Assembly (NCBI GenBank): GCA_022457155.1
Contig: JAJGOT010000357.1
Location: forward strand, 230,001 to 294,000
From: Cladopsammia gracilis
Taxonomy: Eukaryota > Cnidaria > Anthozoa > Scleractinia > Dendrophylliidae
Direction of reading: 5' to 3'
DNA: 64,000 bases
Both the position numbers and the translations under genes were made by a program. This document shows positions 1 to 64,000 of this stretch, in pieces. The stretch's first letter is position 1. Every line of letters begins with the position of its first letter. The notes below the pieces were generated by a model. It was given only the letters and a program-made list of their open reading frames with translations. It was not told the DNA's origin and made no database searches.

Positions 1-746
1 GTTGGCGCGCTCGGATTGGCTACTGAAACTCGGAATATTCACCTCCCAGCAATTTGCGCGCGAAAATTGTAATCGTTAATTGAAAGGAATAAATGAGTTA
101 AAAAGCATCATTTTCGTTATATTATGTCACTGTTTCAGTATATATATCCACCACTACCCACCTCCACTTCGGTGAATAGTTGTTAAATAACCAAAACCTT
201 GTTTATGTACATATTTGAAAACACTGTAAACATCATAAATCATGTAACCTGCTCTACAGATTGTCCAACCGTCCCGATTTCGTCGAGATTACCCCGATTT
301 TGCTTGAAAATCCCGAATCCCGACCAATATGTGATCGGGATAGGAAAAATCCCGATTTTGACATTCGGTTCTGTCATTTTCGTCAAATTCTCGTAATATA
401 TACTTACTATACAAAAAGACGAAATTGCGTATACTTAACTCTGATATCCAGATAAATTAAAGAAACAGCAAGAAATATAAAATGGTTGATTGATTATTGA
501 TGAAATCGAGTACTTGTATGTGGAGCCACACAAAGAGAAGCAAAGCGACGAGAAGCCACATCAATTCGCCAAACATTTTTGACAGAAATTGTTGTCTCAG
601 AACACTAAAAATGGAGTTTCAGAGCATCAAGATTTCAAAATTTTTTGGTGGGGCATGCCTCCAGACCCCCCTAGCGGCTCGCGCCTTCGGCGCTCGACCA
701 CTCCATCTCAATTCTTATTTATCCACATATTTTATGCAACGGTTCG
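1..746. other. Host sequence without a recognisable gene
   Basis: AT-rich sequence with only short, unconvincing reading frames. Around 260-370 there are irregular repeats of CCCGATTT. Around 650-700 there is a GC-richer patch (GGGGCATGCC followed by GCTCGCGCCTTCGGCGCTCG) that looks like part of a dispersed repeat, but I cannot name it. Confidence 0.5.
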
Positions 747-855
747 ACAAAGTCCGTTCATCGCCGTGCCGAACGTGACAGAGCTGGTGACCTGGGACAA
801 AGTTAAACTTGTCACAGTGCCTGTCACGCTCGGCACGGCGATGAACGGACTTTGT
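747..855. repeat. Short foldback (hairpin) element
   Basis: Arms 747-780 and 822-855 are inverted copies of 34 bp with one mismatch (ACAAAGTCCG...CGTGACA against TGTCACGC...CGGACTTTGT), separated by 41 bp. This is the shape of a small MITE or MITE remnant. No target-site duplication was found, so the family is unknown. Confidence 0.75.
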
Positions 856-2434
856 TTTCTCGACGTTCTTGTATCGTTCTCGACCCAAAGAAATCAAAGT
901 TGAGTCCCGCTTTACTTTCGTTTTGTTTTATTTTTATGTCTTATGTTATCATATAAGAAGATGCCCTAAGAAAGTAGTGAAGATGAAGAGATTCACAAGG
1001 GTTTATCGGCGATAATTCTTGGTTGTAAACAAAGTATAGCGATTTGTCTTAATTTGCATGAGAAACGACTAAAGGAATAGAACTTTTTCGAAGCCACAGA
1101 GGATGCATTTTACCAGGAAAAGCTAAATATGGCCATAAAGTGGTACGAGAAAGGTCTCCTTGAAGAAAATATACAAAAACACTAGGGCAATTCAATTTTA
1201 TCGGCGGGCGATACGACTGTCATTCTCCAATTTCGATCAAGTAGCGTGAATGTTTTCGGCTGTCAAACTTTGCAGTTTTAATTACCCCAAAATTTTATTT
1301 CATATTTCAATAGAACTAGAGTTGCTGTTTTATTAGAATGTTAACTTGAGTTCGAAATCCATGTACCAGATAGCGATTTTTGTTTCTAAAGTTAGCCAAT
1401 TTTGACACTTTTAAAAACACCATTTCTAACGGTAACTTAAAAAATGCTCAAAAATTGTAGTCGAAATATTATTACATTCTAATAACGGCAAAAGGTAAAG
1501 AAAGGATCGCTGAATTCTATGTAGTGAAATAGTGATCCAGCCTCTTTTAAATTTTGCACACGAGGCCAACTAAAAAGGGCATTTTTCGCCTGTCTGAGGC
1601 CTCTGGCAAGGGTAAATATTAAAATATTGTCCTGCTTGGAATATATATAAATCCAAAACAGCTGAAACCTATATTTTCTAAAATAGTTTTCTAAGGTCTT
1701 TATTGTGGCAAAGTTTGGGCGATTTCGATTTTTCTATCTTGCACGCTATAGTTGGTATTTAGGGAAAATCACTCTTACTACCAAAAATGAATTGGGCCAA
1801 GTATAAAAAAAAATTGGAGCTTGCACGCATTTATAAAGAAAATCTGAGAAAAAAAAAACCTGCTGGCTTGCACCTCCCCCAAAAAAAAATCCTGCAGGAA
1901 ACTCAGGCCGAAAAAAAAATTCATACACTGAAAAATTTTTGACCCCCCTCCCAGGATTTCTAATGGTCCACCCCTAAATGGTATAAACAATATTAGTTAT
2001 TTATTGCAAATCCCTTCTGATTAATTTAATTTGCTGCATAGCTTAGTGACTACTGCCTGCAATTTCGTATCTTTGGGAGAAAAAATGCGTGAACTAGGAA
2101 AAAAGAAAAGCAAAAATATTTGATGATATGATTGGACAAAAAAGGCGCGAAATGTTCGCGTTGTGTTGAAGCGTTTCTTGGCGAAGCCAAATGAAAGCTA
2201 CATGTAGTTCAAAGTTTCAACCGCTCGACACGGAGTAAATGAAAGAGCATAATTTTTGAAAAATGCCTTATAGTAATCCCCTCTGGAATACGATATAGAC
2301 TTGATACTTTTTAGAAAAGTTTCTCCTCTTTCTCTTAAGCTTATTGAAGGTAACGATCTCAGCATTACGGCTATGGGAGCTAAAACGAGTAAGTTTGTAA
2401 ACAATAGCAATCGATTTAGCTCGTACTGTACAGT
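856..2434. other. Host sequence without a recognisable gene
   Basis: No supported coding region. The stretch 1800-1960 is rich in A-runs and C-runs and gives only low-complexity translations. The end of the stretch leads into a short tandem repeat in which the Polinton is inserted. Confidence 0.5.
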
Positions 2435-2470
2435 TCCGCAAATGATGCCGGGACTGCAAATGATCCCGGA
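2435..2470. repeat. Host target repeat, left part, with left target-site duplication
   Basis: Two degenerate units of a roughly 17-bp host repeat (CCGCAAATGATCCCGGA-like) end exactly at the Polinton boundary. The last six bases, CCCGGA (2465-2470), recur as the first six bases after the element (21975-21980). Six-base target duplications are characteristic of Polintons. Confidence 0.9.
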
Positions 2471-2881
2471 AGTAGTGTAATAAAGATCATTCAAGGACAA
2501 CATCATTTCTCACGCTCTCCCAAACACAAACCCATCATATCAAGCAATAAGCTAAATGGCAGGTAATCGTAACTTGAAATAAATTCATAGCTTATGCTAA
2601 AACTGGGGTGAATTTGGTTCGTTGATTTATGCCAATTCAAATTCAAATTCAAATTCAAAAATAAATTCAAATTCAAATAAATTCATAGCTTATTCTAACA
2701 CTGGGGGGAAATTTGGTTCGTTGATGATAATTTAAAATTACATGCTAATAACAGCAGAAATAGTGATTTATTTCTCAAAATGGTTTTGTGGATTTTAGCT
2801 TATTGCTTGATATGATGGGTTTGTGTTTGGGAGAGCGTGAGAAATGATGATGTTGTCCTTGAATGATCTTTATTACACTAC
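2471..2881. repeat. Left Polinton terminus: arm-loop-arm foldback
   Basis: Outer arm 2471-2556 and inner arm 2794-2881 are inverted copies of each other over about 85 bp, with one 3-bp indel. They enclose a 237-bp loop containing ATTCAA hexamer repeats near 2634-2680. The element terminus therefore folds back on itself. The inner arm is followed by CGCTGAAAT, the mirror of ATTTCATCG just before the right terminal unit. The loop here is 16-17 bp longer than the right loop because of extra ATTCAA units. Confidence 0.93.
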
Positions 2882-3290
2882 CGCTGAAATTAGTTAGCCC
2901 AATATTTAAGCGACTTACCCCGTATTTGAAGCGGTTTCACTGAGTCGTTTCATTTCGTTCTGGGTTCGCTTTCTGTGAGTTCACGCGAAAATTTCACGGG
3001 GCCTTTGTTTTCGCGTAGAATCTTGCCGAGGAAGGATGAAAGCAGAGAGTGAAATTCACAGAAACAAAATAAAGCGAAACACCTGCTTGCGCCTACCACC
3101 TGCTTGCATAAAATTAACCATTCTTGTGTTTTGCGCAGACGCGGGCGTAAAGAGTTACCACATGTGAAAGCGTGGCGGTTGTGATCATTATATAAGAGTT
3201 GTTCGAACTATATGGTATATCGGTGGCGGATGGGTTATGAAACAGTTAGAAAAAGCGAGGGCTGACTGTTTGATCCCTATCAATCACCCG
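2882..3290. other. Left subterminal region of the Polinton
   Basis: Non-coding sequence between the left terminus and the first gene. It contains a TATATAAG box near 3190 that could serve as a promoter, but nothing proves it. Confidence 0.4.
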
Positions 3291-3336
3291 GTATATATAT
3301 CATAGCTAAAAACCCTCGCGGCTATGATATATATAC
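3291..3336. terminator. Perfect 16-bp hairpin over the end of the SAP-like gene
   Basis: GTATATATATCATAGC (3291-3306) is followed after 14 bases by its exact reverse complement (3321-3336). The hairpin contains the stop codon and last codons of the minus-strand gene ending at 3322. It may mark the 3' end of that transcript. The function is inferred from position only. Confidence 0.5.
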
Positions 3337-3525
3337 TGCAGGCCTAAGAAAGGGTGTCGGGTTGTTGAGTAGAGCTAAGTCGTGTTCGATGGCGGAAGAA
3401 GATTCAGTAATTAAACGTATTAAATCAGCCTTTCTCCTAGCGCGAAAGCGGCCGGGGATATTTCTTTCCTTGGCAATTTGTCTTAGTTCCTTAACTGTCA
3501 TGCGTTCCATTTTCAAGGAAAACAT
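3322..3525 (-). CDS. Small SAP/Rho-N-like DNA-binding protein
   Basis: A 67-residue protein. Residues 9-40 (MTVKELRQIA ... KADLIRLI) have the helix-extended-helix pattern of SAP, LEM and Rho N-terminal domains, which bind DNA. Short proteins or capsid-associated domains of this kind are common in Polintons. The tail after residue 45 has no recognised motif. It is transcribed away from the polymerase, and its stop codon lies inside a perfect hairpin. A second in-frame ATG at codon 6 and a third at codon 9 could also be the start. The role is probably DNA binding during replication or packaging, but that is inference. Confidence 0.75.
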   Translation of the reverse strand: MFSLKMERMTVKELRQIAKERNIPGRFRARRKADLIRLITESSSAIEHDLALLNNPTPFLRPAVYIS

Positions 3526-3603
3526 AAAATATTTTTTATTTTATGTTCTTCTTCTCCACTCAACATAGCAGTTCAATAAAAAAGCAAAACTGTTGGCCAA
3601 CAG

Positions 3604-3663
3604 AATCTCTCAAGGGAACACTCTCCTTCTCACTTCTCCCCCACCCAGTTCCCTTGAGAGATT
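3604..3663. terminator. 16-bp hairpin followed by a T-rich run
   Basis: AATCTCTCAAGGGAAC (3604-3619) and its exact complement (3648-3663) flank a 28-base C/T-rich loop. A run of T follows (3663-3680). It sits between the divergent SAP-like gene and the polymerase. The shape recalls a terminator or RNA 3'-end signal, but a hairpin in the polymerase leader is equally possible. Confidence 0.45.
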
Positions 3664-3706
3664 TTTTTTATTTTTTTTTTCATTTTTTCATGCCACTTAG
3701 GGCTGA

Positions 3707-6700
3707 AGGCTGAACCAGCACTACTGCCGTGAACTCCCCGTCAACATCTGTCAACCTTCTTTCGAAGCGGTCAATATTGATTCACCCACACCGTCAGAAA
3801 CTCAACCACCTCCACGGCCTCCTCCTCCGCAGCCTGGCATATTGGAAACAATTTCCAATACTTTCCTGTCATGGTGGAATTGGTTAAAAGCCGCGCCACA
3901 AACTCTTGCAAAAAAGGCTGTCAATATGATCACGGATTTTCAACGCCGAGTTACCAGTTTAAATAAACAACAAATAGGAGTTCACGAAACCATATCAGCG
4001 TTAGAAAACTTTACCCGTCAATTCATCTTTGACGGCGTGGAAGGCACTTCTCCAAGAGATTATTTGCAGCAAGTTTCTGATAAACTTCTGACTATCCTCA
4101 AGGCTAATCGAGGCACTAAAATCAAACTGATTCTATCCTGTCAAATGAAACGCCAGAATTTACAAACTGGGGAAATAAAGGAGATCGATGCTCAATTTCA
4201 TTCGGAAATAGAAATGAATCTCGCAGCGACTGATCTCACCGCACTTTTAAATGATATGATAGCAGTCATCCTTGAACACATTGCCACTTTCCAAATGAGT
4301 GGCTCGAATTGGCAATTTGTTCGCGTAAATCATTTGGAATTGCATTTGGTTGAATTCAAACCTCTCGGCGGGAGTAATTACATTCCTCTTCCGCCATTCC
4401 TTGCTAAGAAGAAAGCGCTCACTAATATGCAAAATACTGATAATCAATGCTTTAAATGGGCAACTGCAAGGGCACTTAATCCATGTGAAATTCATCCTGA
4501 AAGAGTCACAAAAGAACTAAAAGCTCAAGCCGATGATGTCAATTGGGATAAAATTTCATTTCCAACGCCCCTGGAGGAGATAGATCGTTTTGAAAGAAAT
4601 AATCCCGACATTGCCGTTAATGTTCTCGGGTATGAATCAGTGGTTCATCCCCTGAGAATTTCAAAACATAAAAAACGTCAACGAAATATAACCCTGCTGC
4701 TTTTTGAGAAAGATGGAATCCAACATTATGCTGTTGTTAACAGTTTAAGCCGCCTTCTCTCAGCTCAAGTTAATCATCACGTCGGTCGCAAACTTTTTTG
4801 CCTGCATTGTCTCAATCTTTTTTATGACGAAGCGCATCTAGCTAAGCATGAAGAACTGTGTTGCAGAACTGAAGCGATAAAAGTTGAAATGCCCACAAAG
4901 GGTGAGATTTTGCAATTTAAAAATCACAATAGATCTATCAAAGTTCCATTCGTGATTTACGCTGATTTTGAAGCATGCACTGAACCGATCAGCGGTTGTT
5001 TCCCAGGGAACGGTCACAGTTTCACAAATAAATTTCAAAAACACACGCCATGTGGCTTTTGTTTGAAGGTTGTTGGCATGGATGGGGTTGATTTGAATTT
5101 TCCTCCAGTGCTCTTTCGGGCAAAAACAGCGGATGATGACGTTGCACAAATATTTGTGGAGAAGTTAATTAAAATAATTCATCATCTTCACAAGAAATTT
5201 GACTTTAGAAAGAAGATAATTTTCACCGAGGAAGATAAGAAAGAATATAAAGCAACCACAGTTTGTTGGATATGCCAGGGAGAATTTGGCGAAGAATCTG
5301 ATAAAAAGGTGCGGGATCATTGCCACTTCACAGGAAAATACCGTGGCGCAGCCCATAATAGTTGCAATCTAAAGTTCCGGAAACCAAAGTTCACCCCAGT
5401 TATTTTCCATAATCTTGCGGGATATGATTCACATCTCTTCATTAAAAATCTTGGCAAAATACCTGGAAATATTAAATGTATCCCCAACAATGAGGAAAAA
5501 TATATATCCTTCTCAAAGGCGATCAAGACTGGAGAATATATTAACAAAAAGGGAAAAACGGTTAACATCACTCATGAAGTGAGATTCATCGATTCTATGA
5601 AATTCATGGGTTCTTCCCTGGAGAGTCTGATAAATAATTTGAAAAAGTTAAGCATGGATAAACTGAAACAAACAATCAAAGAATTTAGAGACAAAGCTGA
5701 ATTCATCGATTCTAAGAAATTCATGGGTTCTTCCCTGGAGAGTCTGATAAATAATTTGAAAAAGTTAAGCATGGATAAACTGAAACAAACAAACAAAGAA
5801 TTTGGAGACAAAGCTGAGCTTCTTTCCAGAAAAGGAGTCTATCCCTATGATTATATGGATTCCATTGAGAAATTCAAGGAAACACAACTGCCGCCAAAGG
5901 AGGCATTCTATTCTCAAATTAATGAATCGGGAATATCCGATGAAGACTATCAACACGCCCAAAATGTTTGGGAAAAAATGGGAATAAACAATTTAGGAGA
6001 ATACCACGATCTCTATTTGAAAACGGATGTGATGCTCCTTGCAGATGTTTTTGAAGAATTCAGAAATGTCTGCCTGGAGAATTATCAACTGGATCCAGCG
6101 TGGTATTATACCACTCCTGGTTTCACATTCGACGCGGGTCTGAAAAAATCAGGGGTAAAGCTTGAATTGTTGAATGATCCAGATATGCTCCTGTTCTTTG
6201 AGAAGGGAGTCCGTGGTGGTATTTCAATGATCTCAAATCGCCATGGAAAAGCGAACAATCCATATATGGGCGACGACCAATATGACCAAACGCAACCCAC
6301 GAAATACATTCTCTATCTTGATGCTAACTCCCTTTATTCCTGGGCAATGACTCAACCACTTCCAACGGGAAAGTTTCGCTGGATGAAAAATTTCAAGAGA
6401 TGGCGCCGAATTCCCTGTGTACTTGAAGTGGATTTGGAATATCCCAAAAACCTCCATGATTTGCATAATGATTATCCATTTGCCCCCGAGAGAATAATTT
6501 GCGACAACAACGTTGAGAAATTAATCCCCAATCTGCGAGATAAGAAACGCATCATCATGCATCACAGAGCACTGAAACAAGCTCTGAAACATGGCTTGAA
6601 ACTCACTAAGATTCACAGGGGAATATCATTCACTGAAGAACCTTGGCTGAAATCATATATGGAACTCAACATCCAGCTCCGTCAAGCAGGGAAGAATGAT

Positions 6701-7011
6701 TTCGCCCTAAATTATACAGTTATAAATTATTTGAAACTGGTGGTGGCGATAAGAAATGTAAGGGAGTGAAAAAATCAACAATAAAGAAACATATCACCCA
6801 TGAGGACTTCAAAGAATGTCTCCTCAGCGGGGAAAGCCAAATGAGAACCATGAATCTCATCCGCAGCCATTACCACGAGATGTTCTCAGAAACAGTCAAT
6901 AAAACAGCTCTCTCTGCGGATGACGACAAGCGATTTATCCTTCCAGGTAAGATTCACACTCTTGCTTGGGGTCATTGGAGAATTGAAGAAGAAGAAAAAA
7001 AAGCTAAATAA
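3707..7011 (+). pseudogene. polB: Protein-primed family B DNA polymerase, internal deletion
   Basis: Replicative polymerase of Polintons. The main frame is open from 3707 to 6769. Exonuclease motifs are visible at D375/E377 (YADFEA), N524-D529 (HNLAGYD) and D729/D735 (TDVMLLAD), numbered from the TTG at 3842. A Cys/His HNH-like insert (C475, C478, C494, H505, C508) lies between Exo I and Exo II. Palm motif A is at D827 (DANSLY). Motif B (NNSxxG) and motif C (DTD) are absent: the frame runs from KNDF (about 6700) straight into the C-terminal region in another frame (about 6709-7011). An internal deletion with frameshift has removed the catalytic core, so the enzyme is dead. The start is unclear: no ATG lies upstream in frame, the first in-frame ATG is 3926, and an ATG at 3690 is in another frame. 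Confidence 0.93.
5584..5817 (+). repeat. 117-bp tandem duplication inside polB
   Basis: Two direct copies of 117 bp (starts 5584 and 5701) differ at only a few bases and keep the frame, so the protein has 39 residues duplicated (from FIDS to DKAE). The unit lies after the Exo II motif. Family members normally have one copy of such a segment, so this is probably a late duplication in this copy. Confidence 0.93.
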
Positions 7012-7015
7012 AAAA

Positions 7016-7291
7016 ATGATTGACAAAGAAAAACTTTTCACAATCGGAGAGAAAGATTTCTTTTCCGTGGAGGAAACGGGAATCCCACTCAAGGAAATGA
7101 AAAATTATGCAACTTGGATTCATCCCAAATTCAAAGAAGCATGTGGTTTGACGGATGAAGACATCGCATGGTATAAAGGGGTTGAAAATGAAAGAAACTT
7201 TCAGAAAGCTGTTGACATGGCAACTGGTTTTCTCCCAGTCCGAACGGAAGAGGATCGCAAGTTCATGGAGAAATGGATTTTCGCGATTTAA
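7016..7291 (+). CDS. Small Polinton protein of unknown function
   Basis: A 91-residue protein starting at the ATG at 7016, just after the end of the polymerase C-terminal fragment. The frame is open further upstream, but that part is a lysine run overlapping polB and is probably not translated. It is rich in charged and aromatic residues (YATWIHPKFKEACG near the middle), with no membrane segment or known motif. It probably belongs to the replication-side gene group because of position and strand. I do not recognise the family. Confidence 0.6.
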   Translation: MIDKEKLFTIGEKDFFSVEETGIPLKEMKNYATWIHPKFKEACGLTDEDIAWYKGVENERNFQKAVDMATGFLPVRTEEDRKFMEKWIFAI

Positions 7292-7318
7292 TTCATTTTT
7301 TTTATCTCACCCAAGAAA

Positions 7319-7942
7319 ATGAATCCCGCGAAAATATCTATCCCCAACCGCTCTCTCGACAAGCCCGTGAAAAAATCTTCTGGAAAAATCTCTTTCTGTC
7401 TCCTCCCATGCCTTCACAATGACAAACGGCTCCAAGTGAAACTCAAAACCAAATTCAAGATTTTTCCTCATGAAGGAAATTCTTTCTCTTTGGGAATCAC
7501 TCTTCCAGAAGAAAACATCAAATTTTTCAAAGATCTGGAAACACATCTCAACTCTGCTGCGATGAAAAAGAAGCAGGCAATCAAAGAGATTGGCCCGTCT
7601 TTTGCCCGATTTCAGGAGGGAGATTTCATTCTCGTGAAAACCGACAAATCCGAGCAGGAAAAGATTTATGCTAAAATCTATCCTTCCAAACTCCCAAAAA
7701 CGGATTTCTCTTGTCGATTTTGGGAGTTATGCGATGATGGGAAGAAAAAACCCATCCTGAAGCAAAAAGAGCTCATTGGAATTCCTCTCCGCGGACAAGT
7801 CGTCTTTTCCATCAAACATCTTTTCTGCGGAAATGTGAAAGCGATCACATGCATTGTGGATGAAGTTTTGGTGGAAGAAATGGTGCAGGCTGCCTCGGCT
7901 TTTGATGAGTTTGAAGACAGGAATGAGGAGGATGAAATTTGA
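7319..7942 (+). CDS. Unknown protein, possible ssDNA-binding OB-fold
   Basis: A 207-residue protein with an ATG start, 27 bases after the preceding gene. It is lysine-rich and beta-rich. The segment around residues 165-192 (LRGQVVFSIK ... CIVDEVLVEE) faintly recalls the C-terminal part of single-stranded DNA-binding proteins of large DNA viruses. The acidic tail (EFEDRNEEDE) also fits such proteins. This resemblance is weak and made by eye. Placement next to the polymerase agrees with a replication role. No transmembrane segments are seen. Confidence 0.6.
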   Translation: MNPAKISIPNRSLDKPVKKSSGKISFCLLPCLHNDKRLQVKLKTKFKIFPHEGNSFSLGITLPEENIKFFKDLETHLNSAAMKKKQAIKEIGPSFARFQEGDFILVKTDKSEQEKIYAKIYPSKLPKTDFSCRFWELCDDGKKKPILKQKELIGIPLRGQVVFSIKHLFCGNVKAITCIVDEVLVEEMVQAASAFDEFEDRNEEDEI

Positions 7943-7962
7943 GGATGACAAATCTTTTGTCA

Positions 7963-9194
7963 CCCGCTGAAAATTCTGCTCAAATTCGCTTTTTGTTGAA
8001 TCAGATTTTCATTTGTGCCCAAAACTAGGGAAACAAAATTGTCAATGGCAGGGTTGACAATTTTGGTCAACCTCGGAAAAATTCTTTTTTTTTTTTGCAA
8101 ACGCAATATCTCGAATGACGTATCGTCCCTATTGGAACATGTGGGTGCCTATTTTCTGCAGGTTTTGGCATAAAACTCGGGGACAAAATTCTGAAAAAAT
8201 ATTTTGTCAATTCAGGAAAAAAATTCTGGAAAATATATTTTTGAGTTCTGAAAAAAAATCAAGTTAAAAAAATATTTTCCTGAAAAATCTGAGGATTGAC
8301 AAAATCCATCCATTGACAAATCTTCCGCTGAAATCTGGGGAGAAATCTTCCGCTGAAATCTGGGGAGAAATATTCCGCTGAAATCTGGCGAAAAAAATCC
8401 ACCGAAATCTGGCGAAAAAAATCCACCGAAATCTGGCGAAAAAAATCCACCGAAATCCGCTAAATTCTGGAGGAAAAAATTCCGCCAAATTCTGGAGGAA
8501 AAAATTCTGCCAAAATCCGTGGGAAAAAATCCGCCAAATTCTGGAGGAAAAAATCCGCCAAATTCTGGAGGAAAAAATTCCGCCAAATTCTGGAGGAAAA
8601 AATTCCGCCAAATTCTGGAGGAAAAAATCCGCCAAAATCCGTGGGAAAAAATTCACCGAAATCTGGCGAAAAAAATCCGCCAAAATCCGTGGGAAAAAAT
8701 TCCGCCAAATTCTGGAGGAAAAATTCCGCCAAATTCTGGAGGAAAAAATTCCGCCAAATTCTGGAGGAAAAAATTCCGCCAAATTCTGGAGGAAAAAATC
8801 CGGAATCGGATTCTGAATTTTTCCCCAGGATTTTTTTTCCAGATTTCAGCGGAAGATTTGTCAATGGATATTTTTTGTCAACTCGGAGAAAAAATTCTGG
8901 AAAATATTTTTGAACTAAATTTTTCAGACCTCAAAAATATATTTTCCAGAATTTTTTTCCCCGAGTTGATAAAATATTTTCAATTTTTTTGTCAACGAGT
9001 TTTATGCCAAAATCGACATAAAAATAGGCACCCACATGTTCCAATAGGGACGATACGTCATTCGAGATATTGCGTTTGCAAAAAAAAAAATGAATTTTTT
9101 TCGGGGTTGACCAAAATTGTCAACCCCCACCGTTGGCATCTTTTCCCGATTTGGGCACAAATAAATTTTGTTGTCAATCAAATTTTTCAGCGGA
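7963..9194. repeat. Large imperfect palindrome with a minisatellite core
   Basis: Arms 7963-8345 and 8838-9194 are inverted copies. The best conserved blocks hold the same ATATCTCGAATGACGTATCG string on opposite strands (about 8105 and 9055) and a GGGTTGACAATTTTGGTCAA block. The 490-bp centre (8330-8820) is a tandem array of 24-26-bp units of three related types (CCGCTGAAATCTGG, CCACCGAAATCTGG, CCGCCAAATTCTGG, each with an A-rich tail). Long frames on both strands here are translations of the array and not genes. It divides the replication-side genes from the rest. Confidence 0.9.
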
Positions 9195-9273
9195 TTTTTG
9201 CCGTGGAATATTTTTTCCCCCAGAATTTCACAGATTTCAAAATCTTTTTTTTTGTCAAAAAAGTTGACAAAAA

Positions 9274-10479
9274 ATGTCACTCACTAAAATGTGGTTGCTA
9301 GTTTCGTTTGGAAGAATTGTTGGAGAACCAGCCAAATCAGAAGCTGAAATTGCTCAAAGACTTGGCTTCTCCAGACAATATCTGAATAGACAACTCAAGA
9401 AAGGAAAAAATCATTTCAAGCTCCAGGGAATGCCAGTTATGGTCATGCGACGAATGGAATTCACCGCAGAGGGAAAAGAATTTGAAACCAAAAATCAGAT
9501 GGCTGATGCGCTTGGAGTTCCTCGCGCCGCTGTCACGTGCGCTCTCAAAAACTCCACAACTGGCTTCATTCGAACAAAAAAAGGAAAAGAAGTGATGGTT
9601 GCACAGATTGAAGGTTCAATCGTCACTGCTTGCCCCAGACCTCTTCCTGCAATCCGCGTCATTTCAGATCTTGGTGGACCTCAAGAATTTTCTTCCATGG
9701 CCGCGGCAGCGCGAGAATTGGGGATTGATCCAAAAACGATTCCAAATGCCCTCCGAAGCGGAAGAGATTCATTCACCAGAAAATTCGATGGGACGCAATT
9801 CAAAATTGAGATTCCTGGGGAAAAAATCTCACCTCAGAAACAGTTCAATCAAGAACTGACAAAGTTGAATAATGCGTGCTTGGCGGCAGTGGCGGAAGAC
9901 AATCAGGAAAAAGTGGAAGAGATTGCGGAGCAAATCGAGGAACTCAAAGTCTCCCCCAGAGCCCAACCTGCCCGATTCGGAAAACCAAAAGACGCGATGG
10001 AAGATTATATGAATGAAACGCGAGCTTTTGACCGCGAAGAACATGTCATTGAAGATGAGCAAAAAATGGCAGCTTGGGCGGAGGAAAATGAAAATGCGGT
10101 TCCCCCTCCTGAGGAAGAAGAGGAGCTCCCCCCAGGCGTGAGAAATCCATTCGGCTTCTATTTTGGGGTATACTCCCACAAAGACGCGCCGATGAGCGCG
10201 GAAGATGATTTTTTAAAGAATAAGCATCTCATCATTCCAAGGGGGTATCAAGGATGTGGTGAAGAAGCAAGCGTTGCGCGAGTCTTGGTGGTCGATGAGA
10301 AGTTTAAATCTGTGATCTGTGAGGTAACAGAGTATTGGGACTTGGAACTCGCATTTCCCTGCCCTGCTCCAACGCAAGAAGTCTGGGAAAGCGACCCTCA
10401 CTTGGGGGTCTTTCCCATGAAAGTTAAGGAGCTTGACGGAGGATGGTGTTGGCGAGTAAAATTAATCAAGGATGAATGA
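9274..10479 (+). CDS. Triple NUMOD1-like helix-turn-helix protein
   Basis: A 401-residue protein. Three similar modules occur at about residues 19-48, 69-98 and 137-167, each with a charged start, an A-x-x-LG turn and a second helix ending in a basic or aromatic stretch (EIAQRLGF, QMADALGV, AAARELGI). This is the layout of NUMOD1/IENR-type DNA-binding repeats found next to homing endonucleases. No nuclease motif is present. A lysine/glutamate-rich coiled stretch follows (190-270), then an acidic proline-rich linker and an unrecognised C-terminal domain (285-401). It may act as a DNA-binding regulator or recombination factor; the function is inferred. Confidence 0.75.
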   Translation: MSLTKMWLLVSFGRIVGEPAKSEAEIAQRLGFSRQYLNRQLKKGKNHFKLQGMPVMVMRRMEFTAEGKEFETKNQMADALGVPRAAVTCALKNSTTGFIRTKKGKEVMVAQIEGSIVTACPRPLPAIRVISDLGGPQEFSSMAAAARELGIDPKTIPNALRSGRDSFTRKFDGTQFKIEIPGEKISPQKQFNQELTKLNNACLAAVAEDNQEKVEEIAEQIEELKVSPRAQPARFGKPKDAMEDYMNETRAFDREEHVIEDEQKMAAWAEENENAVPPPEEEEELPPGVRNPFGFYFGVYSHKDAPMSAEDDFLKNKHLIIPRGYQGCGEEASVARVLVVDEKFKSVICEVTEYWDLELAFPCPAPTQEVWESDPHLGVFPMKVKELDGGWCWRVKLIKDE

Positions 10480-10565
10480 TTTTCATTTCCTAGAAATGAA
10501 AAACTGCTCACTCCCAGCTCGCAACGGCTCCCTTCGGTCGCAACGGCTCCCTTCGGTCGCTGCGC
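10480..10565. other. Convergent gene gap with a short direct repeat
   Basis: This gap between convergent genes holds two direct copies of CGGCTCCCTTCGGTCGC, which resemble the arms of short stem-loops. It is a likely site of transcript 3' ends for both flanking genes. Confidence 0.4.
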
Positions 10566-11051
10566 TCACTCAAATCGACTTTCCCATTCCTTCTCAAACC
10601 GCTCCAAATCCAACCCCAAATCAATTACAATCCCATCAATCGCTTCCATTGCAGGGAGAAATTCGTCTCTGTCGAATTTTCCACTCCTCAAGGCAAACCT
10701 CAAATCACTCAATGTTTTCTCGTAGGTGGTGAACGCGAACTTTGCCATTTCGATTTTGCTTTTCAGATTCTTCATTTTATTCGCGGTTTTCAAGATCAGT
10801 CCTGCTCCTGAAATCACTCCCAAAATGATGGGATTCATTGTTGCTGCCCCAGCAATCGTCCCGATTGCAACCAAACCGGAAGAGGTCAAATTCATGAGCT
10901 GATTCATTTTCTTGAATCGACCATGCGCTCGTTTCAAGCACCAGAATCTTTTGTGATAAAATCGAAACAGTTTTTTGATCTCTTCCAGTTCTTCTTCCTG
11001 AATTGCAGGGTCGATGTGATTGAAAGCAAAAATGCTTTGTTTTCGCTTCAT
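10566..11051 (-). CDS. Membrane-hairpin protein, probable virion component
   Basis: A 161-residue protein. Residues 58-87 (GLVAIGTIAG ... GVISGAGLIL) are small and hydrophobic, with an N-P turn in the middle, as in a membrane hairpin. The N-terminal part is basic and helical, and the C-terminal part is an amphipathic helical or coiled-coil region. It lies at the 3' end of the minus-strand cluster ATPase, fibre, beta-rich protein, membrane protein. Comparable glycine/alanine-rich membrane proteins occur in cnidarian Polintons, but the function is unknown. Membrane penetration or virion association are possible. Confidence 0.7.
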   Translation of the reverse strand: MKRKQSIFAFNHIDPAIQEEELEEIKKLFRFYHKRFWCLKRAHGRFKKMNQLMNLTSSGLVAIGTIAGAATMNPIILGVISGAGLILKTANKMKNLKSKIEMAKFAFTTYEKTLSDLRFALRSGKFDRDEFLPAMEAIDGIVIDLGLDLERFEKEWESRFE

Positions 11052-11065
11052 TTTTCAAGGAGAAA

Positions 11066-11440
11066 TCATTTTTCAATCAGAATTGTCGCTTTTGCTCTTT
11101 GAATGGCATTTCCATCCGAGAGAGCCAGATAGAAAGCTTCTTCCTTCCCAACATTTTGATTGAAGGTGAACTGCAGTGAACCAAATGAATTGGTGGAAGG
11201 TCTGACTGCGTTCCGAGTGATGCGATCTCCTTGAACAACACTTGTCATGATGATGGTTGATCCACTCACTGGGTTGGACCCGCGTTGAAGAATGAAAACC
11301 GTGACATTCAAAATCCGGAAGTCAGATCCAAATTGTTGCCAATAATTTGTTTCATCTTCCTCTTCATTTGGGAAGATCAAACAATCACCGTGTTTTCCTT
11401 TCTCAAATCTTGCAAAAATGAAGTGTTTTGAAGGGCGAAT
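11066..11440 (-). CDS. Beta-rich small protein, start codon lost or uncertain
   Basis: The frame is open from 11440 down to 11066, about 124 codons, but has no ATG in its N-terminal half. The first in-frame initiator-like codon is a TTG at 11380. The sequence is rich in T, S, V and N (for example NVTVFILQRG and GSLQFTFNQN), as expected for a beta-sandwich capsid, fibre or cement protein. It sits between the fibre-like gene and the membrane-hairpin gene on the same strand. Loss of the original ATG by mutation is likely given decay elsewhere in the element. No family is recognised. Confidence 0.5.
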   Translation of the reverse strand: MRPSKHFIFARFEKGKHGDCLIFPNEEEDETNYWQQFGSDFRILNVTVFILQRGSNPVSGSTIIMTSVVQGDRITRNAVRPSTNSFGSLQFTFNQNVGKEEAFYLALSDGNAIQRAKATILIEK

Positions 11441-11469
11441 TCAACAAGGAGTGTCCATTCAAATCCAAA

Positions 11470-12885
11470 TCAGTCTCCATGACCATCTTCCCCGCTTGGA
11501 AAACAAAAAGGGGAATCATAAACGCTGCTTTCAACATCAGGTTGAGAACCAGCAATGCCATATATGATCAACTTTGCGGGTCCTTCTGCAGCTGCTTCGG
11601 CAGTTCCCCTCCATTTCAAATCCAGATAGATGAATTCAGGTGGAGTGATCTTCCATTTATGCATGTGGATGATGGATCTGGAATACCCCGAAAACTTCTT
11701 AGTTGATTGTTGATTGATATTCAGACTTGTGCTCACGACATTAACACTAACACCATCCATTGATGCAGGGAAGAATTCAATGCAGAGTGTGTATTCTCCC
11801 TCTGGGAGTTTGAACATATTAAATCCAAGTCTCCCATCGTATTCATTGAAATGATCTTTGGTTATTTGCAAGTCATAAGCCTTCTTGTTGAAATGATGCG
11901 GCGAATTTGAAAAATCAGTTATGCCAGTTACTTCCATATCATGTTCAGAGCTGGATTCATCCAACTGCGTCATCAGATAGCGGAATGCGTCCTTTGGGTG
12001 AGAGGTTGACGTGATATGCGATTCATTTACATATTTTTTAAGTTCTTTTTCTGTTTTGATCATGTCGAGTACCACATTTCCTATCTTAAGATTAAGTTCT
12101 CTATCCACATAAGATTTTGGCGTGGGTTGATGCTCCAGAGTTGGCATTGCAATATTGTTGATTTGTTGCGAGTTCATATCCAGGTTTCCGGTCATTGTTC
12201 CACCTTCCAACGAAAGCTTTTTCCGAGCTGCGCCATCCACATATCGCATGTTTGCGCCCTGATCGGCAACTTCGGGATCTTTCACGTTAAAAATGGTGTG
12301 ATTTCCCATATCCAAAGCCGTCTCCATTGGAAACGTCTCTGCGGGATAAGAAGATATTCTTAACGTCATTATAAGAAACCAGATTGTTATAATTAGCTCC
12401 CAAATCATGCCATGTTTGTTGTTTTGAGTTTTTCACGTTGAAAAGTCCTTTCAAATCAATATCCTTTGTGACTTCATGAGTGTGAGCCGGAGCAGCAGGG
12501 TGAAATTTCTTCAATGTGACCATATTCACCGCTGACAAATCCTGGTTTTCATCAGTGTCCAAATTTGTGATCAATTTGCGATTCATTTCTATTTCCCCGG
12601 GGTTGATGAGTTTTTTCCCCTGAGATCCAGATCCCCAGTCATATGCGAGGAACCATCCACCTGGAGTGAATCTGCCCGCAACTGCGTTACAAGCGTGTCA
12701 GCTTGATGCTTTGTGATTGCATCCGAATTCCCCGTTCCTTCAGCGACATTGGTCATTTTTTTGTTTTGAAGATCAAAGTCCCCTGCTGGTGTCAGCTTAA
12801 AACCAACGCCTGGCAATCCATCTTTTCCATCTTTTCCTCCCTGGAAGTTGCTTGTTTCAGAAAGCATTCCATTTGAATAGCTCAT
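11470..12885 (-). pseudogene. Fibre-like protein, two frameshifts
   Basis: Three overlapping frames on one strand form one gene. The first (12885-12589) begins at an ATG one base after the ATPase stop. It has a short collagen-like stretch (GKDGKDGLPG) and phage-tail-fibre-type repeats (FDLQNKKMTN, DLDLRGK). The second (to 12287) continues with HTHEVTKDIDLKGLFNVK. The third (to 11470) repeats the pattern (ALDMGNHTIFNV, NLDMNSQQIN) before a globular domain of about 180 residues. Breaks lie near a run of six A on the coding strand (12611-12616) and near 12340-12365. The repeated D-L/M-x-N pattern suggests a trimeric beta-helical shaft with a distal head, that is, host attachment. This copy is not intact as read. 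Confidence 0.8.
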
Positions 12886-12886
12886 T

Positions 12887-13519
12887 TTAAATGCTTTCAT
12901 CAAAATTTTTGGCAATGAATTTCCTCGGCTTATCCACATACAGGAAAGAGAAGGGCTCCGCCGTTGCTTTCCGATAATCTTCTTTGCTGATATTGTTTTC
13001 CCTGCAGATCGCCGTAATTTCTTTGTTGCTTGGGAATTCAAAAATGCAACAATGCGAACAATTCAGGCGGATATCTTTTGGTGTTCCGAAATAACTTTGC
13101 GAAAGATAAATCACAGAGCAATTCTTGTGCCTCCCCTGAATGAAATAATCAATCAATGGCTTTTGGTTCTTTTCGGAAACAAAATCATCGAAAACAACCA
13201 GCTTTTGATTCTCCCCTGTCAATTCAGAAACTGGGATGATTTCATCCGGGGATGCTTCCACGACGTCATACCCAGCTTCTTTGCTGATTGGGCGAAATGT
13301 TTTCAGCAGATGCTGATATTTGGCTTGGTCAAGATTTTTCGCATAGAGGAAAATTTTATCGTAGAAGAGCAGGCGCAAAATCATATCCAGGAGAACATTT
13401 GTTTTCCCCGACCCAGAAGGGCCACAGATCAACATTCTGAAAGTTCGATCCGGCATGAAAGGGTGAAGATGTTTGAAATTTGTGATTGGGTCCTGGCAAT
13501 CATAATTTGGGATTTTCAT
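12887..13519 (-). CDS. A32/FtsK-HerA-type DNA-packaging ATPase
   Basis: A 210-residue ATPase that in Polintons and related viruses pumps the genome into the capsid. Walker A GPSGSGKT is at residues 33-40. Walker B LVVFDDF is at 107-113, followed by a polar sensor segment (VIYLSQSYF) about 30 residues later. Length and motif spacing fit the family. I chose the ATG at 13519 because it lies in the TAAAATG context seen before other structural genes. An in-frame ATG at 13534 is possible. The stop TAA (12887-12889) is separated by one base from the ATG of the fibre gene, so the two are tightly coupled. No frame damage is seen. Confidence 0.95.
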   Translation of the reverse strand: MKIPNYDCQDPITNFKHLHPFMPDRTFRMLICGPSGSGKTNVLLDMILRLLFYDKIFLYAKNLDQAKYQHLLKTFRPISKEAGYDVVEASPDEIIPVSELTGENQKLVVFDDFVSEKNQKPLIDYFIQGRHKNCSVIYLSQSYFGTPKDIRLNCSHCCIFEFPSNKEITAICRENNISKEDYRKATAEPFSFLYVDKPRKFIAKNFDESI

Positions 13520-13585
13520 TTTATTGATGAACATTATGTTCTACATCTTGTTCTTCATCCCAAATTTGTGTTTCTGGGATATAAA

Positions 13586-14550
13586 ATGAGTTTATTGAAA
13601 TGGCAAGAAATGGCTAAAAGCAAATCTGCTTTGGGCAAAAAAATCAACTTTGTTCACAATGCTATCACCCAGAAAAAGTTGGGTGAAGAGACAAGTCAAA
13701 TCGGACTTCAAAAAATGTTCAAACCAGTCACATCGAAACTGGATGAGGTGATTACGTCGAATTTGGGGCCACTTCCCCGGGCGCAACCCGCACGAAGGAA
13801 GAAAGCCAAACTGGAAGAGATTGATTATCTCCCCCCGAAGTCGACCCATTTGAAGATATGGATGTGGGCGGTTTGTTTGATGAGACCGTTCCATCCCAAC
13901 CCAAGAAGCAAATCAGACCCCCTCCTCCAACATATGAAGAAGTTGTGCAAGAGGTAGGGGAATATCCACCTGAATATGAAGATGAAACCCCTGATTATGC
14001 TTTGGAACCGGGTGATGAAGAGGAAGAGGAAAAAGAAGATGAAGCCAATAAGATATTGGATAGCTTGGACCTCACGAATTATGATACTGCGGAGCAAGTT
14101 TTCAAGGAAGATGCCCCAACAGCGAAGAAAATCAAATATCTCAAACATCTTGTGACCATTGCACACTTCAGAAGAAATCAACTGAAAGGTTACAAACCTG
14201 CTTGGATCGAAAAGTTTAACAGAGGTGAAATAACGGAAGAGCAAAAGAATTGGCAACATCAAAAGATAAATCGTTCATTCAAAGCTGTGAATAAATACAT
14301 AAAGTATTTCAACCAAAAAGTGAAACAGATGGCGGGTTCGGGACTGAAAAAAGGCGGCACCATTTCATTTTTCTCCAACCCCGCAGATCTTCTCCAGAAA
14401 CTTGAAGTCATCGTTGGCTCCATTCTTGCTGGGAATACAAACGTTGGCATCAGAAACACTGGAGTTGGCATTCTCGATCTTCTCCTGAGTGAAAACATCA
14501 TCAACAAATCCCAGCATGAGAAGCTCTTCAGAAATTATTTCACGCCCTAA
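13586..14550 (+). CDS. PPxY-containing structural protein, one frameshift
   Basis: The N-terminal frame starts at the ATG at 13586 (context TATAAAATG) and runs to a C6 run (13831-13836). The rest of the protein continues in the -1 frame to 14550. After the break there are two PPxY motifs (PPTY and PPEY) about 14 residues apart, a glutamate-rich tract, then a helical domain and a conserved-looking C-terminus (LLQKLEVIVG ... GVGILDLLLS). PPxY motifs recruit Nedd4-type ubiquitin ligases and ESCRT in viruses and occur in adenovirus protein VI. A minor capsid or core role is likely. The shift may be a lost C, an assembly error or frameshifting. Confidence 0.7.
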
Positions 14551-14551
14551 A

Positions 14552-15328
14552 ATGGAAATCGAAAGAGAAATTGTCCTGTCATCCTTTTCCGTCAAGACTG
14601 GGGGAAACAAACCAGAAAATTTCACAACAAAATTCCGTCAACCAATCGTTTTGGACCCAAATTCTCAATATGTTGTTGGGTTGAACAGAATTATCAATAT
14701 GAGTTTTACGTGGTATAACATCAATGCGGCATTGAAAAATCAGCTGATCAGATTTAGCTCTGATGGTGGGAAAACATTTTCCGATATCACCTTTCCTGCT
14801 GGGGTTTGGGATTATTCCACAATAAATGCGGCAATTCGAAAAGCGACAGGCCCCCTCGCAGGATCCACCCCAGGAAAGAATGAAAAATTCCCAATCAATC
14901 TTGCTTTCTCTCCCACAACTTTCAGAGTAACAATCACACTGGAAGATAACTGGCAACTTGATCTCAGTCAATCCAACTTTGGCGATCTCATTGGGTTTGA
15001 GAAAAAGATTCTGAAAGATAAAGTCAACATTGGCCCCAGAGTTCCAAACCTCAGTCAAGATACTGATATGTTGAACGTGCATTGCGATCTCACAAGTGAT
15101 TCGCTTGTGGATGGGGAAGAGAGTGATATCATCTTCTCCTTTTCAACATCTGTTCTGCAGGCCTCCTATAGTTTCACTTTGGAACCCATGAGAGTGATGT
15201 TCAGCCCTGTGAATAAAAACAGAATAAGCTCCATTCGGATTTATATCACCGATGGCCGAAGGCGGGTTGTTGATTTGAATGGAGTCGATACAGCGTTCTC
15301 GCTTATCTTGAAAAAACAAATAAAATGA
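14552..15328 (+). CDS. Minor capsid protein (penton, single jelly roll)
   Basis: A 258-residue protein starting at the ATG at 14552, one base after the stop of the PPxY gene. Beta-rich blocks follow one another, with the C-terminal third containing features typical of Polinton pentons: a conserved MLNVHCDL segment, a SDIIFSFS strand, and a final SSIRIYITD ... DLNGVDTAFSLIL pair. It would form the pentameric vertices of the icosahedral capsid. Its stop codon overlaps the ATG of the next gene (ATGA at 15325-15328). No interruption is seen, and it is placed immediately upstream of the capsid gene, as in many relatives. Confidence 0.9.
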   Translation: MEIEREIVLSSFSVKTGGNKPENFTTKFRQPIVLDPNSQYVVGLNRIINMSFTWYNINAALKNQLIRFSSDGGKTFSDITFPAGVWDYSTINAAIRKATGPLAGSTPGKNEKFPINLAFSPTTFRVTITLEDNWQLDLSQSNFGDLIGFEKKILKDKVNIGPRVPNLSQDTDMLNVHCDLTSDSLVDGEESDIIFSFSTSVLQASYSFTLEPMRVMFSPVNKNRISSIRIYITDGRRRVVDLNGVDTAFSLILKKQIK

Positions 15329-15712
15329 AACCTTATGAATTCTCTCGTTTTTTCCACCCACGAAGCGGGCGGTTTGTTTATCGGCATAAAGGAACAGGTG
15401 TCATTGTGGACAATATTTTCAAACCAATGGGGAAGGTCGCATCAGTCGTTTTCAATAAATTCGCGAAACCCATTGCGAAAAAAGCATTGGAATCAGGTAT
15501 TTCTCACGCTGGGGATAAACTCGGCAAAAAAGCAGTTGAAAAATCTGGTGATTTGATCATGAAAAAACTGGGAAATATGAAAAAGGGGGAAACCACCAGG
15601 CAAAACAAAGCCACCAGCTCGACCACCATCAGCCCCTGCCTCCGGAGAAAGTTCTGATGTCATATTGAACAGGTTGATCTCTGGGCAAGGCATCCGGAAA
15701 AGAAAAAAATAA
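15325..15712 (+). CDS. Small basic protein, probable core or minor capsid, one frameshift
   Basis: Overlaps the penton stop by four bases. About 90 residues are read before a G5 run (15585-15589). Downstream the +1 frame continues proline- and lysine-rich to a stop at 15710-15712, ending in a basic GIRKRKK tail. The uncorrected frame instead stops at 15657. The middle (KPIAKKALES, DKLGKKAVEK) forms amphipathic basic helices, suggesting DNA, membrane or capsid binding. Position between penton and major capsid protein makes it a virion protein in all likelihood. The break is in a homopolymer and could be a sequencing error. Confidence 0.65.
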
Positions 15713-15718
15713 TATAAA

Positions 15719-16984
15719 ATGGCTTTTCGATCGAATGAATATCTTCAAAGAAATGAATTAGTGCGCTTCCAGCTGGATGGCACAATCCGAGCTCCAGCTA
15801 ATAATCAGCCTCAACAAAAAAATGGTTATAAATTCACGATTAATGACAGATCAGCTTTCTATGATTGGTATAACGCTTATTTTGAAGTGCAATTTCAACT
15901 CCAGAAAGTAGCAGACGTCGCTGGGTATGCCGCAGCTGATAGAATAACCGTTATAAACGGTGCTCATTCCCTAATCAAACACCTGACAATCCGATCTGCG
16001 GGAAAGATTATTTATGATACTCATAATCTGCACAAGGTCTGTTTCACAAAGAATTTGTTGGAATACTCCGACGACTTCAGCAGATCAGTCGCCAAGAACA
16101 GTTTCTGGTATTTGGATACTGATGCAACAACCGCTAATACGAATGCAGGATTTGAAGCTCGGCGGGTGCAATCTCAAGCAGTGGCAAACGATGGAAACGG
16201 CGGTGCAAAGAACATTAACACGATCATTCCCCTGAATCACTTTTCCTTTTTCGAAGAGTTGGAAGATAAGATGCTTGTGCCCATGCAGCTGCAATTTGAG
16301 ATAACACTTAATGATGATGGGGAATTAATTCATAAGGCCGCTGCTGCTGATGCTGGAAGAGTTGTGCTGAATCGATTTCTGCTTTGGGTGCCAAGATTGA
16401 CTCCCAAAGATTCACTTTATGACAAATTTGTCAGCTCATTCCTGAAAGAAACGCAATGGAAATATCTGAGGGAAATGTATCAGCAATCAGCTCCCGCAAC
16501 ATCATCAGGATTTTTCCAGATCTCAGCGAGCATTGACAATGTGAGGCATATTTTTGTCTGGCTGAAAAGAACCGCTCCACCCAATGGCGACCCTGCAGAA
16601 GATAACCCATATCTTATGGACACTTTCAAGCTGAATGCAGCGGATAATGCTTCATCCTTGTCGAACTGTCGATTAGAATATGGAAACGGAGTTTTCTACC
16701 CGGAAACAGAGTACGACAGTGAAAGCAAAGTGAGGATTTTCCAGGATGTTATGGCTTATGCAATGCGGAAAAATGATTATAATACAGGAACACAGCTGAA
16801 TCTGTCCAATTTCAAGTCTCTTTTCCCGTTGATCTATTTCGATCTGACTTATCAAACTGAAAAACCAACAAGAGATCCCAAGCAGTTGATATTCAGATAT
16901 CGATTGAACGCAGATGCAGCGGCAAACGTCAATGTACATGCGATAGTTCTCTATGAAAAATTGATAAAATTGGAAATGAACTAG
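15719..16984 (+). CDS. Major capsid protein (double jelly roll)
   Basis: An intact 421-residue protein with TATAAAATG before its start. The N-terminal FRSNEYLQRNELVRFQ, the FYDWYNAYFEVQFQL strand and the ALxVxNGxxSLI-like block (ITVINGAHSLIKHLTI) followed by GKIIYD are typical of Polinton capsid proteins. A C-terminal block (FPLIYFDLTY ... PKQLIFRYRL ... HAIVLYEK) completes the second jelly roll. It is predicted to form pseudo-hexameric capsomers of an adenovirus-like icosahedral shell. It lies between the penton and the small core-protein genes on the plus strand. No frame damage is seen, in contrast to many neighbours. Confidence 0.95.
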   Translation: MAFRSNEYLQRNELVRFQLDGTIRAPANNQPQQKNGYKFTINDRSAFYDWYNAYFEVQFQLQKVADVAGYAAADRITVINGAHSLIKHLTIRSAGKIIYDTHNLHKVCFTKNLLEYSDDFSRSVAKNSFWYLDTDATTANTNAGFEARRVQSQAVANDGNGGAKNINTIIPLNHFSFFEELEDKMLVPMQLQFEITLNDDGELIHKAAAADAGRVVLNRFLLWVPRLTPKDSLYDKFVSSFLKETQWKYLREMYQQSAPATSSGFFQISASIDNVRHIFVWLKRTAPPNGDPAEDNPYLMDTFKLNAADNASSLSNCRLEYGNGVFYPETEYDSESKVRIFQDVMAYAMRKNDYNTGTQLNLSNFKSLFPLIYFDLTYQTEKPTRDPKQLIFRYRLNADAAANVNVHAIVLYEKLIKLEMN

Positions 16985-17045
16985 TTATCGTGTGAAGTGT
17001 GATCTGAGAGAGCTGAGCGAAGCGAAAAACATGTTATCATTTAAA

Positions 17046-17177
17046 ATGACAACATATCACCCATATAAAGTAAATCTGTCAGAAGGGCAAAAAAAGAAGC
17101 TTGGAAGAGCATTCAAAGCAAACTGCGCTATCACCCTGAGATTAAAAAAAAAAAAACAAGCTGAAGTGATGAACTGA
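17046..17177 (+). CDS. 43-residue basic protein
   Basis: A short protein that would be missed by length filters. The ATG at 17046 lies in TTAAAATG context. The sequence (KVNLSEGQKKKLGRAFK ... CAITLRLKKKKQ) is lysine-rich. The first half of the next protein begins similarly, with TNQKKRIAKA. The stop TGA overlaps the ATG of the next gene by one base (TGATG at 17175-17179), which argues for translation of both. It is probably a DNA-condensing or virion core peptide, by analogy with adenovirus core peptides. That role is inference. Confidence 0.65.
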   Translation: MTTYHPYKVNLSEGQKKKLGRAFKANCAITLRLKKKKQAEVMN

Positions 17178-17877
17178 TGCTAACAACCAATCAAAAGAAA
17201 CGAATTGCTAAAGCTGCAGCTTTGGGAAAGGGAGTTGAAATTAAGATATCGAAAATGCAAATCAGAAAAGTGATGAAACAAGGTGGAAGTCTTTTCTCTG
17301 CTATTGTTCCTCTTGCGCGTTCCCTGGCACCCACCCTGGCAAAAACACTTGGGCTGTCAGCATTGGCTGGTTTGGCGAGTGAAGAAGCGAGTCAAGTTGT
17401 GAAAAAGATAAGCGGGAGCGGGCAAACGGGAGGCTTTCTCATTCTCCAAGATAAAATTCAGAAACTGATTGACAATAAACATTTGTTGACAAATAAACAG
17501 AAACAGGATATTATGACTGCCCTGAAATCAAGAGGACAACTGGTGATCAAACCATCAGCAAAACAATCAGGTGGATTGTTGGGAACTGTGCTGGCATCCA
17601 TCGGAATTCCACTGGCGCTGGACATGGTTAAAAATTTGTTTGGGAAAGGAGCTCCTAGAGTTGGCCGACCAAAAGGAAAAGGAGCGCCAAGAGTTGGCCG
17701 ACCAAAAGGAAACGGCGCTCCAAGATTAGGGGCTCCTTGGGCACCACCTCCCCCATTCATCGGAAACTGGGGAAGAAAAACTGTTGGGATGGGAAAAAAA
17801 TCAAAAAAAGGAGCGGAACTTCTGCTGGGAACGAAAAGTCCATTTACAACATCCCAATTCTCGGGGCAATATTGTGA
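17177..17877 (+). CDS. Core-like protein with hydrophobic segment and GRPKG repeats, one late frameshift
   Basis: Starts at 17177, overlapping the preceding stop. After a basic N-terminus (QIRKVMKQGG) there is a hydrophobic stretch (about residues 45-75, LFSAIVPLAR ... GLSALAGLAS). A helical region, a second hydrophobic patch (about 135-155) and tandem RVGRPKG AT-hook-like units (17655-17720) follow, then a proline-rich linker. The main frame continues to 17914. A -1 shift near 17843 instead gives a short hydrophobic end with a stop at 17875-17877 that overlaps the protease start, which is the more natural ending. It is probably a DNA-binding virion protein or one that disrupts membranes. Confidence 0.65.
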
Positions 17878-18261
17878 AACCGAAATTCGTGAACAAACCA
17901 CTGAACAATGTTGATCTTCTCCAGTGGATTGATTTTCTGAAAATTCCCAATTTCAAAGGAATTTTCGCCAGGGATGAAGTGAGGCCCCGAGAACACAGCC
18001 CCAGCATCATCAATCTTGATTCCCTTGAAAATGCAGGAACTCACTGGGTTTGTTGCGCTCCCGGACAAAAATCCACGTTCCAAACCGGTGATTTGGAACA
18101 GCAGTCAGTATCAAAACATCAACAGTGTCCTTTGCGGGTATTATTGCCTTTATTTCCTCCATCAATGGTCGCAGGGGAAAGACTTCTATGATATTCTCCA
18201 ACCTCTCAGTCTGACTGATACCAGGTTTAATGAGAAATTCATAAAAGAATATTTCGATTGA
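17874..18261 (+). pseudogene. Adenovirus-like cysteine protease, internally deleted
   Basis: Capsid-maturation protease of Polintons. The N-terminal part is in frame from a GTG at 17874, which occupies the place where an ATG overlapping the previous TGA would be expected. It shows PNFKGIFARDE, an IINLDS strand and the catalytic His (THWV, codon 18042-18044). The C-terminal part, in the +1 frame, has the conserved Gln/Asn region and the catalytic Cys (SVLCGYYC, codon 18133-18135). Only about 30 codons separate His and Cys, whereas in the family about 65-70 are usual. The segment with the acidic triad residue is missing, so the enzyme is inactive. Confidence 0.88.
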
Positions 18262-18303
18262 AAATGAAATCATATTGCGTGAAGGAAAAAAAAAACAAAC
18301 TGA
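18262..18303. other. Spacer between protease remnant and PLA2-like gene
   Basis: A short A-rich spacer. Nothing is seen apart from an eight-base A-run. Confidence 0.4.
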
Positions 18304-19075
18304 ATGCGTGAAACCAACTGGATTCCATACCGCAAAAAATGGAAGAAAGATGTGGTTTTGCCATTGCGCTTCCTGCGGAATCAAAAAAACAAGATTTGTG
18401 AAAAAATCGGGAAACTGAATCTGCCCTCACAAGGTGAGGGCGTTGGTGAACTTGCGCTGACTGGCGTGGCTCATGCTCTTCCCTGGCTCGGGAAAAAAAA
18501 CAGTTGAAATGGGTCGTTATGGAGCCAGTGAATTATTGCAAAACAAAAAGACTCAGAAAAAAGCATTGGATTTTGCCCTGGACAAGATGAAACCATTTCT
18601 TGCCAAAACCTCTTCCGATATCCTGAATGAGCTGAGCACGGCGATTAGACCAAACAGAAAATATAAGACAGATCAAGCAGATTTGGATGGCAGCGGATTG
18701 GATGTTCATTCCCTGATTGGGAAGCTGCCAAGACCAAAGAAAGGTTTCACCCTCCCAGGGCATAACTATACCGGCCCCTGGAACCCATTGGATAAGCAAG
18801 TCAGATTCGATGAAAAGGGAAAGATTCTTAAAATTATGCAGCAACCCACAGGAAAAACAGACGCAGTTGCTATGCAACACGATGTTGATTATTCAGTCTG
18901 CGCAAAACAAGCAGATCCACGCAAATGCAAAAATAAAGCAGACAGGAAAATGGTTGCCGCTTTGGATGCGATTCCATGGAAAGAAAGGCAATGGGGTCAT
19001 GCTTTGGCGAGAAACGTGATTGATGCAAAACAGAAACTGGGTTTGGGTACCCCAAAAAACGGAAGAAGATTTTGA
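18304..19075 (+). CDS. Phospholipase A2-like protein, one frameshift
   Basis: Two frames overlap at an A8 run (18493-18500). The upstream frame starts at 18304 with a basic stretch (YRKKWKKDVVLP). The downstream frame (+1) runs to 19075. It contains a loop YTGPWNPLD, comparable to the calcium loop YxGPGN of parvovirus-type PLA2, and a catalytic-type HDVDY (His codon 18878-18880) followed by paired cysteines. The Trp in place of the usual Gly in the loop leaves activity uncertain. PLA2-like domains serve endosomal escape in parvoviruses. A comparable virion function is likely here. A missing or extra A would explain the break. Confidence 0.82.
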
Positions 19076-20020
19076 GTGAAGGCTGGGCTCAAAATCTGGC
19101 AAACGAACTTCACCAGCCAATCAGGCGGCGCTTCCCAAAGAGGAGAGTTTTCTCATAATGGGATTGACAACATTTGGACGGCTGATCTGGTCGAGATGGG
19201 AAAATTTTCGAGATGGAATAAAGGGATCAGATATCTCCTGATGGTGATCGATGTTTTCTCAAAGTTCGGTTGGATTCGCCCCCTGAAAGACAAGCGAGGT
19301 CAAACAGTGGCTGATGCTTTCCGATCCATATTCAGGGAGAGAAAACCGAAGATGCTTTGGACTGATAAAGGAAGTGAATTTTTCAACGGAACAATGAAGG
19401 ATCTGCTTGATAAGAATGGGATAAAATTATATACAACTGAAAATGAAGAGCAATCGTCTGTGGTAGAACGTTGGAATCGGACCATGAAAGAGAAACTCTT
19501 CCGGATGTTTTCTGCTAACAATAATACAATATATTGGGATAAACTAGGTAAGTTAGTGGATGAATATAATCATCGTTTTCATTCAAGCATTCGGATGACC
19601 CCAGCAGAGGCGAGCAAACAGAAAAATGAGAAAAAGGTTTTCGCTAATTTATTCGGAGACCTGATTTATGCTAGACGCAACCCGGCAAAATTCAAGGTTG
19701 GCGACAGAGTTAGAATATCAAAATATAAGCGAAAGATATTTGACAAAGGTTTCACGCCGAACTGGACGGAAGAGATATTTGTTATTGACGAAATATTAAA
19801 CACAAATCCTGTAACATATAAATTAGTCGATCTGCTGGGAGAGAAAATCACCGGATCGTTTTACGAGGCGGAACTTCAAAGAACAACGCAAGATGTGTTT
19901 CGAATTGAAAAGGTTATTCGCCGTGATAATAAGCGAAAACTCACGCTTGTAAAATGGAAAGGTTATTCTGACAAATTTAATTCTTGGGTTCCGCTGAGTG
20001 ATGTGGAAAAGCTTGGCTGA
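19076..20020 (+). CDS. Retroviral-type integrase with chromodomain, N-terminus damaged
   Basis: A 314-codon frame starting at a GTG directly after the PLA2 stop. The catalytic triad is D37 (WTADL), D97 (LWTDKG) and E131 (VVERWN), with 33 residues between the last two, as in retroviral and Polinton integrases. An SH3-like region (about 205-265) and a chromodomain (about 274-309, FRIEKVI ... LVKWKGY) follow. Upstream, plausible N-terminal integrase sequence is readable in another frame, with the break near a T4 run (19148-19151). The zinc-binding N-terminal domain and an ATG are not visible. It would insert the element and give the 6-bp duplication. The chromodomain may guide it to modified chromatin. 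Confidence 0.93.
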   Translation: MKAGLKIWQTNFTSQSGGASQRGEFSHNGIDNIWTADLVEMGKFSRWNKGIRYLLMVIDVFSKFGWIRPLKDKRGQTVADAFRSIFRERKPKMLWTDKGSEFFNGTMKDLLDKNGIKLYTTENEEQSSVVERWNRTMKEKLFRMFSANNNTIYWDKLGKLVDEYNHRFHSSIRMTPAEASKQKNEKKVFANLFGDLIYARRNPAKFKVGDRVRISKYKRKIFDKGFTPNWTEEIFVIDEILNTNPVTYKLVDLLGEKITGSFYEAELQRTTQDVFRIEKVIRRDNKRKLTLVKWKGYSDKFNSWVPLSDVEKLG

Positions 20021-20053
20021 AAATAAGTCAATCATTGAAATTAAAAATATTTA

Positions 20054-20365
20054 ATGTTTTCTTCTAAAATAATGAATGTCGAGCACCAATTGGATGGTAA
20101 TGATAACTATTTTTTAAGAAATGCCGGTCTTAGCGAGCTTTTTGATATTCATCGCTGGAATGAAGACCAACTTTCTGAGAATTATGAAAAAACGAAAGAA
20201 ATTGAAACAGCAACGATGAATTATTTCAACGCAATTCTCCAAAGACTACCAGTGGCATCTTATTTGGAAGAAATCAAAAGAACATGCGATAATCTTCTCA
20301 CAATCAAAAAATATAAACAAGCATGTAAAGATGTAATGCATTTCAGAACTTATCTCAAAAAATAA
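20054..20365 (+). CDS. Small helical protein of unknown function
   Basis: A 103-codon frame. The ATG at 20072 (MNVEHQLDGN) is an alternative start. It is mostly alpha-helical by composition (SELFDIHRWNEDQLSENYEK, EEIKRTCDNLLTIKKYKQAC). No cysteines are arranged as a zinc finger and there is no membrane segment. It lies between the integrase and the convergent minus-strand genes, with its stop overlapping the end of the acidic gene by about 10 bp. Whether it is expressed is unknown. Confidence 0.5.
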   Translation: MFSSKIMNVEHQLDGNDNYFLRNAGLSELFDIHRWNEDQLSENYEKTKEIETATMNYFNAILQRLPVASYLEEIKRTCDNLLTIKKYKQACKDVMHFRTYLKK

Positions 20366-20831
20366 GTGAGTCAGAATATGAATGTTTGTCATTCATATTC
20401 ATAATTTCAAAACACCGCTTCGCTTCGCTTTCGTTTCGCTTTCGTTTCGCTTGGCTTTCTTTCATTTCCCCGGTGGATTTCCCACAGGAGGCGCAACTTC
20501 GCTTGTGGTGTTCCCACATGAGGTAACTTCGCATTTCGAGTTCACACAGGAGGCAATCTTGCTTTTGGGATTCCTTTTTGAGAATCTTTTGTTCCTTTTG
20601 GAGCTTGATGAATGATTCTAAGAGGAGTTCGAGTTTGTCTTCGATTCGCTCAACTGCGCTTTCCTCTTCCATCTCCGTATCAGAAACAATAAAATCCTCG
20701 TCAGATGGCGAAGCGGTTTCATCTTCACTTCTTTCTTCTTCCTCTGAGCAAGTGGAACAATTTTCATGGTCACTGGCTTCACTCGCTTCGCTTCGCTCAG
20801 CTTCATTGGAAAATGCTTTTTCAAGATCCAT
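20355..20831 (-). CDS. Acidic coiled-coil protein of unknown function
   Basis: A 158-residue protein. The first 65 residues are Glu/Ser/Asp-rich (EEEERSEDETASPSDED). Residues 66-95 form a heptad-like helix (LELLLESFIKLQKEQK). A later part has two cysteine pairs (CLLC, CASC) and a basic KRKRNESEAKR patch that could be a nuclear signal. The ATG at 20831 lies one base after the stop codon of the upstream gene (TAAAATG). Acidic start, coiled coil and basic tail suggest a transcription or packaging accessory factor. That is speculation. Confidence 0.6.
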   Translation of the reverse strand: MDLEKAFSNEAERSEASEASDHENCSTCSEEEERSEDETASPSDEDFIVSDTEMEEESAVERIEDKLELLLESFIKLQKEQKILKKESQKQDCLLCELEMRSYLMWEHHKRSCASCGKSTGEMKESQAKRKRNESEAKRCFEIMNMNDKHSYSDSLIF

Positions 20832-20832
20832 T

Positions 20833-21378
20833 TTATTTCCAATTTAATTTTTTAAAGATGTTTTGGATTATTTTTTCTTGTTCCTCCCGTCTTGATGGAA
20901 GAATAAGCAGTTTGAAATCATCTTCATTGGGGTTGAAACCGTTCTTCTTCAACAGGGCGAAAAGAACTTGATGGCAATTAAGAAACTTTTTTCTGTTGAG
21001 GTGAAGATCATCATATGCCAGTGAGAAATATTTAAAATCGTCAATGAGAAACTTCTCCAGGTGCTCATAATCATTCCCGTCGTGACCTGTTATGTGATTA
21101 AAAATTTCATGATCATTGCCATTAACTTTTTTCCATTTGAAAGCTTTGACAAACTCCCAGACTTTTTTTCTTGTGATTTCGTCACGAGGAATTTGGGAGA
21201 GAATTTCTTTTTGATAAAATTCGAGATCTTTGAGTGGAATTTGATTTTTGCCCTGATTTTTTCGGATGACAACTTTGAAATGTTCCAGTCTGGGGTTTTT
21301 GTGAGACTGCCATGTTGTGCGGGTTTCTTGAATAATTTCAGGAGTGTCATCGATTTCTTCTTCTTCAGAATCAGACAT
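20833..21378 (-). CDS. VLTF3-like protein (tentative)
   Basis: A 181-residue protein with an acidic N-terminus (SDSEEEEIDD). Its C-terminal third (about 125-181: RKKFLNCHQVLFALLKKNGF, then DDFKLL, then a final NIFKKLNW) recalls the end of the poxvirus late transcription factor VLTF3 family of large DNA viruses, which has an R-K-N-F-L start, a helical L-L-x-x-x-G core and a closing aromatic-tryptophan helix. The zinc ribbon of full-length VLTF3 proteins is not present. It is the first gene on the minus strand inside the right terminus, the place for an early or regulatory gene. Similarity was judged by eye and could be wrong. Confidence 0.5.
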   Translation of the reverse strand: MSDSEEEEIDDTPEIIQETRTTWQSHKNPRLEHFKVVIRKNQGKNQIPLKDLEFYQKEILSQIPRDEITRKKVWEFVKAFKWKKVNGNDHEIFNHITGHDGNDYEHLEKFLIDDFKYFSLAYDDLHLNRKKFLNCHQVLFALLKKNGFNPNEDDFKLLILPSRREEQEKIIQNIFKKLNWK

Positions 21379-21401
21379 TTTCTTTTCCGGAGAGAATTTT
21401 T

Positions 21402-21579
21402 GTTACCGCCGTCGCCAGAATTTGGGAGAGATTTTCCGCGGTCAGAATTTTGGGAGAGATTTTCCACTGCTAGAATTTTGGGAGAAATTTTCCACTGCCA
21501 GAATTTTGGGAGAAATTTTCCACTGCCAGAATTTTGGGAAAAATTTTCCACTGCCAGAATTTGGGGAGAGATTTCATCG
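21402..21579. repeat. Subterminal 28-bp tandem array
   Basis: About six units with a 28-bp period (CCACTGCCAGAATTTTGGGA...), for example at 21492, 21520 and 21548, directly inside the right terminus. The core CCAGAATTTTGG is close to the complement of the central minisatellite core (CCAAATTCTGG at 8460-8790). A shared core in two arrays of one element suggests a common binding site. Confidence 0.85.
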
Positions 21580-21974
21580 GTAGTGTAATAAAGATCATTC
21601 AAGGACAACATCATTTCTCACGCTCTCCCAAACACAAACCCATCATATCAAGCAATAAGCTAAATGGCAGGTAATCGTAACTTGAAATAAATTCATAGCT
21701 TATGCTAAAACTGGGGTGAATTTGGTTCGTTGATTTATGCCAATTCAAATTCAAATTCAAATTCAAAAATAAATTCATAGCTTATTCTAACACTGGGGGG
21801 AAATTTGGTTCGTTGATGATAATTTAAAATTACATGCTAATAACAGCAGAAATAGTGATTTATTTCTCAAAATGGTTTTGTGGATTTTAGCTTATTGCTT
21901 GATATGATGGGTTTGTGTTTGGGAGAGCGTGAGAAATGATGATGTTGTCCTTGAATGATCTTTATTACACTACT
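21580..21974. repeat. Right Polinton terminus: arm-loop-arm foldback, loop in direct orientation
   Basis: Inner arm 21580-21665 and outer arm 21889-21974 are inverted copies. The loop (about 21666-21888) matches the loop of the left terminus in the same orientation, not reversed. The flank just inside (ATTTCATCG, 21571-21579) is the inverse of the left inner flank. So arms and inner flanks are inverted, as expected for terminal repeats, but the loop is not. Confidence 0.93.
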
Positions 21975-22012
21975 CCCGGACCGCAAATGATCTCCGTATA
22001 GCGGACCGCAAA
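21975..22012. repeat. Right target-site duplication and continuation of host repeat
   Basis: CCCGGA (21975-21980) repeats the six bases before the element. It is followed by two more units of the host repeat (GACCGCAAATGATC). Removing the element restores an array of four units of about 17-22 bp, so the element is inserted inside one. Confidence 0.88.
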
Positions 22013-25000
22013 TGATCCCGCTCATAAGTAATGGAATGGTGTGGATTTTTTTTTTTACTGGAGCTGTGCATATACATCTAGTTTATGCTAAGGCTGGATT
22101 TTCATTGTCGCATAATTTTTATGTGCGTAAATAAAAATAAGAGACGATGTACACCCCCCCTTTCCAGGACGTAATAAACGATCGGTTCCTTAACAAATTG
22201 ATTTAAAAAGATCGCGTATTCAAAATCCTGCGTTATTAATATACACTGCAGCAGAAAACATATTGATACAGGAAGCACGGGAAACTTTGATCGATTTATG
22301 AGCGCCTTCAAACTTTGAGTTGAAATCAGTTCTTCTCCCGTCATAAGTGACTATTTGAAAAATAATCTATGCAGAAGTATTGTCTCATCCGTCGTTACCT
22401 TTTTTTTAGTCACGCAAGGACTCTTGCATTGTTTAGAAAAATTAATAATTTTTAATTTGAACACATTTATATACTCGGAGAACATTCGGATATTATTCAA
22501 GCGTTGCAAGTAAGTGTATAGTACGTTGGAATTCACGGGATTTTTGACAAGCTGAACAACAGAGAAGAAATTGCGTTGTAAACATCGCAAGTGAATAGAA
22601 CTTCTGGGAAGCAAGCCAAAAGTCAGCCAAATTGAGGTAAGCTTTTGATAGCCTTAGACTCTATCACCTAGCAAAAGTGCTTGCGGGAAAATAATATTGG
22701 GTACAACGTACTTGCTCCTGCAATTTTTAAGAAAATGTAATGTGGGAAATTAAAGCAAGCACTAATTTGCCGATAACGTTTAGGTGCTACATAATTATTT
22801 AAAAAAGAGGCAATACAACATGTAACACATCAGCAAATCGAATTAGCCTATTTCGAAAGAATACACGAAATTAGGATGCCTTGCACTCCTATTTTAAAAT
22901 GTGTGCAATAATATGTTTTAACCATTTCGATAAGTTGCCATTTGTGACAGATGATTTGCATGTCTTGAAATATTCTCAAATTTACCCAAAGAAAACTCGA
23001 ACGCACTTTATTTTTAAAACCCTCCTAAATATTTCAACGAAACTCAGCCAGAATAGTCCCGACATTGTATCGTACCTGTACCTAAGGCCAATTTTGCTAA
23101 AAACCTCAACACGCCCGGAAAATACTCCATTAGGAAAATCACCCACAGCAACGCAGCGTTGCCAAGGATGCTCCGATCTCAAAACTTTGAGCTGCATACT
23201 AAAGATCAGTCTATTTGTATTAGGTATATAGCATGACATTCTTTTAAACGTCTTCTGGAGATGCTTTATTTTAAGGTAGAAAATTGGTAGTCGGGGCGTC
23301 GAAAAACCATATCGAGCCACCTTAAATAAACAAGAGATGCTTTCCAGGAAAGGATGTCAGTTAGTTCAATAGATTACAAAGGCTGAACATTACAGCTTTC
23401 TCATTTCTTTACCGAGCTTAACATTTACCATCATTCTTTATTTATCAAAATAATTATAGTCGGAACCGTAAGTGACTGCGACCACTTTCTTCAACGCCGG
23501 TGATTTGATTTTTTTTTTATTGTTTTTAACCTCTGGTAAGCGACCACTGACTCATAGGGATCGTTAGGTAACCAAATTTGAGCTATGATTGGTTAATGGT
23601 TGCCTTTGGAAACCATCAACTTATCGTAACTGACGCTGGCTACCCATACGATCCCAGAAAGCCTAGTTCCGAAAGCTGGTGCCCAGTGTCCCTGAAGTTT
23701 GTGGAGAGGCACATAAGAAACCATCTATCGTATGGAAATTCATCACCATCTATAGTAAGGAAATTCAAAGTATGTTTATTTATTACAAGTACTAATAATA
23801 TTTACTGTGGTCAGTGTAGAATCCTTTACCATCTTGGTGAACTCTTTCCTCCCATCCACCCTGTGAAACAAACAAATGAAACATGAAGATCAAGTCAAGT
23901 CTGTCAGAGGTCTGTAGGAAGTTTACGTATGCAGCTACCGTGTCAGTAGCTAATATAGACCAGCACTTTAAAATTATCGAAAACTTTTGCTTATCAGGGA
24001 ATTAAGTGCTTAATGATTCTCCCATTCCAATAACTATTACGCAGGCAACTTTTAGCAGTATTTAAATTCACAAGTTTACGTGCATACAAATACAAAGTAC
24101 TGTATACTGCACTGCTTAAATCTGTAAGTGTTCTACTTGTGTATACCACATTGTACAACTGCTATCAAAACACTTTATGCTGGCCACAGCCTGGCTTTAA
24201 CCATGGACCACCAGATCTGTCAATTGTTCACCAATGAATCATATTTCAGAACATCCTCAACACAGGGTGTCTGTCATTGAGGGGAGAGCCCTGAGGTCTC
24301 TACATGCACAATCTACCACTGTGCACACCGCACAGAACATGCTATGGAAACACTAACACGTTGTTTCGCCAGGGGTGACCATCGTCTTGTCCATAAAAAG
24401 CCGAGCCCATCACTGAATGTGCAAACAGACTCAATTTGAGCAGAGGACACAGGAATTTCATTTGAATATTAATCATACATATAATCCAAATTCAATCCCA
24501 TTCTCACGACTTGACGTTTTAACAACAACATCGAAACATCGACTTGCTTTAAATTTTGTATTCATAGTTACACAACAAAACTAAGTAGCGATTTGGCCAA
24601 CTTTTGAACTAAATCTATTTTTAATCAATCCAGCAAGAAAACATCTTGAGTTTGTGTCAGTTAAACAAAATTTTCACCACCTGTGGAGTTCAGGATCAAG
24701 CCTTCATTTGTATGTACTCCTCAAGTGCGCATGCTCGTGATGAAGGTAACAATGTCAACAACGTCAACAACGTTGGTTAATGATCCGAATTTCTCCAAAA
24801 TGTATCTGAAGAAAATCACCCTTTCAAAACCTCGTTTAAATTCTCAGTCAAACTCTGTAATTAAAAGCTTCCGTTAGCAACAGCGACCATCTTAGGAAAT
24901 TTAAATAATTAAATTGACGTTGACCAGAGGAGCCGTGCTTTGACTTATTTATTTTGACTCAAATAGCTGTGATTGGATAACTACGTTGCGTGTGCGTCAA

Positions 25001-26160
25001 TCAGGTGCACTTAAATGGATTCTTTTTTGCTGTTTCTCTACTAGATTCAAACTGATAGAAAATACCCCTGACTTTTTTATTAGGATAAAGTTCACATAGA
25101 TTTTTTAATCTCGAATTTTGTTATTGATACGATTAATTGGTAAGTCGTAGACTTTGTGTCATGCAATTGAGGCATAATCAAGCTCGTAATATCAAATCGA
25201 CCTCGCGCGATTTGAAATAAATCACCCGATTCCTCCCTGAATTGTACTCCACTCAGTCCAATTACTATAACTAATCAGTGAACAGTGCCAATTTTTTCTT
25301 AGGGATAGTTGACAAAATAAATGAGTGAGAATCAAAACATGCGTGTACACGCTAAAATCATCTGTGTTTTGCTTCTTGTTTGATTACGAAATAAAATAAA
25401 TAAACTGTAGTAAAATAAGATATTTTTCTTTTTTTAACAAAAATTGATGACCTACCTGCTGCTGCTTGTCCTCCAGTTCACATGAGTCTAGAAAGAGGCT
25501 GGGGTACCGCTTTTTCCAGTAGTGCTCTGATGGCCATTTATCTTTAGGTTTGATGTTCCCTTTATTATCCTGCGATAAGTCACAAAAGAAAGTAGAACAT
25601 TATATTCCACCTTCTACATGTTGAGTTCTGAAATGAACTAATTTCAAAGCAATCAATTTAGTGAAAAGCAATCAAAATCGTTTACTGAGGAACCAGGAAT
25701 AAAAGCCATTGAAGCAAACAATAAACAAAACGTTCCTCGTGCAATAACTCCAGTTCCAAACTTTTTTAATAGATTTCCCTTGCCAGGTATGAACATCGAC
25801 CATCATAACCTGAGAATCCTGAGAAAAGTCAACACCCTCCCAGGTCTGAAGGTATTAACCGTTCGACCTAATAAGTGACATCAGAAAAAACGAGCGAGCG
25901 CTAAAAAACACCCACTACATAATTTGTACTGCTCGTACTTCAGTAAAGCCCCTGAAACTCGCATGCAAAACAGTAAGATTAAATGAAATAAAATAAAAAG
26001 AAATAAACGAAAAAATACGGCGAATTATACCCTTTTCTTTAACAGAATTTCAGCCTGACAGATGTTTCATTCATTTCAAATATAAATTGGTTTTAAATGA
26101 TCGGTGCAATAGCAGATTCACGAAAATTTGAAGGCATAAAACCACCCATTTCAACTTATA
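22013..26160. other. Host sequence, no recognisable gene
   Basis: About 4.1 kb of AT-rich sequence. Frames of 60-116 codons occur but show no domain, no splice-bounded coding pattern and no repeats that I recognise. The frame at 22982-23320 (minus) is probably random. It may be intronic or intergenic. Confidence 0.5.
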
Positions 26161-26386
26161 ATACATGTTTCGACATAATTTTTTATACTTATGTCATCTT
26201 CAGTTACAAAAGTTGTTAAATACAAAAATAGGTGTTGCATAATGCAATACATACGAATAGCAAACAATTAAATAATTAAATAAATTAAATAAATTAATTA
26301 AATTGCAATTAAATTGCAATTAAATAAATTGTACTACAGTGTGAAAGGACCAAAGAAGATGACATAAGTATGTGTCGAAACATTTA
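26161..26386. repeat. Penelope-like terminal fragment with hammerhead-like motif (tentative)
   Basis: Two inverted pieces contain GATGACATA ... GTCGAAACAT. On the minus strand, 26203 to 26161 reads CTGAAGA, then a 7-bp stem (GACATAA with TTATGTC), then GAAAC. This resembles the CUGANGA-stem-GAAA core of the hammerhead ribozymes found in Penelope-like elements, with one extra U before the stem. The plus-strand piece (26353-26386) lacks the leading CTGA. Poly-A-rich filler lies between them. Assignment is uncertain. Confidence 0.4.
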
Positions 26387-26859
26387 CTACTAGCAGTAAT
26401 CACAGATCACGGAGACGCGTTCGAAGGAATTTCCGGCGGAAATGAGCCCCTGAAAAACACCAATAGGAGCGGCCATTTGGAAGACCGTCTATCAAAAAAT
26501 CTCAAATTTGTCTCCAACACGAAATTAGGATTGCGTTCTTCGAACGCGATAAGTTGAAATGTGTTCTTTTATGCCTCTAAATTGCTTTTTCATTAATCAA
26601 TCTCCTGTTGGAAGAAATAAACAAGTTCTCTTTCCCCTTCTACTGGCTAACTGTGATCAGATCTGATCAGTTAGCCCAGCCCCTCCCCTCGTACGCCTAT
26701 GCTTGAGATTTACGAAACAGCAACCTGCAGATTATCTGTTGGATGCCAAATCTAACGCTATTTATATAAAACAACGGAGGTTTATCCTAGCTCCACTGAG
26801 ACACACTATTCAACTACATAACTAAGGAGCTAAAAATTATTGCTAGAATTCCTTATTCC
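26387..26859. other. Host sequence, no recognisable gene
   Basis: Nothing recognisable, apart from short A/T-rich stretches. Confidence 0.4.
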
Positions 26860-27205
26860 ATTGCAGTGGAATTGTAGACTATGGCTTTTTGAGACTTGGA
26901 TCTAAGATGCCTATGCATCCGTGATAGGAAACACTTTCTCGCAAGTCTTGCACACTGCAGACTTTAGACACTAAATCACGGCCTGAGAAATTTAACGATC
27001 CTTGCATTTTCAAAGCGATAACAAACTTTAGCCGATTAGTATTCATCTTGCAACAAAGGTGAGCCGAAGAAACCGCAATGTATGTCAATAGAGCCAGCAC
27101 CAAATAAAGGCATAAAGAAATATATCAATTGTAACAGCTCTGTACAGCATGAAATCCTCTTATCAATTTGAGAGATAATCCGTCGAGATCAAAAGAACAA
27201 TAGCG
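26860..27205 (+). repeat. Dispersed repeat, copy A (interrupted)
   Basis: Matches 57853-58190 in the same orientation at roughly 85 percent by eye, from GCAGTGGAATTGTAGACTA to GAGATAATCCGTCGAGATCAAAAG. The match resumes after the Harbinger insertion at about 28251-28335 (matching about 58193-58272). So the repeat was broken by the 1.05-kb insertion. The family is unknown. Confidence 0.8.
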
Positions 27206-28250
27206 ACTTTAAGATCCACTACGGAGAGGCTCGGCTACGGCTAAATAGTGAAAAATTACTTCCGGTGACGTCACTACTTGTGGTCCAAGGCAGCTTTCCC
27301 GCCGTAGGACGGCTGTGTGGTACGGCAAACACATCGACTTGACGGAGTGTTCACAACGTGAGTAAAATTCAGTATTTCTATCAGATTTAAACTCGTTAGA
27401 ATGCAATTAAACTCGTTATAATGCAAAGATCATTCATTTTTAAAATTTTTAAATTGATTTTGGGTTTTATAACGTTCATTTAGCGAGAAAAAATTGAAGT
27501 TTGTCGAGCAGTATTCAGATGGACAAGCAGAAATCGCAAGCATCGTAAGTTCGAAGTTGTTTTTTTATTATTTTTGCTCACCTCTAGTCTCTAAAACAGT
27601 GTATTTAGAGAGATAAATTTCATGCAGCTTAATGTAGAACAGTTGTCTCGAATATAAATGTTTTTTTTTTTAAGAACACGTAGCCGGAGAATAATGTTTT
27701 CGATCCCATTTTGTATATTAGGAACGGGCTTAGCGAACAAGTGGACCATGTCGCTGTATCGGCAAGGGTAACACAACCGCTTCAGAAGTATACACAGCGC
27801 TTCAGTTCCTTCGCAAATTGTTCCTTGGTGACAAGTTATGACGTCAGGAATCCTTTAAGCCTGAAAAAGCTTTGGGATATCAGCTTTTCTTAACCGAAAT
27901 TCGGCCCAACATTCATCTTCGGTCAAGTTTTGAAGATCGAAATTTGGATACAAGTCACACGGAAAGTCCAGGTTCTGTGGGCTGTAAAGGTCGTATAGCA
28001 AGAGAAATTCGGCGTCATCGAGGACATCCATGTAGTAATATAACACTATAAGCTCTCTCAATTCTTTCCAAGAAACCATTGTTTCCCAAACAAACAGCAA
28101 AGCAAAAAACTTGTTCAAGGTTACATTTGTTTACATCGCCGAGTCGCCGTACCCGGTTCATTTGAATTTTGCCGGGAGACGGCGTAGTCGGCCCAGTCTC
28201 TTTCGGTTGCACCAGCCGTAACAGAGGTTCGCCGTAGTGGATCTTAAAGT
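27206..28250 (-). mobile_element. Decayed Harbinger-like DNA transposon
   Basis: Termini ACTTTAAGATCCACTACGG (27206-27224) and its exact complement (28232-28250) bound about 1.05 kb inserted in the dispersed repeat. Similarity between the ends continues imperfectly for about 15 more bases. The interior holds the N-terminal part of a HARBI1-type transposase on the minus strand. The 3' part of that gene and the Myb-like partner of autonomous Harbingers are absent, so this is a non-autonomous derivative. No clean 3-bp target duplication could be fixed because TTAA occurs at both ends. Confidence 0.8.
27690..28118 (-). pseudogene. HARBI1-like transposase, N-terminal fragment
   Basis: The frame from 28118 (alternative ATG 28079) reads a start typical of animal Harbinger transposases: helical, with DDAEFLLLYDLY, then FDLQNLTEDECWAEFRLRKADI. 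A stop codon at 27855-27857 interrupts it. The same frame then continues with GTICEGTEALCILLKRLCYPCRYSDMV-like sequence (cysteine-rich, Harbinger-typical) to about 27700, after which similarity is lost. The DDE catalytic domain is missing. The protein cannot be functional. Confidence 0.78.
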
Positions 28251-28634
28251 CCTTAATATCAACAAAGAGTACAGATTTATAACTGATCTAAAGACGCATT
28301 TCTCTCTTAAGTCTTACTGGGAAAGGGAAAGTCTTACTGGGAAAGAGAACTTGTTTATATATTCCAACAGGAGATTAATTTATGAACAATTAACAAGCTA
28401 TGCAAGACATACCTGTAAAATGTAAAATACCTGTACTTGGCGTGATTAAAAGACCAAAACAGAATTATGATCAAATTTCTTCGCTCGATTCGAAAGAGTG
28501 TAACGTACGTAAGACAAACTTTATACACCTATATATTTTACGGGAGGAAAATTTTGCGGATTGTCGACTGAATTTGTTTTGCGAAAGGAAGTTTTTGCGG
28601 ATCGAGGCAGCTATTAAAAATTTCCCCTGGGAGG
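28251..28634. other. End of the dispersed repeat and unassigned sequence
   Basis: 28251-28335 continues the dispersed repeat copy A. AAGTCTTACTGGGAAAG occurs twice in tandem at about 28309-28342 and once in copy B near 58248. The rest has repeated TTTTGCGGA words and no gene. Confidence 0.5.
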
Positions 28635-30246
28635 AAATGTTTGCGGATTGCTGGTCAAGTATAAATAAAATTCAAGGCAGTACTGGTATTACCGGAAGTT
28701 TCTATAGTTCCCATGGTTATGGTTGCTGTTCTAGCGCCAACATGAACATAAACAACGAGACAACCTGAGTGAATTACGTTCTTGTAAAAACGGATTACTC
28801 GATTATGATAACAGTCTGGTGACACAGAAGCGAAAAAGTACGGTTTTCCGCGAAAAGCCCTATGCGATAGCAAACATGTATTTTATTAACTTTCGCTAGC
28901 GTTTCCTATTATGTTCACTGTTAAAATGTTCCTATTAAGCCCATATAACAGCGTTAAAACAAGATTTACTAATTTTTCTGCGGGAGTAATATTTCTGCGG
29001 CGTAAAATTTTGCGGCAGTTTTTTTTTTGCGGATGGAAGGAAATCCGCAAAAATTAACTCCGGCAAAATCAAATTCCTACACGGTAGCCGAAAATGCTGT
29101 CGATGATTTAATCTTCAAAATTATCTTCAAGATCATTTCTTTCAGATATTTAGTTCATATTCAAGACATTGCATCTTGTTTTTGTATGTTTTTTTTTTAT
29201 ATTTTCCGTCGTTACTACATTCGTTTTCTACATACTGTCATTTTCACATTTGGATATTATTACCATTGATGCATGATCGGTCGACCGCAACGAATAATGC
29301 TCCCTGCAGATGTATTAAAAAAAAAACATCAGCAAAAGCTCAAAACTTCTCGGCTCTCCGGCGGAGACATTTTTGTCAGTATTCCATAGAAGTTGAAGGA
29401 TGTCTTTCCCGTCCCTAGCTGTCTAATTTTTGCGATGCAAACTTTTGAAGCCGATAAAACGTCCAACGCTAGCAGCGCTCAAATCATGTCCGAGGGAAAT
29501 CAGATAAAGCCATCTTCTGTCGATCCCTCGTACCTTCGTTTCCTTGCTCTTGTTTCTTTAATTATAACCCCACCGCTAAACAAAACGAACGAGCTATTAA
29601 ATTAAAGTGACTATTTCGCTGGCAGGATTTGAAGAATAACCTATTTCGAGACACAGTTTGTTTACGTTCATTTAGTAAATGAAAATCGGACCATCGGGAA
29701 TCTCTCAACGTGCTAAAATAAGACCTTCGGCAATAAACCAATCAAATGCTCCCATTTTCTGATTGACATGTTGAACACCTCAAAATCGTAATTGACACCT
29801 GTAAATCACGCTAGTTTCACGTGTCGATATATAGCCAATCAGCTGCTGCCATGTCACTAGCCTTCTTTCCCGCCACTGTGAATGAAATGACAACGTTGCT
29901 CGTTGATTTCGCAGTTTGTTGTTCACTTTCGTTCGCTTCAGTTGAATCGCTCTGAAAAAAATAGCGTAAAACAAGTCGGAGAAACTTTATAGCGCCAAAA
30001 ACTCAAGATGGACTCGAACAATGAATTGGAAAAGACTGCGGAAAATTTAGTGAGTGAAGATGTGTCCTTTACTTACGAAGAATACGCAAAAAAAGATGCA
30101 GAGCACATTGGTGAAGTTGTTTTAAAACGAAAACGAAACAAGAAAGCATGTAGGAATACCACTGCTAGAATAGGATGTTTGCACTAGCAGGTTAATTTTA
30201 TCTGTGAGAAAAATTATGGTGGAATGTGGAATATGAGCCAACATCT
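28635..30246 (+). repeat. 1.6-kb tandem duplication, copy 1
   Basis: 1612 bp repeated at 30258-31869 with a constant offset of 1623. It is almost identical, with a few one- or two-base indels (for example an extra CT in copy 2 near 30440). Copy ends are sharp: AAATGTTTGCGGA at the left and CCAACATCT at the right, with 11 bp (AAATAAATCGT) between copies. It contains CCAAT-type promoter words near 29740 and 29835 and a small frame at 30008. Confidence 0.95.
30008..30187 (+). CDS. Possible 59-residue protein or first exon, copy 1
   Basis: The frame begins at ATG 30008 (context AAGATGGAC) and ends with TAG at 30185. It is acidic at first (NNELEKTAENLVSEDVS) and ends basic (LKRKRNKKACRN). Upstream within 300 bp lie CCAAT and GCCAATCA words and an inverted-style promoter region without other frames. 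The same sequence recurs unchanged at 31631-31810. It could be the first exon of a host gene, but a splice donor is not obvious. Low complexity and short length keep confidence low. Confidence 0.35.
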   Translation: MDSNNELEKTAENLVSEDVSFTYEEYAKKDAEHIGEVVLKRKRNKKACRNTTARIGCLH

Positions 30247-30257
30247 AAATAAATCGT

Positions 30258-31869
30258 AAATGTTTGCGGATTGCTGGTCAAGTATAAATAAAATTCAAGG
30301 CAGTACTGGTATTACCGGAAGTTTCTATAGTTCCCATGGTTATGGTTGCTGTTCTAGCGCCAACATGAACATAAACAACGAGACAACCTGAGTGAATTAC
30401 GTTCTTGTAAAAACGGATTACTCGATTATGATAACAGTCTCTGGTGACACAGAAGCGAAAAAGTACGGTTTTCCGCGAAAAGCCCTATGCGATAGCAAAC
30501 ATGTATTTTATTAACTTTCGCTAGCGTTTCCTATTATGTTCACTGTTAAAATGTTCCTATTAAGCCCATATAACAGCGTTAAAACAAGATTTACTAATTT
30601 TTCTGCGGGAGTATATTTCTGCGGCGTAAAATTTTGCGGCAGTTTTTTTTTTGCGGATGGAAGGAAATCCGCAAAAATTAACTCCGGCAAAATCAAATTC
30701 CTACACGGTAGCCGAAAATGCTGTCGATGATTTAATCTTCAAAATTATCTTCAAGATGATTTCTTTCAGATATTTAGTTCATATTCAAGACATTGCATCT
30801 TGTTTTTGTATGTTTTTTTTTATATTTTCCGTCGTTACTACATTCGTTTTCTACATACTGTCATTTTCACATTTGGATATTATTACCATTGATGCACGAT
30901 TGGTCGACCGCAACGAATAATGCTCCCTGCAGATGTATTAAAAAAAAAACATCAGCAAAAGCTCAAAACTTCTCGGCTCCCCGGCGGAGACGTTTTTGTC
31001 AGTATTCCATAGAAGTTGAAGGATGTCTTTCCCGTCCCTAGCTGTCTAATTTTTGCGATGCAAACTTTTGAAGCCGATAAAACGTCCAACGCTAGCAGCG
31101 CTCAAATCATGTCCGAGGGAAATCAGATAAAGCCATCTTCTGTCGATCCCTCGTACCTTCGTTTCCTTGCTCTTGTTTCTTTAATTATAACCCCACCGCT
31201 AAACAAAACGAGCGAGCTATTAAATTAAAGTGACTATTTCGCTGGCAGGATTTGAAGAATAACCTATTTCGAGACACAGTTTGTTTACGTTCATTTAGTA
31301 AATGAAAATCGGACCATCGGGAATCTCTCAACGCGCTAAAATAAGACCTTCGGCAATAAACCAATCAAATGCTCCCATTTTCTGATTGACATGTTGAACA
31401 CCTCAAAATCGTAATTGACACCTGTAAATCACGCTAGTTTCACGTGTCGATATATAGCCAATCAGCTGCTGCCATGTCACTAGCCTTCTTTCCCGCCACT
31501 GTGAATGAAATGACAACGTTGCTCGTTGATTTCGCAGTTTGTTGTTCACTTTCGTTCGCTTCAGTTGAATCGCTCTGAAAAAAATAGCGTAAAACAAGTC
31601 GGAGAAACTTTATAGCGCCAAAAACTCAAGATGGACTCGAACAATGAATTGGAAAAGACTGCGGAAAATTTAGTGAGTGAAGATGTGTCCTTTACTTACG
31701 AAGAATACGCAAAAAAAGATGCAGAGCACATTGGTGAAGTTGTTTTAAAACGAAAACGAAACAAGAAAGCATGTAGGAATACCACTGCTAGAATAGGATG
31801 TTTGCACTAGCAGGTTAATTTTATCTGTGAGAAAAATTATGGTGGAATGTGGAATATGAGCCAACATCT
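30258..31869 (+). repeat. 1.6-kb tandem duplication, copy 2
   Basis: Second copy of the unit at 28635-30246, in direct orientation. After the right end the sequence diverges at CTCAGAGTAATTTACC, so this copy keeps the ancestral or alternative downstream context. Near identity implies recent duplication or a haplotype duplication in the assembly. Confidence 0.95.
31631..31810 (+). CDS. Possible 59-residue protein or first exon, copy 2
   Basis: Identical in sequence to the frame at 30008-30187. If a gene, this copy might be the one with the native downstream sequence, since the region after 31869 is unique. Confidence 0.35.
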   Translation: MDSNNELEKTAENLVSEDVSFTYEEYAKKDAEHIGEVVLKRKRNKKACRNTTARIGCLH

Positions 31870-32599
31870 CTCAGAGTAATTTACCTACGGTACAGCGAAT
31901 TTATTGTGGAAGGACAAGCAATTACCAAATCGTGCAGTGAGAGACACTTTAGTTACAACAAAAGCAGCTTAAAAGACCTTTTCGTAAATTTCCTGGACTC
32001 TTAGAGGATCTTAAGTTCATTCAGTTTTGGAATCGAATAGGAACCCTTCATGGCTGGACAATTCAAATTGAAATTGTGAGTTTATACTGTGTGTTATGAT
32101 TTCATTTGCAAATTGTTTGTTTGAATTGAACATTAAACTCGTTTGCCTTTATGCTTGTTATTCATCGCTTATTGTGAATTAAAATTCATTCAGAAATGAA
32201 TAATGTGGAATGTTTGTGTTATTTTACGTAATTAATGTGTGGGGGTTATACGGAAATCTTGCCTAAAATTCTGTTTTCATGTTCAACTCGTTATCTCACG
32301 AGTCAGAGTTTAGCACTCGAAGAAAAATTTCATATCTCAGCGCTCCAATGAAAGCTTTTTATTTATATTTATATGCTGATACTCGGCTAAAACATTTGTT
32401 GTATTTAACTTGATTAATTTAACGGAATGAATTTGAAATGAGTTGTGCTACAATTAATCTGATGAACTATGAAATTTATTTTCAAAAGCAAATTTCATGT
32501 TTTTGTCAAATCAACTGACAAGAGAAGGAAAAACAGAAAAACCAAGAACTGAATATTAAATTTACTGTAAACAAATTGTAAAAACATTGGAAAACTTAC
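31870..32599. other. Host sequence, intron side of the NLR exon
   Basis: No coding region seen. The part near 32500-32599 is intronic sequence of the minus-strand gene, beginning at its splice donor (GTAAGT on the minus strand at 32599-32594). Confidence 0.5.
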
Positions 32600-33850
32600 G
32601 TGGTAGGATGAGTACAATTCACAGATTTTGCTGTGATGAACAGCTGTTGTCAAATCATCCGCTTGTTTTCTTGTCATTTTAACATCGTTAAGCACCAGTG
32701 TCTTCAGGTCAGGAACAGAGCTGAGGTTTTCAGTTACAAAACTGACTCCTTCACCAAGAACAGGGTTAAAAGACAAGTCGAGGTAAAACAATTTAGGAAC
32801 TTTATACAAAGATTCGGCGATAAAACCAGCTGCATTGGCTGTCACATTGATGCTCCTAAGTGTTAATATCTCCAGTCTGTTCGTGAATTTTATATTCTTC
32901 AGCAGATTCTTTGTCAACTCAGCATCACACGCGTCAGCATCTTCACCCCAAACCCGTATCACTCGTGGTGCGGTAACAAGAGACAGTGCATCAGTGAGAA
33001 TTTTCATCACTGACCTACCCACAAAATAAGCAATAATGTCCCTAACCATTGACAAGCAATGATTAGAATAAGAGTTGCTGTCAGAGGTCTTGGTAAAACG
33101 CAAACCTGTTGTGTGTTCCTGTTCGTTTGACTCGACGCCATTACGTTTTCTGTTCTTCGTTACGGTGGACTCCGGTGCAACTATGACTTCCTTTATCATT
33201 TCAGTGGGAAAAGGGCGGTCAATGCAGCTAAAATAAAGATAAGAGCTCTGTTCTTTCTTTAAGAAAAACTCGTCTACTGGACGAAATTTATGATTTTTAA
33301 GAAATTCCGATGCTTTCTTTTCCCCCGAACAGCAAACAACAACTGCATTTAAATCTTCCACTATCGTAATTAAGTTAGTATAATCCTTTAATGGATGCTT
33401 GTTATCTTTATCATCACAGAAAAACATGTAATTTAAAGTGCCGGTGGTTTTCAACAAGTGTTCACTGGCAATAATATGCAGCTGGGAGGAATTTATTAAT
33501 AGGACACCTTGTACAGAAGAAAGAAACGCAGGAAAGAGCTCTCGTCTCCACTCGGCCGAACAGCAAAAGAAACACTGTCCACAAAGCGTTAAAAACCTTT
33601 TTTGTTCGTATGACAAATCCCACAGTGAAGGTGGTTCCATGAAGTTGTAGTCTGTGAAGCCTTCCTTTTCTGCTGAAATCCTTAAGTGATTAAGAACCTT
33701 ACTAGCCGCTTCTCCTGATGACTCAGAGGCACATTTGAAATCTTCGTCCATTTCGAGGATCTTTTTAATCGAGTCAACTTTAAACAGCTCTTCTATGAGA
33801 AACCATGCATCCAGATATTCATGTAGAGATTTGTGGAAAAAAGAACACCC
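32600..33850 (-). CDS. NLR-type receptor, one large exon (NACHT tail plus LRRs)
   Basis: Exon of about 1250 bp bounded by a plausible acceptor (AG before 33850) and a consensus donor (GTAAGT from 32599). It reads through from an FFHKSLHEYLDAWFL motif, the typical end of the NACHT helical region in NLRs, to leucine-rich repeats of the ribonuclease-inhibitor type (LEILTLRSINVT, LFYLDLSFNPVL, LKTLVLNDVKMT, each about 28 residues). Between them is a region without a clear domain. NLRs of this layout are greatly expanded in corals and act in innate immune sensing. The NACHT nucleotide-binding exon is not found within the neighbouring 3 kb, so the gene is either widely spaced or partial. Confidence 0.8.
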
Positions 33851-36800
33851 TGATTACGATTTAAACTTGACATATTTAATTTAAATAATCCAACATCAAT
33901 TAATTTATTGATTAAATCATCAGGTCAGGTGATTATTTTAAAGTTAAATAATTTAATTGATTGAAACTCTCAGAGGAGGACACATGAGAAAACAGTCAAG
34001 ACAGTCAATGCCACAAAATTTTAAGACTTTAGCAAAAACAAAACTGTTACATAAATTATGTCGAGAAATTTTCAAAACGTGTCAAAGGGCCACTAAGGTA
34101 ATATGTCAGTACTTGTAAAAAAAAGAAGTTAACATTGTAAGTTAAAATACAAGCTGAAAATTTAATCTTGGAGAACTGAGGACCAAGAGTTATAGAAGAT
34201 GCTTGAAAGTTTTTTTCAGTAGAAATTTAAACCAAACTGAACATAATTTTTCACAACTGATGACTGTTTCTCACCTAATTATTAGTCCAGTCATGTGGTG
34301 AGCTTATAAAAAATTGGATCACGCTCTCTGTCCCCTGTGCACCTGCCCAGCAGTCACCCCAGCAAAATTTCTATGTCCTCAAAAAGTGACACAGGCTGCA
34401 GTAAGGAGCATCAGCCCAATAAATGTTACTATAGCAACAATACCTTGGCCACTTTTGAGACTACCAAATCAATCAGACTGCAAATTATGCTTATTAATGT
34501 TTAGCCAGGGGGTGGGGGGGACATCAAAATCATTATGACTACCTGGTAGAAATTTGAAAACAATGGTCTGATGTTCTGTCCACATGCAGTAAATTGTGGC
34601 ATTGCATGTATTTAACTTTACTCCCACAGTCATATTCACATTGAAAAACAATATTGCAACAACGAACAATGACATTCTCTCTGTGGTGATAATCATTCTA
34701 TATTTTGTACTGCACATGACTGTGAAAATTCTGCAAAATCTACAGATTTATAATTGTTCCCTCTAACTAGAACAAAACTAGTGGACACCATGTTTTCCAC
34801 AGAGCCTGGCACCCTGCATTTTATTATGATGTATATTATGCAAAAAAGGTTTATCTGCTAATTTTGAATTTCAATCCCCCCCTCCCCAATGAAGCTACAT
34901 TTGTATAAAGAGGAATAAGAGACTTCCTCTTACATGTACCTTGGTCATGATGAGCTTGCTGGCTTGCACCTGAACACCCGGCAACATCAGCTGCAACAGT
35001 ACCACTTGTACCACTCACCCCTCCCTGTTCAAGGCCTTAAAGGACAAACAGAAAGGTAGTCAGTTAAGGAGGGAGAAACTTAACTACAAAGTGGTTGCTA
35101 TGGAAGGGTTCCAAATGTCATATAATGAGTTTCTTTACTTTCTTGCCTATGATGTTTGGTCAGGTTCATTCTGTCAATGCCACCGTCAAATTTCATGAGT
35201 CACAGCCATACTGGTATTTGGTAAGTCACGTGACCAGAACATAAAAACCAATGGCTTAAGAACATAATAAAAAACAGTAGCATAGATTTGTTAAAATTCA
35301 TGTTACCGAAACAGCTATGACGTCATAAAGGTGCATTTTAATACATTTTCTTTAACAAATTTTCTTTTCTTCGCCTACTGGTTCCATGCTAGCAGATTTA
35401 AAAACGTTGAATTGCTCATGATTCGCCAAAAAAACAACAACACTATTTTATCTTGTTTCCTTTGAGTTTTTGTGCTTTATCATTCTTACATGTATGTGCA
35501 GTTGGAAACTGGCACTATTTACGCAGAACTATAATATTGTATTTTTTTAAATTATTGATGGTGAATTGCATACCATGTGGTTTAAATTTATTTCTGGTTT
35601 GACATTCTATAGATCCGTTTAATTTTTACATGTGCAGCTGCTTAATTATATTAGGGGGCAGGCCAGGCTGATTCATGACTGCACTTTTTTCAGTACATTG
35701 TCTAAATCATTCTTACTTCGCTTTTTTGGCTCCTCTTTTAAAAAGGACTTTCCTTGCCTTTTTGACATCTCTATACCACTATGTAAGGAACCCAACCTGT
35801 AAGAAAAGTGTATGTCAAATTAATCCTACCACTTTATCATATCAATTATCAAACAAGGAATGCAGTTATGTGCATGTGTATATGTTGTGGTATATGTATT
35901 TATTTATTGTTCAATTTAATAATTGAAGGGCTAGGTGGAAAACTATGCTAAGTGAATATTTAAATAACAGACTCTGAGTTGTTGTAGTACAGTTGTATAT
36001 AATTGAAGGGCTACAGCGTAGGTGGAAAACTATGCTAAGTGAGTATTTTTTAGTTTCTACTAACTATAATATAAGTTGTTGTTACCAGATTAAATCACTC
36101 TCGTATCTTAAAAAATCTCAAATGAGTCAATATCTGAAGTCTACTTTTAAGTTTTGAATTTCAATGTGTGGTCACCTCCTGAACTCACGCACTCACTCAC
36201 TAGCAACTGGCAACCAAACTTTGAAATTCAATCTAAGCCAATTCACGTTCCTTAATGATCTCAGTACATGTAAGTGATAGGAATTTAATAGTGAACCTTT
36301 TTGTTGTGTCCTGTCTTGTAAATCAGTGTCAGACTGGATAACCATGAAAAATTGATCTCAGTTTAATTCAGTGTCCGCGTGTTCAACCATTTAAATCCAT
36401 GCATAATAATTGTACACTGCATCCTCACACAAGAGAGTCTTTAATAATCCCATTATTTTGTTGTGTTAACCAAATTTTACCGAGTGAGCCACAACTTATT
36501 TTAATATTTTTTTCATTTTAATTAACAGTTAAAAACTTCAGTTAAAAATTTATTGCTTTAAAAAAAATCTTAGTCATATCAAAATTAAGAAGTATTAAAA
36601 AACAGATCAATTTTGATTCCAAAATGTTTATGGATTTGTAGAGAATTTAAAACTACAGTACACATCTGGTATAAATTTGAAGTAGAACTGAGCATTCTGT
36701 TCAAGAGTTATTAAAATATTTTAAAGGGAAATAAGCATTAAAGATTTTTAGTAAAAATGTATGGAGGGGCCATCTTAAGCTTCTTGGTCGCCCAAAAAAT

Positions 36801-37090
36801 AAGCTCTTGCAAGCGACACCAACACGGCAGCAAAAACTTCAAAATACACCACAAACCTCATCACAAAAGATATCATTCACTTATATACTGGATGACGCTA
36901 TAAATTCCATTAAATCGGTTTATAAGCATAGATAATGCGAGAATAACTTTCAACTGGTTTGTTATTTTGTTTGTTTTCATGGCTTAGGCCATCCCCATAA
37001 AACCTTTCGTTTCCCATCGCCCGCCCGACCAACCCATATTTTTTTGGAATTTAAGTAAAAAAAAATTCAGATACATAATGTACACTGTCT
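33851..37090. other. Host sequence, no recognisable gene
   Basis: Probably intronic or intergenic. Minor features: a near-duplicate of a 35-base AGGTGGAAAACTATGCTAAGTGA segment at about 35930 and 36020, and pyrimidine-rich patches. No upstream NLR exon was identified. Confidence 0.5.
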
Positions 37091-37742
37091 GACCACAGGA
37101 AACCCAAGCGTAATGTTTGCATATTAATGATATTTGAAAATGTAAGACATTGTATGGAATTTCGAATTCAACGTTTTAAGCAATATATAAAATCAAAATT
37201 GCTGATTAAAATCGTTGAAACATTTACTGGTGTCGTATTCTATCTTTATACAGTGTTTCTACGCTATTTGAACGATTTTTAGTCCATTTATCTTACCTTG
37301 TATTATATAATGGAAAGGAAGGAGAGTTCGGAGCTTTCGGCGTTCGACACGTGTCCACAAATGGCTCATTTTTCGCACAAAAATAGGTGCTGCTCCCATT
37401 CTGACTGGTCGTCCTCACAGTAGAATAACGTTAAATTGCATTTCTTCGAACAACTTGAACATCCCTTGTTGATTATGACGAATAAGCCGCTCCACAAAAT
37501 CACATAGCACTGCAAAATAGGCGCCAGAGAGCGTGAAGGGCAGAAGAGACCACGGTGCGCGGTCAACACTGGGTACCAGAGTAAAATCAAACCCCACAGG
37601 TAAGGGAACGTTCAATTTTGTCAACCTGTCATTTTTGTTGCGCCTACAGCTGTACCACCCGGTGAGGATCAAGTTGTCATTCTGCTGGTCATGCTTTCAA
37701 CGTTAAAACGGTCTCTTGAAGAGGAGGAGACAAGGAAGAAGC
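37091..37742 (+). repeat. Left arm of a 2-kb inverted duplication
   Basis: The inverse of 38431-39058, at more than 90 percent by eye, from GACCACAGGAAACCC inward to GACAAGGAAGAA. The minus strand carries a frame (37415-37672) whose C-terminal 68 residues (from RLTKLNVPLP onward) recur on the plus strand of the other arm. Arms are separated by about 690 bp that are not inverted. Confidence 0.92.
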
Positions 37743-38430
37743 GACGGAAAACGGACCGTGTATCTGTTTCCTTCTTTACGTCTATTAGTAAAACATTTAC
37801 CAACATTACATTTACATTGAGCTCGGTTCAGCTCTTACGCTTTTGCAAGACATTGAATTTTTTCTTTATGTAATAAGGGCCTGGTTGCACTACAGTCAAA
37901 AACAAAAATTAGCCCGTGCAAAAATCGAGGAAAACAAAAGAAACCGTTCTGGTGGGACACGCTTTTTTGTAGAATGTGTTTGTTTTTATGTCATAACACG
38001 CAAATATAGGCTGTGTTTTCACGAGGCGGTTTTTCTCGCTTAACATTCCTGTAGATATATTTTCTTTTGTTAAGACAATAGAAAATTAGAACACAAAAGA
38101 ACGACAATACAATGCCCTTCTTTGTTGTTTAATTGCCGACAAGCTTAAGCGACCTGGTTTGCTCGCTCGTGAAAACACGGCCATAATCTGCCAAATTAAT
38201 TTCAGGCACCCACGTGCAAATGTTTTTTGTTTTACTGATACAGCATTTAATTACCGATATAAAATAACATTAATTTTTGTAAACAAAAAGCACACTTTTA
38301 CCTCGAATAGCGTATGGCGTGTTTCACAACAGTGACAAAGCACAATTCAGTTGCACGGTTTACGTTTTCACAAAAAATAAAAACAATAAAATGTCAATTG
38401 ACATTTTACCGTTTTTACTTTTTCAATCTT
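37743..38430. other. Spacer of the inverted duplication
   Basis: Unpaired spacer without a gene. AT-rich, with several AAACA and TTTTGT words. Confidence 0.4.
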
Positions 38431-39058
38431 TTCTTCCTTGTCTCCTCCTCTTCAAGAGGCCGTTTTAACGTCGAAAGCATGACCAGCAGCCTCACCGGAT
38501 GGTAGGCGCAACAAAAATGACAGGTTGACAAAATTGAACGTTCCCTTCCCTGTGGGGTTTGATTTTACTCTGGTACCCAGTGTTGACCGCGCACCGTGGT
38601 CTCTTCTGCCCTTCACGCTCTCTGGCGCCTATTTTGCAGTGCTATGTGATTTTGTGGAGCGGCTTATTCGTCATAATCAACAAGGGATGTTCAAGTTGTT
38701 CGAAGAAATGCAATTTAACGTTATTCTACTGTGAGGACGACCAGTCAGAATGGGAGCAGCACCTATTTTTGTGCGAAAAATGAGCCATTTGTGGACACGT
38801 GTCGAACGCCGAAAGCTCCGAACTCTCCTTCCTTTCCATTATATAATACAAAGTAAGATAAATGGACTAAAAATCGTTCAAATAGCGTAAAAATATTGTA
38901 TAAAGATAGAATACGACACCAGTAAATGTTTCAACGATTTTATTCAGCAATTTTGATTTTATATATTGTTTAAAACGTTGAATTCGAAATTCCATACAAT
39001 GTCTTATATTTTCAAATATCATTAATATGCAAACATTACACTTGGGTTTCCTGTGGTC
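38431..39058 (-). repeat. Right arm of a 2-kb inverted duplication
   Basis: Complement of 37091-37742. A short block present in the left arm (AACTTGATCC ... ACAGCTG near 37650-37680) is partly missing here. The frame at 38525-38731 encodes the same peptide with one leucine-phenylalanine change, so both arms keep the frame. This may be a foldback element carrying a captured exon, or simply a recent inverted duplication. Confidence 0.92.
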
Positions 39059-39419
39059 TGACAAGCAAAATTTTACTTTTTAAACATGTGATCAAGACTT
39101 TCTTTTAAATAGAAATCTTTTGTATATTATGGTGCACGATTCCACGGTTTTGCATTGCGCATCACTTACTGCGCATAATTTCTTGCGTCATTAGAACGTG
39201 CACACGCGCACACACATTTAGAACACAGAGTTTTTCCTTGAGACTAAGCTCGCAAAAAAATAAGTGGCTGTTTTCTTCTTTTTCATCCTTTCTAATCAAG
39301 TACCCAAAACCTTTGTATGAGAAGACTTATTAAATTTCTATTGTTGGAAATTTGAACTATTTTTATTTCATTTATTTGTAAACTTTCACTTTCCTTAGTT
39401 AATAGACTTAGTCTTTATT
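39059..39419. other. Host sequence, no recognisable gene
   Basis: Nothing recognisable, apart from CACACGCGCACACAC near 39200. Confidence 0.4.
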
Positions 39420-39540
39420 TCTTATATTTTGTATGCATTGTCCCGCCTCGAATAGCCTTGCTATAGCTAGCTGCGGGCAATACTTTTGTAATTTTATTTG
39501 TTTAGTAATAAAGTTTTGTTGCTGTTGTTGAACTGCAGTT
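39420..39540 (+). repeat. 3' tail of an L2/CR1-like LINE
   Basis: CCCGC ... GCTAGCTGCGGG forms a short stem-loop (about 39443-39477), followed by a T-rich tail, AATAAAG and a TTGCTGTTGTTG microsatellite. This is the usual 3' end of L2-like non-LTR retrotransposons in marine invertebrates. No adjoining reverse transcriptase was seen upstream, so this is a severely 5'-truncated insertion. Confidence 0.55.
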
Positions 39541-41340
39541 TCTTTGTTTTGCATTTTAGTAATCAGGAAAACGGATTTTGTCTGATATTTGCTTAGCGCT
39601 AAGCCTTCTCTGACTGAAACGAATGTAAAAAGTTTACCTATGTCCAACACAATGTATGCGAAGTCTTCTTTTTTTAAGCATGTTCTCATGAGTTTTTGAG
39701 TTTTGAGGAGTTTTCAAATAATGGCAATGCACTTCGATAACAACACTGCTAAAATGAAAAAAACTTTGGACTTGTTCTTCGTGCAATTTTCTATGCTGAT
39801 TGTTATTATAATTTCAACCCGTGAGGTACGCTTGAGTCTTTGACGTCACTTTCTCCCATTCGCAACCATGCCTTGGAACAAGGTTGATTTAAATGGCGGA
39901 AGTAAATTCTCAGAAATAAATGTTAAAATAAAATGACTTCTGATGTTCGTAATGGATTGAAATTTGGCAAGATGAGTAAGAAAGTCGAATTGTACACGAA
40001 AATGTAAAAAAATGAAAATCAAAAATTTGATCACAGGGGCACTTTAATCAAATTCAGTTGTATTGGTTTCAGTGTAGGGAAAAACTGAAAAACCCAGAGA
40101 GAAAATTACCTGGCAAGAATGTACATGTAAACCAACGAAAAAAAATTATTGTAATTGCCAGGAAAGCAAGGATTGTTTCACACTGACACAGTCATTTCTG
40201 GCTTTCCTGGATTTCATTCTGATGAACAAAATCCACACTTTCCACAAAAGCCAGGAGTGATGTCACTTGCTGTTATTACACTTGCTTGATATTACATGAC
40301 GTAGTGACTGACTGTGTACTGAGTGAATGTCATTTCAGTCTGTCAGTCTAAATTCATAATAAAAATTGTTAAATTTTGAAAAAGTCTGTCGGCTGTCAGT
40401 TATAAAATAAAAAAGGCCTAAAATTAATTTTGACATACTGTAGTATGGTTATGCTCCGACCCTTTCAATTACTCAGTGGCTGTTGATTTTGTTCAGAAGG
40501 TTTCTATTTTGTCCTCAATGTTTTTACATGAACTAACTAAACAGCTAAGGCAGCTGTAATATGTCAGTTTGGGTGACATATTCTGCAGATTGATGGCTTT
40601 GAATTCATAGTTTTACAGTGAAGTAGAAAACATTATTCTACAGCTTTTAATGACACAGGAATATATTAATCACTTACCTTTGTTTTTAAACTGTTACACA
40701 ACTGTATTACAAAGTGTCACTTGCCGAATGAATTCCTGAAAAACATGTGTAAATAAAATGAGAAAATGTGTCAAAATATATAAGCAATAAAAATAAATTG
40801 AGGTATTTTTTTTCCTGTGTATGATACATTCATTTGTCATTTGTGCACTGCATAAATCAAAGGCTCCTTAATGAGCCAACTTGTGAATATGAAATGCTCT
40901 AAATAAAAAGATTCTTCACTCAAAAGTTCATGGTATATCACTTGAGGAACAGATCCATATATATTAAAGTTGAATTTTAGCTGTGTCACCGGGGTAAATA
41001 AATTAAATGAAAAAACTCGCCATGGACAGATTTTCAGAGCCAAATGTTTTAGAAATAATTAATTAAAAGTAATTAAATTAAGACTTTCGATAAAGGTTGC
41101 CGATTTCATCAATTCATCAATCATTGCATGTACTGTACAGTATAGGGGAGTTCAACCCCGCCCCAGGGAAATAAATTGCCTCTTGCAAGAAAGTCGGAAG
41201 CAGGGTGTGCTTTGTATTTGATCTAATTTACAATTTTAATGGCAACTTACAAAAATACAAGACAAAAGAAAAATGCCATAAGGATAGTCCACAAAAGAGT
41301 CAAAGACCCCATACTCAGACAGACCACCTACATGTAGCTG
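39541..41340. other. Host sequence, no recognisable gene
   Basis: No gene or named repeat seen. ACTGACTGTGTACTGAGTGA and AGTCTGTCAGTC words near 40310-40350 hint at old simple repeats. Confidence 0.45.
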
Positions 41341-41960
41341 TTAAAAAATTCTAAATCTAAAAATTATACATAATAAATATATAAGGATAAGAAAGATATA
41401 TACAAATATTTTCTGTAGGTTTACAATTAATAAGAAATTTATCACACCATGCTTAAAACTTGAGATACTAGAAGCTGATCTAACATGAAATGGAAGCGAA
41501 TTCCACATGTCCACAATACGATTAAAAAAACTAAACTTAAACGTGTTTGTTCGAGCATAGCTCTTCTTTAAAGTAAGGCTGTCTGTTTCTCTTAGGGGGG
41601 TATCTAGCAGTATCATAATAGAATTCAATGTATGCAGATATGTCTATATTATCCATTCAAAGCTTTATAAAAAAAGAGTACATTAAAAAGAAATTGTCTA
41701 TGTTCTTGGGTCAGTAGATTAAGCTTAGAGATATGAACTTCATAGTCATGAATCTTCAGTTTTTAGAATAAATTTCGTAGCACGACATTGCACTCTTTCC
41801 AATTTAGTAATATTTCTGGCAGTGAAGAGTGACCAAACAACAGAACCATGTTCCAGCTGGGACCTAACCAGGGTGCAATACAGAGATTTTAGCATTGAAA
41901 CATCTCTTAAATCTCTGCAAATTATTCCTTTTTATTAAACCAAGCACTTTGTTCGCCTTG
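41341..41960 (-). pseudogene. LINE reverse transcriptase, C-terminal remnant (CR1/L2-like)
   Basis: On the minus strand, broken frames read ANKVLGLIKR, LKSLYCTLVRSQLEHGSVVWS and KLERVQCRATKFIL (about 41960-41760), then SFFNRIVDMWNSLP and a SFKHGVINFLL end (41628-41450). This order is the standard C-terminal region after the reverse-transcriptase palm in CR1/Jockey-type LINEs. Several frameshifts and stops separate the parts. The polymerase palm and endonuclease are absent. Confidence 0.82.
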
Positions 41961-42212
41961 CTGGAAATCTTTGGCTAGAAATCATTGGCTATAAGCACGC
42001 AGCTAATTATTGCTTGCTGTTTCTGTTACATCATACCTACAGACAATCATTTTTTTCATCATTTTATTTCAATAGTTTAAATTTAACAAATTAAAGAAAT
42101 ATACAACCTGCATATAGCAAAGCTAATCAAGGCAGGTTGTATAATTTACAATCAAATTTAGCAAACACAAATTATTAGTAAAATCAGGTAAATAATAAAT
42201 AAATAATTAATT

Positions 42213-42215
42213 AAA

Positions 42216-42249
<34 letters not shown>

Positions 42250-42262
42250 ATAAATAAATAAG
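42213..42262. repeat. AAT trinucleotide microsatellite
   Basis: About eight or nine AAT/ATA units within a longer A/T-only tract (to about 42275). Confidence 0.85.
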
Positions 42263-42806
42263 TAAAATAAATAATGAATTTTATATATGTTTTATATATG
42301 TAGAATTAAGTGACGTCATACCTACAGACAATAGTTTTATGCATGCAGAAGTGCGCGCTCGTCTTCACAAGTGCAGCTCAGGAATATGCATAATAAAACA
42401 ATTATTTGTCTAGTTTTACAGCATTCCAAGCCTTAACTAAGCCACTTGACAAAGTTTTACACAAGTTGCACAACGTCTTTCCATTGACAATTAACAACTG
42501 TGCATTTTGGTTGGCCAATTAAAATAGCAGCCACTTTATAATAACAATGTTAAAGTCATTATCAGAAAGCTAATATGACAAGTTATTATTTCCTCAGCAG
42601 AGTCAACCTTGAGCTCTGTTCAAACTCTCTACTTTGCACTATTAAACACAACAATAAAAAACTAAATAACTGTGGAAGTCAAAATAAAATAATTTATTGG
42701 CAATGTTATATAAAAATACAAAATTGGCTGCGACTTGAAATTGCTATGATAGAATTGGTGGAGGGCCGGCAGCCATGCAGGTAGCTCAGGATGGGACCAG
42801 AATCAA

Positions 42807-43075
42807 GGGGGTGAGTGGAATAAAGCCCTAAGTGACTTCTGATCAACTGTTAGATTCTCCTTCCAGTTTGTCTTGTATATGCTCATGAACAAAGGGAGAA
42901 TTTGGTTTCAGATCGGGGGCAACTTAGGGCCTTATTTCAGTTTGGGATAAGGCATTAAGTGACTCCTGATCTATAGCCAAATTCTCCCTTTGTTACATGA
43001 GCATATACAAGATAGACTGTAAGGAGAATCTAGCAGTTGATCAGAATTCACTTAGGGCTTTATTCCACTTACCCC
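42807..43075. mobile_element. Foldback MITE, 269 bp
   Basis: Arms of about 95 bp, from GGGGTGAGTGGAATAAAGCC and its inverse AGGGCTTTATTCCACTTACCCC inward to GGGAGAATTT, flank a 75-bp centre. Arm identity is about 88-90 percent by eye. No target duplication could be assigned, so the superfamily is unknown. Confidence 0.85.
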
Positions 43076-43368
43076 TTCATTATTAAGGGCTGTTTAGGAT
43101 AACAATATTTTTTTGGTCCTTTGCACTTCTGATTTTCTTTGCAAAATTAGGAGAGACACACAGTCAGGTGACTCTGTCCTCTCCTCAGTAGATCAGCAAC
43201 GTCTAAGATTATCAAATACACTGGAGATATGTAATTTCTGTATTGCAGATAATGCTGCAGATGAATCGGGGGGGGGGGGGGGGGAGCGCAATTCTAACCA
43301 AAATTAAAATGATGTTATTACATAAATAACAATTTTCAAGAACTTATATTAATAAAGTAGAAGAAACT

Positions 43369-44400
43369 CTCTGGATGAATTGACTGTCGGAGTATGATGA
43401 TGATTTAACAACATCGGATGGCAATGCATTCCACATGATATAGGGATAGCTCTTTCATAGAATTGTTTGAAAGCATTGACTGAAGAGGATGGTTGTCTGA
43501 ACTTAACTTAACTCAGGGAGATATTGACTTGACCTCTATGAATTTTATAAAACATGCCAACATCCATGCACAAGCTTTGTCTTGATTGCAGTGATGGCCA
43601 GTGTAAGTCAATGAGTATAGATGACATGCTACTATGACAACTGTAGTCATTGTTGACAAATCATGGTGCGTGGTGTGGTACAGATTCAATACAATCAATT
43701 CCTTTCTTTGTATGCGGTGACCAAGCAACCATAGCATAATTTATTATTCAACAATCAAATGCACTTTTTATAGTGAGGGATAGATACGAGCGTTCTTTAA
43801 CAGATCGGTTGCACAATGAGAGACACCTTTGAAGAATCCCTTCTCAAAAGACTCTTATAGCCTTCTTTTTAGCTTTGTCACATTGCAATTGCTAATTCAA
43901 CGTGCATGTTATGTAGACACCGAGATACTTTTGATGGCGAGCTCTGTCAAGCTGCAAATTACAAAGGGAGTAACTAAACTTGCAGGGAAATTTCTTTAAA
44001 GTAACAGACATAACAAAACATTTAGTAGGAGCAAATTTCATCTGCCATATTGAAGCCCACATCTCTAATTGATTAATGTCTCGCTGGGGGACAAGATAGT
44101 TGTTCATGGAATTAATTGGATGGTAAAGAGCACAATCATCAGCAAAGAGTCCACACTGATATGGAGAAATGATACAATTAGCAGAAAAGTGACGTGATAT
44201 GTGGCAAGATACTATATGCTCCATGACCTTTGATCTTAGGGATGTTGAGACACCAGCCTGTAATTTTTTTGATCTGCCTTGGAGCCCTTTTAAAAGATGG
44301 CATAGATGTTAGCTTAGCTTGCAGGCATGTCGCAAAGTTGTGGAGTTGTAAGATTGTTGAAACAAAGAGGCAAAGAACTAAAAGCAATCTCTGAGGCGGC
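43369..44400 (-). pseudogene. LINE reverse transcriptase remnant with internal deletion
   Basis: On the minus strand, from high to low coordinate: KITGWCLNIPKIK and SKVMEHIVSCHISRHF (entry to the RT domain), ISPYQCG, then immediately the catalytic FADDCALYHP motif, followed by LEMWASIWQMKFAPTKC and KYLGVYI. Beyond a break the C-terminal region is readable in pieces (HRIQRKELIV ..., about 43740-43513). The part between SPYQxG and FADD, normally about 100 or more residues, is deleted. It is a Jockey/CR1-type element, different from the remnant at 41.3-42.0 kb. Confidence 0.85.
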
Positions 44401-46035
44401 GTCACAGAGGATTCTGATAGTGAGGCCTGAAACCAAAAGTTGATTTATTTGACCCCGAATGAAAAGGAAGCTTAGTTTTCATGTTGCAAACAACGTTCTG
44501 GACAGTTTGCTAGTAAGCGGCATTAATGGCTCCAATTTGCCATAATTTTCTGCAAATTTAGGAGTCAATGGGTTAAACAATAATATAAAATGCATTATAT
44601 TATTTTTATTTCATTTGCAGCGTTGTGCACCAAACTAAGCCACAGCTTGACAAAGTTTTATACAAGTTCCATGTTGTCTTTCCGACAATTTACATCTTTG
44701 TCTTTCACAGTTTTTGCATCCTCTGGTTAGCTAGCCGCTCAAAAGACAACTATTAGAACTTGTACAAAACATTGTCAAGTGCGTAAGCAGAGCTCTGTAA
44801 TTTGTTTATCTCTAAACACAGCCAAACGTGTTATTATGGCTCTAACAATCACATAATTTAGAAAGGAAGACTAAAAAAATATAAAGAATCGAAATTGAAT
44901 AAAATGAACAATTATCTCAGTTATGCAACAAGGAATGTCTAGGAATTGAAAGTCAGATGTGCTTTATATTTTTCATGCGGCAACCTTCTGGACTCTGTGA
45001 TATTTAATTGCGTCGACGAAGGAGATGCTTCCTAATCTTGTCGGCTAGGCGGAACGAATAGAGAAAGGTGTTGGTACCAAATCTGCGCCATCTTGAAACG
45101 TCACAAGCGCTTGTTTTGACCTGCGTTCGCACTTTTTTTGCTGCTTCGTGCTCTGACAGCTCGTTCGACAAAGTACAACGTTCCACAACTACAAGGTTTC
45201 GGATTTTTTCCCGATTTTGGAATCGCACGGCTCAATATCTCAATGCCTGAAAGTACGCAGTGGAAATCTTCTCCGGACCAAGTAAGTTGTTTGGTCTCTT
45301 TGGAATCAAGCAAGAAGTTATCCTGAGTTATCGTATTTTCCTCGCTTCTAGCACCGTTCTGGTATGTTTTGAATGTTCTATCTTGATTTTGCTGTGGTTC
45401 TCTGCCTGATTTGGGAAGCTTTCACCTATTAAAATACCGACGTCGTTCTTCGCGATGTTCCACAGTGCGATGCGCTGTATGTCTTGTAGCAATAATTCAC
45501 TGACCGGCCGCTCCAGGCGAACGCAGATTAATTTTACAGGGCTCGAAATTGCGCCCGTATCGGGTGCATTTGCGACTAAAGATTTCGCTTTTGTGACTAA
45601 AATTTGTCTAGCTAATAAAGGAATTATATTCAACAGTGTTGTGTCTTACTTGTAACTGGTAGTGAAGAATCCTAAGAAATTCACGTTGTATGTTGCGTGA
45701 CTTAATCGTTTATCACGGGAGCACTTTCTCAGACTTTCTCAGAAATTTCTCATTTCCGCTTCCGGCATTAGTACATGTACTGAGGCGTATGATTTCAGAA
45801 TCGGGGAAATAACCGAAATGAAATCAAGACAAATATACTATTTATATGTCGGAAAAATCTGAGACCTTTCAGAGTACACAGCACGGCAGAATTGAAGGAT
45901 TTTTGTCGTATTCCATGGCGATAGCGTGAATTTGTTTGATGTCGGCCCAACGTTTTTGCCTGTGTGACATACCTCGCGACATAGCCCCTTTAACCCCTTT
46001 CACTCCCAGAGTCAATTATGGAGACATGTAGTGTA
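44401..46035. other. Host sequence, possible first exon near 45243
   Basis: A candidate small first exon (ATG 45243, MPESTQWKSSPDQ, followed by a good GTAAGT donor at 45292) lies downstream of a GC-richer region with several plus and minus frames (45000-45330), as near a promoter. No second exon was identified, so this is only a possibility. The rest is unassigned. Confidence 0.3.
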
Positions 46036-46217
46036 GTTCTAACATTTGAGTCTGTGGACGAAATCCTATGGTGTGACCATTTATTTTAATAAATGAAACC
46101 TCTTCAGCAGTACTTTTGCATGGTACCATTTGTTCTAACTTTTGAGTCTGTGGACGAAATCCTATGGTGTGACCATTTAAATGAAACCTCTTCGGCAGTA
46201 ATTTCACATGGTACCAT
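46036..46217 (+). repeat. Short tandem satellite-like repeat, two units
   Basis: Two units (starts 46036 and 46132, period 96) of GTTCTAAC..TTTGAGTCTGTGGACGAAATCC...ATGGTACCATTTG. Unit two lacks about a dozen bases (TTTTAATA region). I recall similar units as dispersed satellite-like repeats in stony corals, but could not check. Confidence 0.75.
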
Positions 46218-46413
46218 TTGTTTTTCAATATTTTACAAAACGAAATTTGGGATTTTTCTTGAATTTTGATAAGGGTTAAACAGTGGCTGAAACTTAGATA
46301 CTAGGTCAAGACGAGCTGCCACGGGATAAGGAGACGCACTATAATCTATGATTACTACTAGTTTTAACATAAATACATAAGGTTTGATACTGCAGTATGG
46401 AAGGAGATGATTA
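46218..46413. other. Host flank of the 10.5-kb element
   Basis: No recognisable feature. The element begins near CACAGGG at 46414. Confidence 0.4.
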
Positions 46414-46652
46414 CACAGGGGGCCCACACAAACTGTGTGACCGTTGTTCGTATTTTTCAGTAAAGTTAGAGGAAATGTATGGGAATATCGAAAAGGTTCA
46501 CTTATCGTAATATACTGCGATGAATATTTACATACAAGATCAAACTAAACGTATTTTTACCTGAAATGTTGTGTGGTGTCATTCTTGTAGCTGTAAAACG
46601 GCGAATGTTAGTGATTTGAAGGGTTTTGCATCGGACGTTTACCTGAGCGTAT

Positions 46653-47457
46653 AGTAGAGAGACAAGGGAGGAAAGCTGGATTTTGGAACTCTCCAGCGCC
46701 GAGCCGATTTTCACCAAGAAATTCCCATCGCACGGCTTCCAAGCCCCGCACCAGGCAAGCTGAAATCCAGAGGTTTCTTCTCGTACCATTACATTTAAAA
46801 TCCGTCCAAATCTCGAAGCGCTAGACCCCAAATAATATCGAGAAATTCAGCACTCGAAGCTCGAAAACACCGCGGCTGGTAAAATCTGTGCGGCCTCCAA
46901 AAGTCACGCCGTTTGCTCCTTTTCTGATTGGATGATAACAAACAATGCCCTTTCGTAAATTTGTCTAGCGGGAGGGGAAGCAAGGGCAAATAATCAGCAA
47001 CGAACTTTACACTTACTATCCCGGGGTGAAGCGAATGGCGCATGATGGAATGAGCCCAGCAAGACGCCATTCGCTTCACCCCAGTCTGGTTAGTAGAAAG
47101 TTTGTCGCTGCTTATTCGCCCCTGCTTCCCCTCCCGCTAGACGAATTTATGAAAGGGCATTGTTTGTTATCATCCAATCAGAAAAGGAGCAAACGGCGTG
47201 ACCGTTGGAGGCCGCACAGATTTTACCAGCCGCGGTGTTTTCGAGCTTCGAATAATGAATTTCTCGATATTATTTGGGGTCTAGTGCTTCGAGTTTTGGA
47301 CGGATTTTAAATGTAATGGTACGAGAAGAAACCTCTGGGTTTCAGCTTGCCTGGTGCGGGGTTTGGAAGCCGTGTGATGGGAATTTCTTGGTGAAAATTG
47401 GCTCGGCGCTGGAGAGGTCCAAAATCAAGCTTTCCTCCCTTGTCTCTCTACTATGGT
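46653..47457. repeat. 800-bp palindrome inserted in the left inverted repeat
   Basis: Arms of about 390 bp (46653-47040 and 47062-47457) meet at a 20-bp centre near 47045. ATAGTAGAGAGACAAGGG at the outside is mirrored by CCCTTGTCTCTCTACTAT. The right terminal repeat has an uninterrupted GTATAGTAGAGTATGGTGG at the equivalent point (about 56729), so this is an insertion into the left copy only. Frames on both arms are mirror images of each other and are not taken as genes. Confidence 0.9.
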
Positions 47458-47783
47458 GGCCCATTAGTGCCATAGGGAAAAGCCATAAATTGATCATATA
47501 TTCTTGGATTTTTTTTTTAATTTTTTATTTTTTTTCATAAATTTTATTGATTTTTTTAAAATTTTATTTCATTTTTATTTTTAAATTAATTTATTTTTAT
47601 TTTTTTATCTTTTTTTTAATTCTATTTTCATTTTTTTTTTATTTTAAATTTATTTATTTTATTTTATTTTTTTTATTTTTGAATTAATTTTTTTCATTTT
47701 TTAATTAATTTATTGTGTTTTTACGGTGGCCCACAAGGGTCAAGACATAAAAAAGCACTTCACCATATAATTGTAAAACACGT

Positions 47784-48035
47784 TGCTGCAAATAAAAACG
47801 TTGCTGCAAATAAAAAAAGTTGCTGCAAATAAAAAAAGTTGCTGCAAATAAAAAAAGTTGCTGCAAATAAAAAAGTTGCTGCAAATAAAAAGTTTGCTGC
47901 AAATAAAAAGTTTGCTGCAAATAAAAAAAGTTGCTGAAAACAAAAGTTGCTGCAAATAAAAAAGTTTGCTGCAAATAAAAAAGTTGCTGCAAATAAAAAT
48001 GTTGCTGCAAACAAAAAACTTTGCTGCAAACAAAA
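47784..48035 (+). promoter_or_regulatory. TTGCTGCAAATAAAAA array upstream of the transposase
   Basis: A tandem array of 16-19-bp units ends one or two bases before the ATG at 48036. The equivalent inverse array at 55675-55905 ends about 100 bp before the HECT start. Same position before both genes suggests the promoter or transposase-binding sites. This is inference. Confidence 0.6.
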
Positions 48036-49785
48036 ATGGAGTTAGTACCCAGACTTTCTCTTGTCATGAAGACGAGGGCAGAAAGGAAGATGGCGGATGG
48101 AAGTTCGGAAAGAGAGATAATCGAACATTACTTCCATCAGGGGTACGAAAACGAAGTAATTCTCGAGTTTTTACGTGTATACCATAATTTGGAAATCAGT
48201 TTAAGTACTTTAAAGCGGCGTCTCCGTGCTTACGACTTGCGAAGAGTCGGAAATGAGGTAAATGAGGACCAAGTGAGGGATATTATCAGGCATGAAATTA
48301 ATAACGGCGGCGGATCACTGGGCTACAGAGCAATTTGGCATTCTCTAAGATTAGAACACCATATGCGTGTACCCAGACATTTAGTTGCACAGCTTGTTAA
48401 AGAAGTAGATCCTGAAGGTGTTCAACTGAGGAAGAGAAAGAGGTTTAGCAGGAGACGGTACCTTAGTTATGGCCCAAACTTCTGCTGGCATGCAGACGGT
48501 AAGTTTTGTTGCATAATCTGGGTGCGATTTTATGGTAAAATAGTCTAAAAATTAAAGCTATTTTTAAGGAAGAGGGCAAAGCCTCCATCAATAATGTATG
48601 GGGTTATACGGAAATCTTGCCGTGTTTTTCACTGTTGGCTTTGAGGTTTTGACAAATTCCGCTGAACAATTCAGTTTGGCTAAGATAACTCATCCCTACA
48701 TGTTGAAAATAAAAAGGAAAACGCCTAGAAATATGTTTATCATGTTGTTATATCTACTGCCTATGCTACTACGACTCATGCTCCCTTTCGGTCCCTTTGC
48801 TAATTTTCTCCCACTCTTTCCAGTTCTCCTTGTCTTATTGCACAGGGCCTGGTTGTTCAAAGGCTGGATAACGCTATCCACTGGATAAATCTCTATCCAG
48901 TGGAGAAGTGTTAACAAAGCAAACTATGCTATGTTATCCACTCTTTGAACAACTGGGCCCTGAACATTTGTTATCTTTTCTTCTTAGCAAATTATATGTC
49001 ATGTGCTTGCCTACACTACAGGGTATGACAAGTTAAAGCCATATGGTTTTCCAGTACATGGGGCTATTGATGGGTATAGCCGGAAAATTCTTTGGCTGGA
49101 ACTAGAAAGGTCCAATAACAAACCCGAAATACCAGCAAGATACTATCTTGAATATGTAAAGAAAGATATGAGTTGTCCAATTCTCCTGAGAACCGACTGT
49201 GGGACCGAGAACGGGATCATGGCAGCGATGCAGTGCTACTTTCGTCAAGATGGAGGAGACGAATTTGCTGGTGAGAAAGCTCATAAGTATGGATCCTCAC
49301 CAGCTAATCAAAGAATAGAATGTTGGTGGTCATTCTTTAGAAGGGGACGGGCAGGTTGGTGGATAGACTTCTTCAAGGATATGGTGGATTCTGGAATGCT
49401 TGACATTGGCAACACATTACAGATGGAGTGCTTGTGGTTTTGTTTTGAGTCTGTCTTGCAAGATGAACTACACAAAGTTAAACACCACTGGAATACGCAT
49501 CGCATTCGTCCCTCAAGACATGGCACAGTATCCGGTGTTCCTGATGTGCTGTACCATTTGCCTCAACGCTCAGGTGGTACTGAATGTAAGCATGTTGTGC
49601 AGATGCAGCAAATTGACGAAATGGAGCAGCATATTCAATGCGAGAGTACAAACGAGTCAAACATCTTCCAAGAATACTTTTATTATGTAATGGACAATGC
49701 ACATCTTGTGTTTCCATCAAATGCAGGTGAAAGTTTTGAACTATTCCAAAAGCTGATTGAGTATGCAAGTCCTTCACACACATAG
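48036..49785 (+). CDS. DDE/rve integrase-type transposase, two exons
   Basis: Exon 1 48036-48498 (donor GTAAGT at 48499), exon 2 49022-49785 (acceptor CTACAG to 49021). The joined length is 409 codons including the stop, so the frame is intact. The ATG at 48090 (MADGSSE) is an alternative start. The N-terminal 130 residues hold a helix-turn-helix region (EVILEFLRVYH ... STLKRRLRAY) and an RKRKRFSRRRY basic stretch. The catalytic triad is D154 (WHADG, at the exon boundary), D213 (RTDCGTEN) and E254 (NQRIECWW). A DGYSRKILWL strand lies after the first Asp. The protein would cut and join the element ends. The exact superfamily is uncertain: IS3-like or other rve-core DNA transposons are candidates. 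Confidence 0.9.
48844..48961. mobile_element. MITE in the transposase intron
   Basis: Ends AGGGCCTGGTTGTTCAAAG (48844) and CTTTGAACAACTGGGCCCT (to 48961) are inverted copies of 19 bp with one mismatch. The interior has further TGGATAA/TTATCCA pairs (CCACTGGATAAATC with CTATCCAGTGG). Foldback elements with GGGCCTGGTTGTTCAAA ends are widespread in marine invertebrates. It sits wholly in the intron (48499-49021) and does no harm to the gene. Confidence 0.85.
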
Positions 49786-51746
49786 ATTAATGTAAGTTAC
49801 TTGTAAAATGAGTGACATATACCACTATCAACTTTACCCTTTTAACCCCATGACAAGCTCAAAATACATATTCTCCCAACCATTCAAGGAAATATATGAA
49901 ATTGGTCTTTCAATCTGCTTTCCTTGATGCAAGCTATCAAATGTCATGTGCTCCTCACTGTATTTAATTGTTTCAAATATATATTTTTTTATATTGGCCA
50001 ACACAGTAAGGACCAGTGAGCCTTTTGCTTCAATTGGTCACATGACCTACTCATCCTAAAACTAAAAGCTTGATCTAAATGACTACCAGAATTGGAAAGA
50101 GCAACGTAAGCATGACCTTTCAGGCTGCTTTCTTTAAGGGTGAGATTTTATTGAGGCTTGTATATGCAAAATATTAGCCGTGCAAGCCTTGCCCAGGATT
50201 GATTTATAGAAAACGTCTTTGGAGAGAAAAAGAATTTAGTGGTATAAGACTATATAGCTAGAACAAATAGAAAGAGCATGAGGAAATTAGCCAGAAAAAA
50301 ATATCAGGCCACTATCCCTTAAGGGTGATATTTTATGGGAATTTCAATTCAATATTATTTGAAATATTACACGGATTTGTAGGGAGAAGCCTTTGCAGGG
50401 CAAGGCTTGCCCACATACAAATACTTCATCTACTTTAATTTCTCTATAAAATCTCACCCTTAAATGACAATGGCTAGAAAATTTGGATTTGCCTTAATTT
50501 TTATGTATATAAAATTAATTATACATGTATCCAATTTCTTATTTTGAAGGTGAGTATGTCATGTGACCAATATGATTGATACAAAAGGCAAAACAACTGT
50601 TGCAGTATAATTAGCCACCTTAAGCAGGAACTAGTTACCTGCCACTCAGCTATGCTCTTTGTTTGAATTTTAACTAAAAAATATTACCATCATTCAATAG
50701 GTTGTTAAAGCTGGCATAGTACACTAAATAGGTGACCTCCCTCTCCCCCCCCCCCCCCCCCATTAAAAAAATATAATTGTGACCCAAATCAACACTTGGA
50801 GTGAATTATGATGAGCCACTTGTGGCACTGGTATTAATGCATGCATTCTGATCTTGTGGATGGTATTCCCATAACCATTTCTCGCCGACTTTGATCTCAA
50901 ACGACATGTAGACATCACAAGGTTATAGATTGTTTGCCATAGGAAAAGCAGCCTAACTTTGTGCCTTTTTGCCCAAGGCAGGGATTGCGGCCATGGTGTA
51001 CTCTTTAACAATAAGATTACAAGCTCGAGTTTTCAGCAAAGGAATACAGGTAGTCAAGAGGTGTAGCCGAGTTCACTCTATCGCTCGTAGAAAACACGAG
51101 TGAGTGGTCCAATTGTTTTAGTACACAAAGTGATATTTCATGTAATTTTCCAACATAAATTAAGAGGGGTTTTGCTTTTTAATCTTGAATATCTTCAGCG
51201 CTACTGTTGACTATCGGCAAATTGGCACAGATGGCACAGCCAATCAAATGCCTGGATTCACAATATGCCATGGCTAGTTTTTACTAATGTAGCTTATTGT
51301 TATGGTTGTACACCTATGTAAATATTTGACTAAGGGGGGGGGGGGGAGGTTCGAGGACATGTTACAGCCCCTTTGACTACAGGATAAATGTGGGAAATGT
51401 TCTCCTGAAATTTTAAGTACCTGTTTTACTCATTTCACTTGTAAAATGCTAACTTTAAATTTGTAAAACTCTATAAACAGATGTCGGTAGGGTGAGTCGT
51501 TTGTAATACAACTTTAATGTAAACCACATATATGTGGATGTGAATGTACCTAGCTTAAAGTGATAAATATGTTGCACTTTGGTACAGGATGCAGATCCTC
51601 ACCTCTACAGTAAACAACAAAAAGAGTCATTTAATTTGAACAAACTTGAAAGTGTCAATTTTAACGAGGACATGACATTATTAATATATGTTATGTTATG
51701 TTACTGTGTTTAGCACATATAAAGGAGTGCTATGTTTATGAGCTTT
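49786..51746. other. Intergenic region between the convergent genes
   Basis: Non-coding, with a MITE (50134-50463), a C-run of about 18 at 50743-50761 and a G-run of about 14 near 51336-51348. Transcript ends of both genes must lie here. Confidence 0.5.
50134..50463. mobile_element. MITE of about 330 bp
   Basis: Ends TTAAGGGTGAGATTTTAT and ATAAAATCTCACCCTTAA are exact inverted copies. A further internal copy (TTAAGGGTGATATTTTATGG at about 50318) suggests a nested or rearranged insertion. GCAAGCCTTGCCC and GGGCAAGGCTTGCCC near the ends are also inverted. The TTAA at both ends could be the target duplication. Confidence 0.75.
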
Positions 51747-54700
51747 TCATACCAATCCAAAGCCATAACAATCACTGAGTGCAGATAACAACATGGCCTC
51801 CATTTCTTGCTCACTGTTGATATGCACAGGCAGCTTTACTAGCAGGTCGCAAGTTGAGGCAGTGGGACGGCACTGGCACCCTGGTTGGCAACCATGAATA
51901 AACCCTAAGTTGAACTTCTTTCCATAGCCAAGGGGAGGAATGCCACTGCAACCAGTCAACCATTTAAGGAAAGCAGGAATGCTGAATCCAGTTCCTATAA
52001 CAAATTTTTTTTATCTCAATATGTATTAATCTCAATACATTTGTCTGGCCATCTCTCTATTCGTGTTTTTATATTCTTGACTGCCAACTGTCAGCAGACC
52101 ATATTTCTTGATCCAAAATCCTTAGATAAATAAAAAAACAAATGTATATATGAACCTCAACTTTTCCGAGTTGAAACATTCAAATGAAACTATCTTTTTT
52201 CCAGAAAGCATGGTTCCACATATTATTTAGGACACATATGGGCTGTTATGGTTTAAATAATTAACACCACAGAAGGATCAAATAGTAATACAGTGATGCA
52301 ACACAATCTATAAGTACAGTAAGTCAAACTGTGGCTAATAATTCGTTTGGTAATTCAATGTATTCAAATGTCCTTTGCGTTAATGTCACTTGCAGTAATA
52401 TAGGATGGTATGCCAAGGCTAACCTGTGCAAACAATCATTTTAAAGTACTTACCACCTGACTCATGATGCTCTGAGGCCTGTATGAAGTCACAAAAGTAC
52501 TTATATACATCAATCTCTGCCTCTTTGCAACGCTCAGAAAGACTAAATTGTACCACAAGCTGGTCAAGGAACTCTTCGGGTGTGATGTTTACAGTAAATC
52601 CAGGCACAAAGACTGATTTCCACAAAGCAGGATGTTCTCTGGAACTGGTCAGCACATTGCATGCACTCAAGCCTTCTTCTAATTGCATGATTTGAGGCAT
52701 GCACCCTTCAAGTAGAGTCTTTATACAAATTGATCTGCAATTCACAATTACAGTAATTGGTGAGGTGCCCAAGAAAATGTTGAATGGATCTACCTTTCAA
52801 TATAAAATTTTGTATTGTGTTTAGGTATCACTGACTGAAAAGCAAACTATGAAATAGATAGATTGAATAACACTGTGAATTGATGCATTTGATTTTTGCC
52901 ACAAGACTGGGACCAAGCTTTTGTGATCTTGCAGAACCAAACAAGGAAATGTGCGCCCTTATACAGGTTAAGATAATTTTATGACATAACAGTCATGTCT
53001 GTCATTCCCTTTTTGACTAAGGTTTTGTTGTTCCTAGAGTGATGATCCATCAGGATTACTCACTGAACAATACTGCAGGAAGATGAGATGGTTTCCCTCT
53101 GTGGAACACCTTTATAACCAATCTCTTGGAGTATGTCTAGCCCTTCATCAGACATCAAGACTTCCCTGAGTATTTCATGACTTGGTGCCTCCTGCATCTA
53201 TAAAGTAGACATGCTATACTTTAAACCAGATTATCACTTCGTGATCATTCTGGACTCTCTGGAATGGATTGCACCAAGTAGCAAACATGGATACAAAGAT
53301 AAAGTTTGTTTAAATAACAGCAAACAGGTGTTTGATGCCTTAAATCAAAACAGCCAGTGATGATTCACTTAAATAGAAGTATGGTAAAAGTTGCATACTG
53401 TATTCTTTCCTCACCAACACCCTTAGTGAAACTCTAAAGATAGCCTGTACTTCTAGGCTCTTTGCAGAACCCTGTCAATCATTTAGCAAACAATGCTGCC
53501 ATCCAGCAACGTTTTTCACACAATTTTGGTCTCAAAATTGCAATCTTTAATACTAATTTTGACCTGCTCTTTTGATATCTGGCACCCATTTAGTACTAGA
53601 CAGGGTACTGCAAAGAGCCTATTATCAATGAATAATCATTACAAGGGTGCAATTATTATTCTATACATTTCCATGTACATCTTAACTACCTTGACAGCAA
53701 CTTCCCTGTAGGGAGTACTAAGCATCTTAGGACAAAGAGGCTGTTTTACCAAATATTCAAAAACACAAGAATCCAGGAAATTAGGTGCTGGTCCTCCTTG
53801 TAGAATAGACATAACCATTAGTTCTCCAGCCATCTTAAAGTCACCATCCAGTAATGTAACAGTTGAGGCCACAGGCTTCCCTGACACAAATAACTTCCTC
53901 TCAGTATGTGCCAGCATTTCTGATGACAGAATTGTAATGACAAATAAGTTCCAATTTTACTACATTTAAGAAAAAAGGGCCTCGAGGTATACAGGGGGTC
54001 TAAGTTTGATTTACTATTTACTAGCTCGTTGCCTCCCTCTGTTGAGCGGAGGGTGCCAAATTTGTGATCAAAGCATCTCTAGCCTAAAAACATTCTTGAT
54101 TATCCTCCTCTCCACCCTACTTAGTTATGCTTGTGCCCCCTGACCCAGGGCACCCAGCAGCTGTTGTGCCTCATGCAATTATCCAGACTGTCCCTCTCCT
54201 CCCCCCTAAAATTAATCCACACTGCCATCGTCATGTTAGCCATCAAGCAAAAGGCTACCATACCTTTTCATGAATCAGGCCATAAATAATTGAATGGATC
54301 CACAGAAGAAAACAAAAACACTCCACTGTACACAAATACAGAGATTCAAAACAAAGGATGTTGGTTCGTGGATAATGCAAGCACTTTTAGTTACCTGAAA
54401 AAAATTCCCTTCTGGGTCCACCCTCATCAACTGCTGGTTCTCCCAGAAACACCACTCGTATCTTATCCCGTGGAGTAATATTGAACTTCTTTCTGGCCTG
54501 TTTGAAATCCAACCATATATGCCTCCTGCGAATGCTCACACGGACTTCCTTTTCAGACAAATGTTGCTGTCGCAATTCTTCAAGGATGGAATGCAAGTTG
54601 TCTGGACTGTTGATACTTGCAGTTCCTATAGAGGTGTTGTCAGTGAATGTTTCTTCAGCTGTGGGAGGTGGATTTTTAGGCACTTCTGTTGAACTTGGAG

Positions 54701-55577
54701 TGGCCTCATCTTCCACCTCTCCAATCCACATATCAACACAAGAATCCGCATGGTCAGCAATTGTAGCCAACGGAAAGTACTGACAGCATACAGGGCACTC
54801 AACTTGTTTGAGGTTGGATTCCTCTCGTGTAACATGTGCATATTCGCCATCTTTGACGATGTTGACCTCTTCACCTTCATTTTTGGACGTTTGAGGTGTT
54901 TTAGCCAGTAAAGTAGGCACTAATAACTCCTTACCCGATCCGCTGGATTCATCATCAGAAGACAGTTCTTGGGCACACATTTCACTCAATTCATCCAATG
55001 TGGCATCGGTAATATCAGACTTTGGGGCGATATACAATGTCACTCGGCTGAAGCTCTTTCCAATTTCGTCCTTGTATTTACTGAGCACAAAGAGGTCACT
55101 GGAGCCTGGCAAGGTTTCTACTTCTGTACCGTCTGGGTAAAGAAGGGCATAATTTATACCTCTAAGCATGTTTCTGTCGTGGTTCGCATGCTTTTCCACA
55201 GCTCTTTCTAGTATCACCTCTCGTGTCGCTTCTGGAGAAACACTTAACGGCAAATTGCGTCCCCTGCAGGATTTTAAGGTGCCATTAACATACCTCATCA
55301 CGCCAATATTAACAGTGACATCTTTCTGTTCTTTCTTGGCATACTTCTTAACCTTGAAGTGTTCCTTTCGGCTATCCGCCTTTCGTTTCATAAATTGTTG
55401 GAAGCTTACAGTGTTAGTGGGGGTCTTCTTTGACTGTTGACCATGGCCAGCACTTGTCCCTGCAGAGCCGGTTCCTTCTTTAGAGGATGCTAGAACACCA
55501 GACTGCAAGCAATTCCCACATACACAGCAATATTTGGCGTCGTTTGTGGCTTGTTTGCCACAGCGGCTGCAAAACAT
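51747..55577 (-). CDS. HECT-type E3 ubiquitin ligase, five exons, transposon-borne
   Basis: Exons on the minus strand: 54395-55577, 53690-53919, 53064-53197, 52454-52734 and 51747-51994. All have GT-AG borders. The sum is 2076 bp, or 691 residues plus stop, with no damage. An N-terminal zinc ribbon (C3, C6, C17/18, C20, C23), a UBZ-like finger (CPVC ... HADSC, about residues 265-285) and a HECT domain in the last 330 residues (AVDEGGPRREFF; MSILQGGPAP; catalytic Cys in ASTCDLLVKLP) are visible. The start at 55577 is chosen because it begins the zinc ribbon; the frame is open to 55667. It resembles G2E3-like ligases. The likely role is ubiquitination of a host or transposase target, but this is unknown. 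Confidence 0.92.
53456..53619. mobile_element. Mariner-type MITE with TA duplication
   Basis: GGCTCTTTGCAG(A)ACCCTGTC and its inverse (one mismatch) bound 164 bp in a HECT-gene intron. TA flanks both ends (53454-53455 and 53620-53621), as for Tc1/mariner elements. Confidence 0.75.
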
Positions 55578-55667
55578 GGCGTCGAAATCGGCGTCCAGTC
55601 GAGGGATTTCGAGGCGGGAAAAAAGAGAAAGACTGGGTTCAAGATCCGGGGATCCGGCTTGCAGCAC
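55578..55667 (-). promoter_or_regulatory. Leader of the HECT gene
   Basis: Between the right array and the chosen ATG the frame is open (alternative ATG at 55667), so a 30-residue longer product is possible. The sequence has no recognised motif beyond the adjoining array. Confidence 0.4.
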
Positions 55668-55964
55668 GCCTTTTTATTTACAGCAACTTTTTTGTTTGCA
55701 GCAACGTTTTTATTTGCAGCAACGTTTTTATTTGCAGCAACGTTTTTATTTGCAGCAACTTTTTTTATTTGCAGCAACGTTTTTTATTTGCAGCAACTTT
55801 TTTATTTGCAGCAAACTTTTTATTTGCAGCAACTTTTTTATTTGCAGCAACTTTTTTGTTTGCAGCAACGTTTTTATTTGCAGCAACTTTTTTATTTGCA
55901 GCAACGTGTTTTACAATTATATGGTGAAGTGCTTTTTTATGTCTTGACCCTTGTGGGCCACCGT

Positions 55965-56041
55965 ACGTTTTCATTTTTTTATTTTTATTAGCCGGAAAAT
56001 AAAAACAAAAAAAAAAAAAATGAGCATGGCCCATGAGTGCC

Positions 56042-56083
<42 letters not shown>

Positions 56084-56465
56084 CGGCCCAGGCGTGCCAT
56101 AGCCCATGATGCATTGTGGTTGACTGAGTACTTCAACATGGCGGCGGCATGTTTCGTGGTTGACTTTTTGTTCAAAATCTGAGAATAAGCCCACGTTTTC
56201 TCATAGTTTAATATGTCTTCGAAGAGAAAAAAGGAGTGGCTTGAATTTGAGAGAAAGAATGCGAAAAAAAGAACAGGGAAAAGAGATGATGCCGCCGTAC
56301 CAAGTGACTTCATAACAGTGCAAAGGTTGTCATCCAATGTTGAGGGCAAGTGTCAGAAATATTCGAGCATAGGGCCGCTCACTATGGTTCCACTGGGAAA
56401 AGAAGCAACGTTAGTTTTTTTTGTTTTTATTTTCCGGCTAATAAAAATAAAAAGATGAAAACACA
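55965..56465. mobile_element. Nested element carrying an exon
   Basis: GTTTTCATTTTTTTATTTTTATTAGCCGG (from about 55968) and its near-complement CCGGCTAATAAAAATAAAAAGATGAAAAC (to about 56463) flank about 430 bp. This lies exactly where the left repeat is uninterrupted (TTATTGTGTTTTTACGGTGG). Inside are two more GGCCCA..(A/G)(C/T)GTGCCA words (about 56028 and 56083) with long A-runs, and a 5'-UTR-like exon region. It is probably a non-autonomous relative inserted in the right repeat. Confidence 0.75.
56213..56411 (+). CDS. Orphan first exon inside the nested element
   Basis: ATG at 56213 opens a 66-codon stretch (MSSKRKKEWLEFERKN ..., basic) ending at a plausible donor (CAAC|GTTAGT at 56411). 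A short upstream reading frame begins at 56138 (ATGGCGGCGGC). Beyond the donor the element's terminal repeat begins, so no further exon is attached. It looks like the start of a captured or ancestral gene of this transposon family. It does not match the start of the HECT gene in this element. Confidence 0.5.
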
Positions 56466-56967
56466 ATAAATTAATTAAAAAATGAAAAAAATTAATTCAA
56501 AAATAAAAAAAAATTAAAAAAAAATAAATTTAAAATAAAAAAAAATTAAAAATAGAATTAAAAAAACAGATAAAAAAATAAAAATAAATTAATTTAAAAA
56601 TAAAAATGAAATAAAATTTTAAAAAAATCAATAAAATTTATTAAAAAAAATAAAAAATTAAAAAACAAATCCAAGAATATATGATCAATTTATGGCTTTT
56701 CCCTATGGCACTAATGGGCCACCATACTCTACTATACGCTCAGGTAAACGTCCGATGCAAAACCCTTCAAATCGCTAAAATTCGCCGTTTTCAGCTACAA
56801 GAATGACACCACACAACATTTCAGGTAAAAATACGTTTAGTTTGATCTTGTATGTAAATATTCATCGCAGTATATTACGATAAGTGAACCTTTTCGATAT
56901 TCCCATACATTTCCTCTAACTTTAAAAATACGAACAACGGTCACACAGTTTGTGTGGGCTCCCTGTG

Positions 56968-57187
56968 GTACGGCCAACTTCGATTTGCTATTCAGGCTAT
57001 CTATTCGTCCTATTCACACAGGAGTCCAAAACTTTCGTCAATTTTCGATGTTATTCTTCAATTTTGTTGATCCACAATATTAAATGTTCGTTTAGCTGTA
57101 CGAAGTGAAGAATAACATCGAAAATTGTCGACGTTTTCGACTCCCGTACGAATAGCAAATCGCCGTACAAATAGCCACTGCGTAAAA
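56968..57187. other. Host flank of the 10.5-kb element
   Basis: Contains a small inverted pair, TCGATGTTATTCTTC (about 57045) and GAAGAATAACATCGA (about 57107), around TTTAGCTGTACG. No gene. Confidence 0.5.
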
Positions 57188-57544
57188 TGGAGTCTGGGTT
57201 TTGGTCGAGGGTCGAGTGTCGAGGGTAACATGTCGAGGGTCGAGGGTAACATGTCGAGGGTCGAGGGTAACATGTCGAGGGTCGAGGGTACAAAGTCGAG
57301 GGTCGAGGGTAACATGTCGAGGGTCGAGGGTACAAAGTCGAGGGTCGTAAAATCTTTTTTTTTTTTCCGGTTTCTTTTTTCCCATCTCGCAATCTTCATG
57401 TCTGTAAGACGTAGGTAGCGTAGCTCGCGCGATATAAATTTCGAAGGAAATAAAGGGTGTTGACAGGCCTAGCACAAATCCTACTAGTGCGTGGTGTGGT
57501 TGTTGAGACCTTTGTTCACTCGGTTTTTTTTGCTGGTTTGTTTT

Positions 57545-57838
57545 TTACAGTTTAGCCCTGACCAGTGAATCTTTTAAAGATCTACCCCTCGTGTATGAAA
57601 TAAGGGGAGGCTCTTTATAGATTTGTCTTAGCAAAGGTTGTGATTCTATTAAATGCCATTTGTCCATGAGGATTTGTTTTAAGTTAGGCACACATGGGTT
57701 GTATTGTGTTACAAAGGGTAATATTTCCTTGCGCGCTTTTGTTTTTTCTTTGCGAGCTGTCTTTCTGTCAGAGAATTTTATTTTTGAGAGCACTTTCTCG
57801 ATGAAGTTGTTTGGGTAGCCTCTTACCCGGAGGTTTGC
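57545..57838 (-). pseudogene. Penelope-like reverse transcriptase, C-terminal fragment
   Basis: From 57838 downward: LRVRGYPNNFIEKVL, then FVTQYNPCVPNLKQIL, then a PPLISYTRGRSLKDSLVRAKL end. These match the region at the end of the reverse-transcriptase domain of Penelope-like elements before the GIY-YIG nuclease, which is missing. The RT palm is also missing. Confidence 0.8.
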
Positions 57839-57852
57839 AAGAATTCATGATT

Positions 57853-58272
57853 TCACTGCAGTGGAATTATAGACTACGGCTTTTTGAGAGTCGGATCTAA
57901 GACGCCCATATCCGTGATGCCGGAAACACTGTCTCTCAAGTCTTGCACGCCGCAGACTTTAGACATTTAATCACGGCCTGAGAAATTTAACGATCCTAGC
58001 ACTTTCAAAGCGATAACAAACTTTAGTCGATAAGTATTTATCTTGCAACAAAAGTGAACCAAAGAAACCACAATGTATGCCAATAGAGCTAGCACCGAAT
58101 AACGGCATAAAGAAATAAAATAATTCTAACGGCTCTGGACAGCATGAATCCTCCTATCAATCTGAGAGATAATCCGCCGAGATCAAAAGGTTTATATCAT
58201 CGAAGAGAACAAGTTCCTAACTGTGATCTAAAGGCGCGATCCTCTCTGAAGTCTTACTGGGAAAGCTTTTCT
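57853..58272 (+). repeat. Dispersed repeat, copy B (uninterrupted)
   Basis: Same repeat as 26860-27205 plus 28251-28335, without the Harbinger insertion, so it shows the empty site. Differences are scattered, consistent with an old family. Confidence 0.82.
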
Positions 58273-58664
58273 TTTTAAAATACCTTCTGTAAAACGTACT
58301 ACTGTCGGATGTTTACCCAATCTCATTTATTTTAATATTTATTTACTTTTCGCATACAAGGCACTCGTTATTCCGTGATTTGAATCTGTCAACACTTTTC
58401 AAGCTTGAAACAAAGCATCTTTCACTCACCGGCAGGCTGCACGCAGATCGAAATTTTATATATCGGGCGAGCTACGCTACATACGTCTTATAGACATGAA
58501 GATTGCGATTATGAGAAAAAATTGGGAAAAAACCGGGAAAGATTTTACGACCCTCGACTTTGTACCCTCGACCCTCGACATGTTACCCTCGACCCTCGAC
58601 TTTGTACCCTCGACCCTCGACATGTTACCCTCGACACTCGACCCTCGACCAAAACCCAGACTCC

Positions 58665-61600
58665 GTAAAATGGATAGTGAATGCTGTGGCAAATAGGATA
58701 TATTCAATTGATACTGTCGGCAGCGTGAGACACTCATGGTGTTGAATTGCCAAAACAAACAAAAAATGTATTTTGGCTAAATGAGAAATGCACGCACACA
58801 AAAACAAATCTACTTGAATTCGTAAATGGATCATCTTGTAGTTAAAAACTTAAATTGTACCGGCTAGGCTGTTTTACCCAGCTCTTACAAAAAGCTTTGA
58901 CTTGAAATAAGTTACCTTCAAAAGCGATTATTATTCATCGATATTTTGTCAGCATACCTTTGTCTTAATTTGAGTTTACTTTAAAACAAGAAGACAGTAT
59001 AGTGCCTTTCAGATAAGCTGTAATTTGTAGGAGTCTTGTAAGCTCTCGTCGACCTTGTGTCAAGAGTCACGGGTAACCTGATCGTAAGTTCCCGAGTTAT
59101 TTCCTGTGGATATTCACACAACACCGAGACGGCCGAGAACAAAGCGCTTTCAGACCTTTCAGATTCGCATAACGAAAGCGTCCTTGATATTTCATGCCGA
59201 CAGAGCTCATAAAAATAACACCGACCTGATTCGCATAATGAAAGTGTTTAATTCAAAGAAGAATATTCTTAATATTTCCACGGCCGTTACAAAAAGCACT
59301 TTGATTACAAAAACAATGTCCTCGTTATTTCGTGTCGAAAGAACTCAAAACTTCTATATCTTTTGTTTACACTACACAGCTGTCACCGTGATTTATAATG
59401 CCGCGGAGAACTCTGGTAAAAAGTGTGGTTAAATGCAATGCATTCTGGTAAAAAGTGATCAATTCGTCCCACCTTTTTGCTGCCCGCACAGGGCAGCCAT
59501 CCTAATTCTGTTCTGATACTCGACCTTGCAATTACGTACTGATGGAAAGATGGAAAGATGTTTGTTAGCAGTACCCAGTCCCCTCCGCGTGAATGTAATT
59601 CGAAGAGGGTGGTATTTCTATTTTCGATGTACCCGTCCGGCTGCGTGAATGTAAGCACGATGTTGTGCTGAATTACCGAGTAATGGAAAGAAAAAGTCCT
59701 TTAAGAAGATTTTTATGCCTTTAAAGAGGTGGTAAGAGAGCTGGCAGCGATTGCAGAATACCTGGCCTACATGCAACGGCATAAATCTACTGCTACCGAA
59801 GTGGTTGACTGTGAATTTAGGCAAGTACTACAATGAACTGCTACCGCAGTCCGTGGTCCCGAAGTGTTTGACTGTGAATGTAGGTTCGTTGAGAATGTAT
59901 GTTTTTAAAACGATGAATGCTCACCGTTTTATATTTTTCGCTTGACACGCTTACAGGACGAGAAATACACACAATGCTTTTGTTTCGTTGTGGAGGTCAG
60001 TTACAGTTGTTATGTAAATAATGGACTGCGGACCGCGGTAGCAGTCTTGATTTATGCCGCTGAAAATGGGCCGGGTATTCTGAAATTGAACAATTTCCTC
60101 GATGCGATAACTTATAACGTGTTTTGTTTTTTAGAGCAATCTAATAGATATTTGAATAAAACTTTAAACTGAGAGAATTTGCTGTCCTTTTTCCTGTGTT
60201 TGTTATTCGCAGCTCTAATTTCCCTCGCATTGCAAAATCCAAAATGTCTGCGTAATTTTTCATATTTTGACTTTCAAGTTAGTTTTTCAGGCTATTTTTC
60301 ATACGCAACTGATATTCGAAAATCGTTCACACTAATTATTCTACACTGGAGAGATCAAGTCTCTGTTCGCCCTTATACTTGTGCGCATTGCCAGGTTTAT
60401 TCCCGGGTTTATTATCGTTCCTCGATTCGCGTTGATTTGTTTTATAAAAACTGAGAAATCGCGCAGGAGTGAATGGGTTAATTAAGGCTTCCAAATGTGG
60501 CAGCACTTCACTTCCGATATGGAACCACTAGTATATCTCTCTTAAATCCTGATTATGTTGCTACTCGCTCGCTGCGCTCGCTCCGCAGCAATAAAATACC
60601 GACAGCCTGTAAGCTAGTTATAAATAAGTGTAAAGCGAAAACATTGAATTTAAAAAGTCTTTGAAGACTGTTACAGTTCGTTGCGGATATAGAAATTAGA
60701 GCATGACGCGCTCTGATATGATCTATAAATCATTGATCTCAGTGCCGATCTTGCATGCATTTCTCACTTGACAAGCACAACTCTTTGAATATCGTAAGAA
60801 GTTGATTACATCACAGCCACGAAACATAACTGACGAGAGAGCGCGAATTCCCCTAGAGGCCGGGAGCGATGAGAGGCGGCTGTATTCGCAGGCTAATGCG
60901 AGTGTTGCAGCCACCTCATTATTACACACGAAGGAATGATTGCGACATACGACATTGATCATCTTTTCAAACGCTGCTCATGAGCTTTACGTTTAAAAAT
61001 CTTACAATTTAGAATCTATAAACATACCTGTATCTTCCGGAGATGTTTTAAGAAGAAAAGATGTAAAGCGATTTAGTGTACGTTGGCAGATTTGTGTGAG
61101 GTTTTTACACCGAAGATGCGCTGTAGATTTGCAGGTCTGAAACAGACGCGGACGGGAATTCTTTTAAAAGGTGCGGCTGGATGGATGACGTTGTCCGTCT
61201 GGAAATATCACGCGATACGTTTTTATGAATCAACAATGACAGCAATCAATCAATCAATATATAAGGGACGGAGACCTTTTTGCAATTAGGGCTATTTTTA
61301 GTTAGCCCATTATAGGGAGTACCCCCTCCCCCCCCCCTCCCCCACTCCGGGACACAACCCGCACGAAAAGACCGAAAGGCGCCAAAATTGTGGCGCTGTG
61401 TCGCTTGAGTTGAATGAATGAAAATAGCGAAGGAGTAAATGAGAGTATAAAAGTTAAAAAGTCTTTCCTGAGCTGCGATTTTCCGATTTTCGGCTAAATC
61501 TCGCAGGCTCTCTGGAGGGATATAGGGCGAAAAAAAGGCGAACGGAGAGGGGGTTAGTGCTTGTTCCCCTCTCCCTAGTTTTAATATTTACGTAAACTAA

Positions 61601-62222
61601 TACCCGTTTCTTTCCCCCATGGCACTGACATGTATCAGTTTAGGTAAATAAAGATGCTCTTTGGCCAAATGCCACAATTGTTTGTGGCGTGACCGTTGTG
61701 CAATTTTTCCTTTTAGCTCTTTCTAGAATGATTAGCTACATATAGGAGATAGGTGAAGTGCCGCGGGGGCATTCGACTTTCATTATGTTTCAGCTACGGC
61801 GCACTGACGAAGGCCAACAAGCCTGATACAGCTGTCTGCGTCTGCTTTCTAGTATTGAGCGCTGATCACGTCAGGTCTGGCCAACCGTAGTGCCTTTTCT
61901 AATAGAATGCCTTTTTTTACATTGTTTGATCGGTCCTGAGTACTGATCCAATGCTACGCAATAGATCGTTCACGGTATTTGCAGTTTTCGTTGATTTGTC
62001 TTTTATGGTCCGTATAGAGAGGTTTGACTGATGTACATCTAGCCAAATTGGCTATTCCTGTTTTTAATAGCCTTTTAATATCGTATTCCCAAATTAAGAC
62101 TTCACCACTGAGTGCCTTTTGTTTGGCATAGTGCGATAGCTGAACATCACCATGCACCGAGTTTATTTATTTATTTTTACTTTAATCAACATTTATACAG
62201 GGACATCTATTTAGCTGGGCAA
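58665..62222. other. Host sequence, no recognisable gene
   Basis: Several frames of 60-108 codons without domains. Around 59780-59890 two similar segments (CTGCTACCG...GTTTGACTGTGAAT) repeat imperfectly. C-runs lie at 61322-61345. GACGAAGGCCAACAAGCCTGA (61808) recalls terminal hairpins of some retroelements but was not assigned. Confidence 0.5.
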
Positions 62223-62403
62223 GTTTAAGTATAGCCTGCGTAGCAGGCGCATGAAAAGAATATGGGCGCGCGGCGAAAGGGGCGCGCGAGCGAGACACGC
62301 GAGGAGGAAAGGAGCGTGTCTCCCTCGCGCGCCCCTTTCGCCGCGCGCCCGTATGACCCGTATTCTTTTCATGCTACGCAGGCTAGTTTAAGTGGAGCCC
62401 TGT
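62223..62403. mobile_element. hAT-type MITE with 8-bp target duplication
   Basis: GTTTAAGT (62223-62230) and GTTTAAGT (62396-62403) flank an inverted pair of about 70-bp arms, ATAGCCTGCGTAGC...GGGCGCGCGGCG and its inverse, around a GACACGCGAGGAGG centre (62231-62395). Eight-base duplications are typical of hAT elements. The arms are very GC-rich compared with the surroundings and would form a stable hairpin. Confidence 0.93.
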
Positions 62404-62871
62404 TAAAATACTAAATTACAATGGTATGTAAAAATCTATTACAAACGTATACACTTGCACTAACTGACTATACAAACATAGAAATAGGAATTATTAAAGT
62501 AGAAAATGCAGAAAAGTAGCGATTAATCGGAATAGCGCTTAAAATGACGCTTGCATTCTATTTTATGTTGTTTTATGGCCGCGTTTTTGTTGAATCCCGG
62601 AAATCCGAAAATGTAAAGTCCATAAATTCGAAAAAAAAGCTACAAATAGCAAGGACAAGTTTAGTTATCATCTTTCTACGAGCATTCGCTCTCAATTCAG
62701 TTGCTTATATTGTTTCGCAAATCTACAAAACCCTTCAACTGAAGCAAATAATTTAAAACAAACAAACAAACATATCCGAGGTTTTCAGTATAAGTATAAA
62801 TAAAATATGTCGATATCTGGTGAGTTTTAATTTGCTGAACTTGTTTTATCTCTCCTTTTATACATAAGCGA

Positions 62872-63701
62872 CTAAGGCCTGGGGCAAACGTCGAATCTTA
62901 GTCGAACTTAATTCGTCGAACCTATGAATTTTGAAATAGGCGCATGAATGGTGCAACGTCTGCCGCAATTAAGTTCGACTCAAATTAATTGGTTCGACTC
63001 CAGCATAAGTTCGACTTGCCATGTCGGATAATGCGACAGTGGTTCGGCGTTTCAGCAAATTAAACACCGTTCTAAACTTGTGCTGAACTCAATTCATAAA
63101 TCATGCAAATTACAAAATAATTGATTCAAATGTGATGGACTGCGCAAACGTCACAAAAATACCGACTCCCCCATCTGCCAAACGCTACCCCCCCCCCCCC
63201 CCCCCTCCCCCCTGACGAGTAGCGCTGTACAAGGACAATTTCATGACCGGGAATGGCGAGCTATCGAAAGTCATTGCTGACATCGCGCACAGCGTGATGG
63301 AAATGTGTTTTGATATAAAGGCTTGAGATGCGAATTCCCTATTTGCAATAAATGTTCAGTGTTTGAAGAAAACGAGGATGGACAGCCGGTAAAAGCGTTG
63401 CTCAGAGCTGTATGTAATGCGAGTCTTCTCTTTCTATTTTTCGCAATTAAATACCAAAGAAAGGCCTGACGAGCACTGTATTTCGGCATTTCGCTAGCAA
63501 GTCCTAGCAGTAACTAGCCGCGTCGAGTGAATATCACGGGGGCGCGTGCTTATTCCCGTGTTTTAATGAAGTGCAACTGGTGAAATAGGATTGACGCAGG
63601 TTCGACGTTTGCTACCACGCTGGAATTAAGTCGACTCTTTGTCCAACCTATTTTTAATAAATTCGACGCGACTTAGATTCGACGTTTGCCCCAAGCCTTA
63701 G
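62872..63701. mobile_element. 830-bp MITE-like element
   Basis: CTAAGGCCTGGGGCAAACGT (62872) and the complement of CTAAGGCTTGGGGCAAACGT (to 63701) begin inverted repeats of 33 bp with two mismatches, followed by scattered TCGAC/TTCGAC motifs. The interior has a C-rich run (63187-63210) and no gene. No target duplication could be fixed. Confidence 0.8.
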
Positions 63702-64000
63702 TAACTAATTTTGGCTTTGCTGAAATCGAGGAAATCTTTATAGTAAACTGTTGTAATAGGTAGAGTTAAATAAGATTGAATTTATTATATAAGGTTAGAT
63801 TTAGGTTTATGATAATTAGTTATATTTAGATAAATAAATTTTTATTGGATAGTTTGTGATTATAATGTATAAGGTTGTTTTTAAACGTTTTTATAATTAT
63901 TATATGTAGTAGTCCACGGCTCACTGGAAGAGCATTTTTAAATGAAGGTGATTCCGTGTTTTTTTTTTTAACAAGAGGCTGCAAGCAGCCTTTACTCATA
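63702..64000. other. Host sequence, no recognisable gene
   Basis: Strongly A/T-rich with repeated TTAGATTTAGGTTTATG-like words. The window ends here. Confidence 0.4.

Follow-up and report, generated by a model that had tools for sequence, protein, structure and literature searches.

The IS3EU superfamily of DNA transposons is recognized by TA..TA ends (TAYGG..CCRTA), terminal inverted repeats (TIRs) of more than 30 bp, 6-bp target duplications and an integrase-like DDE transposase that lacks an HHCC motif (PMC10045372; PMC12730594). It has been described that the TET-bearing IS3EU families of fungi carry alpha-kinase and TET/JBP genes (PMC12730594). Ginger1 transposons contain OTU or Ulp1 protease domains, for which a role of the ubiquitin/SUMO system in transposition was proposed by the authors of that study (PMC2836005), and their target duplications are 4 bp long (PMC10045372). 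Here we analysed a stretch of 64,000 nucleotides (the window) of the scleractinian Cladopsammia gracilis (GCA_022457155.1, contig JAJGOT010000357.1, positions 230,001-294,000, forward strand), in which a HECT gene and an integrase gene lie side by side. The best explanation for this pair, to which we assign a probability of roughly 0.78, is a recently active IS3EU transposon that regularly carries, as its second gene, an E3 ligase most likely acting in trans.

As an earlier note on this DNA had stated, the two genes are convergent and spliced and their exons join in frame without internal stops; all introns have canonical GT/AG borders. The note also correctly assigned a D-D-E triad to one gene and a complete HECT domain with its catalytic Cys to the other. 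On the plus strand, integrase exon 1 (48036..48498) holds an HTH_21-like region and, just 5' of the junction, the first catalytic D, while exon 2 (49022..49785, stop included) holds the rva_4 core with the other two acidic residues; the triad D154, D213 and E254 is that of a DD40E transposase. The Pfam match to rva_4 is at 1.6e-25 and that to HTH_21, known from bacterial IS3-type proteins, is at 2e-4, under its cut-off. Exon 1 has a single Cys ahead of the first catalytic D, so that an HHCC motif is absent upstream of the core, and no Pfam match to OTU or Ulp1 was found in the integrase. The HECT gene is encoded on the minus strand by five exons. Exon 1 (54395..55577) contains a zinc ribbon, a beta-grasp domain, a UBZ-like motif and the start of the HECT N-lobe; it is followed by exons 2 (53690..53919), 3 (53064..53197) and 4 (52454..52734), and exon 5 (51747..51994) contains the C-lobe with the catalytic Cys658, whose codon (51849..51851, minus strand) lies in the motif PTASTCD. 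The product of 691 aa has a complete HECT domain with both lobes: the C-lobe matches PF00632 in Pfam at 1e-8, the N-lobe and the C-lobe both match AREL1 in the PDB, and the fold predicted for the homologue P0003 is that of a HECT domain (Foldseek E 9.9e-12 against Smurf2). The domain at residues 84-202 (54972..55328, minus strand) is assigned to the beta-grasp (ubiquitin-like) fold from matches of which none has a Foldseek E below 0.001, and a C2HC motif resembling the UBZ finger of WRNIP1 and RAD18 (54735..54806, minus strand) scores below the Pfam cut-off. With its zinc ribbon, beta-grasp domain, UBZ-like motif and full HECT domain, the protein is predicted to be an E3 ubiquitin ligase.

Both genes lie within an element of 8,244 bp (47722..55965, plus strand) with the ends TACGGTGGCCCA (TACGG..CCGTA). 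Its TIRs (47722..47816 on the plus strand and 55871..55965 on the minus strand) are identical at 94 of 95 positions, and the left one runs into a tandem array of approximately 18-bp units (GTTGCTGCAAATAAAAA; 47776..48034, plus strand), which is matched by an inverted array on the right (55659..55911, minus strand), the borders of both arrays being approximate. The sequence shared with all five other full-length copies in this genome ends, to within a few bases, at 47722 and 55965. Four of these copies share the ends TACGGTGGCCC..GGGCCACCGTA with the window copy, and the end of C283 is ACCATA, which still reads CCRTA. The 6-bp target duplications are perfect in the five other copies and agree in five of six letters in the window copy (TGTTTT at 47716..47721, CGTTTT at 55966..55971). 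The six copies are near-identical and lie at six places; each contains both the integrase and the HECT gene, and in three of them a gene is damaged. Having TAYGG..CCRTA ends, a 6-bp duplication and a DDE transposase related to IS3/IS481-type integrases that lacks the HHCC motif, the element bears the signature of the IS3EU superfamily of DNA transposons and is recently active and autonomous-looking. The only further elements with both ends of this family are four short ones (1.3-2.0 kb), at sites where no gene match is listed. For a broken integrase copy (C1284) at 88% identity, the 20 kb examined contain no such ends and no HECT match, and HECT pieces of the window type stand alone at C1420 and C583.

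The association of the two genes extends far beyond this family. HECT-domain evidence was obtained at 152 loci of the same genome; 93 of them have an integrase locus within 10 kb, against a chance expectation of 0.54, and the layout is convergent in 92 of these 93 pairs. Only HECT-domain evidence enters this count, and hits in the N-terminal region of the second gene are left out; from the three match lists, 26 of 109, 75 of 83 and 132 of 132 matches were kept. Conversely, 46 of the 156 integrase loci lack a match to the second gene within 10 kb. Eight diverged elements (C809, C335, C1097, C308, C585, C737, C2 and C409) have ends with perfect duplications that enclose a HECT-domain match. Among ten families sampled for their ends, both ends and a perfect duplication were found in seven (C809, C335, C1097, C308, C585, C987 and C737), of which C987 is represented in the HECT-domain lists by its relative C1342 only. 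C1206 has both ends with a duplication that does not match, C643 has a left end only and C21 yielded no ends; C595, in a stretch that stops short of the right end, has a left-end-like site alone. A first query had indicated an absence of HECT from the remotest integrases (0 of 33; 38-45% identity), but diverged HECT matches were then found at C2, C409 and C595, with Pfam scores of 20.2 and 23.2 bits for the first two, just under the cut-off of 23.9, and 33.3 bits for the third, over it; C1279 turned out to have a kinase. A search of viral contigs with the integrase P0041 confirmed no related locus. The proposal of the earlier note that the ligase is transposon cargo therefore holds, more widely than was first stated and with exceptions: the comparison of copies within the genome that it suggested found HECT in every full copy, and to this are added many diverged integrase loci, the eight diverged elements and purifying selection on the ligase (see below).

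In the C1279 family, a protein kinase occupies the slot of the HECT domain, behind a related N-terminal domain, and in both copies checked this variant is enclosed by ends that have perfect duplications. The kinase was read in two frames; that it forms a single gene with the N-terminal part is presumed on the grounds of strand and spacing. What counts, this swap suggests, is less the chemistry itself than recruitment to a shared type of target. We propose that the DD40E transposase, as its family implies, moves the element at its TACGG..CCGTA ends and makes the 6-bp duplications, and that the N-terminal part of the ligase may dock on a host or transpososome protein, to which Cys658 would then pass ubiquitin; such a transfer might remove a repressor or tune the repair of the transposition break. 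The help for mobility or the countering of host control that the earlier note ascribed to the ligase would be effects of this putative kind. An extension of this proposal, which we judge an even bet, is that animal IS3EU elements carry a modular host-manipulation gene, in which a conserved N-terminal recruiter (a beta-grasp domain in the HECT type) is combined with a catalytic domain that can be replaced (HECT in most of the families seen and a protein kinase in one, with the fungal alpha-kinase perhaps as a parallel), and that many 'G2/M-specific E3 ligase-like' genes of corals and fishes derive from these elements. Alternatively, the ligase could regulate its own element, ubiquitinating the integrase or competing for it and thereby limiting or timing transposition, rather than act on host factors. 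The regular pairing of HECT and integrase and their convergent layout would suit such a role, as would the N-terminal zinc ribbon of the MFCxxCG type, like that of the ligase, in some database integrases (P0049); PF13240 or PF12773, both zinc ribbons, occur in 10 of the 120 integrase-related proteins listed, and therefore integrase and ligase might meet a common partner. However, the ability of a kinase to replace the ligase is compatible with either view, and we consider self-regulation unlikely compared with an action in trans.

The earlier note had also proposed a dN/dS comparison of the ligase across copies. Among the copies, pN/pS is 0.38 for HECT (one-sided p 0.002) and 0.31 for the integrase (p 0.006), and coding positions vary at half the frequency of internal noncoding positions. 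This shows that HECT is under purifying selection like the integrase, which argues against a gene that was captured and is carried as a passive passenger without benefit to the element, as do its presence in each full copy and an orientation that is nearly fixed over deep divergence. The distances of HECT and integrase agree only in part, and therefore the cargo may have been swapped, as a passenger might be: the Mantel r is a modest 0.34 (p 0.01) without the near-duplicate C1020, which is the fair value, since with C1020 kept the near-duplication of C176 and C1020 artificially raises r to 0.74. Furthermore, the window integrase is closest to that of C176/C1020 (66%), whereas the window HECT is only 29-33% identical to theirs; an exchange between families is therefore possible. 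A purely passive cargo nevertheless seems to us quite improbable.

The two remaining explanations carry hardly any weight. The earlier note had taken the inverted CACAGGG repeats as the ends of a single transposon with both genes; these repeats are real and matched and do begin at 46414 and 56967, but they are absent from all five other full copies, whose homology to the window ends further inside, as given above. They belong instead to an unrelated palindromic repeat (46414..56967), the outermost host, which includes a hairpin with 390-bp arms (46651..47454). Among its 45 matches listed in the genome, ten end pairs are only 0.3-1.3 kb apart and two are 3.6 kb apart, the pair of the window being separated by 10.6 kb; the pairing was read from match coordinates and the structure from one copy, a palindrome of 1,268 bp at L069. 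Positions 46130-46271, to the left of this repeat, also match C1385 at 74%, at an unrelated place. Between the outer repeat and the two-gene element lies a middle element (47452..56726) with short IS3EU-type ends TATGGTGGCCCATTAGTGCC and a CTCTAC duplication on both sides, the host of the two-gene insertion; the empty site of this middle element is visible at L069. Three transposons are thus nested, the two-gene element within a short IS3EU-type element within the outer palindromic repeat. That HECT is an ordinary host gene beside which an integrase element landed by chance is refuted for the window element by the near-identical copies at six places, with HECT always between the same ends and duplications, although at 59 of the 152 HECT loci no integrase is listed within 10 kb, so that some relatives may be free-standing genes.

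The recurrence of HECT tail-to-tail with the integrase in many related transposons of one genome means that numerous animal E3 genes may belong to transposons, and many of the annotated E3 ligases of aquatic animals may be of this kind. Most of the N-terminal architecture of the window ligase can be aligned with fish and coral proteins annotated as 'G2/M phase-specific E3 ubiquitin-protein ligase(-like)', in keeping with the idea that these gene families could be fed by elements of this kind; HECT borne by IS3EU would be a concrete possible source of a large and puzzling gene family. If selection maintains a ligase as the usual partner of a transposase, the success of the transposon would, in addition, be tied directly to the host ubiquitin system; the kinase swap, as a natural experiment, could reveal what the cargo must do to its target.

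Compared with known proteins, the window ligase shares the HECT domain and catalytic Cys with AREL1, HUWE1 and Smurf, which are host proteins whose N-terminal parts it does not match. Most of the aligned G2/M-type proteins of fishes and corals have the zinc ribbon, beta-grasp region and HECT domain in the same order, the ribbon being missing or partial in some rows of the exon 1 alignment (P0004, P0013); they are annotated as host genes, whereas the window ligase is a transposon gene. As a transposon, the window element agrees with IS3EU of Repbase in ends, duplication size, transposase type and TIRs. The words 'HECT' and 'ubiquitin' are absent from the main text of PMC10045372 and PMC12730594, and among the titles and abstract beginnings listed in a search, with Repbase and subscription journals outside it, there was no report of HECT in IS3EU; as far as this search reaches, HECT appears new as IS3EU cargo, while other passenger genes of IS3EU are already known in fungi. 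As in the window element, the second gene of the fungal elements is opposite in orientation to the transposase, but where the window element has a HECT ligase, they carry an alpha-kinase and an enzyme that modifies DNA (PMC12730594). Membership in Ginger1 was considered and rejected on the 6-bp duplications and an integrase without OTU or Ulp1 match. Both are integrase-type transposons tied to the ubiquitin/SUMO system; however, the Ginger1 proteases are fused to the transposase and remove ubiquitin or SUMO (PMC2836005), whereas the ligase of the window element is a separate gene and is predicted to attach ubiquitin.

The DNA transposon at 47722-55965 of the window is a genuine element of the IS3EU type; between its ends an intact HECT ubiquitin ligase gene stands next to an integrase-type transposase gene. 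An integrase search of the window's own assembly (878 Mb) recovered six near-identical copies, 99-100% identical over exon 2, and in an alignment of the window with the five other copies the common sequence ends at 47722 and 55965; the earlier note had set the borders at 46414 and 56967, which is not borne out. The ends TACGGTGGCCCACAAGGG...CCCTTGTGGGCCACC[G/A]TA are common to all six copies. Perfect 6-bp duplications surround the five other copies (CCTTAA, CTTATG, ATTTTC, ATTTTG and ATATCT), and the window copy is flanked by an imperfect one (TGTTTT/CGTTTT). Since the copies are 98.1-99.7% identical, the element has transposed recently. The integrase gene is open in four of the six copies and so is the HECT gene, although in one of the latter, on contig C283, the GT splice donor is lost; the damaged HECT genes have a stop (C1377) or extra sequence inside the gene (C1269). 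When the terminal repeat of this family was used as a genome query it found 25 ends, which, paired from match coordinates, comprise six full elements, four whose two ends are separated by 1.3-2.0 kb and lie at sites without a listed gene match, and five single ends. All six full elements contain both genes, in agreement with the earlier note's view of the ligase as transposon cargo.

The CACAGGG-ended outer repeat (46414-56967) is palindromic with a 390-bp hairpin, and 45 matches to it were listed in the genome; judged from coordinates, the ends among these matches form ten pairs 0.3-1.3 kb apart and two pairs 3.6 kb apart. A 1,268-bp copy in another stretch of the assembly (L069:66-1333), which has CTGTGAG (7 bp) on either flank, also has the hairpin corresponding to 46651-47454 and shows the empty site of a middle element. 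In the window this middle element (47452-56726) lies inside the outer repeat; its ends are TATGGTGGCCCATTAGTGCC, and CTCTAC is perfectly duplicated beside them. The two-gene element is inserted within the middle one; therefore three transposons are nested here, of which the innermost alone has the genes. The middle element is a short non-autonomous IS3EU-type element; a frame in it stays open for at least 65 codons and starts MSSKRKKEWLEFERKNAKK. Just beyond the outer repeat is a 21-bp tandem array of GTCGAGGGTAACATGTCGAGG (57190-57357).

The integrase-HECT pair recurs in one layout at many integrase loci of this genome. HECT loci were sought with window exon 1 (109 matches), window exons 2-5 (132) and the distant gene on contig C409 (83), and were counted only if the match reached the HECT domain; integrase loci (156 in total) came from two queries, with 150 matches listed and nine loci added by eye from the second. 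Among the matches listed, 152 loci had HECT-domain evidence. Ninety-two of these lie within 10 kb of an integrase in convergent orientation, one lies so in another geometry and 59 have no listed integrase near, against a chance expectation of 0.54 of 152. Conversely, at least 91 of the 156 integrase loci are paired with a HECT-domain locus; with any second-gene evidence, a kinase-type query included, the figures are at least 110 within 10 kb and at least 115 within 15 kb, and at least 85 of 97 for the longest integrase loci, all being lower bounds as only the best candidates were scored. However, pairing is not strict: a broken integrase copy (C1284, 88%) showed neither ends nor a HECT match within the 20 kb that was read, and HECT pieces of the window's family stand alone at C1420 and C583. 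Second-gene or HECT matches of this family with open frames at C203:593189, C1246:130718, C1219:28429 and C1199:121392-131205 have no integrase among the listed loci within 15 kb; possible explanations are decay of an element, a different transposon or domestication of the gene.

The arrangement extends to diverged families. Flanks were taken for ten elements with integrases 48-57% identical to that of the window; in seven (C809, C335, C1097, C308, C585, C987 and C737) the ends are of the TACGGTGGCCCA type and the 6-bp duplication is perfect. Of the rest, C1206 shows both ends and no duplication, only the left end was present at C643, and the flanks of C21 gave no ends. By its position, a HECT-domain match adjoins the integrase in six of the seven; C987 has the N-terminal part of the second gene only, and its relative C1342 has HECT. 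More distant still (integrase 39-41%), the C2 and C409 elements have HECT between their ends and perfect duplications (TGTTAC and CTTTTC). At L065 6670-8802, a long open frame with C2H2 zinc fingers has an edge that overlaps the C2 element. At C595, HECT is convergent with the integrase.

Both genes show purifying selection among the six copies. The HECT gene has 19 synonymous and 22 non-synonymous changes (pN/pS 0.38, one-sided p 0.002) and the integrase 11 of each (pN/pS 0.31, p 0.006), where changes are few and scored from the majority base, and copies are related and some damaged. Variable coding positions amount to 2.0% for HECT and 1.8% for the integrase, versus 3.8% of internal noncoding positions. 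Across 13 elements, integrase distances correlate with those of HECT-gene exon 1 (Mantel r 0.74, p 0.0003; r 0.34, p 0.01 without the near-duplicate C1020). The window integrase is nearest to those of C176/C1020 (66%), but its HECT is not nearest to theirs (29-33%), and therefore families may have exchanged their second genes.

In the C1279/C975 family of IS3EU, an N-terminal domain resembling that of the C2 HECT gene (BLASTP 2e-10) precedes a protein kinase domain (1.5e-40), presumably in one spliced gene; both copies checked have TACCGTGGCC ends and perfect duplications (CGCACG and TGTATG). A kinase in place of HECT was seen in L067 (C1279), C975, C1307, C1270, C263 and others, with a weak Ig-like match too. 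The N-terminal part of the kinase family has a relative in Oculina patagonica (75% identity), and profile comparison gives only a weak resemblance (probability 52%) between the window-type N-terminal domain and that of the C2/C409/C1279/C595 type. This kinase exchange favours a second gene built of a recruiting N-terminal part and an exchangeable catalytic domain. The ligase would act in trans for its element, and it has two likely targets, one being a host factor for repression or repair and the other the element's own integrase. Some IS3EU-type integrases, namely database protein P0049 and nine others of the 120 integrase relatives listed, bear at the N-terminus a putative zinc ribbon (MFCSSCG...) that resembles the one in the HECT proteins, and the element's two genes may therefore share a module.

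The nearest named protein relatives are mostly anthozoan (Porites, Stylophora, Montipora, Acropora, Oculina, Dendronephthya and Paramuricea), with a priapulid and fishes lower in the HECT list. Proteins of fishes and corals named 'G2/M-specific E3 ligase-like' have most of the architecture of the HECT gene, and because of this a transposon origin would be likely for many of them. The literature listings surveyed showed no report of HECT in IS3EU, and neither 'HECT' nor 'ubiquitin' occurs in the main text of PMC10045372 or PMC12730594. The former describes IS3EU elements as having TA..TA ends and, as a rule, 6-bp duplications, without an HHCC motif. In the latter, fungal TET-bearing IS3EU elements with TAYGG..CCRTA ends carry a TET/JBP gene between oppositely oriented transposase and alpha-kinase genes. 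In PMC2836005, Ginger1 elements are described with protease domains of the OTU or Ulp1 type, and a part for the ubiquitin system in transposition is proposed.
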